The notes beneath the pieces were generated by a model, which was given only the letters and a program-made list of their open reading frames with translations, made no database searches and had not been told where the DNA came from. From an uncultured Roseobacter sp. (GTDB taxonomy: Bacteria; Pseudomonadota; Alphaproteobacteria; Rhodobacterales; Rhodobacteraceae), in contig NZ_CANMDB010000005.1 of assembly GCF_947496515.1 (NCBI RefSeq), positions 154,501-218,500 on the forward strand: a DNA stretch of 64,000 nucleotides, read 5' to 3'. The translations under genes and the position numbers were made by a program. Below are positions 1 to 64,000 of this stretch, piece by piece (the stretch's first letter is position 1; every line of letters begins with the position of its first letter).

Positions 1-42
1 CCGCTCGCCCTGTCGGAGATGCGTGGCAAACCTCTGCGCTAA
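1..42 (+). CDS. C-terminal tail of an unidentified protein (cut by window start)
   Basis: Reading from base 1 gives 13 codons (PLALSEMRGKPLR) and a TAA at 40-42. The piece is too short to assign. It is proposed as a gene end only because the frame is open from the window edge and the gene-free gap to the next gene begins right after it. The 95 nt that follow hold a weak imperfect hairpin (AGCG...CGCT around 91-115) and nothing else. Confidence 0.35.
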   Translation, partial: PLALSEMRGKPLR

Positions 43-137
43 AAGCCCGTTGAGCTCGTCCGCTGCACCGGGATACCGTCAATATCAGCGGAAAAGCCCC
101 GAAAGACGCAAAGGGCCGCTGCAGGTGGCCAGGCGGA

Positions 138-389
138 TCAGCTGCGGTCGCTCGCACGGCGTTCCGGCCGCACCAGACGCCCAACGATCCGCCGTGTGAC
201 AGGCGCCACGACCAGCACCGCCGGAAAGGCCACGGCCCAGCTCGACAGCCAGTTGCTCAGCCAGAGGGCCGCAAACCCATCGATCCAGCCAACGGTACGC
301 AGGGTCGTGATCCCCGATACGAGCAGTGACATCAGCCCCGACAGCACCAGGCCAAAGACAATCTGTTGGTAGCGGGCGGGAATCACCAC
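138..389 (-). CDS. DUF2798-type small membrane protein
   Basis: Predicted 83-residue inner-membrane protein of the DUF2798 kind; the family has no established function. Two hydrophobic segments (about residues 10-27 and 50-64) are joined by a loop with GWIDGFAALWLSNW, and the protein ends in a basic tail (RRIVGRLVRPERR), so both termini are probably cytoplasmic. The frame stays open upstream to 611, but GTG-GTG-ATT at 389 follows AAGGAGAA and is where family-like sequence begins; the second GTG (386) is equally possible. It lies 58 nt downstream of the isomerase-like gene on the same strand and may be co-transcribed with it. Confidence 0.75.
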   Translation of the reverse strand: MVIPARYQQIVFGLVLSGLMSLLVSGITTLRTVGWIDGFAALWLSNWLSSWAVAFPAVLVVAPVTRRIVGRLVRPERRASDRS

Positions 390-447
390 GGTTCTCCTTG
401 CGAGACCGGTGCAGATATACCGGAATGCCGGCTCAATGACAGCCTGC

Positions 448-1170
448 TCAGCCGCGCAGACGGTCCAGCAAAGCGCGGTGGTGATCCGGCGTTTCTGCCG
501 GATCTGCCCCGATCCCGACCCAACCGTCATACCCCAAGCCCCGCAGCACGGCGATGATCTCCCCTGACCCGGAAGGGCGACCGAGATGTACATGCCGGAC
601 AAGCGACCCATGGCGGCTCAGAACCGCGTCCGCGGCGCCTGTCATCCCACCCGTCTCCACCAGCAGCCCCAGGTTCGGCGCCCCGATCTCCTGCAAGATC
701 TCCGCAGCCATATCGTAGCTGTCCAGAAACGCATCGGGCCGCCGCACCCCATCGCCCGGGCAGAGCGTCAGCAACGTACGGGCGGGCGTCGTGGCCACCG
801 CTACCCGCAGGTTCGCCACCAGCGTCGCGCGCGCCTCCGGCCCGTTTGCCGCGCCGGTCAGCAAATGAAGCACCGGCGTCCGCAACGCCTCACAATACCG
901 CAACGACCGGCGCAGATCATAGCGAAAGCGGTCTTCCGCCCCCGGCACCGCCGCAAACCCCCGCGCGCCACCGGCGTAGTTGGGGGGCGGCGCCGCCATC
1001 CGCACCATACCGAGCCCGGTGCTCAGAAGCGCCCGCTGCGTGTCCTTCGCCGGTATCTCGTAGGGAAACAGCACCTCGACGCCCTCGAACCCCGCCTCCG
1101 CAGCAGCATCGAAGCGGTCAAGATAGGGAAGGTCCGGCCACAGCACGCTCAGATTGGCCGCAAATCGCAT
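448..1170 (-). CDS. Hydroxypyruvate isomerase (Hyi)-family TIM barrel with altered active site
   Basis: A 240-residue xylose-isomerase-like TIM barrel. The N-terminus (MRFAANLSVLW, LDRFDAAAEAGFEGVE, FPYE) and the C-terminal GYDGWVG strand are those of the hydroxypyruvate isomerase family, which interconverts hydroxypyruvate and tartronate semialdehyde and is usually about 255-260 residues. The positions where the family carries metal and catalytic residues differ: the usual EPIN-type strand reads LTLCPGD, the YD.YH strand reads VETGG, the H.Q.AD strand reads VRHVHLGRP, and the final CEY reads IGA. The fold is therefore clear but the classical isomerase activity is doubtful. DUF1285 lies upstream on the same strand with a dispersed repeat between them. 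Confidence 0.75.
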   Translation of the reverse strand: MRFAANLSVLWPDLPYLDRFDAAAEAGFEGVEVLFPYEIPAKDTQRALLSTGLGMVRMAAPPPNYAGGARGFAAVPGAEDRFRYDLRRSLRYCEALRTPVLHLLTGAANGPEARATLVANLRVAVATTPARTLLTLCPGDGVRRPDAFLDSYDMAAEILQEIGAPNLGLLVETGGMTGAADAVLSRHGSLVRHVHLGRPSGSGEIIAVLRGLGYDGWVGIGADPAETPDHHRALLDRLRG

Positions 1171-1226
1171 CGTCTCATCCGGTCATTCTCCCAAACGACC
1201 CCAAAAGGCGCCATCTCACCGCGAAA

Positions 1227-1264
1227 GCTCTTTCACTTTGCCAAGAAAACTCCCGCCGGAGGCT
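1227..1264 (-). repeat. Dispersed ~36-nt intergenic element, copy A
   Basis: Read on the minus strand this is CCTCCGGCGGGAG, TTTTCTTGGCAAAG, TGAAAGAGC. Near-identical copies occur at 22367-22402 (minus), 29704-29739 (plus) and, shortened at its 5' end, 63041-63066 (plus). All four are between genes and none is inside a coding frame. This copy sits between the DUF1285 and Hyi-like genes, in their orientation. Confidence 0.7.
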
Positions 1265-1316
1265 CCCTCAACTCTATCACACGCACCGTCCCCACCCCTT
1301 TCAGCGCCCTGAAACG

Positions 1317-1904
1317 TCACGGCAACTCGTCGCTGGCAATGATGCGAAAGAACACCCCCGCTGACCACACACCGAACCAGCCATCGTGATGCGCCCCAAG
1401 ATCCACCAGCCGGTAAAAACTCTTGCGGTCGATCAGCGCCTCGAGATTGGCGCGCACCCGCACGTAGGGCGACGGCTCGCCCGTGCCCGCGTCGCGCGCC
1501 ACCCGCAGAGGCAGATCGGCGCTGGCCACGGCGCGGTCGCCCACCTGCGTCTCAAAGGTCAAAACCTGATCCTCCCCCCTGCCCGACACCTCGAAATCCA
1601 CCGCAACAAAAGGCGCGTCGTCCACGGTGATTCCCACTTTCTCCACTGGCGTGACAAGGAAATACCTGCCCTCCTCCTTCTTCAGGATCGACGAGAACAG
1701 CTTCACTAGTCCGGGCCGCCCGATGGGCGTGCCTTCGTAGAACCAGGTGCCATCCCGCCCGATCCGCATGTCGAGATCGCCGCAGAACGGTGGGTTCCAC
1801 AGATGAACGGGCGGCAAACCGCGCGTTTTTGCGGCAGTGATCGAGGCCGCAAGGTTTTCCGCCGACGGTGTCACGGTTTTTTGTCCACTCATTGCTTTTG
1901 CCAT
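1317..1904 (-). CDS. DUF1285 family protein
   Basis: About 195 residues with the signature stretch of DUF1285: LPPVHLWNPPFCGDLDM, followed by GTWFYEGTPIGRPGLVKLFSSIL, FLVTPVEKVGI, and VDFEV. No signal peptide or membrane segment is visible, so it is probably cytoplasmic. The function of the family is not established. Start: ATG at 1904 (MAKAMSGQ) or 1892 (MSGQKTV); a GGGGGAA stretch just upstream is too close to the first and slightly far from the second, so this is undecided. It is divergent from the MoxR gene, with only about 56 bp between the starts. Confidence 0.8.
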   Translation of the reverse strand: MAKAMSGQKTVTPSAENLAASITAAKTRGLPPVHLWNPPFCGDLDMRIGRDGTWFYEGTPIGRPGLVKLFSSILKKEEGRYFLVTPVEKVGITVDDAPFVAVDFEVSGRGEDQVLTFETQVGDRAVASADLPLRVARDAGTGEPSPYVRVRANLEALIDRKSFYRLVDLGAHHDGWFGVWSAGVFFRIIASDELP

Positions 1905-1960
1905 TTCCCCCGAGCGCGATACACTTACATTCAACATATAATCCAACGGAGCAGGTTGTC

Positions 1961-2968
1961 ATGAGTGATGCAGAAGACATGGTCGCCGAAATCGAAGCCC
2001 TCGGCGCCAGGCTCGATCAGGCGCGCGGCTCGATCACGCGGCGCTTTATCGGCCAGCCCCGGGTGGTGGAGCTGACGCTGACCGCACTGCTCTGTGGGGG
2101 ACATGGCCTGCTCATAGGTCTGCCGGGTCTCGGCAAGACGCGGCTGGTGGAAACGCTGTCGACCGTGATGGGATTGCACGGCAACCGCGTGCAGTTCACG
2201 CCCGACCTGATGCCCGCCGACATCCTCGGCTCCGAGGTGCTCGATACCGCCGCCGATGGCTCGCGCGCCTTTCGGTTCATTCAGGGGCCGATCTTCTGCC
2301 AGCTGATGATGGCCGATGAGATCAACCGCGCCTCCCCGCGCACCCAATCCGCGCTGCTGCAGGCGATGCAGGAAAAGACCGTGACCGTTGCGGGCGAGGA
2401 CCGCAGCCTCGGCGTGCCCTTCCACGTGCTGGCGACACAAAACCCCATCGAGCAGGAAGGCACCTACCCCCTGCCCGAAGCGCAGCTGGACCGTTTCCTC
2501 GTTCAGATCGATGTGAATTACCCCGACCGCGACACCGAACGCGACATCCTGCTGGCCACCACCGGCGATGAAGAAGCAGAAGCGACCGAAGTCTTCACCG
2601 CCGCGGATCTTCTGGCTGCCCAGCAACTTTTGCGCCGGATGCCCGTGGGTGACAGCGTGGTCGAGATGATCCTCGATCTGGTGCGCGCCTTCCGCCCCGA
2701 AGAGCCCGACGTGTCCGAACGGGTGCGCGAAACAGTGGCCTGGGGCCCCGGTCCTCGGGCGGCACAGGCGCTGATGCTGACCGTGCGGGCGCGGGCCCTG
2801 CTGCACGGGCGGCTTGCCCCTTCGGCGGAGGACGTGATCGACATGGCCCGCCCCGTGCTCAGCCACCGCATGGCGCTCAACTTCGCGGCACGCGCCCGCG
2901 GCGACAGCCTGGCTGATCTCATTGACACCACCGCCGCCGATCTGGCCGGGACGAAGGCCGCCGCGTGA
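1961..2968 (+). CDS. MoxR-family AAA+ ATPase
   Basis: 335-residue MoxR-type AAA+ ATPase, a cytoplasmic chaperone-like family thought to mature or insert partner complexes together with VWA-domain proteins. Walker A is GLPGLGKT (residues 53-60) and Walker B/sensor is MMADEINRASPRTQSALLQAM, followed by ATQNPIEQEGTYPLPEAQLDRF, all typical. The frame is open further upstream, but the ATG at 1961 (MSDAEDM) follows GGAG and gives family length. Its last four bases overlap the start of the DUF58 gene, and the next two genes also overlap, so these four genes form one translationally coupled operon. Confidence 0.93.
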   Translation: MSDAEDMVAEIEALGARLDQARGSITRRFIGQPRVVELTLTALLCGGHGLLIGLPGLGKTRLVETLSTVMGLHGNRVQFTPDLMPADILGSEVLDTAADGSRAFRFIQGPIFCQLMMADEINRASPRTQSALLQAMQEKTVTVAGEDRSLGVPFHVLATQNPIEQEGTYPLPEAQLDRFLVQIDVNYPDRDTERDILLATTGDEEAEATEVFTAADLLAAQQLLRRMPVGDSVVEMILDLVRAFRPEEPDVSERVRETVAWGPGPRAAQALMLTVRARALLHGRLAPSAEDVIDMARPVLSHRMALNFAARARGDSLADLIDTTAADLAGTKAAA

Positions 2969-3870
2969 ACGCACCCGCAGCCTCCCAGCTTTCCGACCGG
3001 CCCGACGCCCTGCGCGCCGAGGCCGAGACGGAGGCGGCACGGCTTCCTGCCCTGCTGGCGCGTGCCGACCATCTGGCCGGTGCCGTATTGCTCGGGGATC
3101 ACGGTCGCAGGCGAGCGGGTCTGGGCGATGACTTCTGGCAGTACCGCCCCGCCCAGATGGGCGATAGCCGCCGGTTGATTGATCACCGCCGCTCCGCCCG
3201 GGGCGATCAGGAATTCGTGCGCGAACGCGAGTGGCAGATCGCGCAATCGGTGATGCTCTGGGTCGATCAGGGGGCCTCCATGCGGTTTGCCAGCACGCCG
3301 GACCTGCCCACGAAGGCAGACCGCGCGCGCCTGCTGGGGCTGGCCTGCGCCATTCTTCTGGTGCGGGGCGGCGAGCGTGTGGGCCTCACCGGCACCAGCC
3401 TGCCGCCCCGGCGCGGCACGGCACAGATCCTGCGGCTGGCGGAGATGTTCACCACCGATACGCATACCGACTACGCCCCGCCCGAACACCGCGCGATGAT
3501 CCCCTCGGCCCGCGCGGTCTTCATCTCTGATTTCATGGGCGATGTGGAGGAGGTCAAGCTGGCCCTCACCAAGGCGGCCGACCGCGGGGTGCGCGGCGTG
3601 CTCCTGCACCTGCTCGACCCGTCCGAGGAATCCTTTCCCTTCCGTGGCCGCACGATTTTCCAGAGCATGGGCGGCAGCCTGACCCACGAGACGCTCAAGG
3701 CCGGCGAGTTGAAGGGTCGCTACCTGTCGCGCCTCGCCGACCGCAAGGCGGAGCTTTCCGCGCTGTGTGCCCTGACGGGCTGGCAATACGGGATGCACCG
3801 CACCGATGCCTCTGCTCAGTCTGCCCTGCTCTGGCTCTACCGGGCGCTTGATACGGGATCGTTGAAATGA
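2965..3870 (+). CDS. DUF58 domain protein (MoxR partner)
   Basis: 301 residues, starting at a GTG inside GTGA shared with the MoxR stop. The DUF58 core is visible as DDFWQYRPAQMGDS, IDHRRSARGDQEFVRERE and a following VWA-like Rossmann segment (VMLWVDQGASM ... ARAVFISDFMGDVEE ... GVLLHLLDP). The classical MIDAS DxSxS is replaced by DQGAS, so metal binding of the usual kind is uncertain. No transmembrane segment is visible. In MoxR operons, DUF58 and VWA proteins are the presumed substrates or partners of the ATPase; the specific cellular target is unknown. Confidence 0.88.
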   Translation: MNAPAASQLSDRPDALRAEAETEAARLPALLARADHLAGAVLLGDHGRRRAGLGDDFWQYRPAQMGDSRRLIDHRRSARGDQEFVREREWQIAQSVMLWVDQGASMRFASTPDLPTKADRARLLGLACAILLVRGGERVGLTGTSLPPRRGTAQILRLAEMFTTDTHTDYAPPEHRAMIPSARAVFISDFMGDVEEVKLALTKAADRGVRGVLLHLLDPSEESFPFRGRTIFQSMGGSLTHETLKAGELKGRYLSRLADRKAELSALCALTGWQYGMHRTDASAQSALLWLYRALDTGSLK

Positions 3871-6644
3871 CCGTGCTGGGCGGCATCGGCTTCACCGCGC
3901 CCTGGCTGTTGCTGGCCCTGCTGGCACTGCCGATCCTGTGGCTGATCCTGCGCGCCGTGCCGCCCGCACCCATCCGGCGGCGCTTCCCCGGCGTGGCGCT
4001 TCTGCTTGGCCTGCGCGATGATGAGGCGGTCTCGGACCGCACGCCGTGGTGGCTGCTGTTGCTGCGGGTGCTGGCGGTGGGGCTGATCATCCTAGGCCTG
4101 GCCGGTCCCGTGCTGAACCCCGATGCGGATCAGGCGCGTGGCGATGGCCCGCTGCTGATCGTGCTCGATGGCAGCTGGGCGGGTGCCACCCGCTGGCCCG
4201 AGCAGACCGATGCCATCGACGCCCAACTGAGCCGTGCCAGCCGCGCGGGCCGTACCGTGGCCTTCCTGTCGCTCACCCGGCCACAGGCGCCCGTGTTTCA
4301 GACCGCCGACAGCTGGCGCTCCCGCCTGCCCGGCCTGCAACCCGCCCCCTGGCAACCCGATGCGGCACGCATCGCGCAGATGCGCTCCTTCATTGCCGAG
4401 ATAGACGGCTTTGACACCCTGTGGTTCAGCGACGGGCTAGACTATCCCGGTCGCGAAGCGCTCCTCGCCGGTTTTGAGGCGCGCGGCACGGTGGAGGTGT
4501 ACCAGACCGCCGCCAACGTCCTGGCCATGCGCCCCGCCGGTTTCGAGGATGGCGAGGTCACGCTCACGGCCGTGCGCGCCACCGGTGGTCCCGAACGGGA
4601 GGTGACCGTGCAGGCGCTCGGTCTGGACCCCGCGGGCAACGCCGGTGTCCTTGGCAGCACCACGACCATTTTCGAACCGGGAGAGACGACCGCGGAGACA
4701 TCGCTCGACCTACCCGCCGAATTGCGCGCGCGTGTCACCCGGTTTGAGCTTCAGGGCCAGCGTTCCGCCGGCGCGACAACGCTTGCCGACGATGCACTGC
4801 GGCGGCGCGAGGTTGCGCTGATCGCGGGCAGTGCCAACCGTGAGGGCTTGCCGCTGCTCTCGCCGATGCACTACGTCGAAAAGGCGCTGGTGCCGACCGC
4901 CGATCTCATCCGCGGCGATCTCGGGGATGTGCTGCCCGCCAATCCGGATGTGATCATCCTGGCCGATGTGGCGACGCTGTCGGACGCGGAGGCGGAGGGG
5001 CTCAGTACGTGGATCGACGCAGGTGGCCTGCTGGTACGCTTTGCCGGGCCCCGGGTCGCCGCCAGTGACGTCAGCCGCACCGACGAAGACCCGCTGATGC
5101 CCGTGCGCCTGCGCGCAGGCGGACGCACCGTCGGCGGGGCGATGAGCTGGGGCGAGCCGAAAGCGCTGGCTCCGTTCCGCGACGGCTCTCCTTTCTTCGG
5201 GCTCAGCATCCCGGAGGACGTGCAAGTGACAAGCCAGGTGATGGCACAGCCCGATCCCACGCTGGCCGACCGGGTCATCGCGGAGCTGACCGACGGCACA
5301 CCGCTTGTCACCCGCAAGGCGCAGGAACAGGGTCAGATCATTCTCTTTCACGTGACAGCCACGGCGGAGTGGTCGACGCTACCGCTCTCGGGGCTTTTCG
5401 TACAGATGCTGGAACGGCTCGCCATTTCCAGCGCCACCACCCGGCCCGATGTGACCGCGCTGGAGGGTACCACCTGGACACCGCAGCAGGTCATGGATGG
5501 GTTCGGGCGGCTCCGCGATGCGGGCAATCTACCGGGGGTTCCGGGAGCCGATCTGCTGAGCGCTCCGCCCGGCCCTGACATGCAGCCCGGCATCTATGTC
5601 TCCGGCGACCGGCAACTGGCGCGCAACGTCATTACCGCCGAGGACGCGCTGACCCCGGTCAGCTGGCCGGAGCGCATCCCGGTGCGCGGCTTTGCCGTGC
5701 CGCCCGAACAACCCATCGCGGGGTGGCTTCTGAGCCTCTCCATCGCGCTTCTGCTGGTCGATGTGATCGCCTCTCTGGCGCTGTCGGGCAGGCTGGGCGG
5801 TGGCAAGGCGGCGCGCGCCGCCTTGGTCCTAGCTCTGATGGTGCCTTTGAATGTCCCATCGCCCGCTCAGGCTCAGGCCGATGATGCGGATCTTTTCGCG
5901 CTGGAAGCCACGGCGGAGCTGACCCTTGCCTATGTGATGACCGGCAACCGCGACATCGACGAGATGTCCCGCGCCGGGCTGCGGGGCCTGTCCAACACAC
6001 TTATCTTTCGCACCTCTGTCGAACCTGCCGAGCCTATGGGCGTCGACCTTGAAATCGATGAACTGGCCTTCTTCCCGATTATCTACTGGCCCATCACGCC
6101 GGATCAGCCGCGCCCGTCATCGGAGGCCTACGCCAAGCTCAACGCCTACCTGCGCTCCGGCGGGCTGATCCTGTTTGACACCCGCGACGCGGATGTGGCC
6201 CGCTTCGGACAGGGCAGCCCCAACGGGCGCAAGCTGCAGGATCTGGCCGCCCCGCTGGATGTGCCACCGCTGGAACCGCTGCCAGCCGATCACGTGCTCA
6301 CCCGCACCTTTTACCTGCTGCAGGACTTCCCCGGCAGGCACACCGGGCGCGACGTCTGGGTCGAGGCAGCCCCACCCGACGCCGAACAGATTGATGGCAT
6401 GCCTTTCCGCAACCTCAACGACGGCGTCACCCCGGTGGTCATCGGCGGCAATGACTGGGCATCCGCCTGGGCAGTCAGCAACACCGGCGCCCCTATGGTG
6501 CCCGTGGGCCGCGGTTTCGCCGGTGAACGCCAGCGCGAGCTGGCTTTCCGTTTCGGCGTCAACCTGATCATGCACGTGCTCACCGGCAACTATAAATCCG
6601 ACCAGGTCCATGTCCCCGCTCTGCTCGACAGGCTCGGCCAATGA
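3867..6644 (+). CDS. BatA-like membrane protein fused to a DUF4159 domain
   Basis: 925 residues. The N-terminus has two hydrophobic helices (about residues 9-29 and 60-82, with FTAPWLLLALLALPILWLIL) as in aerotolerance BatA-type proteins. A VWA-like part follows (LIVLDGSWAG, in which the MIDAS DxSxS is only partly kept), then Rossmann-like segments (VIILADVATLSDAEAEGLSTW). Near residues 620-670 there is another membrane segment and a signal-like stretch ending AQAQADDAD, and then a C-terminal DUF4159 domain (LAFFPIIYWPI, GLILFDTRD, NLIMHVLTGNYKSDQVH) predicted in the periplasm. It starts in an ATGA overlap with the DUF58 gene and ends in another with the next gene. Enzymatic function is unknown. 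Confidence 0.85.
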   Translation: MTVLGGIGFTAPWLLLALLALPILWLILRAVPPAPIRRRFPGVALLLGLRDDEAVSDRTPWWLLLLRVLAVGLIILGLAGPVLNPDADQARGDGPLLIVLDGSWAGATRWPEQTDAIDAQLSRASRAGRTVAFLSLTRPQAPVFQTADSWRSRLPGLQPAPWQPDAARIAQMRSFIAEIDGFDTLWFSDGLDYPGREALLAGFEARGTVEVYQTAANVLAMRPAGFEDGEVTLTAVRATGGPEREVTVQALGLDPAGNAGVLGSTTTIFEPGETTAETSLDLPAELRARVTRFELQGQRSAGATTLADDALRRREVALIAGSANREGLPLLSPMHYVEKALVPTADLIRGDLGDVLPANPDVIILADVATLSDAEAEGLSTWIDAGGLLVRFAGPRVAASDVSRTDEDPLMPVRLRAGGRTVGGAMSWGEPKALAPFRDGSPFFGLSIPEDVQVTSQVMAQPDPTLADRVIAELTDGTPLVTRKAQEQGQIILFHVTATAEWSTLPLSGLFVQMLERLAISSATTRPDVTALEGTTWTPQQVMDGFGRLRDAGNLPGVPGADLLSAPPGPDMQPGIYVSGDRQLARNVITAEDALTPVSWPERIPVRGFAVPPEQPIAGWLLSLSIALLLVDVIASLALSGRLGGGKAARAALVLALMVPLNVPSPAQAQADDADLFALEATAELTLAYVMTGNRDIDEMSRAGLRGLSNTLIFRTSVEPAEPMGVDLEIDELAFFPIIYWPITPDQPRPSSEAYAKLNAYLRSGGLILFDTRDADVARFGQGSPNGRKLQDLAAPLDVPPLEPLPADHVLTRTFYLLQDFPGRHTGRDVWVEAAPPDAEQIDGMPFRNLNDGVTPVVIGGNDWASAWAVSNTGAPMVPVGRGFAGERQRELAFRFGVNLIMHVLTGNYKSDQVHVPALLDRLGQ

Positions 6645-8683
6645 CCGGCACGGTGATCTTCGACCCGCTGATCCCGTGGCCCTTGCTGGCCGGTGTCGCG
6701 GGCATCGCCCTCGCCGCTCTGGTGCTCGCGGTCTGGCGCGGGCTCAAGGGCTGGCCGCTGCGGGGGCTGGCGGCTGCCGTCGTGCTCGCGGCGCTCACCG
6801 GCCCCTCCTACCAGCAGGAGGACCGCGCGCCGCTCACCGATATCGTGATCCTGGCGGAAGATGACAGCGCCAGCCAGCGCCTCTCCGACAGGCCCGATCA
6901 GACTGCCACCGCGGCAGAAGCGCTGGCACAACAGATCGCCGCACGCCCCAACACCGAGGTGCGCCGCATCACCGTGACCGACGGCGAAGGCGACGCAGGC
7001 ACGCAGCTGATGACAGCACTCTCCACCACCCTCGCGGAAGAGCCCCGCGCGCGCATCGCGGGGATCCTCGCGCTGAGTGACGGCCGCGTCCACGACAGCA
7101 CACTGCCGCTGGATCTGCCCGCGCCCATGCATCTGTTGATGACCGGCAAAGAAACCGACTGGGACCGCCGGTTGCAGATCCGAAACGCGCCCGCCTTCGC
7201 CATCATCGGCGAGCCGGTGACGCTGACCCTGCGGGTTGAGGATATGGGGGCCGCGCCTGCCGGGACCGGTCTCGCACCGCTGGAGATCTCCGTCGATGGC
7301 GCGCCGCCCCAGCAGTTCCAGGTGCCCTTGGGCGAGGATATCGAGCTGCCCGTGACCCTGCCCCACGGTGGGCGCAACGTGATCCAGTTCACCGTGCCCG
7401 GCGCACCGGGGGAGCTGACGGAACGCAACAACACCGTGCTGATACAGATGAACGGCGTGCGCGACCGGCTGCGCGTGCTGTTGATATCGGGTGAGCCGCA
7501 TCCCGGCGGGCGCACCTGGCGCAACCTGCTGAAATCCGACAGCTCCGTCGATCTGGTGCATTTCACGATCCTCAGACCCCCCGAGAAACAGGACGGCGTC
7601 CCGGTGGGCGAGCTCAGCCTGATCGCCTTTCCCACCCGCGAGCTCTTTCTGGAAAAGATCAACGACTTCGATCTGATCATCTTTGATCGCTACAAGAAAC
7701 GCGGCCTGCTGCCCTCGCTCTATCTGGAGAATGTGGCGAATTACATCCGCCAGGGTGGCGCGGTGCTGGTGGCGGCCGGGGCTGATTTCGCCGGCGCCGA
7801 AAGCATCTATCGCTCGCCACTGGGCAGCGTTCTGCCCGCCGCCCCCACCGCCCGTGTGCTCGATGAGGCCTACCGCCCCAAGGTGACCGATCTCGGGGCA
7901 CGCCATCCCGTGACCACGGATCTGCCCGACAGCGGTGACTGGGGGCGCTGGCTGCGGCACGTGGATATCACCGGGACCGAAGGCGACACCGTGATGTCCG
8001 GCGTCGATGACCGCCCGCTTCTGGTGCTGAACCGCGTGGGCGAAGGGCGCGTGGCGCTGCTGGCCTCCGACCATGCCTGGCTCTGGAACCGCGGCTACGA
8101 GGGAGGCGGCCCGCAACTTGAACTTCTGCGCCGTCTCGCCCACTGGATGATGAAAGAGCCTGAGCTGGAGGAAGAGGCGCTGACCGCCGAGGCCACCGGC
8201 CAGAGCATGCGCATCGAACGCCGCACCCTTGGCGAAACCGTGCCGCCCGTGACCATCACCGATCCCGCGGGCGTCGTCACCACGCTCGATCTGACGGAGA
8301 CCTCGCCGGGCGTGTTCTCGACCACCTTTGAAGGGCCTGAGATCGGGCTCTACCGGCTGGAGAACGGCGACCAATCCGCCGTGATCGGGCTGGGCCCCGC
8401 CGCCCCGCGCGAGTTCGAGCAGACCATCGCCACCGGTGATGTGCTCGGACCTGTCATCAGCCCGCTGCGCGGCGGCATCCTGCGGCTGGAGGATGGCATC
8501 CCCCGTCTGCGCGACGTGCGCGCGGGACGTCCCGCCGCTGGTCGTGGCTGGGTCGGGCTGACACCGCGGGATGCGTTTGAAACCCGGGACGTGCGCCAGA
8601 CCAACCTCTTGCCGGGCTGGCTGGTGCTGCTGCTCTCGGCCGGTCTGATCACCGCCGCCTGGCTGCGGGAAGGCCGCCGCTGA
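6641..8683 (+). CDS. Large membrane protein of the MoxR operon (VWA/glutamine-amidotransferase-like)
   Basis: 680 residues, the last gene of the MoxR operon, beginning in an ATGA overlap. Two N-terminal membrane helices (residues about 11-30 and 38-55) precede a stretch DIVILAEDDSASQ that keeps the DxSxS spacing of a VWA MIDAS. The middle carries a class-I-amidotransferase-like fold (VANYIRQGGAVLVAAGADFAG ... LLASDHAWLWNRGYEGGG) without an evident catalytic cysteine. A single membrane helix (LPGWLVLLLSAGLITAAWL) ends the protein, so most of the chain is probably periplasmic. This resembles the C-terminal member of alphaproteobacterial MoxR/Bat operons; its role is not known. Confidence 0.8.
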   Translation: MTGTVIFDPLIPWPLLAGVAGIALAALVLAVWRGLKGWPLRGLAAAVVLAALTGPSYQQEDRAPLTDIVILAEDDSASQRLSDRPDQTATAAEALAQQIAARPNTEVRRITVTDGEGDAGTQLMTALSTTLAEEPRARIAGILALSDGRVHDSTLPLDLPAPMHLLMTGKETDWDRRLQIRNAPAFAIIGEPVTLTLRVEDMGAAPAGTGLAPLEISVDGAPPQQFQVPLGEDIELPVTLPHGGRNVIQFTVPGAPGELTERNNTVLIQMNGVRDRLRVLLISGEPHPGGRTWRNLLKSDSSVDLVHFTILRPPEKQDGVPVGELSLIAFPTRELFLEKINDFDLIIFDRYKKRGLLPSLYLENVANYIRQGGAVLVAAGADFAGAESIYRSPLGSVLPAAPTARVLDEAYRPKVTDLGARHPVTTDLPDSGDWGRWLRHVDITGTEGDTVMSGVDDRPLLVLNRVGEGRVALLASDHAWLWNRGYEGGGPQLELLRRLAHWMMKEPELEEEALTAEATGQSMRIERRTLGETVPPVTITDPAGVVTTLDLTETSPGVFSTTFEGPEIGLYRLENGDQSAVIGLGPAAPREFEQTIATGDVLGPVISPLRGGILRLEDGIPRLRDVRAGRPAAGRGWVGLTPRDAFETRDVRQTNLLPGWLVLLLSAGLITAAWLREGRR

Positions 8684-8724
8684 CCGCGGGCGGATTAAAC
8701 AGATCTTCACCTTGAACGGCCAGA

Positions 8725-10923
8725 GTGATCGGGACGGGTACGAAGGATTCCGGTGATCCGATGACACTTGCCAGCAGACTGGCGGAGGAACGCCGTGGCC
8801 GCTTGGCCGCCGAACGCCTGCTTGAGCTCAAGCAGGCGGAGCTTTTTGCCGCAAACCGCAAATTGGGTGAACACGCCAAGGCGCTCTCCCACCAGATCGT
8901 GGAAACCCGGGCCGAGGTTGCCACCGTCCGGGACGAAAACCAGCGTGTCAAATCAGACCTGTCCGCCGCGCACGAAAAGATCGATCTGGTCGAACGCCGC
9001 CTGCTCTATGCGGTGGAGGCGATCAAGGACGGCTTTGCCCTCTTCAGCCCGGAGCTGGAGATGATCATGGCCAACAACGCCTATCTGGCCGCCTTCGACG
9101 GGCTGGAAGAGGTGCGCCCCGGGATCAACTACGTCACCATCCTGCAGTTGCTGACGGACGAAGGCATCGTCGACATCGGCGAGGATACCCCCGCCCACTG
9201 GCGCGAGCGGATGATCCAACGCATGCAAAGCCCGCAGCCTGAGCCGGTCGTGGTCCGGCTCTGGAACGGTGAATACGTGCGCATGATCGACCGCCGGGGG
9301 CCCGATGGCGACATCCTCTCGCTCGGGCTCAACATCACCGAAAGCGTCGTCTACGAGCAAAAGCTCAAAGAGGCGCGGCGCCGGGCCGAGGCCGCCAACC
9401 ACGCCAAATCCGCCTTCCTTGCCAATATGAGCCACGAGATCCGCACACCCATGAACGGGGTCGTCGGCATGGCCGATGTGCTGGCCGATACCGAGCTCAG
9501 CGATGATCAGCGACTGTATGTGGAGACCATCAAGAACTCCGGCGAGGCATTGCTCGTTATCATCAACGACGTGCTCGACTACTCCAAGATCGAGGCAAAG
9601 CGCCTGCGGTTGCAGGCGCAACCCTTCGATCTGGAACAATCCATTCTGGAAGTGATGATGCTGCTGCAGTCCTCGGCGCAGGACAAGAGGCTCAGCCTCG
9701 TGCTGGACTATGACTTCTTCACAGCCCCAAGCTACATGGGCGATCCCGGGCGGATCCGCCAGATCCTCACCAATCTGCTGGGCAATGCGGTCAAATTCAC
9801 GTCCCAGGGCCATGTGATGGTCCGGGTGCGCAGCAGCGTCGAGGTCGAAGGCGGCCCGGTCACCCTGCAGATCACGGTGGAGGACACCGGGATCGGCATC
9901 GCCGAGGATATGATCGACCATGTCTTTGGCGAATTCACGCAGGTGGAAAACGAACGCAACCGCCAGTTTGATGGCACGGGCCTTGGCCTCGCGATCACCC
10001 GGCAGCTCGTTCAGATGATGGACGGGCGCATCTGGCTGACCTCGCAGGAGGGGGAGGGGTCGTGCTTCGGGTTCGAGATCAAGCTGCCCACGGCCACGGC
10101 AGGCGGTCCTGACCCGGCCGAACTGCCGGAAGGTCTGCGCCACGTGATGGTGGTTGAACCGGTTCCCGCCGTCCGCGCAGTGCTGGCACGCCATCTTGAA
10201 CGGCTGGGTCTGAAAGTCACCGGCTGCGCAGACGTGGGCGCCGCAAAAACGGCACTTGTCGAGACGGTGGATCTGGTCCTGCTCGCGCCTTCACTGGCCG
10301 ATGCGGGCGAGCAGATCGCCAAGGCCGGGCAAATCAGCCACATGGGCGCGGGCACCCCCGGAACAGGCAGCGGCAGTCCGAAACCCTTTGCCCGGCAGGA
10401 GCTTCTGTCCTGGCTCTGTCGCTGGCACGCTCCCCAGCACGCCGGAAACACCGCTGCGCCCGATGCGCCGGACGCATCGGTGCCGGAGGCCGCAACCGAT
10501 CAGCGGCTCATGCGGGTTCTGGCGGCGGAGGACAACAAGACCAACCAGCTGGTTTTTCGCAAGATGCTCAAAACGGCGCAGATCGACCTTCAATTCGCCG
10601 CTGACGGGGTCGAGGCCGTCGCCGCCTACGAAAGCTTTGCGCCCGATCTGATCTTTATGGACATCTCCATGCCGCGCATGGACGGTCGCGAAGCCACCCG
10701 CACGATCCGCGCGCTGGAGGCGGACAGCGGCACCCATGTTCCCATCATCGCCCTGACGGCCCACGCGATGGAGGGTGATGATGCAGAGATTCTGGCAGAT
10801 GGGCTTGACCTCTACATGACCAAACCGGTGCGCAAAGGGGATCTGCACGCCCGCATCACCGAGCATTGCCCGGCGGGGGTGACAGCCCCCTTTCCCGTCG
10901 AAGATGATCAGGAGGCCGGGTAG
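8725..10923 (+). CDS. Hybrid sensor histidine kinase / response regulator (PAS-HisKA-HATPase-REC)
   Basis: 732 residues, no membrane helix, so a soluble sensor. Order: a coiled-coil N-terminus ([19 protein letters not shown]), a PAS-like domain around residues 90-210, a HisKA box [12 protein letters not shown] with the phospho-acceptor His at about 237, an ATPase with N box ([10 protein letters not shown]), G1 (EDTGIGIAE) and G2 (GTGLGLAI), a degenerate receiver-like linker, and a C-terminal receiver with phospho-acceptor Asp at about 646 ([11 protein letters not shown]) and KPV. The GTG at 8725 gives the longest form; ATG 8761 ([10 protein letters not shown]) is an alternative. It runs convergently into yaaA, with 16 nt of coding overlap. 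Confidence 0.9.
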
Positions 10924-11687
10924 TCCCGCACGAAAACGGGCGCATCAGGCTCCGACAGATCGGGCTGATACTGGTAGCCGCCTGTCTCGAACCCCTGCAG
11001 ATCCGCCGGATCCGACAGCCGCTTCTGGATGATGAACCGCGCCATGGCGCCGCGCGCCTTCTTGGCAAAGAAGCTCACGATCCTGGGGCCCTTGCCGTCC
11101 CCCTTGTCTTCCATGAAGGCCGGGGTGATCACCCGCAGGCTGAGCGCCTTGAGGTCCACCGCGCCAAAGTATTCCTGGCTCGCACAGTTCACCAGAACGT
11201 CGCTGCCCGTGGCCTCCGCCTGCGCGTTCAGCGCTTTGGACAGGTCATCGCGCCAGTATTGGTAGAGCGTCTTGCCCCGCCGCGTCTTGAGCTTGCTGCC
11301 CATCTCCAACCGGTAGGGCTGGATCGCGTCGAGCGGGCGCAGCACACCGTAGAGGCCCGAGAGGATGCGCAGATGATCCTGCGCCCACCGCATCTCGTCA
11401 TCGCTGAGGCTTTCGGCCTCCAGCCCCTGATATGTGTCGCCCGCAAAGGCCAGCGCCGCCGGGCGTGTCGCCTCACCATCAGGCGTGGCCTCAAAGGCCG
11501 CAAACCGGTGGCGGTTCAGCCGCGCCAGATCGTCCGACAGCCCCATCAGATCCTTGAGCGCACCCAGCGTGAGGTTGCGCGCGGTCTTGACCAACCGCAC
11601 CGCGTCTTCCTGAAAGTCAGGCTCGGTCGTGGTGACCGCCCGCTCTGCCCAGTCCAGCCGCTTGGCTGGGGATACCACCACCAACAT
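10908..11687 (-). CDS. yaaA: YaaA family peroxide stress protein
   Basis: 259 residues of the YaaA/UPF0246 family, a cytoplasmic protein that in E. coli limits free iron under hydrogen peroxide stress and has a DNA-binding fold. Recognisable stretches are MLVVVSPAKRLDW, the central FAGDTYQGL and ILSGLYGVLRPLD-PYRLEMG, and the C-terminal PRIVSFFAKKARGAMARFI. The ATG at 11687 has AAGGGG 8-9 nt upstream. A perfect 8-8-8 inverted repeat lies 25-48 nt before the start codon (11712-11735) and may be an operator or leader hairpin. Confidence 0.92.
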   Translation of the reverse strand: MLVVVSPAKRLDWAERAVTTTEPDFQEDAVRLVKTARNLTLGALKDLMGLSDDLARLNRHRFAAFEATPDGEATRPAALAFAGDTYQGLEAESLSDDEMRWAQDHLRILSGLYGVLRPLDAIQPYRLEMGSKLKTRRGKTLYQYWRDDLSKALNAQAEATGSDVLVNCASQEYFGAVDLKALSLRVITPAFMEDKGDGKGPRIVSFFAKKARGAMARFIIQKRLSDPADLQGFETGGYQYQPDLSEPDAPVFVRDYPAS

Positions 11688-11711
11688 ATATCTACCCCTT
11701 GTGGCCTGTAC

Positions 11712-11735
11712 GCTCTACACCACTCGATGTAGAGC
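11712..11735. promoter_or_regulatory. Perfect inverted repeat upstream of yaaA
   Basis: GCTCTACA, eight spacer bases (ccactcga), TGTAGAGC. The arms match perfectly. It lies in the 134-nt gap between recQ and yaaA, 25 nt before the yaaA start. It could be a dimeric-repressor site or a hairpin in the yaaA leader; there is no T run, so a terminator for recQ is less likely. Confidence 0.5.
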
Positions 11736-11821
11736 ATCGCGCGGCCGATTCCCATCGTCGATTTCTCAAGCATCGCACGCGCAGCAGCACGCTGCTCCGC
11801 CGCAATCCCGTACCAGGCGAT

Positions 11822-13879
11822 CTAGCCCGCCTCGCGCAGCACGTCCAGAAACGCAGGCCCGAATCGTTCTGCTCGGCGCGCACCCAGAATCCGCTCCAGG
11901 CTGGACGCATCGGCGCTTCGCAGCTGCGCTACCTTCGCCAGAAGCGAGGCAGAACAGCTCAGCGGTTTGCAGGTCCCGTCACCCCCCCGCGACAGATCCG
12001 CCTGCACTTCCAGCAGCCTGTCATAGACCGATCCCGACACGCGCCCCGCCAGCTTGCGCCGCGTCGGGTGCATCTGCTCGGCCTCGCCAACGATCACCTC
12101 CAGAAAGGCCGCGCCATAGCGTTCGAGCTTTTTGGCGCCCACACCGCTGATCTGTGCCATCTGGTCGAGGTTCCCAGGCCGGGTCTGCGCCATCTCGATC
12201 AGCGTCCGGTCGTTGAAAATCACGTAGGCGGGCACGCGCGCGGCCTCCGCAAATCCGCGCCGCCGGGCCTTGAGCGCGGACAGCAGCGGCGCGTCTTCCT
12301 CCGACACCATCTCGCGCACAGCGGGGCGGCGCGTGGCCGCCGCCTGTCGCAGCGTATCGCGGCGCAGATCAATCGTGGCCTCTGCCCGCAGGATCGGCAG
12401 GGCGGCATCGGTCATGCGCAACGCCCCGTGCCGCTCGGGATCCGGGCGCACCAGATCGTGCCCCATCATCTGCCGGAAAATCGCCTGCCAGACCCGCTTG
12501 TCGTGCTCCTTGCCCACGCCGTAGGTCGGCAGGGATTGATGGCCGCGGGCGCGGATCTTGTCGGTTTCGGTGCCGGTCAGAATGTCGATCAGATGCCCCG
12601 CCCCGAACCACTCATCGGTGCGCAGCATCGCCGACAGCGCCTTGCGCACCGATGTCGTCCCGTCGAATACCTCCGGCGGGCTGTCGCACAGATCACACGA
12701 TCCGCACGCTTCCTTTGTCTCGCCGAAATACCCCAGCAACGTCGCGCGCCGGCACGTCAGGGCCTCCGCCAGCCCCAGCAGCGCGTTGAGCCGGGCGTGA
12801 TCGGCCCCGCGCCGTTCGGGCGGCGCCAGCCCTTCGTCGATCTGCGTGCGGCGCAGGCGGATGTCATCGGGTCCAAACAGGGTGAGCGTCTCAGCGGGCG
12901 CCCCGTCGCGGCCCGCGCGCCCGATCTCCTGATAATAGGCTTCGATGGATTTGGGCAGATCCGCATGGGCGACCCAGCGGATGTCGGGCTTGTCGATGCC
13001 CATGCCAAACGCCACCGTCGCCACCACGATCAACCCGTCTTCGCGCTGGAACCGCGCCTCGGCGTCGCGGCGCGCATCGGCCTCCATCCCGCCGTGGTAG
13101 TGCAACGCCGTATGCCCGGCCTCGCGCAGCGCACGCGCCAGCCCTTCGGTCTTGGCCCGCGTGCCGCAGTAGACGATGCCCGACTGCCCCTTGCGCGCGG
13201 CGGCAAAGCTCAGGATCTGCTGGCGCGGGCTGTTCTTAGCGGCAAAGGCAAGGTGGATGTTGGGCCGGTCGAACCCGCCCAGAAACCGCCGCGGCGCCTC
13301 GCCGTCAAAGAGCTTCTGCTCGATCTCCGCGCGCGTTTCCGCATCTGCCGTGGCGGTAAAGGCGGCCAGCGGCACCCCCAGATCCCGGCGCAGCGCCCCG
13401 ATCCGCAAATAGTCAGGCCGAAAGTCATGACCCCACTGGCTGACGCAATGCGCCTCATCCACGGCGATCAGCGACACGCCCGCGCGGCGCAACAGCCCCG
13501 CCGCCCCGGCGGAGGCCAGCCGTTCCGGCGCCATGTAGAGCAGTTTGAGCGAGCCCTCGCGCAGCGCGTCCATCACAGCGTCGGTTTCTTCGGGGGTGTT
13601 GCCCGATGTCAGCGCACCGGCGGCCACGCCCGCCTCCTGCAGGCCGCGCACCTGATCGCGCATCAGCGCAATCAGCGGTGAAATCACCACCGTCACCCCG
13701 TCCCGCATCAGCGCAGGCAGCTGGAAACACAGGGATTTGCCGCCGCCCGTGGGCATGATCGCCAGCACGTTTTCGCCAGCGGCCACAGCCTCCACAATCT
13801 CGCCCTGCCCGGGGCGAAACGCCTCAAACCCGAAAACCTGCTGCAACAGCCCGACCGCGCCCGTCATGGCCACCCTCAT
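11822..13879 (-). CDS. recQ: ATP-dependent DNA helicase RecQ
   Basis: 685 residues, normal for a full RecQ. Helicase motifs: motif 0 FGFEAFRPGQ, Walker A MPTGGGKS, motif II VDEAHCVSQWGHDFRPDY, motif III FTATAD, and motif VI YYQEIGRAGRDG. The RecQ C-terminal zinc region follows (CRRATLLGYFGE, CGSCDLC), then a winged helix, then a C-terminal HRDC domain (EAARVPAYVIFNDRTLIEMA) and possibly a second, degenerate one. RecQ unwinds 3'-5' in recombination and fork repair. The ATG at 13879 (MRVAMTG) is used; the ATG four codons later is possible. It is followed by yaaA on the same strand after 134 nt. Confidence 0.96.
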   Translation of the reverse strand: MRVAMTGAVGLLQQVFGFEAFRPGQGEIVEAVAAGENVLAIMPTGGGKSLCFQLPALMRDGVTVVISPLIALMRDQVRGLQEAGVAAGALTSGNTPEETDAVMDALREGSLKLLYMAPERLASAGAAGLLRRAGVSLIAVDEAHCVSQWGHDFRPDYLRIGALRRDLGVPLAAFTATADAETRAEIEQKLFDGEAPRRFLGGFDRPNIHLAFAAKNSPRQQILSFAAARKGQSGIVYCGTRAKTEGLARALREAGHTALHYHGGMEADARRDAEARFQREDGLIVVATVAFGMGIDKPDIRWVAHADLPKSIEAYYQEIGRAGRDGAPAETLTLFGPDDIRLRRTQIDEGLAPPERRGADHARLNALLGLAEALTCRRATLLGYFGETKEACGSCDLCDSPPEVFDGTTSVRKALSAMLRTDEWFGAGHLIDILTGTETDKIRARGHQSLPTYGVGKEHDKRVWQAIFRQMMGHDLVRPDPERHGALRMTDAALPILRAEATIDLRRDTLRQAAATRRPAVREMVSEEDAPLLSALKARRRGFAEAARVPAYVIFNDRTLIEMAQTRPGNLDQMAQISGVGAKKLERYGAAFLEVIVGEAEQMHPTRRKLAGRVSGSVYDRLLEVQADLSRGGDGTCKPLSCSASLLAKVAQLRSADASSLERILGARRAERFGPAFLDVLREAG

Positions 13880-13988
13880 GTGATGATCCTGCTCGTTTCA
13901 GGCAGAATCCCACATGGCGCCAAACGGCACAAGAGCGCAGCCCGTCATTGTCCCGAAAATATGGGGGGTCGGTCGGGTCAGCCGATCG

Positions 13989-14276
13989 TTAGACGAACAG
14001 CGCGTAGTTGTTCACCAGCACGATGCGCAGGACCGCCACCCCCAGCAGCACGGCGAGGGGGGCCAGATCGATCCCGCCCATCTGGGGCAGCACCCGGCGG
14101 ACAGGCCCGTAGATCGGCTCCAGGATGCGGTTGAGCATGTACCAGATCTGCGCGACCAGCTGCTGGCTCGTGTTCAGCACCTGGAAATTGATCAGCCAGC
14201 TCATGATCACATGCGCGATGATAAAGAACCACAGCACGTTGAGCAGCAGCATCAGGATTTCAAACAGCGATTGCAT
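13989..14276 (-). CDS. YggT family membrane protein
   Basis: 95 residues, beginning MQSLFEILMLLLNVLWFFIIAHVI and ending with a second hydrophobic segment (IDLAPLAVLLGVAVLRIVLV), with LEPIYGPVRRVLP between them: the classical single YggT repeat. YggT proteins are small inner-membrane proteins linked to osmotic tolerance and cell-division or septum genes, with no defined activity. The frame is open upstream to 14453, but the ATG at 14276 follows AAGGAAAGG and fits the family. It is divergent from the MFS gene. Confidence 0.9.
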   Translation of the reverse strand: MQSLFEILMLLLNVLWFFIIAHVIMSWLINFQVLNTSQQLVAQIWYMLNRILEPIYGPVRRVLPQMGGIDLAPLAVLLGVAVLRIVLVNNYALFV

Positions 14277-14430
14277 GGGCCGACCTTTCCTTGCGTCTGC
14301 CTGAATTAAGCCGCACGCGCGCCCTGCGCAAGCCCGCAGCGCGCTCTTGGTTGACCGCCCGCAGGCCGCGCTTGCCAGCACCGCGTGTGGCTGATCTACC
14401 GGCAGAGGGCGCAGCAAAAGGGGCAGCAGC

Positions 14431-15759
14431 ATGGACAGCGCGCGAAAACGCATCTGGGGGTGGTACGCCTTTGACTGGGCGAGCCAGCCCTACAACACGC
14501 TCCTGATCACCTTTATCTTTGCGCCCTACATCGGCGAGCTTTTGGGCGACGGCGCGCGCGCGCAGGCCGCCTGGGGCTTTGGCATCGGGGCGGCGGGCGT
14601 CGTCATCGCCGTGCTCGCCCCGGTTCTGGGGGCCATCGCCGATACCAAGGGCCGACCGATGCCCTTCATCTGGGCCTTCTCGGCGCTCTACGTGCTGGGC
14701 AGTGCGGGTCTGTGGTTTGCCGATCCTGCGGGCTTTCACCTGCCGCTGATCCTGGGGTTCTTCGCACTCGGCCTCATCGGGATGGAGTTCGCGACGATCT
14801 TCACCAACGCCATGCTGCCGGGTCTCGGCCCGGCGCGCGACATCGGGCGCATTTCCGGCACCGGCTGGGCCATCGGCTATCTTGGTGGCTTCGTGGCACT
14901 CGTGATCATGCTGCTCTTCTTCGCGGAGAGTGCGGCGACCGGGCGGACGTTCATTGGCCTGGAACCGGCACTGGGGCTCAATGCCGAAGCCCGCGAAGGT
15001 ACGCGTTTTGTCGGCCCGCTCACGGCGCTCTGGTACGCGCTTTTCATGATCCCCTTCTTTGTCTGGGTGCGTCCAGCACCACCACCCGCGGAGCCCGGCA
15101 GCGTCGGGCAGGCCCTGCGCGATCTGGGCCAGACGCTGCGCCGCCTGCCGCGTCGCCCGTCGCTGTTTTCCTACCTCGGAGCATCGATGTTCTACCGAGA
15201 CGCGCTCAACGGGATCTACGCTTTCGGCGGCATCTATGCGCAGGGCGTGCTCGGCTGGTCGGTGGTGGACACCGGCATCTTTGGCATCATCGCCATAATC
15301 ACCGGCGCGATCTTTGCCTGGGCGGGCGGGCACGCGGATGCGCGTTTCGGCCCGGCGATCGTGATCAGACTGTCGATCTGGGTTTTGCTGGCGGTGACCA
15401 CCGCCATCGCCTTTGTCAGCCGCGACAGCCTCTTCGGCATCGCGCTAACGCCGGACAGCACGGCCCCCGACGTTGCCTTCTACACCATTGGCGCCTGTAT
15501 CGGCGCGGCAGGCGGCACGCTGCAATCGGCAAGCCGGTCGATGATGGTCCGCCAGGCGGACCCCGCACGCATGACCGAAGGCTTCGGCCTCTATGCGCTG
15601 TCGGGCAAAGCGACCAGCTTTCTGGCGCCGGTGCTTGTCGGCGTGGCAACGGCGATCAGCGGATCTCAGCAAATCGGCGTCACCCCGATTATCGGACTGT
15701 TCATCATCGGGCTGATACTGTTAGCCTTCGTCAAGCCAAACGGAGACCGCCGCCCATGA
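14431..15759 (+). CDS. UMF1-type MFS transporter (Atg22-like)
   Basis: 442 residues with 11-12 hydrophobic helices. The N-terminus RKRIWGWYAFDWASQPYNTLL is the hallmark of UMF1/Atg22-like major facilitator proteins, and ADTKGRPMPF is the MFS loop 2-3 motif. ARDIGRISGTGWAIGYLGG is also typical of the group. Bacterial members are predicted efflux or metabolite permeases with unknown substrate; an amino-acid role is only suggested by yeast Atg22. The stop overlaps the mepA start (ATGA), so the two are translationally coupled. Confidence 0.88.
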   Translation: MDSARKRIWGWYAFDWASQPYNTLLITFIFAPYIGELLGDGARAQAAWGFGIGAAGVVIAVLAPVLGAIADTKGRPMPFIWAFSALYVLGSAGLWFADPAGFHLPLILGFFALGLIGMEFATIFTNAMLPGLGPARDIGRISGTGWAIGYLGGFVALVIMLLFFAESAATGRTFIGLEPALGLNAEAREGTRFVGPLTALWYALFMIPFFVWVRPAPPPAEPGSVGQALRDLGQTLRRLPRRPSLFSYLGASMFYRDALNGIYAFGGIYAQGVLGWSVVDTGIFGIIAIITGAIFAWAGGHADARFGPAIVIRLSIWVLLAVTTAIAFVSRDSLFGIALTPDSTAPDVAFYTIGACIGAAGGTLQSASRSMMVRQADPARMTEGFGLYALSGKATSFLAPVLVGVATAISGSQQIGVTPIIGLFIIGLILLAFVKPNGDRRP

Positions 15760-16679
15760 TCCGCCCTACGCTTGCCGCCGCCGCGGCGCTCGTGCTTGGT
15801 CTCGCGTCCTGTTCGGAGGCCCCCGCGCCGCAGCCCGAGACGCGCGTGCTGCCCACCATCGGCACCTCCGGCCATGCGCAAAGCGACAAACCTGCCAAGC
15901 AGCTTTTCGGAGCGAAGCAGGCGGCCTCGCGCGCCACCCCAGCTCCTTTCGGCAGCTACTCCAAGGGCTGCATGGCGGGCGGTGCGCAACTGGCCGAGAC
16001 AGGGCCCACATGGCAGGCCATGCGCCTGTCGCGCAACCGCAATTGGGCGCATCCCGCCACCGTCGACTACGTGCAGGATCTCAGCCGTCAGGCCGCGCGC
16101 CAACCGGGATGGAACGGGCTTTATGTGGGCGATCTCAGCCAGCCGCGCGGCGGGCCGATGCTGTCGGGTCACGCCAGCCACCAGATCGGGCTCGATGCGG
16201 ACATCTGGCTGCGCCCCGCGGACAACCTGTCGCTGTCAGTGGCGCAGCGGGAGAATATCTCGTCGATCTCCCTGCGCCGCAATCGCGGGGCTTTCGTCAA
16301 CGATAACTGGACCCGCCAGCACCATGAGATCCTCAAGGCCGCCGCCTCGGATCCGCGGGTCGCACGGATCTTCATCTTCCCCGGCGCCAAGGTGCGCATG
16401 TGCCAGGACGCCACCGGCGACCGCAGCTGGCTCCGCAAGATCCGCCCCTGGTACGGGCATCACTACCATTTCCACGTGCGCCTTGCCTGTCCCGCGGGGG
16501 CGCGTGGCTGCGTTGATCAGAACCCGCCACCGCCCGGCGACGGCTGTGCCGATGCGCAGGCCTGGGTCAATACCATCCTGAACCCACCGCCGCCCGACCC
16601 TAACGCGCCCGCACCCTGGCCCCGGCGCGAGATCCGGCTCGCGGATCTGCCCCAGCAATGCGCCGACGTCTTGCAATAG
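15756..16679 (+). CDS. mepA: Penicillin-insensitive murein endopeptidase MepA (lipoprotein form)
   Basis: 307 residues, peptidase family M74, cleaving D-alanyl-meso-diaminopimelyl cross-links in peptidoglycan. A lipoprotein signal (VLGLASC, Cys19) suggests anchoring in a membrane on the periplasmic side. Zinc-site stretches are GHASHQIGLDADIW and WYGHHYHFHVRLACP, both intact. The conserved N-terminal SYSKGCMAGG and AMRLSRNRNWAHP also fit the family. The start ATG lies inside the ATGA shared with the MFS gene. The last 22 nt overlap the next gene, which completes a three-gene unit. Confidence 0.94.
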   Translation: MIRPTLAAAAALVLGLASCSEAPAPQPETRVLPTIGTSGHAQSDKPAKQLFGAKQAASRATPAPFGSYSKGCMAGGAQLAETGPTWQAMRLSRNRNWAHPATVDYVQDLSRQAARQPGWNGLYVGDLSQPRGGPMLSGHASHQIGLDADIWLRPADNLSLSVAQRENISSISLRRNRGAFVNDNWTRQHHEILKAAASDPRVARIFIFPGAKVRMCQDATGDRSWLRKIRPWYGHHYHFHVRLACPAGARGCVDQNPPPPGDGCADAQAWVNTILNPPPPDPNAPAPWPRREIRLADLPQQCADVLQ

Positions 16680-17587
16680 GGTCGGTTGCGCTTCTTCTTC
16701 TGTTTTTCGGCGCCAAGACCCTACTCTCATATTACCCGATCCCGCCGCAGCCGCGCGTGCCCGCAGCACGGCAACCAGCGCAGCATCTTTCCACCTATAT
16801 CTGGCGTCTGGATGAGGATTGGTTTGGCGGCCTGTCGGCCCTTGAGCTTTCCGCCGATGGCACTGGCTTTTTCGCGGTAGGCGACCGCGGCCGGATGATC
16901 GAGGGCCAGCTTGAACGCAGCGGAAACGGGATCACCGGCGCCCGGGTGACGCGGCAGAAACAGCTGGTGGATGCAGACGGCGCCGTGATGATCTGGCCTT
17001 TCACAGACGCCGAAGGCCTTGCCATCACCGAGGATGGCGGCCTGTTCATCTCCTTCGAACGCCAGATCCGTGTGCTCTACTACCCCGATTTCAACGCCCT
17101 GCCGCAGGAGCCAGGCTACACCCGCGCCTGGCGCGCGATCCACATTAAGCAGGGGCTGGAGGCGCTGGCCATCGCGCCCGACGGCACGCTCTACACCCTG
17201 CCGGAGACCGCCCCCTTTGGCGCGTCCGTGTCGCTGGTCTACCGCCGCAGCCCGGGCGGAGACTGGACCCAGCCTTTTACCCTGCCGCTCGATGACGTCT
17301 TTGTGCCGGTGGGCGCAGACTTCGGCCCGGACGGGCGCCTTTATCTGCTGGAAAGGGACTTCCGCTGGTTCGGCTTTCGCACCCGGATCCGCGCGATGAC
17401 CGTGACACCCCGGGGTGTCGAGCAGATCGAGACGCTGCTGGAAACGCCGCTCTTTCAATACGGCAACCTCGAAGGGCTCTCCGTCTGGCGCGATGACGAC
17501 GGGCGCATCCGCCTGACCATGATCGGCGATGACAACTTCCTGCCCGTGCTCAAGACCGAGATCGTCGAATACATCCTGCAGGAGTGA
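16658..17587 (+). CDS. Esterase-like activity of phytase family protein
   Basis: 309 residues: an N-terminal signal anchor (SVALLLLFFGAKTLLSYY), then a beta-propeller-like domain of the kind called esterase-like activity of phytase (GGLSALELSADGTGFFAVGDRG, DAEGLAITEDGGLFISFE, GLEALAIAPDGTLYTLPE, NLEGLSVWRDDDGRIRLTMIGDDN). The repeated DG.L and E.L motifs are consistent with calcium-stabilised blades. The mature protein would be periplasmic. No catalytic residues can be assigned and the natural substrate is unknown. It overlaps mepA by 22 nt and is probably translated from the same mRNA. Confidence 0.82.
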   Translation: MRRRLAIGSVALLLLFFGAKTLLSYYPIPPQPRVPAARQPAQHLSTYIWRLDEDWFGGLSALELSADGTGFFAVGDRGRMIEGQLERSGNGITGARVTRQKQLVDADGAVMIWPFTDAEGLAITEDGGLFISFERQIRVLYYPDFNALPQEPGYTRAWRAIHIKQGLEALAIAPDGTLYTLPETAPFGASVSLVYRRSPGGDWTQPFTLPLDDVFVPVGADFGPDGRLYLLERDFRWFGFRTRIRAMTVTPRGVEQIETLLETPLFQYGNLEGLSVWRDDDGRIRLTMIGDDNFLPVLKTEIVEYILQE

Positions 17588-17596
17588 CTTGCGCCC

Positions 17597-17625
17597 GCGT
17601 GGCCTTGGGCCTAAAGACGCCACGT
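17597..17625 (+). terminator. Weak hairpin after the phytase-esterase-like gene
   Basis: GCGTGGC and GCCACGT form a 7-bp stem (one G-T pair) with a 15-nt loop, 9 nt after the stop codon. There is no T run, so it may only stabilise the 3' end of the mRNA. Confidence 0.3.
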
Positions 17626-17677
17626 CGGTCACACGGCCCGACCAAGTGCCGCACCCTTGCCAAAACGGATACATCAA

Positions 17678-18298
17678 ATGACACGCGCTCACCTTCCCGG
17701 CATTCTTGCCATGGCCGCCATCGTGGTTGCCTCCAACATCCTCGTGCAATTCCTCTTCGGCCAGTGGCTGACCTGGGGGGCCTTTACCTATCCGCTGGCC
17801 TTTCTGGTCACCGATGTGATGAACCGGGTCTACGGTGCTGGCCCGGCGCGCCGCGTGGTCTTTGTGGGCTTTCTGGTGGGTGTGGGCTGTTCGCTGTTCG
17901 GCACCCAGATCATCGGGGAGTATGGCCCGCTGGTGACGCTGCGCATCGCCGTGGGTTCCGGCCTCGCGTTCCTGACCGCGCAACTGCTGGACGTGGCGAT
18001 ATTCTCGGCCCTGCGACAGGGCCGCTGGTGGCGCGCTCCGCTCGCCTCCACCCTGATCGGCAGCACCGTGGACACCGCGCTGTTCTTCACCATCGCCTTC
18101 TCCGCGAGCCTCGCGTTTCTGGAGCTCGGCAATGACGTCAGCTGGGCAGGTGAGATGCTGCCTTTGCTGGGGTTGGGGCCTGTCGCTCCGCTGTGGGTCT
18201 CTCTTGCCGTGGCTGACTGGATGGTCAAGCTGTCGCTGGCGCTTCTGGCGCTGGTCCCCTTCCGCATGATCACGGCGCGGCTGGTGCCTGTGAGCTGA
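17678..18298 (+). CDS. Queuosine precursor transporter (YhhQ/VUT family)
   Basis: 206 residues with six hydrophobic helices. Family landmarks are ASNILVQFLFG, FTYPLAFLVTDVMNRVYG, AVGSGLAFLTAQLLDVAIFSALR, WWRAPLASTLIGSTVDTALFF and the C-terminal DWMVKLSLALLALVPF. Members import 7-deazaguanine precursors (preQ0/preQ1) for tRNA queuosine. ATG 17678 (MTRAHLPG) is preferred to the upstream in-frame ATG at 17657 because the family starts at the first helix. The 90 nt before it show no recognisable preQ1 riboswitch. It is followed by a long non-coding stretch with a strong terminator at 18457. Confidence 0.9.
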   Translation: MTRAHLPGILAMAAIVVASNILVQFLFGQWLTWGAFTYPLAFLVTDVMNRVYGAGPARRVVFVGFLVGVGCSLFGTQIIGEYGPLVTLRIAVGSGLAFLTAQLLDVAIFSALRQGRWWRAPLASTLIGSTVDTALFFTIAFSASLAFLELGNDVSWAGEMLPLLGLGPVAPLWVSLAVADWMVKLSLALLALVPFRMITARLVPVS

Positions 18299-18329
18299 GG
18301 TCCCGCACCCGCCGGGCCCTGGGGCAGCG

Positions 18330-18353
18330 CGCCGGGCGACCTCGCGCCCGGCG
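18330..18353 (+). terminator. GC-rich hairpin downstream of the queuosine transporter
   Basis: CGCCGGGCG, loop acctcg, CGCCCGGCG: a perfect 9-bp stem 32 nt after the stop codon. It lacks a following T run, so it may protect the 3' end or pause polymerase rather than terminate. Confidence 0.4.
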
Positions 18354-18456
18354 GGCACCGCAGCTGCATCCATCGCGAAAAGATCCGCAATCGCCGCGCC
18401 GGAACGCCCAATCTGATGCCCCCCTTGGCAGCCCTCCGGCCCCTCCGTGCCATCCC

Positions 18457-18490
18457 GCCAATGTTAACGAAAAAACACTTGGCGTTTTTT
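18457..18490 (+). terminator. Rho-independent terminator
   Basis: The stem is CGCCAA-TGTT against AACA-(C bulge)-TTGGCG (the 5' arm begins at 18456), with an 8-nt loop, directly followed by TTTTTT (18485-18490) and then AAAA. It isolates the upstream queuosine transporter gene from the short ORF unit downstream. Confidence 0.75.
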
Positions 18491-18530
18491 AAAACCTGTG
18501 CCACCGTCGGGACAGCAGAAACAGATAGGT

Positions 18531-18544
18531 AAAGGAGGTGATCC
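18531..18544 (+). promoter_or_regulatory. Perfect 14-nt Shine-Dalgarno sequence
   Basis: AAAGGAGGTGATCC is the exact complement of the 3' end of 16S rRNA (GGATCACCTCCTTT). It is followed by A and a GTG codon, giving 7 nt from GGAGG to the start codon, the optimal distance. Natural genes very rarely use the full complement. It can also pair with CCCCTCCT/GATC downstream (18649-18660). Confidence 0.7.
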
Positions 18545-18545
18545 A

Positions 18546-18602
18546 GTGTCAAGAAAGGTATTGGAGCGAGGTGTCGGAACAGCTTTGGAGGTCGCCTGCT
18601 GA
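18546..18602 (+). CDS. 18-codon ORF (possible micro-peptide or leader peptide)
   Basis: GTG start, 18 codons (VSRKVLERGVGTALEVAC, initiator read as Met) and TGA. The peptide has no recognised relatives from memory. Support is positional: a perfect extended Shine-Dalgarno at ideal spacing, a terminator just upstream (18457-18490) and another downstream (18675-18703), and no other gene on this strand before the divergent pair at 19 kb, so the ORF is the only candidate product of the unit. It could equally be an RNA whose translation, rather than the peptide, matters. Conservation of the amino-acid sequence has not been tested. Confidence 0.45.
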   Translation: MSRKVLERGVGTALEVAC

Positions 18603-18674
18603 GGCAGCCCTTGACGGGCAGAACTCCTGAGTGGACATCGGTCTAACCGATCCCCCTCCTGAAACCATTCGATT

Positions 18675-18703
18675 GGGCCGCACGACCACCGTGCGGCCCT
18701 TTT
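18675..18703 (+). terminator. Rho-independent terminator of the short ORF unit
   Basis: GGGCCGCAC, loop gaccacc, GTGCGGCCC, then TTTT: a perfect 9-bp GC-rich stem. On the opposite strand the stem is followed by AATC, so it serves the plus-strand transcript rather than the SpoIIAA-like gene. Confidence 0.85.
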
Positions 18704-18756
18704 ACGTGAAATCCGCGCATCAGCCAGCGGCAACAGCGCCCACCGCAAAATGCGCG

Positions 18757-19146
18757 TCAGGCTGCAGGCACCGCTTCGGCGCCCAGCGAGCGCCACGCCG
18801 GCTCTTCGGTATCGTAGGTCTCCGTCTCTACCGGCATCAGTTTGCCAAAGGTTTCGATCATCTCCGCAGCATTCTCCGGCGCGCCCACGACCACGTAGCG
18901 GTCGACCTCACTGATCGACCGGATGCGGGATTTGATCGAATCCCAACTCAGGCTCGCACCCGTCTCGGCGCCGTCATAGTGATCGAAGATCAACAGCATA
19001 TCGACCTTTTCGCGCGCATCGAAGACATCGTTCATATAGCGCGCCATCGCGGTCATATCCTCGCGCGAGACCTTGCCCGCGATGCGAAAGGCGAAAAGAT
19101 CATCGCGGCTGGTCGCGATCTGCGTGATCGAAGATGTGGTCAACAT
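18757..19146 (-). CDS. SpoIIAA-like (STAS fold) protein
   Basis: 129 residues of the SpoIIAA-like family. Characteristic pattern: FRIAGKVSREDMTAMARYMND, MLLIFDHYDGAETGASLSWDSIKSRI, DRYVVVGAPENAAEMIETFGKLMPVETETYD. Cytoplasmic, no signal or membrane helix. Homologues bind lipophilic ligands or act in regulation, but no function is established, and no partner kinase or sigma factor gene is adjacent. It is divergent from arfB with 85 bp between the starts. Confidence 0.85.
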   Translation of the reverse strand: MLTTSSITQIATSRDDLFAFRIAGKVSREDMTAMARYMNDVFDAREKVDMLLIFDHYDGAETGASLSWDSIKSRIRSISEVDRYVVVGAPENAAEMIETFGKLMPVETETYDTEEPAWRSLGAEAVPAA

Positions 19147-19231
19147 TCCCGGTTCCTTTCTCTATCCTGTCATGGGAAGACGCGCGTCACGGGCCGGTTG
19201 TTCCGCGTCCACACGATTTGATGGGGGCGAA

Positions 19232-19654
19232 ATGCTTCAGATCACCAAAGACATTGTCCTGCAGGACTGGGAACTGACAGAAAGCTTCGTGCGCGCTTCG
19301 GGCCCCGGCGGCCAGAACGTCAACAAGGTCGCCACGGCGGTCGAGTTGCGGTTCGAGGCCGCCCGCTCCCCCGCCCTCGCGCCGCCCGTCAAGACCCGTC
19401 TGAAGCGGCTCGCCGGACGCCGCTGGACCACCGAGGGCGCGCTGATCATCCAGTGTGACGAGACCCGCAGCCAGGCCCGCAACCGCGACATCGCCCGCGA
19501 CCGTCTGGCAGAACTGATCCGCAAAGCGCTCGTTCGCCCCAAAAAACGGATCCCGACACGGCCCACACCCGGCTCCAAGAAACGCCGGTTGAAGGCCAAG
19601 AAAACCCGCGGCGAGGTCAAGGCGCTGCGCGGCAAGGTCGACCCGGAGAGCTGA
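19232..19654 (+). CDS. arfB: Alternative ribosome-rescue factor ArfB (peptidyl-tRNA hydrolase)
   Basis: 140 residues with the catalytic GGQ at 26-28 (ASGPGGQNVNK) and the long basic C-terminal tail (KKRIPTRPTPGSKKRRLKAKKTR) that enters the empty mRNA channel of stalled ribosomes. It hydrolyses peptidyl-tRNA on ribosomes without a stop codon. The length and lack of codon-recognition domains separate it from release factors RF1/RF2. The frame is open upstream to 19073, but ATG 19232 follows GGGGGCGA and matches the family start. Confidence 0.94.
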   Translation: MLQITKDIVLQDWELTESFVRASGPGGQNVNKVATAVELRFEAARSPALAPPVKTRLKRLAGRRWTTEGALIIQCDETRSQARNRDIARDRLAELIRKALVRPKKRIPTRPTPGSKKRRLKAKKTRGEVKALRGKVDPES

Positions 19655-19745
19655 AACGCCCGCACGAGCACCAGATCCGGCGGCGCCGAAACCAGTCAAA
19701 ACCCCGCTCTGTCGTCCCGGCGCCCCGGACCCGAAGGGCCGGGCA

Positions 19746-19778
19746 GCGCCCGCCCCTCCTCGATGGAGGGAAGGGCGC
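19746..19778 (+). terminator. Hairpin downstream of arfB
   Basis: GCGCCC-gc-CCCTCC, loop tcgat, GGAGGG-aa-GGGCGC: a 12-bp stem with one 2x2 internal loop, followed by TTCCCCCC rather than a T run. It probably ends or protects the arfB transcript. Confidence 0.45.
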
Positions 19779-19816
19779 TTCCCCCCGCATTCCGTCCGAT
19801 ATAACTCCCCACGCTT

Positions 19817-19836
19817 GAAATAAATATACTTATTTC
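19817..19836. promoter_or_regulatory. AT-rich inverted repeat upstream of the ABC cluster
   Basis: GAAATAA, six bases, TTATTTC; perfect arms in an AT-rich island of an otherwise GC-rich region, about 135 nt before the binding-protein start. It could be an activator site or part of the core promoter. Confidence 0.35.
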
Positions 19837-19853
19837 CAGATGCTTATCAGAAA

Positions 19854-19869
19854 TGAGGTACGCACCTCA
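19854..19869. promoter_or_regulatory. Candidate LacI-family operator
   Basis: TGAGGTaCGcACCTCA: a 16-bp palindrome with a central CG, the architecture of LacI/PurR-family operators. It lies upstream of the catabolic cluster that encodes a LacI-family regulator (27534-28610), which is the obvious candidate ligand. The assignment is an inference from palindrome shape and context. Confidence 0.55.
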
Positions 19870-19970
19870 AAAAATGACGTGACAGGCGCGACACCCTTCC
19901 CCTAGCGTAAGCCTATCCAAATACCGAATCGGCACGTACCGGTCGGAGAGGATCACTAGGGAGGAATCAC

Positions 19971-21290
19971 ATGAAACACGCACACCTGGCATCCGCCAGC
20001 GCACTCGGCCTGCTCGTCGCAGGCATGGGCGCATCCGCACAAGCCGACGAACTCACCCTCTGCTGGGCCGCCTGGGACCCCGCGAACGCGCTCGTCGAGC
20101 TCTCCAAGGAATTCGAGGAACAGTCCGGCCACACCATGAATTTCGAGTTTATCCCCTGGCCCAACTTCGCCGACCGGATGCTCAACGAACTGAACTCCCG
20201 CGGCGATCTCTGCGACCTGCTCATCGGCGACAGCCAGTGGATCGGCGGCGGCGCCGAGAACGGCCACTACGTCAAGCTGAACGACTTCTTCGACGCTGAA
20301 GGTATCTCCATGGGCGATTTCGCCGATGCCACCGTCTACGCCTATTCCACCTGGCCCAAAGGCACCGAAAACTACTACGCCCTGCCCGCCATGGGCGACG
20401 CCAACGGCTGGTTCTACCGCAAGGACTGGTTCGCCCGCGACGACATCCGTGCCGCCTTCCTCGAGGCCACGGGCCGCGAGCTGGCCGAACCCGCCAGTCA
20501 GAAAGAACTGCTCGAAATCGCGCAATTCTTCCAGGGCCGCGAGATCGACGGACAGACAGTCTATGGCGCGGCGATCTTCACCGAGCGTGGCTCGGAAGGG
20601 ATCACCATGGGTGTCACCGGCGCGCTCTACCCCTGGGGGTTCAAATACGAAAACACCCCCGGCTCCTACGACATGGAAGGCGCCGTGAACTCGCCCGAAG
20701 CCGTCGAGGCACTGGAATTCTACAAGGAATTCTACGAAACCGCGACCCCGCCGGGCTATACCAACTCCTACATGGGCGAGAGCCTCGACGCCTTCAAATC
20801 AGGCCAGGTCGCCATGGCCATGAACTGGTTCGCCTTCTTCCCCGGTCTCTACGCCGACCCGAACACCGGCGGCGACAAGATCGACTTCTTCGTCAACCCA
20901 CCGCAAAATCAGGCGGGTTCCACCCTCGGTGGCCAGGGCATCTCCGTTGTCTCCTACTCCGACAAACAGGATGCCGCGCTAGACTACATCAAGTGGTTCG
21001 CCGATCCGGAGGTTCAGCAGAAATGGTGGGATCTGGGCGGCTACTCGGCCCATAAGGCCGTACTCGAAAGCCCCGACTTCGTGGACAGCGCGCCCTTCGC
21101 CGGCGACTTTCTCGAGGCCATGGGCGCGGTGCAGGATTTCTGGCAGGAACCGGCCTACGCCGAGCTTCTGCTGGCCATGCAAAAACGCATCCACGACTAT
21201 GTGGTGGCCGATCAGGGCACGGCTCAGGAAGCGCTCGACAAGCTGATCGAGGACTGGACCGAAACCTTCGAGGACGAAGGCAAGCTCTGA
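19971..21290 (+). CDS. ABC transporter substrate-binding protein (carbohydrate/polyol type)
   Basis: 439 residues, family-1 extracellular solute-binding protein. A signal peptide ends near ASAQA-DE (residue about 25), so the mature protein is periplasmic and delivers substrate to the permease pair encoded next. Conserved stretches: WDPANALVELSKEFEEQSG, ALPAMGDANGWFYRKDWF, AMNWFAFFPGLY, GGQGISVVSYSDKQDAALDYIKWFADPEVQQKWWDLGGYSA. Aromatic residues are abundant, as in sugar-binding proteins. Its ribosome site AGGGAGG is strong and a stable hairpin follows the gene, consistent with higher expression than the permeases. Substrate unknown; the neighbours point to a keto-sugar, polyol or glycoside. 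Confidence 0.9.
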   Translation: MKHAHLASASALGLLVAGMGASAQADELTLCWAAWDPANALVELSKEFEEQSGHTMNFEFIPWPNFADRMLNELNSRGDLCDLLIGDSQWIGGGAENGHYVKLNDFFDAEGISMGDFADATVYAYSTWPKGTENYYALPAMGDANGWFYRKDWFARDDIRAAFLEATGRELAEPASQKELLEIAQFFQGREIDGQTVYGAAIFTERGSEGITMGVTGALYPWGFKYENTPGSYDMEGAVNSPEAVEALEFYKEFYETATPPGYTNSYMGESLDAFKSGQVAMAMNWFAFFPGLYADPNTGGDKIDFFVNPPQNQAGSTLGGQGISVVSYSDKQDAALDYIKWFADPEVQQKWWDLGGYSAHKAVLESPDFVDSAPFAGDFLEAMGAVQDFWQEPAYAELLLAMQKRIHDYVVADQGTAQEALDKLIEDWTETFEDEGKL

Positions 21291-21300
21291 TCGCTCCGGT

Positions 21301-21321
21301 ATCCCGGGCCTGACCCGGGAT
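21301..21321 (+). promoter_or_regulatory. Intercistronic hairpin between binding protein and permease
   Basis: ATCCCGGG, loop cctga, CCCGGGAT: a perfect 8-bp stem 11 nt after the binding-protein stop. Such stems commonly stabilise the upstream message and reduce read-through, keeping the binding protein in excess of the permeases. Confidence 0.55.
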
Positions 21322-21414
21322 CTCCCAACACCGAGAGCGGCGTACCATCGCCCCTCTCGTCCCCTCAACCCGTAAGGTGGATCCCCTCGCCTCACGCCGG
21401 GAAAGCTGTGCCAG

Positions 21415-22362
21415 ATGACCGAAACGCCCCTCACTCACGCCGCCCGGGCGACACCGCCCAGCGTCGCGCGCAAGATCAAGGGCCTCAGCGACCGCGCCAT
21501 CGCCTGGATCTTCGTGGGCCCAACGATCTTCCTGCTGCTGGCGATCAACATCTTCCCGCTGATCTGGACGATCAACCTCAGCTTCACCAACTTCCGCGCC
21601 AACCGCCCGGGCCGCGAGGTCGACTACGTGGGCCTGCGCAACTACGAACGCATCCTGAACGACAGCGACATCTGGCTGAACATGCAGGCCACCGCGCATT
21701 TCCTCTTCTGGACGATCCTGCTGCAGGTGCTCATCGGCTTCACGCTGGCCTACCTGATCAATAAGAAGTTCAAAGGCAACGACCTCTGGACCACGATCAT
21801 CGTGTTGCCGATGATGCTCAGCCCGGCCGTGGTCGGCAACTTCTGGAAGTTCCTCTACCAACCACAAATCGGCCTCTTCAACTACATCGTCGCTTTCTTC
21901 ACCGGCAAAGACCCCTCCAGCTTCGAGATGCTGGGCTCGGTACAGCTCGCCCCGTGGTCCATCGTCATCGTCGATACCTGGATGTGGACGCCCTTCGTCA
22001 TGCTGATCTGCCTCGCGGGCCTGCGCTCCATCCCCGACTACATCTACGAGGCAGCCGAAATCGACCGCGCCTCCAAACTGCGCCAGTTCTTCACCATCAC
22101 CATCCCCATGGTGCTCCCCTTCCTGATGCTGGCCGTCCTCTTCCGCGGCATCGAAAACTTCAAGATGTTCGATCTGGTGGTCCAGCTCACCGGCGGCGGC
22201 CCCGGCTCCACCACAGAACTCACCTCCATCAACCTCAAACGCGAAGCCTTCGAAAAATGGCGCACCGGCTACGCCAGCGCCTACGCCATCATCCTCTTCG
22301 TCACCGTCTTCGGCCTCGCCTCCATCTACGTCAAGGCGCTCAACAAGGTGAAAGAACGATGA
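21415..22362 (+). CDS. Sugar ABC transporter permease, MalF/UgpA type
   Basis: 315 residues with six membrane helices starting at AWIFVGPTIFLLLAINIFPLI. The cytoplasmic EAA loop that docks on the ATPase is EAAEIDRASKLRQFFTITIPM (residues about 218-238). It forms a heterodimer with the product of the following gene. The 124-nt spacer from the binding-protein gene contains a hairpin; the spacer to the next permease contains a minus-oriented copy of the dispersed repeat. Start ATG 21415 (MTETPLTH) gives a family-like cytoplasmic N-terminus. Confidence 0.93.
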   Translation: MTETPLTHAARATPPSVARKIKGLSDRAIAWIFVGPTIFLLLAINIFPLIWTINLSFTNFRANRPGREVDYVGLRNYERILNDSDIWLNMQATAHFLFWTILLQVLIGFTLAYLINKKFKGNDLWTTIIVLPMMLSPAVVGNFWKFLYQPQIGLFNYIVAFFTGKDPSSFEMLGSVQLAPWSIVIVDTWMWTPFVMLICLAGLRSIPDYIYEAAEIDRASKLRQFFTITIPMVLPFLMLAVLFRGIENFKMFDLVVQLTGGGPGSTTELTSINLKREAFEKWRTGYASAYAIILFVTVFGLASIYVKALNKVKER

Positions 22363-22366
22363 CCCG

Positions 22367-22402
22367 GCTCTCTCATCTTGCCAGAAAAACTCTCGGGGGG
22401 AG
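22367..22402 (-). repeat. Dispersed ~36-nt intergenic element, copy B
   Basis: On the minus strand: CTCCCCCCGAGAG, TTTTTCTGGCAAGATG, AGAGAGC. It is the most diverged of the four copies and lies inside the operon, four bases after the first permease stop, in antisense orientation to the operon. Confidence 0.6.
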
Positions 22403-22462
22403 CGGGCATCGCCCGCGGGGGGCAGACAGCCCCCAACCCCGCCCAACCACAGGCGCACCGAT

Positions 22463-23401
22463 ATGAGCAGTTTCTCCGCCACCGCCCCAAGCGCCCGCTC
22501 CAAATGGTTTGCCGGCACACTCGTCATCCTCTACGCGCTGATCACCATGATCCCGCTGGCCTGGATCATGCTCACCGGCTTCAAATCCCCCGCCGACGCG
22601 ATCAGCTACCCGCCCAAGGTCTTCTTCGAGCCCACGCTCGAAGGCTACGTAAACCTCTTCACCACCCGCACGCGGCAAACCGACGACTTCCTCGCCGCCA
22701 ACCCGCCCCAAACCTGGTACGAGGAGATCGTGCGCCAGTACGACATGGTCATCGCAGGTCCGTCGAAATTCGGCGAAAGGTTCCTCAACTCGGTCATCAT
22801 CGGCTTTGGCTCCACCTTCCTCAGCATCTTTCTGGGCACCCTCGCCGCCTACGCCTTTTCCCGCTTTAAGATACCGCTCGCCGACGATCTGCTCTTTTTC
22901 ATCCTCAGCACCCGCATGATGCCGCCCATCGCCGTGGCGATCCCCATCTTCCTGATGTACCGACAACTGGGCCTCAGCGACACGCACCTCGGCATGATCC
23001 TGCTCTACACGGCGGTGAATATCTCCCTCGCGGTCTGGCTCCTGAAAGGCTTCATCGACGAGATCCCCCGCGAATACGAGGAGGCCGCCCTCATCGACGG
23101 CTACACCCGCTTCCAGGCGTTCTACAAGGTCGTGCTGCCCCAGGCCGCCACGGGTATCGCGTCCACGGCCATCTTCTGCCTGATCTTCGCCTGGAACGAA
23201 TACGCCTTCGCCGTGCTGCTGACCTCGGGCACCGCGCAAACCGCCCCACCCTTCATCCCCACGATCATCGGTGTCGGCGGGCTGGACTGGCCCGCGGTCG
23301 CGGCCGGGGCGACAATCTTCCTGCTGCCGGTGATGATCTTCACCGTCGCCCTGCGCAAACATCTGTTGAGGGGGATTACTTTCGGAGCCGTCCGCAAATG
23401 A
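22463..23401 (+). CDS. Sugar ABC transporter permease, MalG/UgpE type
   Basis: 312 residues, six membrane helices (first WFAGTLVILYALITMIPLAWI), with the EAA loop EYEEAALIDGYTRFQAFYKVVLP. It has a roughly 60-residue periplasmic insertion after helix 1 (EGYVNLFTTRTRQTDDFLAANPPQTWYEEIVRQ), longer than in MalG-type proteins generally, which may contribute to docking of the binding protein. Start ATG 22463 (MSSFSATA). The C-terminal coding end TTCGGAGCCGTCCGCAAATGA is echoed about 100 nt downstream in the spacer. Confidence 0.93.
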   Translation: MSSFSATAPSARSKWFAGTLVILYALITMIPLAWIMLTGFKSPADAISYPPKVFFEPTLEGYVNLFTTRTRQTDDFLAANPPQTWYEEIVRQYDMVIAGPSKFGERFLNSVIIGFGSTFLSIFLGTLAAYAFSRFKIPLADDLLFFILSTRMMPPIAVAIPIFLMYRQLGLSDTHLGMILLYTAVNISLAVWLLKGFIDEIPREYEEAALIDGYTRFQAFYKVVLPQAATGIASTAIFCLIFAWNEYAFAVLLTSGTAQTAPPFIPTIIGVGGLDWPAVAAGATIFLLPVMIFTVALRKHLLRGITFGAVRK

Positions 23402-23503
23402 AGCCACCAACAAGATCACCGGGGCTCCGCCCGTTCGCGCCTGAAACGCGCCCCCGGCGCCTTTTCAGGACGGCGTTCACTCTTCGGAGCGGTCCGCACA
23501 TGA
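23381..23503 (+). repeat. 21-nt direct duplication of the permease gene end
   Basis: TTCGGAGCCGTCCGCAAATGA at 23381-23401 (the last codons and stop of the second permease) recurs as TTCGGAGCGGTCCGCACATGA at 23483-23503 in the non-coding spacer, with only 2 differences. It looks like a relic of a local duplication that enlarged the spacer. Confidence 0.55.
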
Positions 23504-23535
23504 CCTTAACCATCCCCTGCCCGACCGCGCGGCGC

Positions 23536-23590
23536 GCACCGACGTTATACCGACGGCATACCGACACGGCACCGACGTCTCGCCGACGCC
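23536..23590 (+). repeat. Tandem repeat, five units of 11 bp
   Basis: Units gcaccgacgtt, ataccgacggc, ataccgacacg, gcaccgacgtc, tcgccgacgcc; shared core CCGAC. The 11-bp period places each unit on nearly the same face of the helix. It lies in the 205-nt spacer directly before the small membrane-protein gene. The function is unknown; it could be a protein-binding array or slippage product. Confidence 0.65.
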
Positions 23591-23591
23591 C

Positions 23592-23606
23592 ATCGGAGGC
23601 CCCGAT
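23592..23606 (+). promoter_or_regulatory. Shine-Dalgarno within a short inverted repeat before the 62-aa gene
   Basis: ATCGG-aggcc-CCGAT ends directly before the ATG at 23607, with the GGAGG partly in the stem and loop. A hairpin here would hide the ribosome site of the small membrane-protein gene. The stem is only 5 bp, so the effect, if any, is modest. Confidence 0.35.
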
Positions 23607-23795
23607 ATGAGCCAGTTCATCCAGGGTCTTCTCCGCCTCAAACGCGGCCCGTGGGAGATGGTCGCGACCCTCCTCATCGCGCTCGGCGTCTTCATGCTGA
23701 TGCAGCCTTTCGTGATGTGGGGCTTCACCTACTCCTTCATCACCACCCTCATCGGCACGGTGATGTTCATCATCGTCAGCCATTTCCGGGAGTAG
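23607..23795 (+). CDS. 62-residue membrane protein of the ABC transporter operon
   Basis: Two hydrophobic helices (about residues 18-37, MVATLLIALGVFMLMQPFVMW, and 40-58, YSFITTLIGTVMFIIVSHF) with a basic N-terminus (LLRLKRGPWE). It lies between the second permease and the first ATPase with only 4 nt to the ATPase start, so it is clearly part of the operon. I do not recognise a named family. It could be an accessory subunit of the importer; it does not look like the DUF2160 protein found in glycerol ABC operons. Confidence 0.75.
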   Translation: MSQFIQGLLRLKRGPWEMVATLLIALGVFMLMQPFVMWGFTYSFITTLIGTVMFIIVSHFRE

Positions 23796-23799
23796 GCGC

Positions 23800-24897
23800 A
23801 TGGCGCAGATCATCATCAAGAACGTCCGCAAGGAGTTCGGTGATTTCACCGCCGTGAAGGAATCGAGCTTCACCATCGAGGACGGCGAATTCTTCATGCT
23901 GCTGGGGCCTTCGGGCTGCGGCAAGACGACGACCCTGCGGATGATCGCGGGGCTCGAACTCCCCACCTCTGGCGAGATCTACCTGGACGGCGAAGAGATC
24001 AGCCAGCGCCCGCCCAGCCAGCGGGACATCGCCTTTGTCTTCCAGATGTTCGCGCTCTACCCGCACATGAATGTCTACAAGAACCTCAGCTACCCGCTGG
24101 TGAGCCAGGGCATGGCCCGCGCCGCCGTCCGCGCCAAGGTCGATGAGGTCGCGCAGATCCTCGGCATTGAAAACATTCTGAAAAAGCCGGTGGGCGGCCT
24201 CTCGGGCGGCGACCGCCAGCGCGTCGCACTGGGCCGCGCCATCGTGCGCGACCCCAAGGCCTTCATGATGGACGAACCCTTGGGCGCGCTCGATGCGGAG
24301 TTTCGCGAACGCATGGCCGAAGAGCTGCGCGCGCTGCATGACCGCATGGGTGCGACGACCGTCTATGTCACCCACGACCAGCTGGAAGCCATGCAGATGG
24401 GCGACAAGATCGTGGTGATGAACAACGCCGTGGTCGAGCAGTTCGGCACCCCGCAGGAAATCTACGACAAGCCTGCAACCATGTTCGTGGCGGATTTCAT
24501 CGGCTCGCCGTCGATGAACTTCCTGCCCTTCGAGGGCGCCGTCGCGGAGGGCGCGCAAACTGTTGATCTGACCGGCAATTCCCTCAGCGTCCCGCGCCAG
24601 AAACAAGGGGCGTCCGGCAAGCTTGTCTTCGGCGTCCGCCCCGAACACGTCAGCCTCAGCGACAGCGGCAATTACCGCGGCGAGGTGCTGGCCAGCGAGT
24701 ACCTGGGCACCACCCAGATCATAACGCTCGACACAGCCAATGGCGAGCTCAAGGCCCGTGTTCCCGCATCCCAGACAGCCACCGTGGGCGAGACTGTGGG
24801 CCTTTCTTTTCAGGGCGATGTCGTTACCCTTTTCGACGCAGCCACCGGCCGCGCGCTGCGCTCGGAACTTAACGAAGGGATCGTTGCCCATGGCTGA
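23800..24897 (+). CDS. Sugar ABC transporter ATPase 1 (MalK/UgpC family)
   Basis: 365 residues. Nucleotide-binding domain: Walker A LGPSGCGKTT, Q loop VFQMFALYPHM, signature LSGGDRQRVALGRAIVRDPK, Walker B AFMMDEPLGALD, H loop VTHDQLEA. A C-terminal TOBE-like regulatory domain (VFGVRPEHVSLSDSGNYRGEV) follows. It powers the permease pair, presumably as a heterodimer with the next ATPase. GCAT-spaced ATG 23800 is used. The last 8 nt overlap the next gene, giving translational coupling and probably 1:1 synthesis. Confidence 0.94.
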   Translation: MAQIIIKNVRKEFGDFTAVKESSFTIEDGEFFMLLGPSGCGKTTTLRMIAGLELPTSGEIYLDGEEISQRPPSQRDIAFVFQMFALYPHMNVYKNLSYPLVSQGMARAAVRAKVDEVAQILGIENILKKPVGGLSGGDRQRVALGRAIVRDPKAFMMDEPLGALDAEFRERMAEELRALHDRMGATTVYVTHDQLEAMQMGDKIVVMNNAVVEQFGTPQEIYDKPATMFVADFIGSPSMNFLPFEGAVAEGAQTVDLTGNSLSVPRQKQGASGKLVFGVRPEHVSLSDSGNYRGEVLASEYLGTTQIITLDTANGELKARVPASQTATVGETVGLSFQGDVVTLFDAATGRALRSELNEGIVAHG

Positions 24898-25885
24898 TGT
24901 CAAGCTCACGAACGTGTCGAAATCCTTCGGCGACACCGCAGCCGTCCACGCCATGGACATGACCATACCCGATGGTGCCTTTGTAGTGCTGCTGGGGCCG
25001 ACGGGGGCTGGCAAGACCACCACGCTGCGCCTGATCGCGGGGCTGGAGACGCTGGATCAGGGCGAGATCAGCATCGGCGGGCGCGTCGTCAACACGGAAA
25101 CCCCAGCCCAACGCGACATCGCCATGGTGTTCCAGCAGTACTCTCTTTATCCGCATCTGACGGTCCGGCAGAACCTTGAATTTCCTTTGAAATCTCCGAT
25201 CCTCAACACACCGAAAGACGAGATCGCCCGCAAGGTGGAGGAAGTCGCAGAGGTGCTCCAGATCACCCGAAAGCTGGACAACAAAGCCACCGAACTCTCA
25301 GGCGGGGAGATGCAGCGGGTCTCTATCGGGCGGGCGCTGGTCCGCGAACCGCAGGTCTATCTGATGGACGAACCACTAAGCTCGCTCGACGCCAAGCTGC
25401 GCACCGATCTGCGGGTGGAGCTCAAACGCATCCAGATGACCCTTGGCGCCACGATCCTCTATGTCACCCACGACCAGATCGAGGCGATGACCATGGCCAC
25501 CCATGTGGGCGTGCTCAACGACGGCAAACTGGTCCAATTCGGCACCCCGCGCGAGATCTACGAGAACCCCAACTCCGTCTATGTGGCCAGCCGCCTCGGT
25601 CAGCCGCGTATCAACATCCTGCCCGCTGACATCTTCGGCACGGCACCAAAGAACGCGCATCACATCGGTTTGCGCCCCGAGCATGTCCAGCAGGGCGAGG
25701 GGCGCGCCGCCCGCATCGACCGGGTCGAACGGCTGGGCGATCACACGCGGCTGCACCTGCATCTGGACGGGCACGACATCATCACGCTCGCCGATCCACA
25801 CGCGGGCTATACCGCTGGTAATGAACTACAAATTGCCCCGCGCGACCCCCTGTGCTTCGACGCCCGAGGCGACCGCATCTACTAA
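24890..25885 (+). CDS. Sugar ABC transporter ATPase 2 (MalK/UgpC family)
   Basis: 331 residues. Walker A LGPTGAGKTT, Q loop VFQQYSLYPHL, signature LSGGEMQRVSIGRALVREPQ, Walker B YLMDEPLSSLD, H loop VTHDQIEAMTM, then a short TOBE domain (HHIGLRPEHVQQGEGRAARIDRV). It is clearly different in sequence from the first ATPase, so this is not a recent tandem duplication. Paired unequal ATPases in one importer operon are known from GlpS/GlpT of the rhizobial glycerol transporter. Start ATG 24890 overlaps the stop of the first ATPase gene. Confidence 0.93.
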   Translation: MADVKLTNVSKSFGDTAAVHAMDMTIPDGAFVVLLGPTGAGKTTTLRLIAGLETLDQGEISIGGRVVNTETPAQRDIAMVFQQYSLYPHLTVRQNLEFPLKSPILNTPKDEIARKVEEVAEVLQITRKLDNKATELSGGEMQRVSIGRALVREPQVYLMDEPLSSLDAKLRTDLRVELKRIQMTLGATILYVTHDQIEAMTMATHVGVLNDGKLVQFGTPREIYENPNSVYVASRLGQPRINILPADIFGTAPKNAHHIGLRPEHVQQGEGRAARIDRVERLGDHTRLHLHLDGHDIITLADPHAGYTAGNELQIAPRDPLCFDARGDRIY

Positions 25886-25898
25886 AGAGGAGACCGCA

Positions 25899-27527
25899 AT
25901 GGCGCAGTTTATCAACGACAAGGAGACACTGGTCACCGATGCGATCGACGGGCTTCTGGCGACCGCCCCCGTGCCGCTGACCCGGCTCGATGGCTACCCG
26001 CATATCAAGGTCGTCTGCCGCGGTGACTGGGACAAGTCAAAGGTGGCGTTGATCTCCGGTGGCGGCTCGGGGCACGAGCCCGCGCACGCCGGGTTCGTGG
26101 GTGAGGGCATGCTGACGGCCGCGGTTTGCGGCGAGGTCTTCGCCTCCCCGTCCGTCGATGCGGTGCTGGCGGGCATCCTCGCCGTCACCGGCGAGGCGGG
26201 ATGTCTGCTCATCGTCAAGAACTACACCGGGGACCGGCTGAACTTCGGCCTCGCAGCGGAACGCGCGCGCGCCTTCGGTCTCAAGGTCGCCATGGTGATC
26301 GTGGATGACGACATCGCGCTGCCCGATCTGCCGCAGGCGCGCGGGGTGGCGGGCACGCTCTTTGTGCACAAGGTCGCAGGTGCAATGGCCGAGGACGGCG
26401 CGGACCTCGCCGCCATCGCCGCTACCGCAGAGACGCTGGTGGGCGACATGGCCTCCATCGGCAAATCGCTCGATACCTGCACGGTCCCGGGATCCGCCAA
26501 GGAAGACCGCATCGCCTTTGGCAAAGCCGAACTGGGCCTGGGCATCCACGGCGAGGCGGGCGTCGAGCAGGTGTCCTTCGAAGGTGCCGCGCGGGCCATG
26601 GATATGGTGCTCGACAAGCTGCTGCCGCACATGGGCGCGCCCGGCTATGTGGCCCTGCTGAACAATCTTGGCAGCACGACGCCGCTGGAAATGGCAGTGC
26701 TGGCGCAGGCGCTGACCAACTCGCCCAAGGCCGGGAAACTACGCGCGGTGATCGGGCCTGCACCGATGATGACCTCGCTGGATATGCACGGGTTTTCGGT
26801 TTCTGTCCTGCCGCTGACTGATGAGACAGAGGCGGCATTGGCGCGCCCGGTGCCGCTGCCTGCGTGGCCGGGGCTGGTCAAGGTGCAGACGCCTGAGGTC
26901 AAACCCCTGCCCGATGGGCTCAGCCCCATTCAACCTATCCCCTCGCCCAACCCCGAAACCCGCGAGGTGATTGAGGCCTGCTGCGATCTGCTCATCGCGG
27001 CGGAAAAAGACCTCAACACGCTCGATGCCAAGTCGGGTGATGGCGATACCGGCAGCACGCTGGCCACGGCCGCGCGCGCGTTGAAGGGGGCGCTCGACCG
27101 GCTTCCGCTGGCGGATCTGACCCAGCTCTTCCGCGCGGTCAGCAACGAATTGAGCCAGACCATGGGGGGATCCTCCGGCGTCATCCTCGCGATCTTTTTC
27201 GGGGCCGCCGGGGACGCCTGTGCCAGCGGCCATCCAACGGATCAGGCGCTGCGCGCAGGCCTCGCCCGGATCAGCGAAGTGGGCGGGGCGGCCCGTGGCG
27301 ACCGCACCATGATTGACGCTCTGGAACCCGCCCTTGAGGCATTGCCCGACGGTCTGGCTGCTGCGGCACAGGCCGCCCGCGCCGGCGCCGACGCCACGGC
27401 TCAGATGGGCAGGGCCAAGGCGGGCCGCGCCTCCTACGTGCCGGAGGAAAACCTCATCGGGCATAATGATCCCGGTGCCGAAGCGGTCGCGCGGCTCTTT
27501 GAGGGTTTCGCGCCGGGCACGGCCTAG
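25899..27527 (+). CDS. Dihydroxyacetone kinase-family protein (DhaK-DhaL fusion, ATP type)
   Basis: 542 residues. The N-terminal DhaK domain (about 1-330) has LISGGGSGHEPAHAGFVG, EVFASPSVDAVLAGI, NYTGDRLNFGLAAERA and LGIHGEAGVEQ, whose His forms the hemiaminal with the substrate carbonyl. The C-terminal DhaL domain (about 360-540) has SGDGDTGSTLA, GGSSGVILAIFF and GRASYVPEENLIGHNDPGA for ATP. So it is a complete single-chain ATP-dependent kinase of dihydroxyacetone, or of related keto-sugars such as erythrulose. ATG 25899 follows AAAGAGGAGA; the longer open frame upstream is inside ATPase 2. Next to a transporter and isomerase it most likely phosphorylates the imported sugar or a breakdown product. 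Confidence 0.92.
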   Translation: MAQFINDKETLVTDAIDGLLATAPVPLTRLDGYPHIKVVCRGDWDKSKVALISGGGSGHEPAHAGFVGEGMLTAAVCGEVFASPSVDAVLAGILAVTGEAGCLLIVKNYTGDRLNFGLAAERARAFGLKVAMVIVDDDIALPDLPQARGVAGTLFVHKVAGAMAEDGADLAAIAATAETLVGDMASIGKSLDTCTVPGSAKEDRIAFGKAELGLGIHGEAGVEQVSFEGAARAMDMVLDKLLPHMGAPGYVALLNNLGSTTPLEMAVLAQALTNSPKAGKLRAVIGPAPMMTSLDMHGFSVSVLPLTDETEAALARPVPLPAWPGLVKVQTPEVKPLPDGLSPIQPIPSPNPETREVIEACCDLLIAAEKDLNTLDAKSGDGDTGSTLATAARALKGALDRLPLADLTQLFRAVSNELSQTMGGSSGVILAIFFGAAGDACASGHPTDQALRAGLARISEVGGAARGDRTMIDALEPALEALPDGLAAAAQAARAGADATAQMGRAKAGRASYVPEENLIGHNDPGAEAVARLFEGFAPGTA

Positions 27528-27533
27528 GGCGGT

Positions 27534-28610
27534 ATGGGCACACCCGATGACCCTCCTGCGAACCCCACGGTGAATGACATCGCCCGGGTTGCCCGCGTCA
27601 GCCTCGCCACGGTGGACAGGGTTCTGAACGCGCGGCCCGGTGTGCGCCAGATCACGGTGGAGCGGGTGCATCAGGCCATCGCGGAGCTGGGGTACGTGCG
27701 CGATACTGCCGCGGCCAATCTGGCCCGCGGACGGACCTACCGGTTCTTGTTTCTGCTGCCTGCCGCGCGCAATGAGTTCATTGATCTGATCGAGCGAGAG
27801 GTCTCCGATCTGGCTGCCGGGCTCAAACGCGACCGGACCCAGATCACCTGTCAGCGGGTGCCCGCCTTTGACCCCATGGCACTGGCTGACGCGGTGGGCG
27901 CGCTGGATGCAACCGCGCTGGAGGGGGTGGCGATCTTTGGCCCCGAGACGCCATCGGTGCGTGACAGCATCGCGCGGCTGAATGCGCAGGGCGTTGCCGT
28001 GATTTCACTGATCTCAGACATCCCCAGTTCCGGGCGCACGGCCTATGTGGGCATCGACAATATCGCGGCAGGGCGCACAGCTGCTCAGCTGATGGGCCGG
28101 TTTCTCGGTCCGGCAGAAGGGGCCGTTCTGGTGATCACCGGTTCCATGCTGGCACGCGATCATCTGGAGCGGCGGCTGGGATTTGACGAGGTGATGGCCC
28201 GGGATTTTCCGCATCTGAAGGTGCGCGCCTCTGTGGAGGGGCGCGATGACCCTGATCTGATTGCACGGCTGCTGCCACATGCCATGGGGGCCGAAGGCGA
28301 GATCTGCGGCATCTACGCCTCTGCTGCCGGAAACGCCGGGCTGCTGCAGCATCTGGAGCGCAATCCGCCCCTGCGCGCGCCCGTCATCATCGCCCATGAG
28401 TTGACGCCGCTGTCACGCGCGGCGCTCACCGCCGGGGTGTTCGACGCGGTGATCAGTCAGGATGCGGGCCATCTGGTGCGCAGCGCCGTGCGCATCATGC
28501 GCGCGGACTGTGACCAAAGCCCGATCAACCTCGCTCAGGAACGCATTCGCACGGACATCTATCTGAAAGAAAACCTGCCGCCCGAAACAGGGCTTTTGAA
28601 AGGAGCATGA
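27534..28610 (+). CDS. LacI-family transcriptional regulator
   Basis: 358 residues. The helix-turn-helix is at residues about 12-40 (TVNDIARVARVSLATVDRVLNAR), followed by a hinge helix (TAAANLARGRTYRF) and a periplasmic-binding-protein-like sensor domain (VAIFGPETPSVRDSI, TAYVGIDNIAAGRTAAQLMG, DAVISQDAGHLVRSAV). The sensor resembles sugar-responsive members. It begins 6 nt after the kinase stop and ends 1 nt before the next ATG, so it is made from the operon it presumably controls, which implies autoregulation. The palindrome at 19854-19869 is the best candidate operator. Confidence 0.93.
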   Translation: MGTPDDPPANPTVNDIARVARVSLATVDRVLNARPGVRQITVERVHQAIAELGYVRDTAAANLARGRTYRFLFLLPAARNEFIDLIEREVSDLAAGLKRDRTQITCQRVPAFDPMALADAVGALDATALEGVAIFGPETPSVRDSIARLNAQGVAVISLISDIPSSGRTAYVGIDNIAAGRTAAQLMGRFLGPAEGAVLVITGSMLARDHLERRLGFDEVMARDFPHLKVRASVEGRDDPDLIARLLPHAMGAEGEICGIYASAAGNAGLLQHLERNPPLRAPVIIAHELTPLSRAALTAGVFDAVISQDAGHLVRSAVRIMRADCDQSPINLAQERIRTDIYLKENLPPETGLLKGA

Positions 28611-28611
28611 G

Positions 28612-29667
28612 ATGAAAACGATGAAGGGACCGGCGCTGTTTCTGGCCCAGTTCGCGGGCGACGATGCGCCGTTCGACAGCTGGGACGGCATCACCAAATG
28701 GGCCGCCGCCTGTGGCTACAAGGGTGTTCAGGTCCCAAGCTGGGACGCGCGCCTGTTCGATCTGGCGACCGCTGCCCAGAGCAAGACCTATTGTGACGAC
28801 TTCAAAGGGCAGGCGGCGGCCAATGGCGTGGAGGTGACCGAGCTTTCGACCCATCTGCAGGGCCAGCTGGTCGCAGTGCATCCGGCCTATGACACCGCCT
28901 TTGACGGCTTTGCCGCGCCTGAGGTGCATGGGGATCCCAAAGCGCGGCAGGCCTGGGCCGTGGAGCAGGTCAAGATGGCCATCAGCGCCTCTGCCAATCT
29001 GGGATTGAGCGATCACGCCTCCTTTTCCGGCGCGCTGGCCTGGCCTTATCTTTACCCCTGGCCGCAGCGGCCCGCGGGATTGGTGGAGACAGCCTTTGAT
29101 GAGCTGGCCAAGCGCTGGCGGCCGATCCTGGATCATGCGGACGAGAAAGGTGTGAACATCTGCTACGAGATCCACCCCGGAGAGGACCTACACGACGGGG
29201 TGACCTTCGAGATGTTTCTGGAGCGCGTGGACAACCATCCGCGCTGCAACATGCTCTATGACCCGTCGCATTTCGTGCTGCAGTGCCTTGATTATCTCGA
29301 TCACATCGACATCTACGGCGAGTGGATCAAGATGTTTCACGTCAAGGATGCGGAGTTCAATCCGACCGGTCGGCAGGGGGTCTACGGTGGGTATCAGCCG
29401 TGGGTTGACCGGGCCGGGCGCTTTCGCAGTCTGGGGGACGGGCAAGTAGACTTCGGCGCGGTCTTCTCCAAGCTGGCGGCGCTGGATTTTGACGGCTGGG
29501 CCGTGGTGGAGTGGGAGTGCTGTCTGAAACACCCCGAAGATGGGGCGCGCGAGGGAGCCGCCTTTGTGCGCGATCACATCATTCGGGTGACCGAACGGGC
29601 CTTTGATGATTTCGCAGATGGCGGCACGGATGACGCGGCCAACCGGCGGATGCTCGGGATCGACTGA
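28612..29667 (+). CDS. Sugar phosphate isomerase/epimerase-type TIM barrel
   Basis: 351 residues of the xylose-isomerase-like/AP-endonuclease-2 fold. The metal-binding pattern is intact: CYEIHPGEDLHD (Glu), MLYDPSHF (Asp, His), MFHVKDAEF (His, Asp) and WAVVEWECC (Glu). Relatives paired with Gfo/Idh dehydrogenases act as isomerases or epimerases on sugars, or on 3-keto glycosides. Substrate cannot be told from the sequence. Start ATG 28612 lies one base after the LacI stop with AAGGAG upstream. A copy of the dispersed repeat sits between this gene and the oxidoreductase. Confidence 0.88.
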   Translation: MKTMKGPALFLAQFAGDDAPFDSWDGITKWAAACGYKGVQVPSWDARLFDLATAAQSKTYCDDFKGQAAANGVEVTELSTHLQGQLVAVHPAYDTAFDGFAAPEVHGDPKARQAWAVEQVKMAISASANLGLSDHASFSGALAWPYLYPWPQRPAGLVETAFDELAKRWRPILDHADEKGVNICYEIHPGEDLHDGVTFEMFLERVDNHPRCNMLYDPSHFVLQCLDYLDHIDIYGEWIKMFHVKDAEFNPTGRQGVYGGYQPWVDRAGRFRSLGDGQVDFGAVFSKLAALDFDGWAVVEWECCLKHPEDGAREGAAFVRDHIIRVTERAFDDFADGGTDDAANRRMLGID

Positions 29668-29703
29668 TCTGTCCGCAAGGCAGCGCGGGATGGCTGATCT
29701 GCG

Positions 29704-29739
29704 CCTCCGGCGGGAGTTTTTTTGGCAAGATGAAAGAGC
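29704..29739 (+). repeat. Dispersed ~36-nt intergenic element, copy C
   Basis: CTCCGGCGGGAG, TTTTTTTGGCAAGATG, AAAGAGC on the plus strand, between the isomerase and oxidoreductase genes of the catabolic cluster. It contains a run of seven T after a GC-rich half, so it might also weakly terminate transcription. Confidence 0.7.
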
Positions 29740-29761
29740 GCGGTGGCGCAGGAGGAATGAG

Positions 29762-30895
29762 ATGGCACAGAGGATCAGGCTGGGGATGGTGGGCGGCGGC
29801 AATGACGCCTTTATCGGGGCAGTACACCGGATTGCGGCGCGGCTCGATGACCGCTATGAGCTGGTGGCAGGGGCGTTATCCTCCACGCCGGAGCGGGCGC
29901 GGGCGTCGGGAGAAGCGCTTGGCTTGCCGCGCGTCTACGATGATTTCAAATCGATGGCTGTCCGCGAGGCGCGGCTGAAAGAGGGCATCGAAGCCGTGGC
30001 CATCGTCACGCCCAATCACATGCATTTTGCCGCAGCGCGGGAGTTCCTCAAGCGCGGTATTCACGTGATCTGCGACAAGCCGCTGACCTCGACCATGGCG
30101 GAGGCCCGCAAAATGGCCAAAGCGGTCGAGGCGAGTGCTGCAAAATTCTTTTTGACGCACAACTATACCGGCTACCCGATGGTCCGGCAGGCGCGCGAAA
30201 TGGTGGCACAGGGCGAGCTGGGCGAGATCCGCGTGGTGCAGGTGGAGTATCCGCAGGACTGGCTGACGCGGCACGAGGACTTCAAGCAGGCCGAGTGGCG
30301 GACCGATCCTGCGCGATCGGGCGCAGGCGGCTCCACAGGGGACATTGGCACCCATGCGCATCATCTGGCCTGCTTCGTAAGCGGGTTGCGGGTCGAGAGC
30401 CTTGCGGCGGATCTGCAGTCCTTTGTTCCGGGGCGGGCACTGGATGACAATGCCCATGTGATGTTGCGGTTTGAGGGGGGTGCGCGCGGGATGCTCTGGT
30501 GCAGTCAGGTCGCACCCGGCAACGAGAACGCGCTGCGTCTGCGCATCTACGGCGAGGCAGGCGGTCTGGAATGGGCGCAGGAGCAACCCAACCATCTGTG
30601 GCATAAGCCTTACGGCGCGCCAAAGCGGTTGATCACGCGCAATGGTGCAGGCGCAGGCGAGGCTGCGGCACGGGTCAGCAGGGTACCGCCCGGGCATCCC
30701 GAGGGCTATCTGGAAGGCTTCGCCAACCTCTATACCGAAGCGGCGGAGAAGATCATCGCGCATCGCGACGGGGTGGATGCTGCGCCAGAGGTCACCTGCC
30801 CGGGGATCGAGGACGGCTTGCGCGGTATGGAGTTTGTTAATGCCTGTGTCCGGTCCTCGGCGCGCAACGCCGCATGGGTCACGCTGCCCGACTGA
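29762..30895 (+). CDS. Gfo/Idh/MocA-family NAD(P)-dependent oxidoreductase
   Basis: 377 residues. The N-terminal Rossmann fold has [16 protein letters not shown]; the family lysine motif is ICDKPLTS; the substrate-domain motif is [16 protein letters not shown] with the catalytic histidine. Such enzymes oxidise a hydroxyl of a sugar, inositol or glycoside, often making a 3-keto or lactone intermediate for a partner TIM-barrel enzyme, which here is the gene just upstream. Start ATG 29762 ([10 protein letters not shown]) is preceded by GGAGGAATGAG; the longer open frame contains the dispersed repeat and is rejected. It is the last gene of the cluster. Confidence 0.93.
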
Positions 30896-31236
30896 CGCGC
30901 GGCCAGCGGGCCTTTGAGATTAAATGACAGCTTGCCTCTGTGCCAACGCTCTGGCGCGCGGTTCGTGCTGGAGCGCGTGGCTGGCGTACCGTGGTGCGGG
31001 TGCAGCGCTTTTCGCTGCAGCGCAACAGAGTGTTGATGGACTGTCACAAGCGGTAGCCGCGCCGGGAACGTCTCCCTTATTTTTCAACAGTATCAGATGG
31101 CTAGGCACTTTTCACATGCGGTGATCCAAGGGCGGGAACTGATCTCGGAACAATGTGAGACAAACCGAGGATGATCTGGAAAGGTTCGCGAAAGCTTTTG
31201 CCTGCATTTTGCCGGCAACGGTTTTTGAGAGGTAAA
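30896..31236. other. 341-nt gene-free gap before the PAS protein
   Basis: No coding frame is convincing. There is a 6-bp hairpin GCAGCG-ctttt-CGCTGC at 31002-31018, a T-rich stretch (ccttatttttcaacag, about 31074-31089), and the palindrome TTGCCGGCAA at 31209-31218 just before the next ribosome site. It separates the sugar cluster from the PAS gene and must hold that gene's promoter. Confidence 0.5.
31209..31218. promoter_or_regulatory. Perfect 10-bp palindrome before the PAS gene
   Basis: TTGCCGGCAA, 19 nt before the ATG at 31237 and just upstream of GAGAGG. The position could allow a bound protein to block transcription or translation. No regulator is identified. Confidence 0.3.
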
Positions 31237-31923
31237 ATGTTACAAGTCATCCCTGCGAACCAGCTTTCGGACCTGTTTGATCAGTTTTCCGTCCCCATGT
31301 TCGCGGTTGAAAGACCGAGTGCGGAGGCCGCGTTCAGGCTTGTCTGCATCAACCGCGCCCACGCCGAGGCAACGGGTCTCAACCCGGGTGGTCTTGGAAA
31401 CAAGGCGTGTCATGATCTGCTCCCGCGGGGTGAGGCTAATGTCGTCGGCCGTCACATCCGCAGTTGCGCTGAAACAAGGCGTGAAGTGCGCTTTCGTGAA
31501 ACGCTCAGCTGGCCAAAGGGTCCGCAGGTCTGGGACACGGTGCTTCAGCACGTCTTGCTGGACACCGGGGCGGACCGCGTTGTCGGCACCGGCCTGCAGA
31601 TATCCGCACCTGACCGGCTGGGCAGCACTGCGACGCTTGAAGATGTGCGCTTTTATTCGGCGCTGGCGGACATGCAACTCCACAATCTGGTGGCACTTTT
31701 CGACGCTGCAAAAGATCAGGAGATCTTTCGTCGTGACAACGAAGACCGCACACAGCGGTTAAGCGGCGCCTGCCGGTCTGCCCTGCGATCGGTTGAAGAC
31801 ATTCGCAACGTCCTGGATCGAGATCAATCCGAGCAATCACCAAAGCAGATGACGGGTCATGGACGAGAACAGCATGTCAAGAGCGGTGTGGTACGCGCAA
31901 TCTGCGATGTGGCTGCCCGCTGA
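31237..31923 (+). CDS. PAS-domain protein without an output domain
   Basis: 228 residues. A PAS-like sensor occupies about residues 10-125 (LFDQFSVPMFAVERPSAEAAFRLVCINRAHAEATGL ... CHDLLPRGEA ... VWDTVLQHVLL ... VVGTGLQIS). The rest is charged and probably helical (DQEIFRRDNEDRTQRLSGACRSALRSVEDIRNVLDRD) with no HisKA, GGDEF, HTH or other effector. The frame is open from 31171, but ATG 31237 follows GAGAGGTAAA. It is bordered by AT-rich non-coding DNA on both sides and is probably monocistronic. It could be a small-molecule sensor acting through a partner elsewhere. The function is not known. Confidence 0.7.
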   Translation: MLQVIPANQLSDLFDQFSVPMFAVERPSAEAAFRLVCINRAHAEATGLNPGGLGNKACHDLLPRGEANVVGRHIRSCAETRREVRFRETLSWPKGPQVWDTVLQHVLLDTGADRVVGTGLQISAPDRLGSTATLEDVRFYSALADMQLHNLVALFDAAKDQEIFRRDNEDRTQRLSGACRSALRSVEDIRNVLDRDQSEQSPKQMTGHGREQHVKSGVVRAICDVAAR

Positions 31924-31968
31924 AAGCGTTACAATATTAGGTAGCCTGATTACATATCGTAACGTTTC
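31922..31968. promoter_or_regulatory. Inverted repeat in the paaA promoter region
   Basis: GAAAgCGTTAC (31922-31932) and GTAACGTTTC (31959-31968) are inverted copies with one extra base, separated by 26 nt of AT-rich DNA, about 100 nt before paaA. The first arm overlaps the stop codon of the PAS gene. A two-half-site operator for the PaaX-type repressor encoded at the end of the operon is plausible but unproven. Confidence 0.4.
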
Positions 31969-32067
31969 TATTGAAGCGTTTGGTTCTTTGCCGTAGAAAA
32001 GAAGATGGCAACGCACCTCCAATTGCGGGGTGTGTCTTGACCATCCGGTATCAAAAGGACTGCAGCG

Positions 32068-33060
32068 ATGTACGCTCAGATGATCAAATCCACCGGCAAA
32101 GGTGTGAAAGCCCTTGAGGACATGGATCCTCAGGAGCGGGCCTTTCAGGAGCGCATTGACGCAGGCGGCAAGATCGAGCCGAAGGACTGGATGCCGGAAG
32201 GCTACCGAAAGACGCTGATCCGGCAAATCGGTCAGCATGCGCACTCCGAAATCGTGGGTCAGTTGCCCGAGGGCAACTGGATCACCCGGGCGCCCACGTT
32301 GCAGCGTAAGGCGATCCTGCTGGCAAAGGTACAGGACGAGGCGGGGCACGGGCTCTACCTCTATTGCGCGGCGGAGACGTTGGGGGTCAGCCGGGATCAG
32401 CTGACGCGGGATCTGCTGTCGGGCAAGATGAAGTACTCCTCGATCTTCAATTATCCGACACTGACCTGGGCGGATATGGGGGCTGTCGGCTGGCTGGTCG
32501 ATGGGGCCGCGATCATGAACCAGGTGCCGCTGCAGCGAACCTCCTACGGTCCTTATGCCCGCGCCATGGTGCGGATCTGCAAGGAGGAGAGTTTCCACCA
32601 GCGCCAAGGCTTCGACATCATGATGAAGATGGCCCAGGGCACGAAGGCGCAGAGGCATATGGCGCAGGATGCGCTGAACCGTTTCTGGTACCCGTCGCTG
32701 ATGATGTTCGGGCCATCGGACAAGGATTCGGTTCATTCCGCGCAGTCCATGGCCTGGAAGATCAAGATGAACACCAATGACGAGCTGCGCCAGAAATTCG
32801 TGGATCAGACCGTGCCGCAGGCCGAGCATCTGGGGCTGGCGATCCCGGATGAGGCGCTGCGTTGGAACGACGAGCGCGGGCATTACGACTTTTCCGAGCC
32901 CGACTGGTCGGAGTTTTACGAGGTGTTGAAGGGCAACGGCCCCTGCTCTGCCGAGCGTATGGCAGCGCGGAACAAGGCCTGGGATGATGGCGCGTGGGTG
33001 CGCGAGGGGCTACTGGCGCACGCGGAGAAGAAGCGCGCGCGCAAGTTGGCAGCGGAGTGA
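32068..33060 (+). CDS. paaA: Phenylacetyl-CoA epoxidase catalytic subunit PaaA
   Basis: 330 residues. PaaA is the di-iron catalytic subunit of the ring-1,2-epoxidase that activates phenylacetyl-CoA. Ferritin-like ligands are in [21 protein letters not shown] (Glu, Glu-x-x-His) and [16 protein letters not shown] (Glu, Glu-x-x-His). The N-terminal [25 protein letters not shown] is diagnostic. The ribosome site AAAAGGA precedes ATG 32068. It heads the paa operon; unusually, a VOC gene rather than paaB follows. Confidence 0.97.
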
Positions 33061-33068
33061 AAGGCAAG

Positions 33069-33413
33069 ATGCGGCTGGACCACGTGGCCTTGACCGTCTC
33101 GGATCGTGAGGACTCCGCGGCGTTCTACGCGCGGTACTTCAAGCTCAACCAGCGGGTTCATGAGGATGACCATCTGCTGATCCTCGCAGGTGACGGCGGC
33201 TCACTGCTTGCGCTCAGCGAAGGTAAGGTGCCGTCCGATCTGCCACGCACCAATCATTTCGGCTTTCAGGCTTGCGATGTGCAAGAGGTGCAGAACCTAC
33301 GTGCGCGCTTTGCCAAAGACGGGGTGGAGGAGGCGGAATTTCAGGCCCATGGGCCAACCCGCGTGCAAGTCTTCGACCCGGACGGCAACAGGGTCGAAGC
33401 CTATGCCTTTTAA
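33069..33413 (+). CDS. VOC-superfamily (glyoxalase-like) protein inserted in the paa operon
   Basis: 114 residues, one glyoxalase/bleomycin-resistance fold: MRLDHVALTVSDREDSAAFYARYF, LLILAGDGGSLLALSEG, TNHFGFQACDV and the C-terminal VQVFDPDGNRVEAYAF. His4 and the C-terminal Glu (VEAY) are at usual metal-ligand positions. Possible roles are a dioxygenase, an epoxide- or thiol-handling enzyme, or removal of a by-product of the epoxidase. Start: ATG 33069, or GTG 33057 overlapping the paaA stop (VKGKM). It is co-directional and tightly packed between paaA and paaB, so it is surely co-expressed with the epoxidase. Confidence 0.88.
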   Translation: MRLDHVALTVSDREDSAAFYARYFKLNQRVHEDDHLLILAGDGGSLLALSEGKVPSDLPRTNHFGFQACDVQEVQNLRARFAKDGVEEAEFQAHGPTRVQVFDPDGNRVEAYAF

Positions 33414-33440
33414 GCGCGCATGGCGGCGGGAGCTGGAGCA

Positions 33441-33725
33441 ATGAGTAGTGAATGGCCACTTTGGGAAGTCTTTGTCCGCGGACAGCACGGGTTGAGCCAC
33501 CGGCATGTGGGCTCGCTCCACGCCGCAGATGCGGAGGCGGCCATCCGCAATGCCCGCGATGTCTACACCCGCCGCAACGAGGGCGTCAGCATCTGGGTGG
33601 TAGAGGCCAGCGCCATCGCCGCCTCCAGCCCGGAGGAGAAAGGCCCGCTCTACGAGCCTGCCAATGACAAGGTCTACCGCCACCCGACTTTCTACGACAT
33701 CCCCGATGATGTGGGGGCGATGTGA
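33441..33725 (+). CDS. paaB: Phenylacetyl-CoA epoxidase subunit PaaB
   Basis: 94 residues, the usual PaaB size. Recognised by WPLWEVFVRGQHGLSHRHVGSLHAADAEAAIRNARDVYTRRNEG and the C-terminal DKVYRHPTFYDIPDDVG. PaaB is a small structural subunit bridging PaaA-PaaC heterodimers in the epoxidase complex. ATG 33441 follows GGGAGCTGGAGCA. Its end overlaps paaC by 4 nt (GTGA). Confidence 0.96.
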   Translation: MSSEWPLWEVFVRGQHGLSHRHVGSLHAADAEAAIRNARDVYTRRNEGVSIWVVEASAIAASSPEEKGPLYEPANDKVYRHPTFYDIPDDVGAM

Positions 33726-34477
33726 GCGATCCGCTCTTTGAATTCCTCTGCCGGATGGGCGACAACGCGCTGGTGCTGGGTCACCGCGTCTCGGAATGGT
33801 GCGGCGTGGCACCCGCGCTGGAAGAGGACATCGCGCTGGCCAACACGGCGCTGGATCTAGTCGGCCAGGCGACGCTCTGGCTGGACCTTGCGGCCGAGGT
33901 CGAGGGGGCGGGCCGCGACGCCGACGCGCTCGCCTTTCGCCGCGATGTCTGGGACTTCCGCAACCTGCTGCTGGTCGAACAGCCCAACGGTGATTTCGGC
34001 CAGACGATGATGCGGCAGTTCCTCTTCGACGCCTGGCACCGGGCGTATCTGGCAGCGCTCACCGACAGCTCGGATACCCGGATCGCCGCGATTGCCGAAA
34101 AATCCCTCAAGGAGGTGACCTACCATCTCGACCGCAGCGCGGAGACGGTGATCGGCCTTGGCGACGGGACCGAAGAAAGCCATCGGCGCATGCAAACAGC
34201 ACTGGACCGGCTCTTTCCCTTCGTCGGCGAGATGTTCGTCACGGATGAGGTTGACGCCGCGATGATCACCGCCTGCATCGCGCCGGACCCCCGCAGCCTC
34301 AGAGCGGGGTTCGACAGCTATCTGGCAGAGGTACTGGCCGAGGCCAAACTAATCCAGCCCAGCGGAGACTTCAGTCACAAAGGCGGCAAGTCAGGCGCGC
34401 GGCATTCGGAGCATCTGGGTCACATGCTGACGCAGATGCAATGGCTGCAGCGCGCCTACCCCGATGCCACATGGTGA
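33722..34477 (+). CDS. paaC: Phenylacetyl-CoA epoxidase structural subunit PaaC
   Basis: 251 residues, a ferritin-like four-helix protein homologous to PaaA without catalytic iron. Typical stretches: MGDNALVLGHRVSEWCGVAPALEEDIALANTALDLVGQA, RRDVWDFRNLLLVEQPNGDFGQTMMRQFLFD, VTYHLDRSAETVIGLGDGTEES, and the C-terminal HSEHLGHMLTQMQWLQRAYPDATW. It starts with GTG in a 4-nt overlap with paaB and overlaps paaD by 7 nt, so subunits are translationally coupled. Confidence 0.96.
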   Translation: MSDPLFEFLCRMGDNALVLGHRVSEWCGVAPALEEDIALANTALDLVGQATLWLDLAAEVEGAGRDADALAFRRDVWDFRNLLLVEQPNGDFGQTMMRQFLFDAWHRAYLAALTDSSDTRIAAIAEKSLKEVTYHLDRSAETVIGLGDGTEESHRRMQTALDRLFPFVGEMFVTDEVDAAMITACIAPDPRSLRAGFDSYLAEVLAEAKLIQPSGDFSHKGGKSGARHSEHLGHMLTQMQWLQRAYPDATW

Positions 34478-34938
34478 CCGACAAACCATCGCTGGACACG
34501 GTCTGGCAGTGGCTCGACGCGCTGCCTGACCCGGAGATCCCGGCGATCAGCCTGACCGATCTGGGCATCATCCGCGATCTGCGCTGGTCGGGCGACACGC
34601 TCGAAGTCACCGTCACACCCACCTACTCCGGCTGCCCGGCGACACAGGTCATCGCGATGGACATCGAGACCGCCCTGAACGATCGCGGCATCGAGACACT
34701 TGAGATCAAGACGCAGCTTTCTCCGGCCTGGACGACCGACTGGCTGACCGAGCGAGGCCGCGCGCGGCTGGCAGACTACGGGATCGCGCCCCCGCAACCT
34801 GCGGGCGGGCCGAGCGCATGCCCGCTCTGCAAGTCGTCCAATGTCGAGCGGATCAGTCAGTTCGGCTCCACCCCCTGCAAGGCGCAATGGCGGTGCACCG
34901 ATTGCCTTGAGCCATTCGACTATTTCAAATGTATCTGA
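34471..34938 (+). CDS. paaD: PaaD, iron-sulfur/maturation protein of the epoxidase
   Basis: 155 residues. An N-terminal MIP18/DUF59 domain (LDALPDPEIPAISLTDLGIIRDLRW ... VTPTYSGCPATQVIAMDIE) is followed by a C-terminal zinc-finger-like region (CPLCKSSN ... STPCKAQWRCTDCLEPFDYFKC). PaaD is thought to help assemble the metal centres of the epoxidase system rather than catalyse. The ATG at 34471 (ATGGTGA) overlaps the paaC stop; the longer frame from 34441 is within paaC. Confidence 0.95.
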   Translation: MVTDKPSLDTVWQWLDALPDPEIPAISLTDLGIIRDLRWSGDTLEVTVTPTYSGCPATQVIAMDIETALNDRGIETLEIKTQLSPAWTTDWLTERGRARLADYGIAPPQPAGGPSACPLCKSSNVERISQFGSTPCKAQWRCTDCLEPFDYFKCI

Positions 34939-34984
34939 CCCGGTCCTTCTTTCGGCGGCGTCACGACGGACCGAACCAAACCCG

Positions 34985-36049
34985 ATGAGCCGATTTCACT
35001 CTCTCACCGTCACGGGCATTCACCGCACGATCCGGGACGCGGTCGTCCTGACCCTCGAAGCGGAAGATCCTGCGGCCTTCGCCTTCGTGCCCGGGCAGTA
35101 TCTGACCTTCCGCAAGACGTTGGCAGGGACGGAACTGCGCCGCAACTACTCCATCTGCGCAGGATCGGATGAGGGTCTTTTGCAGGTCGGGATCAAACGG
35201 GTGGAGGGCGGTGCGTTTTCCAGCTTTGCCAATACGGATCTGAAGGTGGGCGACCGGCTGGAGGCGATGCCGCCGCAGGGCAGATTTACACCGCAGATCG
35301 ATCCAGACAGCACCCGGAATTTCCTCGGCTTTGCCGGCGGGTCGGGCATCACGCCGATCCTGTCGATCCTGAAAACGGTACTGACCCGCGCGCCCGGCGC
35401 CACGTTCACGCTGGTCTATGCCAACCGCGCGGTGAACACGATCATGTTCCGCGAAGAGCTCGAAGACCTCAAGAACCGCTATATGGGCCGCCTGCGCGTC
35501 GTCCACATGCTGGAATCCGGTCAGGACATGGAGCTGTTCACCGGACGGATCGACGCGGCGAAATGCGTAGCGCTCTTCCGGCACTGGATCGATATCTCCG
35601 CGATTGACACCGCACTGATTTGCGGGCCCGAACCGATGATGCTGGCCATAGCGGATAGCCTGAGGACGCATGGGCTCAGCGACGACCGGATCCTCTTTGA
35701 GCTTTTCACCGAAAGCCAGAAGGGCCGTCTGGCGCGCGCGGCCATCGCCGAACGTGCGACAGATCAGGCGGCCACACAGGTCGAGATCACGGTCGAGGGA
35801 GTCACCCGGCATTTCGCCATGCCCAAGGATCAGTCAGTGCTGGAGGCCGCGCTTAACAACGGGCTCGATGCGCCCTTTGCCTGCAAGGCGGGGGTCTGTT
35901 CCACCTGCAAGGCGCGAGTGCTGGAGGGGGACTGCGAAATGCTGAGCAACCACGCGCTGGAGGATGACGAGGTCGCGCGCGGCATGGTGCTGACCTGTCA
36001 GTGCTACCCGCTGAGTGACCGGATCGTCGTGGAATACGACACCCATTGA
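34985..36049 (+). CDS. paaE: Phenylacetyl-CoA epoxidase reductase PaaE
   Basis: 354 residues: FAD-binding domain (PGQYLTFRKTLAGTELRRNYSIC), NAD(P)-binding domain (FAGGSGITPILSILKTVL, CGPEPMM), and a C-terminal plant-type [2Fe-2S] domain with Cys pattern CKAGVCSTCKARV and LTCQC. It passes electrons from NADPH to the PaaA di-iron site. ATG 34985 is preceded by a 46-nt gap after paaD, the largest gap in the operon apart from none with terminator features. It ends 9 nt before paaZ. Confidence 0.96.
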   Translation: MSRFHSLTVTGIHRTIRDAVVLTLEAEDPAAFAFVPGQYLTFRKTLAGTELRRNYSICAGSDEGLLQVGIKRVEGGAFSSFANTDLKVGDRLEAMPPQGRFTPQIDPDSTRNFLGFAGGSGITPILSILKTVLTRAPGATFTLVYANRAVNTIMFREELEDLKNRYMGRLRVVHMLESGQDMELFTGRIDAAKCVALFRHWIDISAIDTALICGPEPMMLAIADSLRTHGLSDDRILFELFTESQKGRLARAAIAERATDQAATQVEITVEGVTRHFAMPKDQSVLEAALNNGLDAPFACKAGVCSTCKARVLEGDCEMLSNHALEDDEVARGMVLTCQCYPLSDRIVVEYDTH

Positions 36050-36058
36050 GGACCCCAT

Positions 36059-38092
36059 ATGCCCACACTCCGTGATGTCGAGAGCTTTGCCGCAGGTCAG
36101 TGGATCCTGCCCGACAGCGGCGCGCGGCTGATCGCGAGCGCCATCACCGGGCAGCACATTGCGCGGGCGGGCAATGATGCGCTCGACGTCCAGAGCATGC
36201 TGGCCTACGCCCGCGAGCGGGGTGGCCCGGCGCTGCGCAAGCTCACCTTTCACGACCGTGCGCGGCTGATCAAGGCGCTGGCGCTGCACCTGCGCCAGCA
36301 TCGTCAGACGCTCTATGATCTGAGCTATGACACCGGTGCCACGGCATCGGATCACTTGATCGACGTGGACGGTGGCATCGGGACCATGTTGGTCTTCGCC
36401 TCCAAGGGCCGCCGTGAGATGCCCGACGCGCATGTCTATCTCGACGGCCCCGTGGAGCAGCTCAGCCGGGAAGGTAGCTTTCTGGGACAGCACATCGCCG
36501 TCCCACTGCAGGGGGTCGCGCTGCAGATCAATGCCTACAACTTTCCGGTCTGGGGCATGCTGGAGAAACTGGCGCCCGCCTTGCTGGCGGGGATGCCGGT
36601 AATCGTGAAACCCGCGACCGCCACCTGCTACGTGACAGAGGCCTGCGTCCGGCTGCTGCTGGACAGCGGCCTTCTGCCGCCCGGGGCGCTGCAGCTGGTC
36701 TCGGGCGGGTTGGGCGACATGCTGGATCATCTGGACTGTCAGGACACCGTCGCCTTTACCGGCTCCGCCACCACGGCGCGGCACCTGCGCCAGACCCCGC
36801 AATTGATCGCCGAAAGCGTCCGCTTCACCGCCGAGCAGGACAGCCTGAACGCCTCGCTGCTGGGTCCCGATGCTGGCCCCGGCACGCTTGAGTTCGATCT
36901 TTTCCTTGATGAAGTCCAGCGCGAGATCACCACCAAGGCCGGTCAGAAGTGTACGGCGATCCGGCGCATCATGGTCCCGGATGGCGCGGTGGACGCGGTT
37001 CTGGCGACGCTGTCCCAGCGTCTGTCGCAGGTGCGTGTCGGCGATCCGAGGGAGAAGACGACCGAGATGGGCGCGCTCGTCTCTGCGGCGCAAAAAGCCG
37101 ATGTGCTGGAGAAAGCCGCGCAATTGAGCACCGAAGCCGAGCGGGTCTGCGGCGATTCCAACGGCTTCACCCCAGCAGGTGCGGAAACGGCCGAAGGTGC
37201 CTTCCTGCCGCCCATGCTCTTTCACTGTGGCAACCCAGATGCGGCGCAACATGTCCACGACACCGAAGCCTTCGGCCCTGTCTCCACCGTGATGGGCTAC
37301 CGCGATCTTGACCATGCGGTGCGCCTGCTGAACCGCGGCAAGGGCTCATTGGTGGCCTCGCTGATCACCCATGATCCAGCGGTCGCCCGGCAGGTCACGC
37401 TGGGGACCGCGGCATTCCACGGGCGGCTCTACATCAACGATCGCCGCTCCATGGGAGAGGCAACGGGCCACGGCGCGCCGCTGCCACATATGGTCCACGG
37501 TGGGCCGGGCCGAGCGGGAGGCGGCGAGGAGCTGGGCGGCATCCGAGGGGTGCTGCACCATATGCAGCGCACGGCGATTCAAGGCAGCCCCGACATGCTG
37601 AGCGCCATCACTGGTCAGTGGGTGCCGGGTGCCACCACGACAGAGACATCCACGCATCCTTTCACGCGACCCTTTTGCAGCTTGCATCCGGGAGAGACGC
37701 TCGCCGCCGGGCCGCGCACGGTCACGCTGGAAGATATCGAGACCTTTGCGCATTTCACCGGCGATACCTTCTACGCCCATATGGATGATACGGCGGCAGC
37801 GGCGAACCCCTTCTTTCCGGGCCGCGTCGCGCACGGCTATCTGCTCTTGAGCTTTGCCGCCGGGCTTTTTGTCGAACCCGCACCCGGCCCGGTGCTGGCA
37901 AATACCGGGCTCGACAATCTGCGCTTTCTGACACCGGTCTCGCCGGGCGACAGCCTGTCAGTGCAGCTGACGGTCAAGGCCAAGACCCCACGGAACGCGC
38001 AGTACGGCGAGGTCCGCTGGCACGTGCGTCTGAGCAATCAGGACGGAGCGGCGGTGGCGGAATACGACCTGCTGACCATGAATGCCCACTGA
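36059..38092 (+). CDS. paaZ: Bifunctional oxepin-CoA hydrolase / semialdehyde dehydrogenase PaaZ
   Basis: 677 residues, the normal two-domain length. The N-terminal aldehyde dehydrogenase has [39 protein letters not shown] and the catalytic cysteine in [12 protein letters not shown]. The C-terminal MaoC-like hydratase (about 540-677) has the hot-dog motif [22 protein letters not shown] and [19 protein letters not shown]. It opens the oxepin ring and oxidises the resulting aldehyde, avoiding the reactive by-product. It overlaps the regulator gene by 11 nt. Confidence 0.97.
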
Positions 38093-38858
38093 GCTGCCCG
38101 AAGATCTGACCCGCGCGCTGATGGCGCAGGGTGGCCAGCGGGTCTGGTCGCTGCTGGTCAGTGTCTTTGGCGATCTGGCGGCAGAGGACGGGTCCGCCTT
38201 GGGCGGGCCGGTGCTCTCGGCGATCATGGGCCGCATGGGCATCCGGTCCGAGGCGACGCGTGTCGCCCTGCACCGGCTGCGCAAGGATGGCTGGATCACA
38301 TCCGAGCGCGCGGGCCGCACCAGCCGGCACAGCCTGACACGCCACGGGCGTACCGAAACCCTCGCTGCCAGCCGTCGCATCTATGCCAGCACGGCGGATC
38401 GACCGCAAAGCTGGCGTGTCATCATCACCGAGGCCGCCACCGCCGAAAGCCGGGATGCACTCTCCACCGCGGATTTCACGCCCATCGCGAACCGCATCTT
38501 TCTGGCAAGCGGAGACGCGACCGCCCCCAAGGACGCACTGGTGCTCAGTGCCAAAGCCGTGCCGGAGTGGTTACGCCGTCAGGTCACCCTCGCTGGCACG
38601 CTTGCAGACTACGCCGCCCTTTGTGCAATTCTACAGCGGATTGATGACGTGCTGCCTGAGGGAACGCAGCTTGATCCGTTCGACCGTGCTGTCCTGCGGT
38701 GCCTCATGGTCCACAACTGGCGGCGCCTCGTGCTGAAGCAGCCCGACCTGCCGGATGGGCTCTTTACCGCGGATTGGCAGGGGCCGCGGTGCCGGGATCT
38801 TGTCACCCGGCTGCTGGACCGGTTCCCCCGTCCGGATCTCACAGAGCTTTCAACGTAA
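38082..38858 (+). CDS. paaX: PaaX-family transcriptional repressor
   Basis: 258 residues. The N-terminal winged-helix (VWSLLVSVFGDLAAEDGSALGGPVLSAIMGRMGIRSEATRVALHRLRKDGWITSERAGRTSRHSLT) and C-terminal PaaX domain (VHNWRRLVLKQPDLP ... WQGPRCRDLVTRLL) are clear. PaaX binds near paa promoters and is released by phenylacetyl-CoA. It is the last gene of the operon, begins inside paaZ (ATG 38082, MPTELPED) and so is probably auto-controlled. The rest of the pathway (paaF, paaG, paaH, paaJ, paaK) is not in this window. Confidence 0.92.
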   Translation: MPTELPEDLTRALMAQGGQRVWSLLVSVFGDLAAEDGSALGGPVLSAIMGRMGIRSEATRVALHRLRKDGWITSERAGRTSRHSLTRHGRTETLAASRRIYASTADRPQSWRVIITEAATAESRDALSTADFTPIANRIFLASGDATAPKDALVLSAKAVPEWLRRQVTLAGTLADYAALCAILQRIDDVLPEGTQLDPFDRAVLRCLMVHNWRRLVLKQPDLPDGLFTADWQGPRCRDLVTRLLDRFPRPDLTELST

Positions 38859-38865
38859 CGGATCC

Positions 38866-38894
38866 TTTTACCGGACACCAAGGCAGGCTATATC
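38866..38894 (+). promoter_or_regulatory. Candidate promoter placing the start of transcription at the nrnC ATG
   Basis: TTTTAC (38866-38871), 17 nt, TATATC (38889-38894). With the usual 6-7 nt to the start of transcription, +1 falls at or next to the ATG at 38901. There is no Shine-Dalgarno in CGAGCCCATG, consistent with a leaderless message. This is based on pattern only. Confidence 0.4.
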
Positions 38895-38900
38895 GAGCCC

Positions 38901-39515
38901 ATGACACATCACGTATACCAAAACGATCTGCCCTCCGATCTGGACCTTGGTCCGGCCGTCGCCATCGATTGCGAGACCATGGGCCTGCACCCGCACCGCG
39001 ACCGCCTTTGCGTCGTGCAACTGTCCGGCGGGGACGGCACGGCGCATCTGGTGCAGATCGCCAAAGGACAGACCGAGGCGCCCAACCTGTGCCGCCTGCT
39101 TGCCGATGAAAACGTGCTCAAGCTGTTTCACTTCGGTCGGTTCGATATCGCCGCGATGCACCACGCCTTCGGCACGCTTGCAGCGCCCGTCTACTGCACC
39201 AAGATCGCCAGCCGTCTGGTGCGCACCTATACGGACCGCCACGGGCTGGCCAAACTGCTGCAGGAGCTGCTGAACATCGATATTTCCAAACAGCAGCAGT
39301 CCAGCGACTGGGGCGCGGCAGAGCTGACGCAGGCACAGGTCGAATACGCGGCCTCCGATGTGCTCTATCTGCACCAGCTGCGCGATGCGCTGAACGAGAT
39401 GTTGGAGCGTGAGGGCCGGATGGATCTGGCGCAGCGCTGTTTCGACTTCCTGCCGACCCGGGCGCAGCTCGATCTGGATGGCTGGCCAGATACGGACATC
39501 TTCGCACATTCATGA
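38901..39515 (+). CDS. nrnC: NanoRNase C-type 3'-5' exoribonuclease
   Basis: 204 residues, one DEDD exonuclease domain. Active-site motifs: I AVAIDCETMG (Asp, Glu), II LFHFGRFDIAAMHHAF (Asp), III YAASDVLYLHQLRDAL (Tyr-x-x-x-Asp, DEDDy type). No HRDC domain, so it is not full RNase D. Size and sequence match NrnC, which in alphaproteobacteria replaces oligoribonuclease in degrading dinucleotides. Start ATG 38901 lacks a ribosome site. It overlaps kdsD by 4 nt (ATGA). Confidence 0.92.
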   Translation: MTHHVYQNDLPSDLDLGPAVAIDCETMGLHPHRDRLCVVQLSGGDGTAHLVQIAKGQTEAPNLCRLLADENVLKLFHFGRFDIAAMHHAFGTLAAPVYCTKIASRLVRTYTDRHGLAKLLQELLNIDISKQQQSSDWGAAELTQAQVEYAASDVLYLHQLRDALNEMLEREGRMDLAQRCFDFLPTRAQLDLDGWPDTDIFAHS

Positions 39516-40474
39516 GCCACCCGTTCCTTGATACAGCGCGGCGGGTCATCACAGCGGAGGCCGCGGCGCTCACGACGCTGGCCGGTCATCTGGATGCGCG
39601 GTTTGACGCGGCGCTGACAGTCCTGCGCGACACCCGTGGGCGGGTGATCGTGACCGGCATCGGCAAATCAGGCCATATCGCCCGCAAGATCGCGGCCACG
39701 CTGGCCAGCACCGGGACGCCCGCGCAATTCGTCCACCCGGCGGAGGCCAGCCACGGCGATCTGGGCATGATCACGCAAGCGGATGTGGTTCTGGCCATCT
39801 CCAATTCCGGCGAAGCACCGGAACTGGCAAACCTCGTGGCCTACACACGCCGATTTGCCATTCCGCTGCTGGGCATCACCAGCGTGGAGGGCTCGGCGCT
39901 CGGGCGGCAATGCGACGTGGTCCTGCTGCTGCCCCGGCTGGGCGAGGCCTGTGGCACCGGTGTTGTGCCATCCATCTCGACCACCATGACGCTGGCGCTC
40001 GGCGATGCGCTGGCCATCGCCCTGATGGAGCATCGCGCCTTTACGCCCGAGAACTTCCGCGACTTTCACCCGGGCGGCAAACTGGGGGCAGAGCTGAGCC
40101 GGGTTTCGGACCTGATGCACGTGGGCGACGCACTGCCCGTGGTGCAAGGGGATGTCCCCATGGCCCAGGCGCTGAAGGAAATCGGCAGCAAGGGCTTTGG
40201 CGTGGTCGCCGTGGTGGATGAGGATCGGCGGCTCTGCGGTATCATCACCAACGGTGATATCGGACGACATATGGCGCGGCTCGAGGGCGCACGGGCAAGC
40301 GACGTAATGACACCGAAGCCACGGACCATCGCCCCGGACGCGCTCGCTGAGAAAGCCCTGGGCGAGATGAATGCCAACAAGATCACCTGCCTTTTCGTGG
40401 TTGACCCCGGCGCCCCCGACCAGCTTGCCGGGCTGATCCACATCCACGACTGCCTGCGCGTCGGTCTGGGTTAA
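39512..40474 (+). CDS. kdsD: Arabinose-5-phosphate isomerase KdsD
   Basis: 320 residues: SIS domain (VTGIGKSGHIARKIAATLASTGTPAQFVHPAEASHGDLGM, NSGEAPEL, SISTTMTLALGDALAIAL) followed by two CBS domains (about 200-320, with GVVAVVDEDRRLCGIITNGDIGRHM). It converts ribulose-5-phosphate to arabinose-5-phosphate, the first step of KDO synthesis for lipopolysaccharide. It sits directly upstream of lptC-lptA-lptB, linking KDO supply to LPS transport. Confidence 0.95.
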   Translation: MSHPFLDTARRVITAEAAALTTLAGHLDARFDAALTVLRDTRGRVIVTGIGKSGHIARKIAATLASTGTPAQFVHPAEASHGDLGMITQADVVLAISNSGEAPELANLVAYTRRFAIPLLGITSVEGSALGRQCDVVLLLPRLGEACGTGVVPSISTTMTLALGDALAIALMEHRAFTPENFRDFHPGGKLGAELSRVSDLMHVGDALPVVQGDVPMAQALKEIGSKGFGVVAVVDEDRRLCGIITNGDIGRHMARLEGARASDVMTPKPRTIAPDALAEKALGEMNANKITCLFVVDPGAPDQLAGLIHIHDCLRVGLG

Positions 40475-40477
40475 GCG

Positions 40478-41092
40478 GTGATGAAAACGGATCGGTATTC
40501 GCGCCTCGTCGGCCTGCTCAAGGTTCTCTTTCCGCTCACCGCCCTTGCGCTGCTTTCAACCCTCTTTCTGCTGTCGCGGGTGATCGACCCGACGGATGCG
40601 ATCCCCTTTGCGGAAAGCGACGTGCAGGAGCGCTTGCTCAATCAACAGGTGTCGGGCCCTTATTACGCAGGCACCTCCTCCAACGGCGATCAGATCGCCT
40701 TTACCGCGGATAAGGTGACCTCGCCGCAGGGTCTGGGCAAACGCAGCCTCAGCGAGGATGTGCATGTGGAAATCAAGCTGGTCAGCGGTACGGTGATCGA
40801 CGTGACCTCCGACTGGGCGACAGTGGATATTGCCGAGGATCTGGTGGATCTGACCGACGATGTGGTGATTACGACATCACATGGGTACGTGGTGACCAGC
40901 GACGCGATGGCCGCCCGCGTCAGCGTTCTGGACGTCACCTCGCCCGATACGGTGCGGGCCACGACACCCGGCGGTGGCGATCTGGAAGCAGGCAGCATGC
41001 GGCTGATGTCACCCGAACCCGACGCACCGGCCCAAATGCTTTTCACAAATGGTGTAAAGCTGATATATCAGCCGAAAAAAGTGGATGACTAA
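40478..41092 (+). CDS. lptC: LPS export protein LptC
   Basis: 204 residues. One N-terminal membrane helix (LLKVLFPLTALALLSTLFLLS) anchors a periplasmic beta-jellyroll (QVSGPYYAGTSSNGDQIAFTADKV ... GYVVTSDAMAARVSVLDVTSPDTV). LptC links the LptBFG ATPase to the LptA bridge. Position 3 nt after kdsD and 3 nt before lptA is the standard order. Start is GTG 40478 or the adjacent ATG 40481; the difference is one residue. Confidence 0.88.
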   Translation: MMKTDRYSRLVGLLKVLFPLTALALLSTLFLLSRVIDPTDAIPFAESDVQERLLNQQVSGPYYAGTSSNGDQIAFTADKVTSPQGLGKRSLSEDVHVEIKLVSGTVIDVTSDWATVDIAEDLVDLTDDVVITTSHGYVVTSDAMAARVSVLDVTSPDTVRATTPGGGDLEAGSMRLMSPEPDAPAQMLFTNGVKLIYQPKKVDD

Positions 41093-41095
41093 CCC

Positions 41096-41587
41096 GTGAC
41101 ATTGTTCAGAATGCTTGCCGCGCTCATGGCACTGTTCCTCAGCGCGCCCATCCTCACCGCCCAAGGCACCCAAGTGGCCTTCGGCGCCCTGCAACAGGAT
41201 ACCGGGCTGCCGGTAGAGGTAACATCAGAGAACCTCGCCGTCGATCAGGCCACGGGCGAGGCCGTCTTTACCGGCGATGTCGTCGTCACCCAAGGTGAGA
41301 TGCAGCTGGCCGCTCCCAAGGTTCTGGTAATCTACAGCGAGGACCGCGGTGCAATCGAACGGATGGAGGCCACGGGTGGTGTCACGCTGGTATCCGGCCC
41401 CGATGCCGCGGAATCGCAACGCGCCGACTACAGCATCGACACCGGCGTGATCGTCATGACCGGTGACGTGCTGCTGACGCAGGGATCGTCCGCACTGAGT
41501 GCCGATAAGATGACGGTGCAGCTGGAAACAGGCACCGCGCAGATGTCCGGCTCCGTCCGCACCCTGTTGCAGACCCAGGATCGCTGA
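41096..41587 (+). CDS. lptA: LPS transport periplasmic protein LptA
   Basis: 163 residues with a signal peptide (LFRMLAALMALFLSAPILTAQG) and the OstA-like fold: VEVTSENLAVDQATGEAVFTGDVVVTQGEMQLAAPKVLVIYSED, then YSIDTGVIVMTGDVLLTQGSSALSADKMTVQLETG. It forms the periplasmic bridge carrying LPS to the outer membrane. GTG start 41096. It is followed after 6 nt by lptB. Confidence 0.94.
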   Translation: MTLFRMLAALMALFLSAPILTAQGTQVAFGALQQDTGLPVEVTSENLAVDQATGEAVFTGDVVVTQGEMQLAAPKVLVIYSEDRGAIERMEATGGVTLVSGPDAAESQRADYSIDTGVIVMTGDVLLTQGSSALSADKMTVQLETGTAQMSGSVRTLLQTQDR

Positions 41588-41593
41588 ACGCCC

Positions 41594-42346
41594 ATGCCTC
41601 AGCTGACCGTCTCCGAGGGCTCTGCCGGGCTGCGCATCAGCCACCTGCGCAAAGCCTACCGCAAGAAAACCGTGATCCGCGATTTTTCCATGTATCTGGA
41701 GCGGGGCGAGGTCGTGGCGCTGCTGGGGCCCAACGGCTCGGGCAAGACGACGACCTTTTACGCGGTGGCCGGGCTGGTCACCCCCGAAGGCGGCACCGTG
41801 CTGATCGACGGGCAGGATGTGACCAACCTGCCGATGTACCGCCGCGCGCGGCTGGGCATCGGATATCTGCCGCAGGAGATGAGCATTTTCCGAGGCCTTT
41901 CGGTACAGGACAACATCAGTGCCATTCTGGATATCGCCGAGCCGGATCACCACAAACGCCGCGAACGGCTGGAGGAATTGCTGAGCGAATTTTCCATCGA
42001 GCATCTGCGCCGTGCCTCCGCCATGGCGCTGTCCGGTGGAGAGCGGCGCCGGGTGGAGATTGCCCGCTGTCTGGCGGCAAGTCCCAAATACCTGCTGCTC
42101 GATGAGCCCTTTGCGGGCGTCGATCCGATCTCTGTCGGAGATATCCGGCATCTGGTGGCGGATCTCAAAAAACGGGGCATCGGGGTGCTGATCACCGATC
42201 ATAATGTACGCGAAACGCTCGAAATCGTGGACCGTGCCTATATCCTGCACGAGGGCCGCGTGCTGATGTCCGGCACCCCCGAAGAGGTCGTTGAAAACGA
42301 GAACGTACGCCGGGTCTACCTGGGCGACAACTTCCGGATTTCCTGA
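41594..42346 (+). CDS. lptB: LPS export ABC transporter ATPase LptB
   Basis: 250 residues. Walker [12 protein letters not shown]-loop [16 protein letters not shown], signature [20 protein letters not shown], Walker [18 protein letters not shown] loop [19 protein letters not shown]. All are diagnostic for LptB, which extracts LPS from the inner membrane with LptFG. In many proteobacteria rpoN follows; here a 261-nt gap and then hpf follow. Confidence 0.97.
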
Positions 42347-42607
42347 GCGCTTGTTCCGGGAAGCTACCGGCGCGAAAACACTTTTTACGCGAACCTCCGC
42401 CGCTTTTATTTGACCCTTAGCCGGTTTTCAGGCTCAATAGCCGGATGGAATCCATGCGTCATCGCCGGTCTGCGCCTCGCCCCTTTCGGTTGGGCAGCAC
42501 ACCCGATAATGCAGCGGAACGCCTTTTACCGTGACCCGCATCCGTAACCTGCCAGCGCTCCGGCGCGCGGCTTTGCCATGCCAGGTCCGACATACCAAGG
42601 AGAGACT

Positions 42608-43174
42608 ATGCGGTATCAAATCAGCGGCAAACAGATCGACATCGGCGACGCGTTGCAAACACACGTCAAAGAGGAGCTGGGCGAGGCTGTCAAGAAATAC
42701 GCTGAACGCCCGACAGAGGCCGTCGTGGTCTTCTCCAAGTCGGCGCATGAGTTTGTCTGCGAGGCGACCGTGCACCTGTCGACCGGCCTGACCGCACAGG
42801 CCAAAGCGCATCAGACCGAGATCTATGCAGCCTTTGACAGCTGTTGCGACAAGATGGAAAAGCAGCTGCGTCGCTACAAGCGCAGGTTGAAAGATCACCA
42901 CAAAGATCGGGCGGAACCGGTTGAAATCTACGGCGCCTCTGCCTATATCCTCGCTTCAGAAGCTGATTCTGATTTGCAGGAGCCGGAAACGCTGCAGCCC
43001 ATTATCGTCGCGGAGATGGAAACGAAAATTCCCTCTCTGTCCGTAGGGGAAGCAGTGATGCAGATGGAGCTTGCTGGCGCACCGGTTCTGGTGTTCAGGA
43101 ACGAAAGCAAAGAGGGTCTGAATGTGGTGTATCGCCGGGATGACGGCAACATCGGCTGGATAGACCCGCAGTAG
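42608..43174 (+). CDS. hpf: Ribosome hibernation promoting factor, long form
   Basis: 188 residues. The N-terminal S30AE domain (MRYQISGKQIDIGDALQTHVKEELGEAVKKY ... FDSCCDKMEKQLRRYKRRLKDHHKD) is linked to a C-terminal dimerisation domain (about 128-188: SVGEAVMQMELAGAPVLVFRNESKEGLNVVYRRDDGNIGWIDP). The long form joins 70S ribosomes into inactive 100S pairs in stationary phase. ATG 42608 follows AAGGAGAGACT. Upstream (42347-42607) is a promoter-bearing gap with TTGACC near 42410. ptsN follows after 42 nt. Confidence 0.95.
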   Translation: MRYQISGKQIDIGDALQTHVKEELGEAVKKYAERPTEAVVVFSKSAHEFVCEATVHLSTGLTAQAKAHQTEIYAAFDSCCDKMEKQLRRYKRRLKDHHKDRAEPVEIYGASAYILASEADSDLQEPETLQPIIVAEMETKIPSLSVGEAVMQMELAGAPVLVFRNESKEGLNVVYRRDDGNIGWIDPQ

Positions 43175-43216
43175 GATACCGTTGAGGCGACACAGCCTCC
43201 CTAAAGTGCGAGCAAC

Positions 43217-43681
43217 ATGGATCTCAACAAACTCCTCAAACCTGAGGCCGTGAAAGTATTGACATCGGCTTCCAGCAAAAAGCGTCTGATGCAGGATCTG
43301 GGAGATCTGGCGGAGCAGGCCTACGGGCTGCGGTCCGGCGACGTTCTGGATGCGCTGATCGCGCGTGAGGCGCTTGGCCCGACGGGTGTCGGCCACGGTG
43401 TCGCCCTGCCCCACGCCCGGCTTGATGGCCTCGATACGGTGGTCGGGGCCTTTGTTCTGCTGGACAAGCCCATTGATTTTACCGCGGTGGACCGACAGCC
43501 TGTGGACATTGCCTTTGCCCTTTTCGCGCCTGAGGATGCGGGCGTCGAGCATCTCAAGGCTCTGGCATTGGTATCCCGGACGCTGCGCGATCAAACCATC
43601 TGTGCCAAATTGCGGGCCAACCAGGATGCCGCGACGCTGCACACAATCCTCACGTCTGGTCAGTCCGAACAGGCCGCCTGA
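43217..43681 (+). CDS. ptsN: Nitrogen-PTS enzyme IIA (PtsN)
   Basis: 154 residues, EIIA-Ntr. The phosphorylated histidine is His66 in GVGHGVALPHARLDGL; LVSRTLRD and FALFAPEDAGVEHLKALALV are conserved. PtsN is the end acceptor of the PtsP-PtsO phosphate chain and adjusts potassium transport and stress or nitrogen signals. ATG 43217. It is the last gene of the block before the degenerate stretch at 43.7-44.0 kb. Confidence 0.95.
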   Translation: MDLNKLLKPEAVKVLTSASSKKRLMQDLGDLAEQAYGLRSGDVLDALIAREALGPTGVGHGVALPHARLDGLDTVVGAFVLLDKPIDFTAVDRQPVDIAFALFAPEDAGVEHLKALALVSRTLRDQTICAKLRANQDAATLHTILTSGQSEQAA

Positions 43682-43689
43682 GCAGAGCA

Positions 43690-44030
43690 GCTCTGCCGAT
43701 CATGGATCACGGGGCCCGTTTCTGCCCGGCGAAAGGTTTTTGGGTCTTTGCTGGTGACAGATGATCCCCAACAGATTTGCGTGCCGTCGAAATCCGCTTG
43801 TCCGGTATTGCGGTAATTGCCCCAGACATCGCCGTTGAGACGGTCGAATTCCTACCCCAAGTGTTGATCTTGCAGCGGCAGTCTTCCTTGCCACAGCAGC
43901 CATCGGCGGATGGGTGATCCGTACTCACTTGCCACCACATCATCGCCGCCAAGACCGCATCTGTGAAAGCAGACACAGAGTGATCAGGGAGCTTTTCGCC
44001 TTCAGAGGTCCCAGACGCGTCCCCCGAACG
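43690..44030 (-). pseudogene. Possible decayed small secreted-protein gene
   Basis: The 359-nt gap between ptsN and ftsK has no intact gene, but the minus strand shows protein-like pieces in different frames. One carries a signal-like KAKSSLITLCLLS, the next VLAAMMWWQVSTDHPSADGCCGKEDCRCKINTWG, and after an in-frame stop and shift NGDVWGNYRNTGQADFDGTQICWGSSVTSKDPKTFRR. The CCGKEDC pattern resembles small periplasmic proteins with a CC-x3-C motif. At least two frameshifts would be needed. It could also be chance; I would not assign a family. Confidence 0.35.
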
Positions 44031-44040
44031 CGCCGGACAT

Positions 44041-46836
44041 CTAAGACTGCTCTGGCGCAAGGATCTCCCGTTTGCCCACGTGGTTCGCAGCCGACACCAA
44101 CCCCTGATCTTCCATCTGCTCCACCAAGCGCGCGGCCTTGTTGTATCCGATGGCGAGTTTGCGCTGGATGTAGCTGGTGGAGCACTTCCTGTCATTGATC
44201 ACCACCTGCACAGCCTGATCGTACAGCGCGTCCTCGCCGTCGGTATTGCCGCCGAGACCCAGCACCAGGTCGATGTCGCTCTCCTTGTCATCGGACGGCC
44301 CATCGACCACCCCGCCGACATAGTCGGGCTCACCGTAGGCTTTGAGGTGGTTGACGATCTCCTCGACCTCTTCATCCGACACAAACGGCCCGTGGCAGCG
44401 GGTGATCTTGGCGCCGCCCGCCATGTAGAGCATGTCGCCCATGCCGAGCAGTTGCTCCGCCCCCATCTCGCCCAGAATGGTGCGGCTGTCGATCTTGGAG
44501 GTGACCTGAAAGCTGATCCGCGTCGGAAAGTTGGCCTTGATCGTCCCGGTAATCACATCGACCGAGGGGCGCTGTGTCGCCATGATCAGGTGAATGCCCG
44601 ACGCACGCGCCATCTGCGCCAGCCGCTGGATGCAGGCCTCGATCTCCTTGCCCGCAACCATCATCAGATCGGCCATCTCATCAACGATCACCACGATGTA
44701 GGGAAGTGCCTCGGGCGTGTTTTCTTCGGTCTCGAACACCGGCTCGCCCGTCTCATCGTCAAAGCCTGTCTGCACCGTGCGGGTAAACATCTCTCCCTTG
44801 GATAGCGCTTCGCGGACCCGACCGTTGAAGCCTTCGATGTTGCGTACGCCCATCTTGGACATCTTGCGGTAGCGTTCCTCCATCTCGCCCACGACCCATT
44901 TGAGCGCCACCACGGCCTTCTTGGGATCGGTCACAACGGGGCTGAGCAAATGCGGAATGCCGTCATAGACGCTCAGTTCCAGCATCTTGGGGTCGATCAT
45001 GATCATCCGGCATTCTTCGGGCGTCAGCTTGTAGAGCAGGCTGAGGATCATCGTGTTGATCGCCACCGATTTACCCGAGCCCGTCGTCCCCGCGATCAGC
45101 AGGTGGGGCATTTTGGCCAGGTTAGCCACCACAGGATCCCCGCCGATGTCCTTGCCAAGCGCCAGCGGCAGGCGCTGGTTGCTGTCGCCGAAATCACGCG
45201 CCGAGAGGATCTCGCGCAGGACCACCTTTTCGCGGCTGTCGTTGGGCAGTTCGATGCCGATCACCGACCGCCCCGGCACGGTGGAAACCCGCGCCGAGAG
45301 CGCCGCCATGGACCGCGCGATGTCATCCGCCAGCCCGATCACGCGCGAGGCTTTGAGGCCCGGTGCCGGTTCCAGCTCATACATGGTCACCACCGGGCCG
45401 GGGCGGACGGCAACGATCTCGCCTTTCACGCCGTAGTCATCCAGCACGGATTCCAGCATCCGCGCGTTTTCCTCAAGCGCCGCATCGCTGAGCTGCAGAC
45501 GCGGTACATTGACCGGGTTCTCCAGCAGGCTGAGCGGTGGCAGTTCGAAACCGGGATGCGTGTCGTCAAAGGACAGCTTCGGCTGCGCTTCGGCCTGAGC
45601 GCGGCTGGAAGGTTGCGCAGGCTTGCGGCTGGGCTGCTGGATGACGCGGCGCGGCTCCGCCACTGCCCGGATCTCAGATGCGAGCGCCACAGATTCTATG
45701 ACCTCCGGGGCCTCCGGCACCGGGGACGTCAGACGCTGCGTACCGGTCAGCGGCGGTTCGGCCCGTGCGACACCGGGCTCAAGGACCAACGGGTCGGGCC
45801 CGCGCCCAAGGCCCTTTGTCAACGGGGCCGTGACGGGCGTGTTCAGCGGTTTGCTGCTGCGCACCCGCGATTTGATCACGTCGGCGATACGGGCCTTGAT
45901 CCGGTCGGGGGCTGGGCCTTCGTTGATGTCCAGCGCGATGTCGGTCTCGATCAGCTCCGGTTCCGGCATCTCATCGGGACGGTTCACCAGCCCGGGTCTC
46001 TTTGCAAACAACCCGACCTTGGGCACACCACCGGCAGTCTGAAAGGCAGGCGCCCCTTTTGCCGGCGCCACCTCTGTCAGCACAGCTTCGGCCTCCACCG
46101 CCGCAGCACGCGCCGCGCGAGCCTCAGCCCGGCGCTCCGCATGGCGGGAGGAGATCTGCTGCGCAGTGGTCAACGCGCCGCTCGCGCCCCGGCCCAACAG
46201 CGTCATCAGCCCCGCGTAGAGCATCACCAGCCCCACCAGCAGGAACCGGCCAACGCGCAGCAACTCACCCCGTGTGAACCCCGTCACAAAGGCCCCGAGC
46301 GCGAGGATCCCGAACGCCATGAGCACCGACATCAGCTTGACCGTAAACACCGACCCGATGGGCAAAAGCTCCAGCAGGATGGCCATCACCGTATCCCCGA
46401 AAAGCCCGCCCAGGCCAAAGCTATGGGTATCGAGCCAGTTGCCATCGGGCGTCAGCGTCGCCGCATAAATAGACCCGAGCGCCACGGCGATGGGCGCAAA
46501 GATCAACCGCCCCACGGCCCGGTCCGCGCCTTGATGCAAGGTGAACCGCAGCCCCCAGGCCACCAGCACGAGGCCCAACCCCCACGAACCCCAGCCCACG
46601 ATCATGAATAGCGGTGCCGCCAGCGCAGCCCCAGGGCGGCCCAGCCAATTCTGCACCGGTGCCTCAGTTGAGACCATCCAGTTGGGATCATCGGGCGTGT
46701 AGGATGCGATCATCGCGCAAGCCATGCAGCCAAGCACGATCAGCGCCAGACCCAGCAGCTCCTTGCCCCGTTTCTCAACGGCTTGCGCCATGGAGCTGTC
46801 CAGCAGCGGATCGCGTCCTCGTGTCTGATATGCCAT
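44041..46836 (-). CDS. ftsK: DNA translocase FtsK
   Basis: 931 residues. Four or five membrane helices (residues about 25-215) anchor it at the septum, a low-complexity linker follows (215-450), then the motor: Walker [20 protein letters not shown], Walker [62 protein letters not shown]. The C-terminal gamma winged-helix (about 865-931, [31 protein letters not shown]) reads KOPS polarity sites. It pumps chromosome ends through the closing septum and activates dif recombination. The aminotransferase gene lies 21 nt upstream on the same strand. Confidence 0.97.
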
Positions 46837-46857
46837 GCTCTGATCCCTCGTACCTAT

Positions 46858-48039
46858 TCACACATAAAGACAGTCGCGGATCAGCCTCAGCCCGCGCGTT
46901 GTCTTTTGCAGTGGGGCCACCATGGCGACCCTGATGTATCCCTTGCCCGGGTTCTCTCCCGCGCCGTCCTGCGCCAGATAACTGCCGGGCAGCACCCGCA
47001 CACCTGTCTCGCGCCACAGCTTGATGGCCGCAGCCTCATCGTCTTCGACCGGCAGCCACAGAAAGAAGCCCGCCTCTGGCGGCGCATAGCCCGGCACATT
47101 GCCAAAAATCCGGTCGGCCACGTCATATTTCTGCCGGTAGAGCGCCCGGTTCTCGATCACATGCGCATCATCGTCCCACAGGGCAGCGGCAGCGGCCTGC
47201 AAGGGCAACGGCAGTGGTGCGCCTGCGTAGTTCCGCAATTGCTTGATCTCGGCCATGCTGCGCGCGCCCGTCGCCACAAAGCCCGACCTCAGCCCGGGCA
47301 GGTTCGAGCGTTTGGACAGCGAATGAAAGACCACGATGCGGTTACGATCGGCGCTCAGCTCATCTGCGACCTGCAACGCGCCGACAGGCGGTGTGTCGCG
47401 GTAGATCTCGGCATAGCATTCGTCCGCAAAGATCTTGAAATCATGTTGTTCCGCCAGCCCGATCAGCGTCCGCCAGTACGCGGCATCTGCCACCGCGCCC
47501 TGAGGGTTCGCCGGCGAACAGATATAGACGGCCGTCGTGCGTCTCAGCGTATCTTCCGGCAGGGCCGCGACATCCGGCAGGTGACCCGTTTCGACAGTAG
47601 CGGGGACAAAGACGGGCTCCGCCGCGACCGACAGCGCCGCGATGGCATAGACCTGATAGAAGGGGTTCGGCATGAGTATCGCGGGCCACGCGCCGTTCTT
47701 ACGCTCAGGGCACAGCGCCATGGCGGCGTTATAGAGCCCCTCGCGCGTGCCATTGAGCGCCATCACCTCGGTCGCCTCGTCCAGCGCAACTCCATACCGC
47801 CGCTGCATGAAACCGCAAATCGCCGCCCGCAGCTCGGGCGAGGCGTCATTCGGCGGGTAGCTGTTAAATCCGGCGGCGTTCTTCGAAATCACCTCCGTCA
47901 CCCAGGGCGGAAAGGCGTGTTTCGGCTCACCGATGGTCATGTGGATGGGTGCACCGCCACCCTCGTGCACGTCCAGAAGCCCGCGCAAACGCGGCCATAC
48001 ATGCGCCTGAAGGTTCGAAAACCGCTCGGGATACATCAT
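46858..48039 (-). CDS. PLP-dependent class I/II aminotransferase (DapC-like)
   Basis: 393 residues, aminotransferase fold type I. The PLP lysine is in VFHSLSKRSNLPGLRSGF; other landmarks are MTIGEPKHAFPPWV, LNGTREGLYNAAMAL, NPFYQVYAIAA, YICSPANPQGAVA and IFADECYAEIYRD. The pattern resembles N-succinyldiaminopimelate aminotransferase (lysine/peptidoglycan pathway), but specificity cannot be fixed. Start ATG 48039 has GAGG 8 nt upstream; GTG 48045 and ATG 48036 are alternatives. It probably shares a transcript with ftsK. Confidence 0.88.
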   Translation of the reverse strand: MMYPERFSNLQAHVWPRLRGLLDVHEGGGAPIHMTIGEPKHAFPPWVTEVISKNAAGFNSYPPNDASPELRAAICGFMQRRYGVALDEATEVMALNGTREGLYNAAMALCPERKNGAWPAILMPNPFYQVYAIAALSVAAEPVFVPATVETGHLPDVAALPEDTLRRTTAVYICSPANPQGAVADAAYWRTLIGLAEQHDFKIFADECYAEIYRDTPPVGALQVADELSADRNRIVVFHSLSKRSNLPGLRSGFVATGARSMAEIKQLRNYAGAPLPLPLQAAAAALWDDDAHVIENRALYRQKYDVADRIFGNVPGYAPPEAGFFLWLPVEDDEAAAIKLWRETGVRVLPGSYLAQDGAGENPGKGYIRVAMVAPLQKTTRGLRLIRDCLYV

Positions 48040-48114
48040 CAACACTGCCTCAGATCGGGATCATTCACGTCCCGTTTCGGTCAGGATACCCGGGCCGAGC
48101 CGCTGCGTCCAGAA

Positions 48115-48156
48115 AAACGCCCCGCTTTGTCGGCAGTTGTGGCTTTTAGGGCGTTT
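48115..48156 (-). terminator. Hairpin terminator downstream of the amidase gene
   Basis: On the minus strand AAACGCCC (48156-48149) pairs with GGGCGTTT (48122-48115), a perfect 8-bp stem with a 26-nt inner segment, followed by TT. It lies 23 nt after the amidase stop and upstream of the aminotransferase start. Confidence 0.5.
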
Positions 48157-48178
48157 CAGTCTGATCCGAACAAAGCGT

Positions 48179-49507
48179 CTAACTCAGCGCGCGCTCGACC
48201 GCCGCACCGGTGCGCAGCAACGCCTCCTCACGCCCCGGCCCCGCCATCAGCATCATTCCGCAGCTGGGCACCCCTGTCGGCAGGCTCAGGGCGCAAAGGC
48301 CCATCAGGTTGCCGATGCGCGTGTTGCGCAGCGCCAGCAGATTTTCTGTCACGTAATAGTCGTGGTCGGTGGTGAGCCGCGCGAGGTTCGGCGGCAGAAT
48401 CGGCGCAGTCGGCAGCAGCACCGCGTCATAAGCAGACGCGGCCGCAGCATAGGCCGCCCGTGCGCGGTCGATCACCTGCCAGGCCGCAACGTAATCGGGC
48501 CCGCTGTGGTTTCGCCCAAGGCGAAACCGCTCGCAGATTTCATGGTACATCGCATCGGGGTTCGCCTCTATCACATCACGCCATAGCCCGTAGGCCTCGG
48601 AGGTATACAAACACGTGGTCTGCGCCATCGCCTCCTCGACCTCGGGCACGGAAATCCGGTCAATCCGCGCACCTGCGTCCTGCAACTTGCGCCGCGCGCC
48701 TTCAAAGGCTGTCATGGGGTCCTCCCGCACATCGCTCAGCGCGACCGTCTCCAGCACCGCAAAACGCTGATACGCAAGACTGGCCCCCGTCAGATCCGCG
48801 GCTTTCCCGCCTTCGAGGGCGGCGAGCAGCAGCCCTGCGTCCTCCACCGACCGGCAGAGCGGCCCGACCGTGTCAAACCGCAGCGCCAGCGGCACCACAC
48901 CATCCAGACTGAGCCTGCCGGAGGTTGTCTTGAGCCCTACCAGATCATTCCACGCAGAGGGAATGCGAACCGAACCGCCCGTGTCAGACCCGATCCCCGC
49001 TGGTGCCAGACCAAAGGCCACCGACGCCGCAGCCCCCGAGGACGACCCCCCCGGCACCGCGCCAGCGTCGTTCACGCAGGGAGGGGTGCTGGTACTGGGA
49101 TTATGGCCCAGACCGGAGAACGCCAATTCCGACATATGTGTTTTCCCAAGGCATATCAGGCCCATGGCCGTCGCATTGGCCAGCACACGGGCATCGCGCT
49201 CCGGCACCCGCCCTGCGAGCAGCTTTGAACCCGCCTCGGTCCCGACCCAAGCGGTATCGAACAGATCCTTCCAGCTGACGGGCACCCCATCGAGCGGCCC
49301 GCGCCGTTGCCCGTTTCGCGCCCGCTGTGCGGCGGCCAGCGCCTCGGCCCGCGCCCGTGCCGCCGTGCTGCGCGCATAGATCCGGTCGCGCAGCGCGTGC
49401 CCGCCGATCGCATCCAGATAGGTCTCTGTCAGCGCGACGGGGTCAATCTCGCCCGATCCGATGCCGCGCCCCAGATCCGCCGCCGTCCAGCTCAACCACT
49501 CCTGCAT
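48179..49507 (-). CDS. Amidase signature-family protein
   Basis: 442 residues with the complete Ser-cisSer-Lys triad: the lysine in VPVSWKDLFD, the cis-serine in AVPGGSSSGAAASVAFGL and the nucleophile region in APAGIGSDTGGSVRIPSAWNDLVGLKTTSGRLS. Members hydrolyse amides such as allophanate, aryl amides or Gln-tRNA side chains. No gatB/gatC neighbours are present, so it is not the Glu-tRNA amidotransferase. Substrate unknown. Start ATG 49507 (MQEWLSW) follows AAGGGGGCGC; the 13-codon upstream extension is not supported. It is divergent from the FAD hydroxylase gene. Confidence 0.88.
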   Translation of the reverse strand: MQEWLSWTAADLGRGIGSGEIDPVALTETYLDAIGGHALRDRIYARSTAARARAEALAAAQRARNGQRRGPLDGVPVSWKDLFDTAWVGTEAGSKLLAGRVPERDARVLANATAMGLICLGKTHMSELAFSGLGHNPSTSTPPCVNDAGAVPGGSSSGAAASVAFGLAPAGIGSDTGGSVRIPSAWNDLVGLKTTSGRLSLDGVVPLALRFDTVGPLCRSVEDAGLLLAALEGGKAADLTGASLAYQRFAVLETVALSDVREDPMTAFEGARRKLQDAGARIDRISVPEVEEAMAQTTCLYTSEAYGLWRDVIEANPDAMYHEICERFRLGRNHSGPDYVAAWQVIDRARAAYAAAASAYDAVLLPTAPILPPNLARLTTDHDYYVTENLLALRNTRIGNLMGLCALSLPTGVPSCGMMLMAGPGREEALLRTGAAVERALS

Positions 49508-49589
49508 ATGCGCCCCCTTCTGCGTCGCGCGACGGTAGCGACGCAAACGCGCATGGACAATCCCCTGCCCCGCGCCCTATGTCAGCCTC

Positions 49590-50816
49590 ATGTCAGAGGC
49601 ATGCGATATCATCATTGTGGGCGGCGGGTTGAACGGGCCCACGCTGGCGCTTGCACTGGCGAGCGCCGGACAGCGGGTGACGCTGATCGACGCGCTGCCG
49701 CTCGGTACCCGCACCGACGCAGGGTTTGACGGACGATCCTACGCCCTCGCGCTGACCTCGGCCCGGCTGATGGAGGCGCTCGGGCTATGGGAGACGCTGT
49801 CGGAGACGGCCCAGCCCATGCTCGACATCAAGGTAAGCGATGGTCGCGCGGGCGAGGGTCCCGCACCCTTCTTCATGCATTTTGACCACGCGGAGATCGA
49901 AGAAGGCCCGATGGGCTACATGGTCGAGGATCGCCACATCCGCCCCACCCTGCTGGCTGCCCTGAACGACACCCCCGAGATCCACCAGATCCACGGTGAT
50001 GCGGTTGTCGCACAACAGGTAGATGCCGGTGGCGTCGAGGTCACGCTGGCGTCGGGCAAGACGCTTCAGGGGCAGCTGCTCGTCGGGTGCGACGGACGCG
50101 GATCGGGCACAGCCGAACGTGCCGGGATCCACCGTATCGGCTGGACCTATGCGCAAACGGCGCTGGTTTGCGCCGTCGGTCACGAACACCACCACAACGG
50201 CGTTGCGCATCAGTTCTTCATGCCGCCGGGGCCGCTGGCCATCCTGCCGCTGACGGGCAACCGCGCCTCCATCGTATGGAGCGAGACAACGGAAAACGCC
50301 CGCGCAATCAACGCCTTGCCGGACGCTGAGTACATCGATGTTCTCCGGCCCCGCTTTGGCAGCTTTCTGGGTGAGATCGAATTGCTCGGCGCGCGCTACA
50401 CCTACCCGCTGTCGCTGTCGCTGGCGAGCGCGCTGGTCGCGCCGCGCGTGGCGTTGGTGGGCGATGCAGCCCACGGGATCCACCCCATCGCGGGGCAGGG
50501 TCTGAACGCCGGGCTGCGGGATGTGGCCGCCTTGGCCGAGGTCGTGGCCGATGCCGCGCGGCGTGGCGAGGCGATTGGTGCTGCCCCTGTGCTGAGCCGC
50601 TACCAGACCTGGCGCCGTTTTGACAACACGGCACTGGCGCTCGCCACTGACAGCTTCAACAGGCTCTTTTCAAACGACAATTCCGTTCTGCGTGGGCTCC
50701 GCGATGTCGGGATGGGGCTGATCAATCACTGGCCCGGCGCGCGCCGCAGCTTTATCCGGGAGGCCGCGGGGCTGAACGGTGATCTGCCGCGGCTGCTGCG
50801 GGGGCTGCCAGTCTGA
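49590..50816 (+). CDS. UbiH/UbiF-family FAD-dependent hydroxylase
   Basis: 408 residues. FAD-binding GxGxxG-type motif IIIVGGGLNGPTLALALASAG, the DG loop LLVGCDGRGSGTAERAG, and the C-terminal ribityl motif VALVGDAAHGIHPIAGQGLNAGLRDVAALAEV are those of ubiquinone-biosynthesis hydroxylases (COQ6/UbiH/UbiF/UbiL). It most likely hydroxylates the ubiquinone ring; the exact carbon cannot be told from sequence. ATG 49590 (MSEACDII) is the only family-length start. The stop is 6 nt from the convergent Trm112-like gene. Confidence 0.9.
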   Translation: MSEACDIIIVGGGLNGPTLALALASAGQRVTLIDALPLGTRTDAGFDGRSYALALTSARLMEALGLWETLSETAQPMLDIKVSDGRAGEGPAPFFMHFDHAEIEEGPMGYMVEDRHIRPTLLAALNDTPEIHQIHGDAVVAQQVDAGGVEVTLASGKTLQGQLLVGCDGRGSGTAERAGIHRIGWTYAQTALVCAVGHEHHHNGVAHQFFMPPGPLAILPLTGNRASIVWSETTENARAINALPDAEYIDVLRPRFGSFLGEIELLGARYTYPLSLSLASALVAPRVALVGDAAHGIHPIAGQGLNAGLRDVAALAEVVADAARRGEAIGAAPVLSRYQTWRRFDNTALALATDSFNRLFSNDNSVLRGLRDVGMGLINHWPGARRSFIREAAGLNGDLPRLLRGLPV

Positions 50817-50822
50817 GCGGCG

Positions 50823-51026
50823 TCAGTCCAGAACGCGGGCCTCGTCCACCAGCATGATCGGGATCCCGTTTCGGATCGCATAAGCCAGACCGGCGCTATC
50901 GGACACCAACTCCTGCCGCTCGGCGTCATAGCGTAAAGTATTGTGGCTACGCGGGCAGATCAGCGCCTCCAGCATCCGGCGATCAAAAGCCGCAAGTTCT
51001 TCGGGGGCAGAGGGATCATCGCTCAT
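50823..51026 (-). CDS. Trm112-like small protein
   Basis: 67 residues of the Trm112/YcaR family: [45 protein letters not shown]. Eukaryotic Trm112 activates methyltransferases; bacterial versions are of uncertain function and often sit beside other small conserved genes as here. The usual zinc cysteine quartet is reduced to one (ICP). The ATG overlaps the stop of the LON-domain gene by 4 nt, so the two are translationally coupled. Confidence 0.88.
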
Positions 51027-51667
51027 TGTATCATCTCGCTCTCGCTGCCGCCCCTCAGCTGATATTCGATCAGAGTCACGAGCGTCTCGCGCCGCGTGGG
51101 CAGCGACGGCGCTTCCAGTAGAGCCTGCTTATCCTCGGGATCGAACTCCAGCATCATCGACAACGAGTTGATCAGCAATTCGTCATCCGCCTCTTTCAGG
51201 GTATCCCAATCAGCCGACAGCTGACGCGCGTCGAAATAGCGCCCGAGCAGGTCCATGAAGACATGACGATCAAAGGTCTTGTCCGTCTCATCCGGCCCCA
51301 GATCACGGTCGAACCCGTCCCATTTCACCTCGCACCGGCGGTAGGGGGTGAAACCCTCGACCTCCTTTACCACGCGAAATCGCGACACGCCGCCCAGCGT
51401 GATCAGGTATCGCCCATCCTCTGTTTCGGAAAATTGCGTGACCCGGCCCGCGCATCCGATGGTGTGCAGCCCGTTGCCATTGCGACCGGGCACCTCATTG
51501 GGCTGGATCATCCCGATGAGCCGCGCCGGCGTCTTGAGAGCGTCTTCGAGCATCTGCAGATAGCGGGGTTCAAAGATGTGCAGCGGCAATCGCGAGCGCG
51601 GCAAAAGCAGTGCTCCGGCCAAAGGAAAGATCGCAATCGTATCGGGGAGCTCGGCGGCTTTTATCAT
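51023..51667 (-). CDS. LON peptidase substrate-binding-domain protein
   Basis: 214 residues matching the N-terminal LAN/LON domain alone: [72 protein letters not shown]. There is no AAA+ or protease domain, so it is not Lon itself; such stand-alone domains may bind partly folded protein. It lies between cnoX/ybbN and the Trm112-like gene, all on the minus strand. The spacing is 27 nt from cnoX and a 4-nt overlap with Trm112. Confidence 0.9.
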
Positions 51668-51694
51668 GCCTTGCGACGTAGCCCGGCGGCCCCG

Positions 51695-52609
51695 TCAGGC
51701 AAATATCATCGAGCTTAGTTTACGGCGTCCGTTCAGCATCACCGGATCATTTGGCTTCAGCGCATCGAAGATCGTGAAAAGCTGGGTTTTGGCGGCCCCG
51801 TCGTTCCAGTCCCGGTCACGACCGAAAAGGATGAGCAGCTCGTCCACCGCCCCTTCCACATCGCCGTTGGCATGCAGCGCCAGTGCCAGGTCAAATCGGG
51901 ACTGGTGATCGTCAGGGTTGGCCGTCACCGCGGCCTTCAGCTCTCCCACCGGGCCCGCATCCTGAGCCTGCCGCGCCAGTTCCAGCTGTGCGTGCGCGGC
52001 TTCAAGCTCGGGTGCGGCAGAAATCTCCGCGGGGGCACCGTTCAGGATCGCTTCGGCCTGATCGAGATCGCCCAGGGCAATATGGGCGCGCACCATGCCA
52101 CCGTAGGCGGCCGCATGATTGGGATCCTCTCCCAGCACAGCAGCAAAGGTCTGCGCCGCGTCCGTGACGGCCCCTTCGGCCAGCATCTCTTCGGCGGCAG
52201 CGACGGCATCGGCCAGCCCGTCACCGGGGGCTTCACCGCCGGCAGCCTTGACCACCCGGTCGATGAACGCCTTGATTTCGGACTGCGGTACCGCGCCCTG
52301 AAATCCGTCGATCGGTTGCCCCTTGTGAAAGGCGTAGACGGTCGGGATCGACTGGATCTGCAACTGACCCGCGATCATCTGTGCCTCGTCCACGTTGATC
52401 TTGACCATCTTCACCGCCCCCTTGGCGCCGCGCACGGCGTCCTCAAGCTGGGGCCCGAGTGTCTTGCAGGGGCCGCACCACGGCGCCCAGAAATCAACGA
52501 TGACCGGTGTGGTCTGCGACACCTCCACGACGTCGGCCATGAAACTCGCCTCGGTCGTGTCCTTGATCAGATCATCCGCAGGGGCAGTGCTCAGGTTAAG
52601 ATCCATCAT
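51695..52609 (-). CDS. cnoX: Thioredoxin-domain co-chaperone CnoX/YbbN
   Basis: 304 residues: a thioredoxin domain (about 20-130, VIVDFWAPWCGPCKTLGPQLE, IPTVYAFHKGQP) followed by TPR-like helices (140-300). The domain order and length are those of YbbN/CnoX, which holds unfolding proteins under oxidative or bleach stress and hands them to GroEL. Unlike E. coli CnoX (SxxC), this one keeps a full CGPC redox motif. Start ATG 52609 or the next ATG 52606. It probably heads the cnoX-LON-Trm112 operon. Confidence 0.92.
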   Translation of the reverse strand: MMDLNLSTAPADDLIKDTTEASFMADVVEVSQTTPVIVDFWAPWCGPCKTLGPQLEDAVRGAKGAVKMVKINVDEAQMIAGQLQIQSIPTVYAFHKGQPIDGFQGAVPQSEIKAFIDRVVKAAGGEAPGDGLADAVAAAEEMLAEGAVTDAAQTFAAVLGEDPNHAAAYGGMVRAHIALGDLDQAEAILNGAPAEISAAPELEAAHAQLELARQAQDAGPVGELKAAVTANPDDHQSRFDLALALHANGDVEGAVDELLILFGRDRDWNDGAAKTQLFTIFDALKPNDPVMLNGRRKLSSMIFA

Positions 52610-52662
52610 GTCATCGTCCCTTCAGGTTGCGTCCGCTCTTATATGGGAGAGCGGGGGCTGAT

Positions 52663-53451
52663 TCAAAGGTCAAAACACGCAAAGACCGGTGCATGATCGC
52701 TGGGCTTTTCCCAACCGCGCGCGGCGCGCAGGATCCGGCTGGAATGGGCAGCGGCGCCGATGTCGGCACTGGCCCAGATATGATCCAGCCGTCGCCCCTT
52801 GTCTGCGGCATCCCAGTCGCGCGCGCGGTAGGACCACCAACTGTAAAGCTGCCCTTCGGGGATATCGCGCCGCGTGACATCCTGCCATCCGCCCGCCTCC
52901 TGCACCTGACCCAGATGCTCGACTTCGATAGGCGTGTGGCTGACCACCTTGAGCAGCTTCTTGTGATCCCACACGTCATCCTCGCGCGGCGCGATGTTGA
53001 GATCGCCCACGAGGATGGATTTTTCGGGCTGGTTCCCGCCGAACCAGTCCCGCATTTCGGTCAGGTAATCGAGCTTCTGGCCGAATTTCTCGTTGACCGT
53101 ACGGTCTGCCACATCGCCCCCCGCGGGCACGTAGAAATTATGCACCGTCACGCCATTCTCCATTTGCCCTGCGATATGGCGTGCGTGGCCGAGGCTGGCA
53201 AAGTCGTGCGCGCCGACTTCGGTCATCGGCAGTTTCGACAGGATCGCGACACCGTTATACCCCTTTTGGCCGCGGGCGATCATGTGGCTGTAGCCTGCCG
53301 CGGCAAAAGCCTCCGCAGGGATCTTGTCCACCGGGCTCTTGCACTCCTGAAGGCAGAGCACGTCCGGGGTTTCCTCGGCCAGTAGCTTCAGCACAAGCTC
53401 CGCGCGGAGCCGTACTGAGTTGATGTTCCAGGTTGCCAGAGTAAAGGCCAT
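52663..53451 (-). CDS. xthA: Exodeoxyribonuclease III
   Basis: 262 residues, standard XthA/AP-endonuclease-1 size. Motifs: FTLATWNINSVRLR, DVLCLQECKSP, YNGVAILSKLPM, VHNFYVPAGGD, SILVGDLNIAPREDDVWD, YSWWSYRARDWDAADKGRRLDHIWAS and SDHAPVFACF. Catalytic Asn, Glu, Asp and His residues are present. It cuts abasic sites and degrades 3' ends. It is monocistronic on the minus strand; a 445-nt gap with a candidate small RNA lies upstream. Confidence 0.96.
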   Translation of the reverse strand: MAFTLATWNINSVRLRAELVLKLLAEETPDVLCLQECKSPVDKIPAEAFAAAGYSHMIARGQKGYNGVAILSKLPMTEVGAHDFASLGHARHIAGQMENGVTVHNFYVPAGGDVADRTVNEKFGQKLDYLTEMRDWFGGNQPEKSILVGDLNIAPREDDVWDHKKLLKVVSHTPIEVEHLGQVQEAGGWQDVTRRDIPEGQLYSWWSYRARDWDAADKGRRLDHIWASADIGAAAHSSRILRAARGWEKPSDHAPVFACFDL

Positions 53452-53649
53452 ATGCGTGCTCCCGATCCACTCGGGCGCACCCTAGCGCGAGCGGATGCGG
53501 GCCGCCATGCGCAAACCGATGAAAGCGGAAGTATCCAGTCGGGAAAGCCACCACCTCCGATCTTGAAGGTGAGCGTCCAACAGTATTGCTAGAGCGCCGC
53601 CCGTTTTTGCGACAAGCAAACCGTTGGTTTGACCGGGGAGGAAGGATGC

Positions 53650-53672
53650 TGTGCAACAGTGCCTGTTGCGCA
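53650..53672. promoter_or_regulatory. Hairpin upstream of xthA
   Basis: TGTGCAACAG, loop tgc, CTGTTGCGCA: 10-bp stem with one G-T pair. It is about 200 nt before the xthA start and could lie in that gene's leader or mark another small transcript. Confidence 0.3.
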
Positions 53673-53749
53673 GGTGCTTTGAGCGGGGCGGTGTGCCTCA
53701 CGTGAAAGATCAGAAGCGGTAGCTGGTGCTGAGCTGTCATCCGCCCCGC

Positions 53750-53775
53750 AAAAAAAGACCGGGCACAAGGCCCGG
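53750..53775 (-). terminator. Rho-independent terminator (minus strand)
   Basis: On the minus strand CCGGGC, loop cttgt, GCCCGG, TC, then TTTTTTT. A textbook terminator for either cenR or the small RNA between it and xthA. Confidence 0.85.
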
Positions 53776-53852
53776 CCAAGTCCAACAGGGAGGTGCATGC
53801 CATAACCCGGGCATACGCGGGATCTTTGATCTAGAAGGGCTACCAACGACCC
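53750..53852 (-). ncRNA. Candidate small RNA downstream of cenR
   Basis: A minus-strand segment of about 100 nt. TAATAT at 53865-53860 could be a -10 box giving a start near 53852, but no good -35 is visible. The RNA would contain GCACCTCCCTG (an anti-Shine-Dalgarno-like CACCTCC) and end in the terminator at 53750-53775. No reading frame of coding character is present. It may instead be processed from the cenR 3' UTR, since cenR ends at 53897 on the same strand. Confidence 0.4.
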
Positions 53853-53896
53853 TACCGCCATATTAGCGCCCAAATGGTTAACAAAAACCCAACGTT

Positions 53897-54583
53897 TTAC
53901 GACATAAGACGATATCCGCCAGATTCGGTCACCAAAAGCCGCGCATTCGAGGGATCAGGCTCGATTTTTTGCCGCAAACGGTAAATATGTGTCTCCAGCG
54001 TGTGGGTCGTCACCCCGGCATTGTAGCCCCATACCTCGTGCAGCAGCACGTCGCGCGGCACCACACCATCATTGGAGCGGTAGAGAAATTTCAGGATGTT
54101 GGTCTCTTTTTCGGTCAGCCGGACCTTCTTGTCGTCTTCGGTCACCAGCATCTTCATCGAGGGCTTGAAGGTGTAGTGGCCCAGCTGGAAGACCGCGTCC
54201 TCCGATTGTTCATGCTGACGCAGCTGTGCGCGGATCCGCGCCAGCAGGACCGGAAACTTGAAGGGCTTGCTGACGTAGTCATTGGCGCCCGCATCCAGCC
54301 CCAGGATCGTATCGGCGTCGCTGTCATGTCCGGTGAGCATCAGGATCGGGCTCTTCACCCCCTGCTTGCGCATCAGACGACACAGCTCGCGCCCGTCGGT
54401 ATCCGGCAACCCGACATCGAGTATGACCAGATCATACAGCGCCTCTTTCGCGCGGGTCATCGCCTCGGACCCGTTTGCGGCCTCGAAAACGTCGAAATCC
54501 TCGGTCATGATCAACTGTTCGCTCAACGCTTCGCGCAGGTCGTCGTCGTCGTCGACTAAGAGTATTTTCTTTAACTGTGCCAT
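53897..54583 (-). CDS. cenR: OmpR-family response regulator, CenR-like
   Basis: 228 residues. The receiver (1-120) has the acidic run VDDDDDLRE, phospho-acceptor Asp in LVILDVGLPDTDG, and the K in SKPFKFPVLLARI. The C-terminal winged helix has LTEKETNILKFLYRSNDGVVPRDVLLHEVWGYN and THTLETHIYRLRQKIE. Sequence character and lack of an adjacent kinase fit CenR, an essential cell-envelope regulator of alphaproteobacteria. The frame is open to 54658 (GTG), but ATG 54583 (MAQLKKILLV) matches the family start. It is divergent from ribA. Confidence 0.88.
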   Translation of the reverse strand: MAQLKKILLVDDDDDLREALSEQLIMTEDFDVFEAANGSEAMTRAKEALYDLVILDVGLPDTDGRELCRLMRKQGVKSPILMLTGHDSDADTILGLDAGANDYVSKPFKFPVLLARIRAQLRQHEQSEDAVFQLGHYTFKPSMKMLVTEDDKKVRLTEKETNILKFLYRSNDGVVPRDVLLHEVWGYNAGVTTHTLETHIYRLRQKIEPDPSNARLLVTESGGYRLMS

Positions 54584-54745
54584 CGGCTTTCTCCGCTTCG
54601 TTCCAACAGAAATGTGATGTGCACCCCTGTCGTGCAAGCGCTGCGCGATATCTTTCACGCGCTCGTGTGCGAGGGACGGTCAATTGTTTCAAATCCCGCT
54701 GAATTAGCCTAGATCAGGCTGGGAACAGACAGGATTTGTAACAAG

Positions 54746-55834
54746 ATGTGCATCGGCCCCGATATCACAGAGCTTTTGGCCCGCGCGCGTGCAGATCTGC
54801 GGATGGGCGTGCCCGTGGTCCTTGACGGGCCCGCACCGGTGTTGGTGGCTGCTGCGGAGACCTTGGGACAGGCGCAGTTCGACGCCCTGGCCAGGTTGCC
54901 CGGTGGCATGGTCATGGCTATCACGGCCCGCCGGGCGGAGACCCTGAAAGCCCGCGCCTACGACGGTGATCTTGCCCGGATCATCCTGCCGGATGGCGCG
55001 GATCTGGCCTGGCTCCAGAGCATTGCCGATCCTGCGGATGATCTGATGCAGCCCATGAAAGGACCGCTCGCCTGTGCCCGCGATGGAGACGCCGGCGCCC
55101 ACCGCGCGGCTCTGACCCTCGTGAAATCGGCGCGATTGCTTCCCGCAGCCCTGGTCGCCAGCTTGGACGATGGCGCAGACACGGCGGCGCGCAACCAGTT
55201 GACCTGCCTGCCACTGGCAGAGGCGCGTACCCATCTGGATCAGCGCAGCCCCTTGCATTCCGTGGTCAGCGGGCGCCTGCCCATGACCGTATCCGAGGCC
55301 GGGCGCCTGCATGTATTTCGCCCAAAGGATGGCGGCGAAGAGCATTACGCGGTCGAGGTAGGCCGCCCGGACCGGGCACAGCCCGTGCTGGCCCGGCTGC
55401 ATTCAGCCTGCTTCACCGGCGATCTGCTCGGTTCGCTCAAATGCGATTGCGGTCCTCAGCTGCGTGCCGCTCTGGCACAAATGGGCGCGGAGGGATCTGG
55501 CGTGCTGCTTTACCTCAATCAGGAAGGGCGCGGCATTGGCCTCGCCAACAAGATGCGCGCCTACTCCCTGCAGGATCAGGGCTTTGACACGGTCGAGGCC
55601 AATCACCGGCTAGGGTTCGAGGATGACGAGCGTGACTTTCGGCTGGGCGCAGACATCCTGACCTCTCTGGGGTTTTCCAAGGTGCGGCTGCTGACGAACA
55701 ACCCGCGCAAGGTCGAGATGATGCAGAGCTGCGGCATCGAGGTGGCGGAGCGTGTGCCGCTTGCTGTCGGTGAGAACCGCCACAACGCAGCATATCTGGC
55801 AACGAAGGCGGCCAAATCGGGGCATCTGCTGTGA
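54746..55834 (+). CDS. ribA: GTP cyclohydrolase II with degenerate N-terminal domain
   Basis: 362 residues. The C-terminal half (from about 178) is a complete RibA: zinc cysteines in [59 protein letters not shown] and [19 protein letters not shown]. It opens GTP at the start of riboflavin synthesis. The N-terminal ~175 residues resemble a DHBP-synthase domain only faintly ([36 protein letters not shown]) and lack the acidic DDEDRENEGD substrate-binding stretch. So this looks like a RibBA relic with an inactive RibB part. Confidence 0.93.
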
Positions 55835-56334
55835 ACCACGATGATATGGTGCTGACGCCGCGCGGGCTGCGGTTTCAGGGTCGGATCTACCCCTGCACCA
55901 TCGGCAAGGGTGGGGTCAGCGCCCGTAAGGTCGAAGGCGACGGGGCGACACCGGTCGGCATCCACAGGATCGTTGGCATGCTCTACCGGCCAGACCGCAT
56001 GGCGCGGCCCGCGGATTGGGCGCTGCCGCTCCGGCCCGGCGATCTGTGGTCGGATGATCCGGATGATCCGGATTACAATATGATGGTGCGCGCGCCCTAT
56101 ACCGCCAGCCACGAGAGGCTGCGGCGGGCCGATCCGCTCTATGATCTGATCTTGCTGACCGACTGGAACTGGCCCTATGCGGTCAAGGGGCGCGGCTCCG
56201 CGATCTTCATCCACCAATACCGCCGTCCCGGTTATCCCACGGAGGGGTGCATCGGGCTGGCCCGGGATCATCTGAGGCAAGTCGCAGCCCGGATCCGCTT
56301 TTCCACCCGGCTCGTCGTTCCCGAGACGGGCTGA
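55831..56334 (+). CDS. L,D-transpeptidase (YkuD) family protein
   Basis: 167 residues. The YkuD-like pattern is [23 protein letters not shown] with catalytic Cys in TEGCIGL and His in IHQYRR. The N-terminus [37 protein letters not shown] is also typical. The absence of a signal peptide is unusual for a cell-wall enzyme, so export or substrate is uncertain. It starts at GTG 55831 in a GTGA overlap with ribA. It ends 7 nt before the convergent yggS gene. Confidence 0.86.
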
Positions 56335-56341
56335 TCCGCCT

Positions 56342-56995
56342 CTATCCCGTTGTCCGCGCCCCGAAAATAGCGGAGCCGACGCGCACATGGGTTGCACCAA
56401 GCGCGATCGCCTTTTCGAAGTCACCGCTCATCCCCATGCTGAGCCCTTCCAGACCGTTGCGCGCGGCGATCTTGGCGAGCAGCGCGAAATGCAGCGAGGC
56501 TTCTTCCTCCACCGGCGGAATGCACATCAGACCGGCGACCGGCAGATCCATGGACCGGCAGTCCTTGACGAAATCGTCTGCGTCCGTGGGGAGCACCCCT
56601 GCCTTCTGCGGCTCCTCGCCGGTGTTCACCTGGACAAACAGCGCCGGACAATGGCCCAGCTCCTGCGCCAGCCGCGCGAAGCTCTTGGCCAGCTTGGGCC
56701 GGTCGAGCGAATGGATTGCCTGAAAGAGCTCAAACGACTGCCGCGCCTTGTTGCTTTGCAGCGGGCCGATCAGATGCAGATCAACGTTTGGGTAGGTTTC
56801 GCGGAACGCGGGCCATTTCCCCGCGGCCTCCTGCACGCGGTTCTCACCAAAGGTGCGGTGCCCTTCGGCCAAGACCGCCTCGACCCGTTCATTCGGCTGC
56901 ACTTTGGAGACCGCGATCAGATTGACCGATCCCGGCGCGCGCCCAGCCGAGGTCTCTGCCGCCGCGATCCGGTCCGCTATCTCACCAAGTGCCAT
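56342..56995 (-). CDS. YggS/PROSC-family PLP homeostasis protein
   Basis: 217 residues, fold-type III PLP-binding protein without known enzyme activity. Landmarks: LIAVSKVQPNERVEAVLAEG (PLP lysine in VSKVQP), HRTFGENRVQEA, DLHLIGPLQSNKARQSFELFQAIHSLDR, FVQVNTGEEPQKAGV and the C-terminal SMGMSGDFEKAIALGATHVRVGSAIFG. It buffers free pyridoxal phosphate. The frame is open to 57160, but ATG 56995 (MALGEIA) is the family start. The gene is separated from the porin by a strong terminator. Confidence 0.94.
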   Translation of the reverse strand: MALGEIADRIAAAETSAGRAPGSVNLIAVSKVQPNERVEAVLAEGHRTFGENRVQEAAGKWPAFRETYPNVDLHLIGPLQSNKARQSFELFQAIHSLDRPKLAKSFARLAQELGHCPALFVQVNTGEEPQKAGVLPTDADDFVKDCRSMDLPVAGLMCIPPVEEEASLHFALLAKIAARNGLEGLSMGMSGDFEKAIALGATHVRVGSAIFGARTTG

Positions 56996-57036
56996 GTCGC
57001 CCCCGCTTCTGTACCTTCCACAAGATAAATGCTCGT

Positions 57037-57072
57037 TGAAAAAGAAAAGGGGCAGACCCGAAGGTCCGCCCC
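57037..57072 (-). terminator. Rho-independent terminator of the porin gene
   Basis: On the minus strand GGGGCGGACC, tetraloop TTCG, GGTCTGCCCC, then TTTTCTTTTT. A 10-bp stem with one G-T pair and the extra-stable UUCG loop, 24 nt after the porin stop. Confidence 0.92.
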
Positions 57073-57095
57073 AATCTTGTCGTATGTCGTTCGAC

Positions 57096-58064
57096 TTAGA
57101 AGTCGAAACGCACACCCAGGTCGCCGCGAGCGTCGCCCGCGCTGTCTTCACCAACACCACCGCGCAGGGTCACACCACCGCCGAGGTTGTGACGGAAACC
57201 AACCGAGTAAGCCGTGTCGTTGTCGTCTTCGCCGTTATCGCTGACAACAAAACGCAAATCTGTCGCTGCGCTAAGGTCGTAGCCGAGACCAATACCAAAC
57301 GCTGTGTCAAAGTTGTCGCGATCAGTGTCTGCGATCAACAGATCGTATGTGATTGCGCCGGCCGAACCGTGCAAACCAATTGCGGCAAACTCTTCGTCTT
57401 CAGCACCGTCAATCTCCAGCTCACCATAAGCAGCACCGATTTTCAGGTTGCTGTTGATCTGGTAACCGACACCGATCTGCCACTCTTCATCCGCATCGTC
57501 TTCTGCGTTTGTTGTGTAAGAGGCCGCAAATGTGAAAGCATCAACCGCGTAACGCGCTTTGATTGTCGGAGCAACGCTCTCGTCACCTGTGCCGAAGCCG
57601 GAAACTGGCAAGCCGAAGCCGCTCGAAATCTCACCAAAGTCGGTCAAGCCAACGCCGGTGTTACCGAAATAGTCGATCACGTCACCGGAGTCGAGAACAT
57701 CGGATGTGTTACCGACGTCCAGACGGAAGCCTCCGGACTCAACGTTGAATTCTGCCGCGCTGTTTTCAGCAACGCCGCCATTACCAACTTCATCGTCGTC
57801 GCCGCTGTCGTCAGACTGGAAACGGATCCGCGCACCGAACTGAACGCCGCCATCGGTTGTGTTGAGAACGCTTACGTTCAGACGGAATCGCTGCTCGATC
57901 CGTGTGCTGCTGCTATCTGTGCTGTCTGTATCTTGATACACCAGACCAAAGCGGCCGTACCCGTCGAATGTCACTTCGGCAGAGTCGTTGCCGTTCACAA
58001 CGTCAGCGCCTACTACGCTCGCGGTCGCGATCAGCGCCGTCGATGCGATAAGGAGTTTTTTCAT
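57096..58064 (-). CDS. Outer-membrane porin (Rhodobacter type)
   Basis: 322 residues. Signal peptide MKKLLIASTALIATASVVGA, then a 16-strand-like general porin: alternating hydrophobic strands (VTFDGYGRFGLVYQ, QRFRLNVSVLN), an acidic loop 3 region and a C-terminal GDLGVRFDF ending in phenylalanine, the outer-membrane insertion signal. Acidic loops (DDSGDDDEV, DGAEDEE) suggest cation preference. Its codon choice is less GC-rich than its neighbours, as expected for a very highly expressed gene. It is monocistronic, with its own promoter candidate and terminator. Confidence 0.93.
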   Translation of the reverse strand: MKKLLIASTALIATASVVGADVVNGNDSAEVTFDGYGRFGLVYQDTDSTDSSSTRIEQRFRLNVSVLNTTDGGVQFGARIRFQSDDSGDDDEVGNGGVAENSAAEFNVESGGFRLDVGNTSDVLDSGDVIDYFGNTGVGLTDFGEISSGFGLPVSGFGTGDESVAPTIKARYAVDAFTFAASYTTNAEDDADEEWQIGVGYQINSNLKIGAAYGELEIDGAEDEEFAAIGLHGSAGAITYDLLIADTDRDNFDTAFGIGLGYDLSAATDLRFVVSDNGEDDNDTAYSVGFRHNLGGGVTLRGGVGEDSAGDARGDLGVRFDF

Positions 58065-58125
58065 ATTCTGACCCTCAGGTTAAAAGATTGCCAAGACCGG
58101 CGTTTCCAGCCTCGGAATGATCAGA

Positions 58126-58155
58126 GCTATAGTCGCTTCCGCTCCGAGATCTCAA
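58126..58155 (-). promoter_or_regulatory. Candidate sigma-70 promoter of the porin gene
   Basis: On the minus strand TTGAGA (58155-58150), 18 nt, TATAGC (58131-58126). About 60 nt of leader would precede the ATG at 58064, with GAGGG as the ribosome site. Confidence 0.5.
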
Positions 58156-58319
58156 GAGCGCGGCAAGGAGTGTAAACGCTTTCGGACTAGCTGATGCTTG
58201 ATTGCCACACCCTGCATGCGGGCCTGCATCACACCCCGGGCAAGGTCGGTTTTCGACCGCTTGCCGGGCCTATTCTTTTTAAGTATCGTCGCGCCGAAAC
58301 GAAAAGGGAAATGGCAGGC

Positions 58320-58817
58320 ATGAGCAAGTATAAGGTGACGCGGTTTGCGGGGGTCTTGCTGCTCGCCATCACCATGGGGGCCTGCAGCCAGGAACCCCTG
58401 ACAGAGGCCGAACAACAACAGCTCGATGAGCGGTTTGACCCGCGGTTTCGGGGACGCGAAGGCGACGAGCGCGATACGACGACCATTTGGGAAGCCTTCA
58501 GCCGTCGCGACGCGGAAACCAGTGTCGCCGTCAACAAATACATCTGGTCCGCCTCGCTGGAGGTGCTGGACTTCCTCCCTGTACAGTCCGTCGATCCGTT
58601 CACCGGCGTGATCATCACCGGGTTCGGCACCCCGCCGGGCGGCGGGCGCTCCTACCGCGCGACGGTGCTGATCAACGATCCCGCGCTTGACGCCCGCTCG
58701 CTCAATCTGGCGCTGCAGACCCAGGGTGGCCCGGCCAGTGCAGCCACCGTGCGCGCGGTCGAAGACGCGATTCTCAGCCGGGCACGGCAACTGCGCATCG
58801 CGGACGGCAGGCTCTGA
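58320..58817 (+). CDS. DUF3576 lipoprotein
   Basis: 165 residues. Lipoprotein signal [14 protein letters not shown] with the lipobox cysteine, then DUF3576 ([49 protein letters not shown] ... [22 protein letters not shown]). It is predicted to be anchored in the outer membrane. The family is alphaproteobacterial, commonly upstream of leuS-lptE-holA as here, suggesting an envelope role; its function is unknown. Start ATG 58320 (MSKYKV) is preferred over ATG 58311 (MAGM), whose AAGGGA is too close. Confidence 0.85.
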
Positions 58818-58911
58818 CGCGCAACCGCCCCACAACCGACCCCCTTTTTTCGCGCCGGGCACCGTGACGACAAACGGCTCCCGGCGCGGTCATGTTAAAG
58901 AGGATGCAGAC

Positions 58912-61458
58912 ATGACCCGCTACACTCCCGCCGAGATCGAGGCCCGCTGGCAAGAGGTCTGGTCCCGCGACGCGGTCTTTGAGGCCGTGCGCAGCGCGGA
59001 TAAGCCGAAATACTATGTGCTGGAGATGTTTCCCTACCCCTCGGGCCGCATCCATATGGGGCACGTGCGAAACTACACCATGGGCGACGTGATCGCGCGC
59101 TACAAGATCGCGACCGGTCACAGCGTCTTGCACCCCATGGGATGGGACGCCTTTGGAATGCCCGCTGAGAACGCCGCGATGGCCATCGGCGGCCACCCCA
59201 AGGACTGGACCTACGGCAACATCGCCGACATGCGCGATCAGATGAAGCCTCTAGGCCTCTCAATCGACTGGTCACGCGAATTCGCCACCTGCGATGTCGA
59301 CTATTACGGCCAGCAACAATCGCTGTTTCTGGATTTCCTCGAGGCAGGCCTCGTTTATCGCAAGAACGCTGTGGTGAACTGGGATCCGGTGGATATGACC
59401 GTGCTGGCCAACGAGCAGGTGGAGCAGGGGCGCGGCTGGCGCTCCGGCGCCTTGGTGGAACGGCGGGAACTGACGCAGTGGTTCTTCAAGATTTCCGATT
59501 ACTCGGAAGACCTGCTGGAGGCGCTGGATCGCCTTGAGAACTGGCCCGCCAAGGTGCGGCTGATGCAGGAGAACTGGATCGGGCGCTCGCGCGGACTGCA
59601 ATTCGCCTTCTCCACCATCGACGCGCCCGACGGCCACGACAGGATCGACGTCTATACCACCCGTCCCGATACGTTGCTGGGAGCGTCCTTCGTCGGGATC
59701 TCGCCGGATCACCCGCTCGCCAAAGTGCTGGAGCGCGACAATCCGGAGGTCGCGGCCTTCTGCGCGGAATGCCGCCAGATCGGCACCACGGAAGAGGCCA
59801 TCGAGACCGCCGAAAAGCGGGGGCTCGATACCGGCATCCGGGTGCGCCATCCCTTTGATACTGCACATGAACTGCCCGTCTATATCGCCAACTTCATCCT
59901 GATGGACTACGGCACGGGCGCGATCTTTGGCTGTCCGGCGCACGACCAACGGGATTTCGAGTTTGCGACCAAATACGATCTGCCGATCATCTCGACCTAC
60001 CTGCCCTCCGAAGACAGTGACGAGACGTTGAGCGAAGCCTACGTCCCTGCCAAAACGGAGCCGGTCTTTTACAATCGCGGCTTTGCGGGCGAGGCGCATC
60101 AGACCGGGCTGGAGGCCATCGACGCAGCCATTGAGTTCTGCGAGCAGAACGGGATCGGGCAGGGGGTGACCAAGTACCGCCTGCGGGACTGGGGGTTGTC
60201 GCGGCAGCGCTACTGGGGCTGCCCTATTCCGGTGGTGCATTGCACGGTCTGTGGCGTGGTGCCCGAAAAGAAAGAGAACCTGCCGATCGAGCTGCCTTAT
60301 GACGTCAGCTTTGACCAGCCCGGCAATCCGCTCGACCGGCACCCGACCTGGCGCGACTGCGACTGCCCGTCCTGCGGCAGACCAGCAAAGCGCGAGACCG
60401 ACACGATGGACACCTTCGTGGACAGCTCGTGGTATTTCGCGCGGTTCACCGCGCCGGGTGCCGACACACCGACTGTCATGGAAGACGCGGCCTACTGGAT
60501 GAACGTCGATCAATACATCGGCGGCGTCGAGCACGCGATTCTCCACCTGCTCTATTCGCGGTTCTTCGCGCGGGCCATGCAGATCACCGGACATCTGCCC
60601 CAGAGCGCCATCGAGCCCTTCGATGCGCTCTTTACCCAGGGGATGGTGACCCATGAGATCTACCAGACCCGCGATGACAAGGGCCGACCGGTCTATCACC
60701 TGCCCGAGGACGTCACCGACGGCAAGCTGGCGGATGGCTCGGACGTCGAGATCATCCCCTCCGCCAAGATGTCCAAGTCCAAGAAAAATGTGGTGGACCC
60801 GATCAACATCATCTCCGCCTATGGCGCCGATACCGCGCGCTGGTTCGTGCTGTCCGACAGCCCGCCCGAACGGGATGTGGAGTGGACGGCGAGCGGCGCG
60901 GAGGCGGCCTTCAAGCATCTTTCCCGCGTCTGGAACCTCTGTGACCGCATCGGTGCGATGGACAAGGGGTCGGGCGGTCAGGGCGACGCAGAGCTGCTTC
61001 GCGCCATGCATCTGTGCATCCACGATGTGACCATGGGGATTGAGAGCTTTGGCTTCAACGCGGCGATTGCCAAGCTCTATGCGTTCACCGCCACGCTGCA
61101 AAAGTCCAAAGCCAGCCACGCTGCCCAACGCGAGGCGGTGATGACACTGGCGCAGCTGATGTCGCCCATGACCCCGCATCTGGCCGAAGACATCTGGGCG
61201 CATCAGGGCGGCGAGGGATTGATTACCACCGCTCCCTGGCCCGTGGCCGACGCGGCGATGCTGGTCTCCGACACGGTGACGCTGCCCATTCAGGTCAACG
61301 GCAAGCGCCGAGCCGAGATCACCGTGCCAGCGGATCTGCCCAAGGAAGAGGTTGAAAAAGCCGCGCTTGCCGATCAGGCTGTGCTCAGAACGCTTGATGG
61401 GGCAGTGCCGAAAAAGGTGATCGTGGTGCCGGGACGGATCGTGAATGTCGTCGTCTGA
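58912..61458 (+). CDS. leuS: Leucyl-tRNA synthetase
   Basis: 848 residues, class I synthetase charging tRNA-Leu. HIGH motif as [29 protein letters not shown] loop as [13 protein letters not shown], and the CP1 editing domain with [19 protein letters not shown] and [21 protein letters not shown]. The C-terminal anticodon-binding and leucine-specific parts are complete. The open frame begins at 58687, but ATG 58912 ([14 protein letters not shown]) is the family start after AGAGGATG. It overlaps lptE by 14 nt. Confidence 0.97.
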
Positions 61459-61954
61459 AACAAACCCGCTTTTGCGGCGCATCAGCCGTCGCGGCGTCCT
61501 CGTGATGTTGCCACTGGCCCTGGGGGCCTGCGGCTTTACCGCTGTCTACGCGCCGGGCGGTACTGGCTCGACGCTGCGCGGCAACGTGACGGTGAACGAG
61601 CCCGGCAGCCGGAGCGCCTTTTTGCTGACCAGACGGCTGGAGGAAACGCTGGGCAGGTCCGTCCAGCCGGCCTACCGGCTGAATGTCTCCGTGAGTTCGC
61701 GCACCGAAGGGCTGGCCTTCAGCCGTGCGGGGAGCATCACCCGGTACAATCTGATCGGAACCGCTGATTACGCATTGGTAGAGGTCGCCACTGGTCAGGT
61801 GATGATGTCCGGCGATGTCGAGAATTTCACCGGCTACTCGGCCACCGGCACCAACGTGGCGACCCTGGCCGCGCGGCGCGATGCGGAACAGCGGGTCATG
61901 GTGTTGCTGGCCGATCAGATCACCACCCGTCTGCTGGCCTCAGATCTGTCATGA
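61445..61954 (+). CDS. lptE: LPS assembly lipoprotein LptE
   Basis: 169 residues. N-terminal twin-arginine-looking [29 protein letters not shown] contains the lipobox LGAC; the mature protein is the outer-membrane lipoprotein plug of LptD. Family stretches: [46 protein letters not shown] and [22 protein letters not shown]. The position between leuS and holA is conserved across proteobacteria. It ends in an ATGA overlap with holA. Confidence 0.93.
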
Positions 61955-62952
61955 AGCTGTCCACGCGGGACGCGAACGCGTATTTCGCCAAACCGGACCG
62001 CGACAGGCTTGGCCTGCTGATCTACGGCAGCGATGCCATGCGGGTCGCTCTCAAACGGCAGGAAGTGCTGGCCAATCTGCTGGGCGCGGGCGCCGAGGAG
62101 GAGATGCGGCTCGCCCGGATGACCGGCGCGGATATCCGCAAGGACCCCGCCCGGCTGCTCGATGCGGTAAAGGCCGTGGGGTTCTTTCCCGGCGCCCGCG
62201 CGGTCTTTGTCGAAGACGCCAATGAGTTAGCGGCACCGGCGATCCTCGCAGCGCTCGAGGACTGGCAGCCCGGGGATGCGCAGATCATCGTCAGCGCGGG
62301 CGCGCTCAAGCCTACCTCCAAGCTGCGCAAGGCTTTCGAGGCGCATCGCGAAACATATGCAGTGGGCATCTACGACAACCCGCCCACCCGCGATGAGATC
62401 GAGGCCCAGCTGCGCGCAGCGGGTCTGGCATCGGTGCCGGGCGATGCGATGGCCGCTCTCACCGATCTGGCGCAGGCGCTGGACCCCGGAGATTTCCGGC
62501 AGATGGTGGAGAAGCTGGCGCTTTACAAGCTGGGGGACGAGACCGCGCTTGATCCCGCGGATATCGCTGCCTGCGCGCCGACCTCCACGGAAGCGGATGT
62601 GGACGATGTTCTGATGGTCGTGGCCGATGCCCGCGCGGCAGAGATCGGACCGGTGATGCAGCGGGTGGTGGCCCAGGGCGCGACGCCGGTGGGTCTGTGC
62701 ATCGGCGCGATGCGGCACTTTCGGGCGTTGCACAGGGCCGCCAGCGATACCAGCGGTCGGCCCCAGATATTCGGCCCCAACCGTGAGCGGATGCTGGCGC
62801 AATCGCGTCGTTGGGGGGCCGCGCGACTGGAGACCGCCATTCAGTTGCTGACCGATACGGATCTGACCTTGCGCTCTGCCGGGCAGAATGCGCCTGGCAT
62901 GGCTCTGGTAGAGCGGACATTTATCCGGCTGGCGATGCTGGGCGCGCGCTAG
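61951..62952 (+). CDS. holA: DNA polymerase III delta subunit
   Basis: 333 residues. GLLIYGSDAMRVALKRQEVLANLLG, the region LLDAVKAVGFFPGARAVFVEDANE, and C-terminal IGPVMQRVVAQGATPVGLCIGAMRHFRALHRAA identify HolA, the wrench subunit of the clamp loader. The N-terminal AAA-like domain has no Walker A, as expected. It starts in an ATGA overlap with lptE. After the stop there is 154 nt with a copy of the dispersed repeat. Confidence 0.94.
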   Translation: MKLSTRDANAYFAKPDRDRLGLLIYGSDAMRVALKRQEVLANLLGAGAEEEMRLARMTGADIRKDPARLLDAVKAVGFFPGARAVFVEDANELAAPAILAALEDWQPGDAQIIVSAGALKPTSKLRKAFEAHRETYAVGIYDNPPTRDEIEAQLRAAGLASVPGDAMAALTDLAQALDPGDFRQMVEKLALYKLGDETALDPADIAACAPTSTEADVDDVLMVVADARAAEIGPVMQRVVAQGATPVGLCIGAMRHFRALHRAASDTSGRPQIFGPNRERMLAQSRRWGAARLETAIQLLTDTDLTLRSAGQNAPGMALVERTFIRLAMLGAR

Positions 62953-63040
62953 GGCCTCTTCGCCGCGCGGGGCTTTTCGGGAAAGGTTGATGGGTCGGGG
63001 CATTGCCCCGTCGCCGCACCGGCGGCACGCGTCGCGTCTT

Positions 63041-63066
63041 GAGTTTATTTGGCAAGATGAAAGAGC
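63041..63066 (+). repeat. Dispersed intergenic element, copy D (shortened)
   Basis: GAGTTTATTTGGCAAGATG, AAAGAGC on the plus strand, between holA and the convergent GFA gene. The CTCCGGCGG half seen in copies A and C is replaced by less similar GC-rich sequence, so this copy matches over 26 nt only. Confidence 0.6.
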
Positions 63067-63106
63067 TGGCGCGTGGCGCGCCGGATCCTTTCGCGGCACA
63101 TGGTGG

Positions 63107-63535
63107 CTAGTCGGACGGTGCGAACATCGCCATCACTTCGTCGGTGGTCATCTGGTGGGTATCCTCGGCGAAGCTGTAGCCCCGGGGCTTGTTGTCGATA
63201 AAAAGCTCACCGGTCAGTTGGGCGTCCCCGGTATCGTCGAGGGTACCGACGCCCATGTGGAAGGTTCCCTGATGCGGGCCGGGGGCGGTCACCCGGTAGT
63301 AGAGGCTGCTGCCGCAGGTCGAGCAAAAGGCCCGTTCGGCCCAGGGGGACGAGGTATAGGTCGTCAGGTTTTCGCCGCCTTTCAGGGTGATGGCATCGGG
63401 CTTGACCTCGAGGCCGAGATAGATGCCGCCGCTCCATTTGCGGCACATGGTGCAATGACAGGCGCCCAATTCCGCCGGTGGTTCGCTCAGTTCATAGCTC
63501 ACAGCGCCACAGAGGCAGCTTCCGGTTTTCGACAT
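63107..63535 (-). CDS. GFA family (glutathione-dependent formaldehyde-activating-like) protein
   Basis: 142 residues with the zinc cysteines of the GFA fold: SCLCGAVSYEL, GACHCTMCRKWSGG and RAFCSTCGSSLYYR. Family members include Gfa and centromere-protein-V-like proteins; real formaldehyde activity is disputed and no function can be claimed. No signal peptide. It is divergent from a glutathione transferase gene with 136 bp between starts, so a joint role in glutathione-linked detoxification is possible but not shown. Confidence 0.9.
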   Translation of the reverse strand: MSKTGSCLCGAVSYELSEPPAELGACHCTMCRKWSGGIYLGLEVKPDAITLKGGENLTTYTSSPWAERAFCSTCGSSLYYRVTAPGPHQGTFHMGVGTLDDTGDAQLTGELFIDNKPRGYSFAEDTHQMTTDEVMAMFAPSD

Positions 63536-63671
63536 GGGTTCACTCCTTTGTTCCCGGTCCCTATGTGGTGAGACGCTATCGGCACCCCTTGTCAGTTTCT
63601 GTCATCATTGTCAGGAGCGGCTGTCTGTGAAACCGTCTCGGGTGATCGCCCCGCAGGAGCTTGCGACGCAT

Positions 63672-64000
63672 ATGTACAAAGTTATCGGTACGACGAAATC
63701 CCGCACCTTTCGCGTGCTCTGGACACTGGCGGAGATTGGCGCGCCTTTTGAGCAGATCGCGGTCGCGCCGCGCTCGGAAGAGGCGCTGCGGTACAATGCC
63801 TCCGGCAAGGTACCCGCATTGGTCGACGGTGACGCTGTCTTGACCGATTCAGTGGCGATCATGACCTATCTGGCGGATAAGCACGGCCAGTTGACCGCCC
63901 CTGCGGGCACGATCGCCCGCGCGGAGCAGGATGCGCTGACGCTGTGGCTGATCGATGAGTTTGATGCAATCCTGTGGTCGGCGGCCAAACACAGCTTTGT
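63672..64000 (+). CDS. Glutathione S-transferase, N-terminal part (cut by window end)
   Basis: 109 codons of an uninterrupted frame. The thioredoxin-fold N-terminal domain is clear: KVIGTTKSRTFRVLWTLAEIGAPFEQI, SGKVPALVDGDAVLTDSVAIMTYLADKHG, with the start of the helical C-terminal domain (ARAEQDALTLWLIDEFDAILW). The serine in TTKSRTFRV is at the usual catalytic position. Start ATG 63672 follows a gap shared with the divergent GFA gene. Class and substrate are undetermined. Confidence 0.87.
   Translation, partial: MYKVIGTTKSRTFRVLWTLAEIGAPFEQIAVAPRSEEALRYNASGKVPALVDGDAVLTDSVAIMTYLADKHGQLTAPAGTIARAEQDALTLWLIDEFDAILWSAAKHSF

Follow-up and report, generated by a model that had tools for sequence, protein, structure and literature searches.

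What kind of element is formed by an open reading frame (ORF) of 18 codons that stands behind a Shine-Dalgarno (SD) sequence pairing with the whole 3' tail of 16S rRNA? The question is raised by a locus in the window, by which we mean the 64,000-nt stretch of an uncultured Roseobacter sp. contig (NZ_CANMDB010000005.1, positions 154,501 to 218,500) analysed here. A conserved element spans positions 18531-18703 of the window (Table 1), and we consider it reasonably probable that it is an autonomous, translated, ribosome-gated small RNA (a small mRNA or dual-function RNA) that represents, in Rhodobacteraceae, a kind of RNA spread across the Alphaproteobacteria and including CC2171. The perfect SD, the GTG-initiated ORF, the downstream terminator and the CCTCCT segment complementary to the SD had all been pointed out in a first-pass annotation of the bare sequence, and each was confirmed.

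Table 1. Parts of the conserved element, in window coordinates
Feature	Position	Strand	Remark
Shine-Dalgarno (SD) AAAGGAGGTGATCC	18531-18544	+	complementary to 14-nt 16S rRNA 3' tail
ORF, GTG start, TGA stop, 18 codons + stop, MSRKVLERGVGTALEVAC	18546-18602	+	
Start hairpin UCCAGUGUC/GGUAUUGGA around start codon	18542-18565	+	predicted; little covariation
P-long 5' strand (codons 3-5), partner 18664-18670	18553-18559	+	one A-A mismatch in window
P1 5' strand GTCGG (codons 10-11), partner 18647-18651	18573-18577	+	
P2 5' strand (codons 13-15), partner about 18624-18633	18582-18590	+	
P3 small hairpin at stop codon, loop CARN	18602-18611	+	
Local hairpin ATCGGT/ACCGAT	18637-18651	+	3' arm doubles as P1 3' strand
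Anti-SD segment CCTCCT	18655-18660	+	predicted SD partner
P-long 3' strand, ahead of terminator	18664-18670	+	
Intrinsic terminator	18675-18703	+	stem 18675-18699, TTTT to 18703

The SD is the exact complement of the tail ...CTGGATCACCTCCTTTCT, which was read in four family genomes, two of the same genus and two of the same family; no 16S gene was found in the window's own assembly. No other of the 5448 NTG triplets on the two strands of the window is predicted to form as strong a duplex with the tail as this GTG (-26.6 kcal/mol vs -20.4 kcal/mol for the next best), and the 4.9-Mb assembly contains the exact 14-mer a single time. The core AAAGGAGGTG is kept in all 40 model matches that lack the exact SD pattern; it is followed by GTCC, which wobble-pairs (G-U) with 16S, in 25 of them, by ATCC in two and by other bases in 13, so that 27 of the 40 carry the exact or the wobble form (two further loci without the exact pattern, L025 and L026, were judged by eye only). 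The constraint therefore covers 10 nt and usually the rest of the tail, exact or wobble. An origin as an antisense 16S fragment was rejected, the complementarity stopping at the G of the start codon, where 16S continues with CC and the element with TG.

The element is widespread in the family. So that the SD could be judged outside the query, a covariance model (R1) was made from the start codon onward, with the SD excluded, using alignment A2. R1 matches 99 of 120 genera of the family, 98 of them at an E-value of 2.1e-8 or better, and second matches within a genome are weak (1.3e-4 or worse). A DNA search recovered the element in all 18 other same-genus genomes and in 29 of 59 genomes overall, the last three of the 29 matching by SD and start only. 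The pattern GGAGGTGATCCANTG matches 65 of the 120 genera (reversed control, none), with nine of the loci behind its matches being due to chance. The lack of conservation in relatives that the first-pass annotation had named as counting against it is thus not what was found. Before loci were counted, L053, L069, L087, L088, L089, L093, L098 and L100 were dropped as lying in a dnaE reading frame (by eye), as were L101 (chance) and L135, L183 and L195 (titled as other than alphaproteobacterial); L208, titled Gammaproteobacteria, was retained. Merging identical elements reduced 190 loci to 179, comprising 95 of the family type (19 from the same genus) and 84 of another type, of which L055, L056 and L060 come from the window's family and from genomes that R1 did not recover. 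With L059 and L086 excluded for lack of a terminator match, 68 of the remaining 93 family-type loci are non-redundant, and 49 of these, picked by hand, make up A2. A script found a terminator in 77 of the 84 other-type loci, 72 of which were left once repeated peptides had been removed. The discarded L195, from a Nitrospinota metagenome bin (408-427, minus strand), has a similar SD, a 14-codon ORF and a terminator, and may be mis-binned.

The short unit with its own terminator that had been proposed at this locus is supported, its upstream border less so. The terminator claimed at 18457-18490 was not borne out: an A/T-rich hairpin is possible there (-10.6 kcal/mol), peculiar to the window, with GCGTTTTTT missing from all 18 same-genus relatives, and our terminator scan, which demands at least three G-C pairs, did not report it. 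In the same-genus relatives the site resembles, by eye, a -35 region. Several genera, at about 18465-18520 in the window and at the same place in several of L043-L097, also show TTGACA..ACAC..AT.TGTG.CA, in which a -35-like box is combined with a short inverted repeat; by eye it looks like a conserved promoter or operator.

Does the ORF matter as an ORF? Codon 19 is a stop in 67 of the 68 non-redundant loci (TAG 35, TGA 23, TAA 9) and CAG in the other, L046, which stops two codons later; TGG, for which 12.2 cases would be expected from independent columns, is never seen. Among the 40 further loci without the exact SD pattern, the ORF has 18 codons in 36 (stop TGA 27, TAG 7, TAA 2), 20 in three and 12 in one. 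Eight Bradyrhizobium-type loci likewise end in TAA (2), TAG (3) or TGA (3) behind near-constant DNA. Stop-codon statistics and ORF length thus indicate that the frame is under selection, as is expected of a dual-function or translated small RNA, and the apparent selection on the stop codon makes translation of the ORF very probable. Sequence kinship weakens these reading-frame arguments, but does not abolish them. It could be that the locus is a plain micropeptide gene, in which the 18-aa product carries the function and the structure serves only to tune its synthesis; the residues MSR..LE..GVGT are largely kept in the family, codons 2 and 11 being free at their third base. Yet the last six residues vary widely, codons 3-4, 10-11 and 13-15 double as helix strands (below), and other lineages pair the same plan with different peptides of 14-59 aa, so we regard a plain micropeptide gene as quite unlikely.

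Folding and covariation point to a structured RNA that extends through the ORF. The minimum free energy of the window element is low (z = -3.24, none of 200 shuffles being as low), and median z is -4.69 over 32 family loci and -3.41 over 40 loci of other lineages. RNAalifold picks the SD/anti-SD pairing, the terminator and one hairpin each at the start and at the stop. In the whole structure, whose counted columns were chosen on the same alignment, 86.4% of cells are paired, compared with 33-55% in slid controls. Two-sided (compensatory) change is seen at 23 of 30 pairs (0 of 500 shuffles) and in 110 cells vs 44.7 by shuffling, a kind of test that does not remove the relatedness of the sequences. 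When each strand's own partner was set against shuffled partners, P2 (codons 12-16) gave z -13.9 and P3 z -7.3, while two negative-control pairings were flat (z 0.2 and 1.8); L046 was left out of one round of these tests (stop hairpin, other-lineage and antiterminator). P-long, of just 5-7 bp in the family, connects codons 3-5 with the segment ahead of the terminator (z -4.9 over 68 family loci, but not significant, z -1.3, when a wider segment was taken), and all five pairs form in 36 of 68 rows, vs 18.9 by shuffling and a maximum of 28 in 1000 shuffles; AAG occurs with CTTTC, for instance, and GAA with TTCTC. P1 (codons 9-12) scores z -3.3, weaker with other borders (z -2.0). Thus P-long, P1 and P2 link the ORF to downstream segments. 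The first-pass annotation had also foreseen competing pairings, and these are supported: besides the SD/anti-SD pairing, the CCGAY segment may pair with codons 10-11 in P1 or within the ATCGGT/ACCGAT hairpin, which was confirmed with modest support (z -3.8). On these sequence statistics the element is a terminator-ended conserved unit with a near-constant SD, a selected 18-codon frame and ORF-to-downstream helices.

One might see in the exceptional strength of the SD duplex a ribosome sponge, with the perfect SD serving to hold 30S subunits; however, genomes normally carry a single strong copy, the stop codon is kept and helices lie inside the ORF, features that together indicate ordinary initiation and termination, and we give a sponge next to no chance.

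How might the parts work together? An NCCTCC or ATCTCC segment is present in 78 of the 95 family-type loci, where 13.1 would be expected, and in folding the anti-SD is predicted to lie over the SD in 62 of 68 sequences. Changes in the SD/anti-SD pairing are one-sided (wobble) only, because the SD hardly varies. In L077 and L137 the 3' segment pairs better with codons 6-8 than with the SD, and in L049 it pairs poorly; pairing of the anti-SD with codons 6-9 in place of the SD was rejected as a general feature, showing no covariation overall (z -0.8) apart from the exceptions L077 and L137. As the SD/anti-SD pairing crosses P-long, the two can coexist only as a pseudoknot and must otherwise alternate. 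When an initiating ribosome was imposed in the folding, the unpaired fraction of the anti-SD rose modestly, from 0.04 to 0.25 (0.07 to 0.15 in the window), the segment being more open in 54 rows and less open in three. It is because the SD folds with the anti-SD, and the anti-SD partly opens under an imposed ribosome, that we favour a ribosome-gated small RNA. In the free RNA the anti-SD segment is predicted to cover the SD; a 30S subunit would win the SD from this cis-encoded copy of the 16S tail, initiation would open both P-long and the start hairpin, and the RNA may thereby switch back and forth between a closed fold without translation and an open fold with it. What is conserved would then be the act of translation and not the peptide, which is not the same from lineage to lineage. 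As to the output, we can only guess at RNA stability, or at the freed C-rich anti-SD segment acting on other mRNAs.

The gene neighbourhood would fit a different role. Of the 95 family-type loci, 93 have a queuosine-precursor transporter gene (VUT, TIGR00697) upstream and 87 have arfB (NF006718) downstream on the same strand; the other eight gave no arfB match in the flanking DNA searched. In 72 of the 95, arfB begins 176-347 nt past the SD and immediately follows the terminator, so that a further promoter would hardly fit in between. The element could therefore be a transcription attenuator of the leader-peptide type, translation of the ORF deciding whether polymerase reads through into arfB, and such control would be attractive given that ArfB is a ribosome rescue factor that acts on stalled ribosomes. 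Against this, the antiterminator that it would call for shows no covariation in the one candidate tested, the post-stop segment with the 5' arm of the terminator (z -0.8, 220/1000). In the window an opposite-strand SpoIIAA-like gene intervenes between the element and arfB, which starts at 19232, and yet the element is present in all 18 other same-genus genomes. Only two of the 84 other-type loci have arfB in their flanking DNA, in both cases upstream and on the other strand. An arfB attenuator thus seems unlikely; read-through control of arfB is possible in much of the family, while the element persists without the arfB link in the window's genus. The independence from any downstream gene claimed for the locus accordingly holds in the window, but not in the 72 family-type loci with arfB right behind the terminator. 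A class-wide link to VUT was rejected, since tblastn with the window's VUT matched none of the 84 other-type loci, whose flanks differ in length.

Relatives of the element extend beyond the family. The pattern AAAGGAGGTGATCCANTG was found in 36 of the 385 class genomes searched and its reversed control in none of them, and in the loci inspected (30 + 80) a short ORF then follows, with few exceptions. The other-type peptides differ and measure 14-59 aa, with an MSHCH..TWI type and, in Bradyrhizobium and others, a KRCHLAGIAR type; carriers among the matches listed include Ruegeria, Methylobacterium, Bosea, Azospirillum, Brevundimonas and Falsiroseomonas. Pairing of codons 1-8 with the 18 nt before the terminator is strong in other-type loci (z -11.3, 63 of 72), whereas the anti-SD is little enriched there (15 of 78 vs 9.9 expected). 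R1, run on 55 other-type loci picked by hand from the 84, gave start-codon matches at E <= 0.01 in L202, L166, L110, L184, L118, L122, L128, L177 and L113; the match in L188 is displaced, and the remaining rows fall on terminators or on the opposite strand. Four loci (L206 and L176, both from Azospirillum, L103 and L116) have, in place of an ORF of 14-31 codons, a perfect SD before one of 56-59 codons that resembles a secreted small protein, and in L108 the element lies about 190 nt ahead of an apparent infA (IF-1), by eye.

No known family had come to mind when the locus was first annotated, a statement that fails because the Rfam family RF01867 (CC2171, a Caulobacter sRNA) is related. Its model scores 36.4 bits against the window stretch (E 2e-6, or 8.4e-6 for the genome), short of the curated cut-off of 75 bits, so that Rfam at its gathering score gives no match at the locus, and many consensus pairs are non-standard in Rfam's alignment of the window. 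RF01867 matches 39 of 190 class genomes at E <= 0.001, seven of them over the cut-off; six of those seven loci are also SD-pattern loci (L113, L117, L119, L121, L123, L127) and the seventh, L253, has GGTCC. Both kinds share the AAAGGAGGUGAUCCAGUGUC 5' part, the terminator and a helix from just past the start codon to the bases before the terminator (the RF01867 model has 159 positions). They differ in that the over-cut-off loci mostly carry MSHCH-type ORFs, whereas the family type adds the anti-SD segment predicted to cover the SD, and the Rfam entry line reads sRNA and names no ORF. Rfam's CC2171 'sRNA' is, by sequence comparison, the nearest known relative of the element. This classification, together with the enrichment of the C-rich segment in the family-type loci, would fit a non-coding base-pairing sRNA whose CACCUCC segment is a seed against mRNA SDs and whose ORF is a by-product. 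Such an RNA, however, would need neither the selection on its stop codon nor the SD retained in every match lacking the exact pattern, and we give it very little chance.

A bolder reading is that, across the class, the element senses free 30S subunits: its SD matches the whole 16S tail, and cis copies of pieces of that tail compete with the ribosome for it. Such a piece is CACCUCC-like in the 78 of 95 family-type loci noted above, and the motif [CU]UGGAUC occurs early in the ORF of 10 of 78 other-type loci, vs 1.1 expected. With the element ahead of arfB in Rhodobacteraceae, a scarcity of free ribosomes would, in such a sensor, change arfB expression. We think it improbable that the element is a sensor of this kind, but if it were, free 30S subunits would be gauged directly by an RNA, in a class one of whose members, Caulobacter, has no SD at most of its start codons (75.4%; PMC4117421). 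Independently of the sensor, a catalogued and hardly studied 'sRNA' becomes probably a translated element with a testable design, its range now takes in most of the genera sampled in one family, and a context is provided for the strongest SD in these genomes.

Previous work offers partial parallels. In the literature on CC2171 and RF01867 the relevant mentions are table rows only; the main text of a Caulobacter RIL-seq paper does not name CC2171, and a few arfB- or VUT-like words looked for in the main texts of Ruegeria and Paracoccus sRNA papers gave nothing. The rnTrpL/peTrpL RNA of Sinorhizobium meliloti is also a small RNA with a translated ORF, of 14 codons, but it is leaderless and is the trp attenuator, with no SD involved (PMC10117765, PMC7298713). 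Extended SD motifs in Staphylococcus aureus likewise pair with 16S past the SD core toward the start codon; there they are described as a general feature of about 30% of initiation sites, whereas here a single locus per genome is concerned (PMC13009471). Pos19 of Rhodobacter sphaeroides is a small coding RNA in Rhodobacteraceae too, likened here by description, and differs in its 219-nt length and its place in the RpoE regulon (PMC5036791). Elsewhere in the window, positions 53751-53823 on the minus strand match the Rfam family SorX, a singlet oxygen resistance sRNA, with 92.5 bits.
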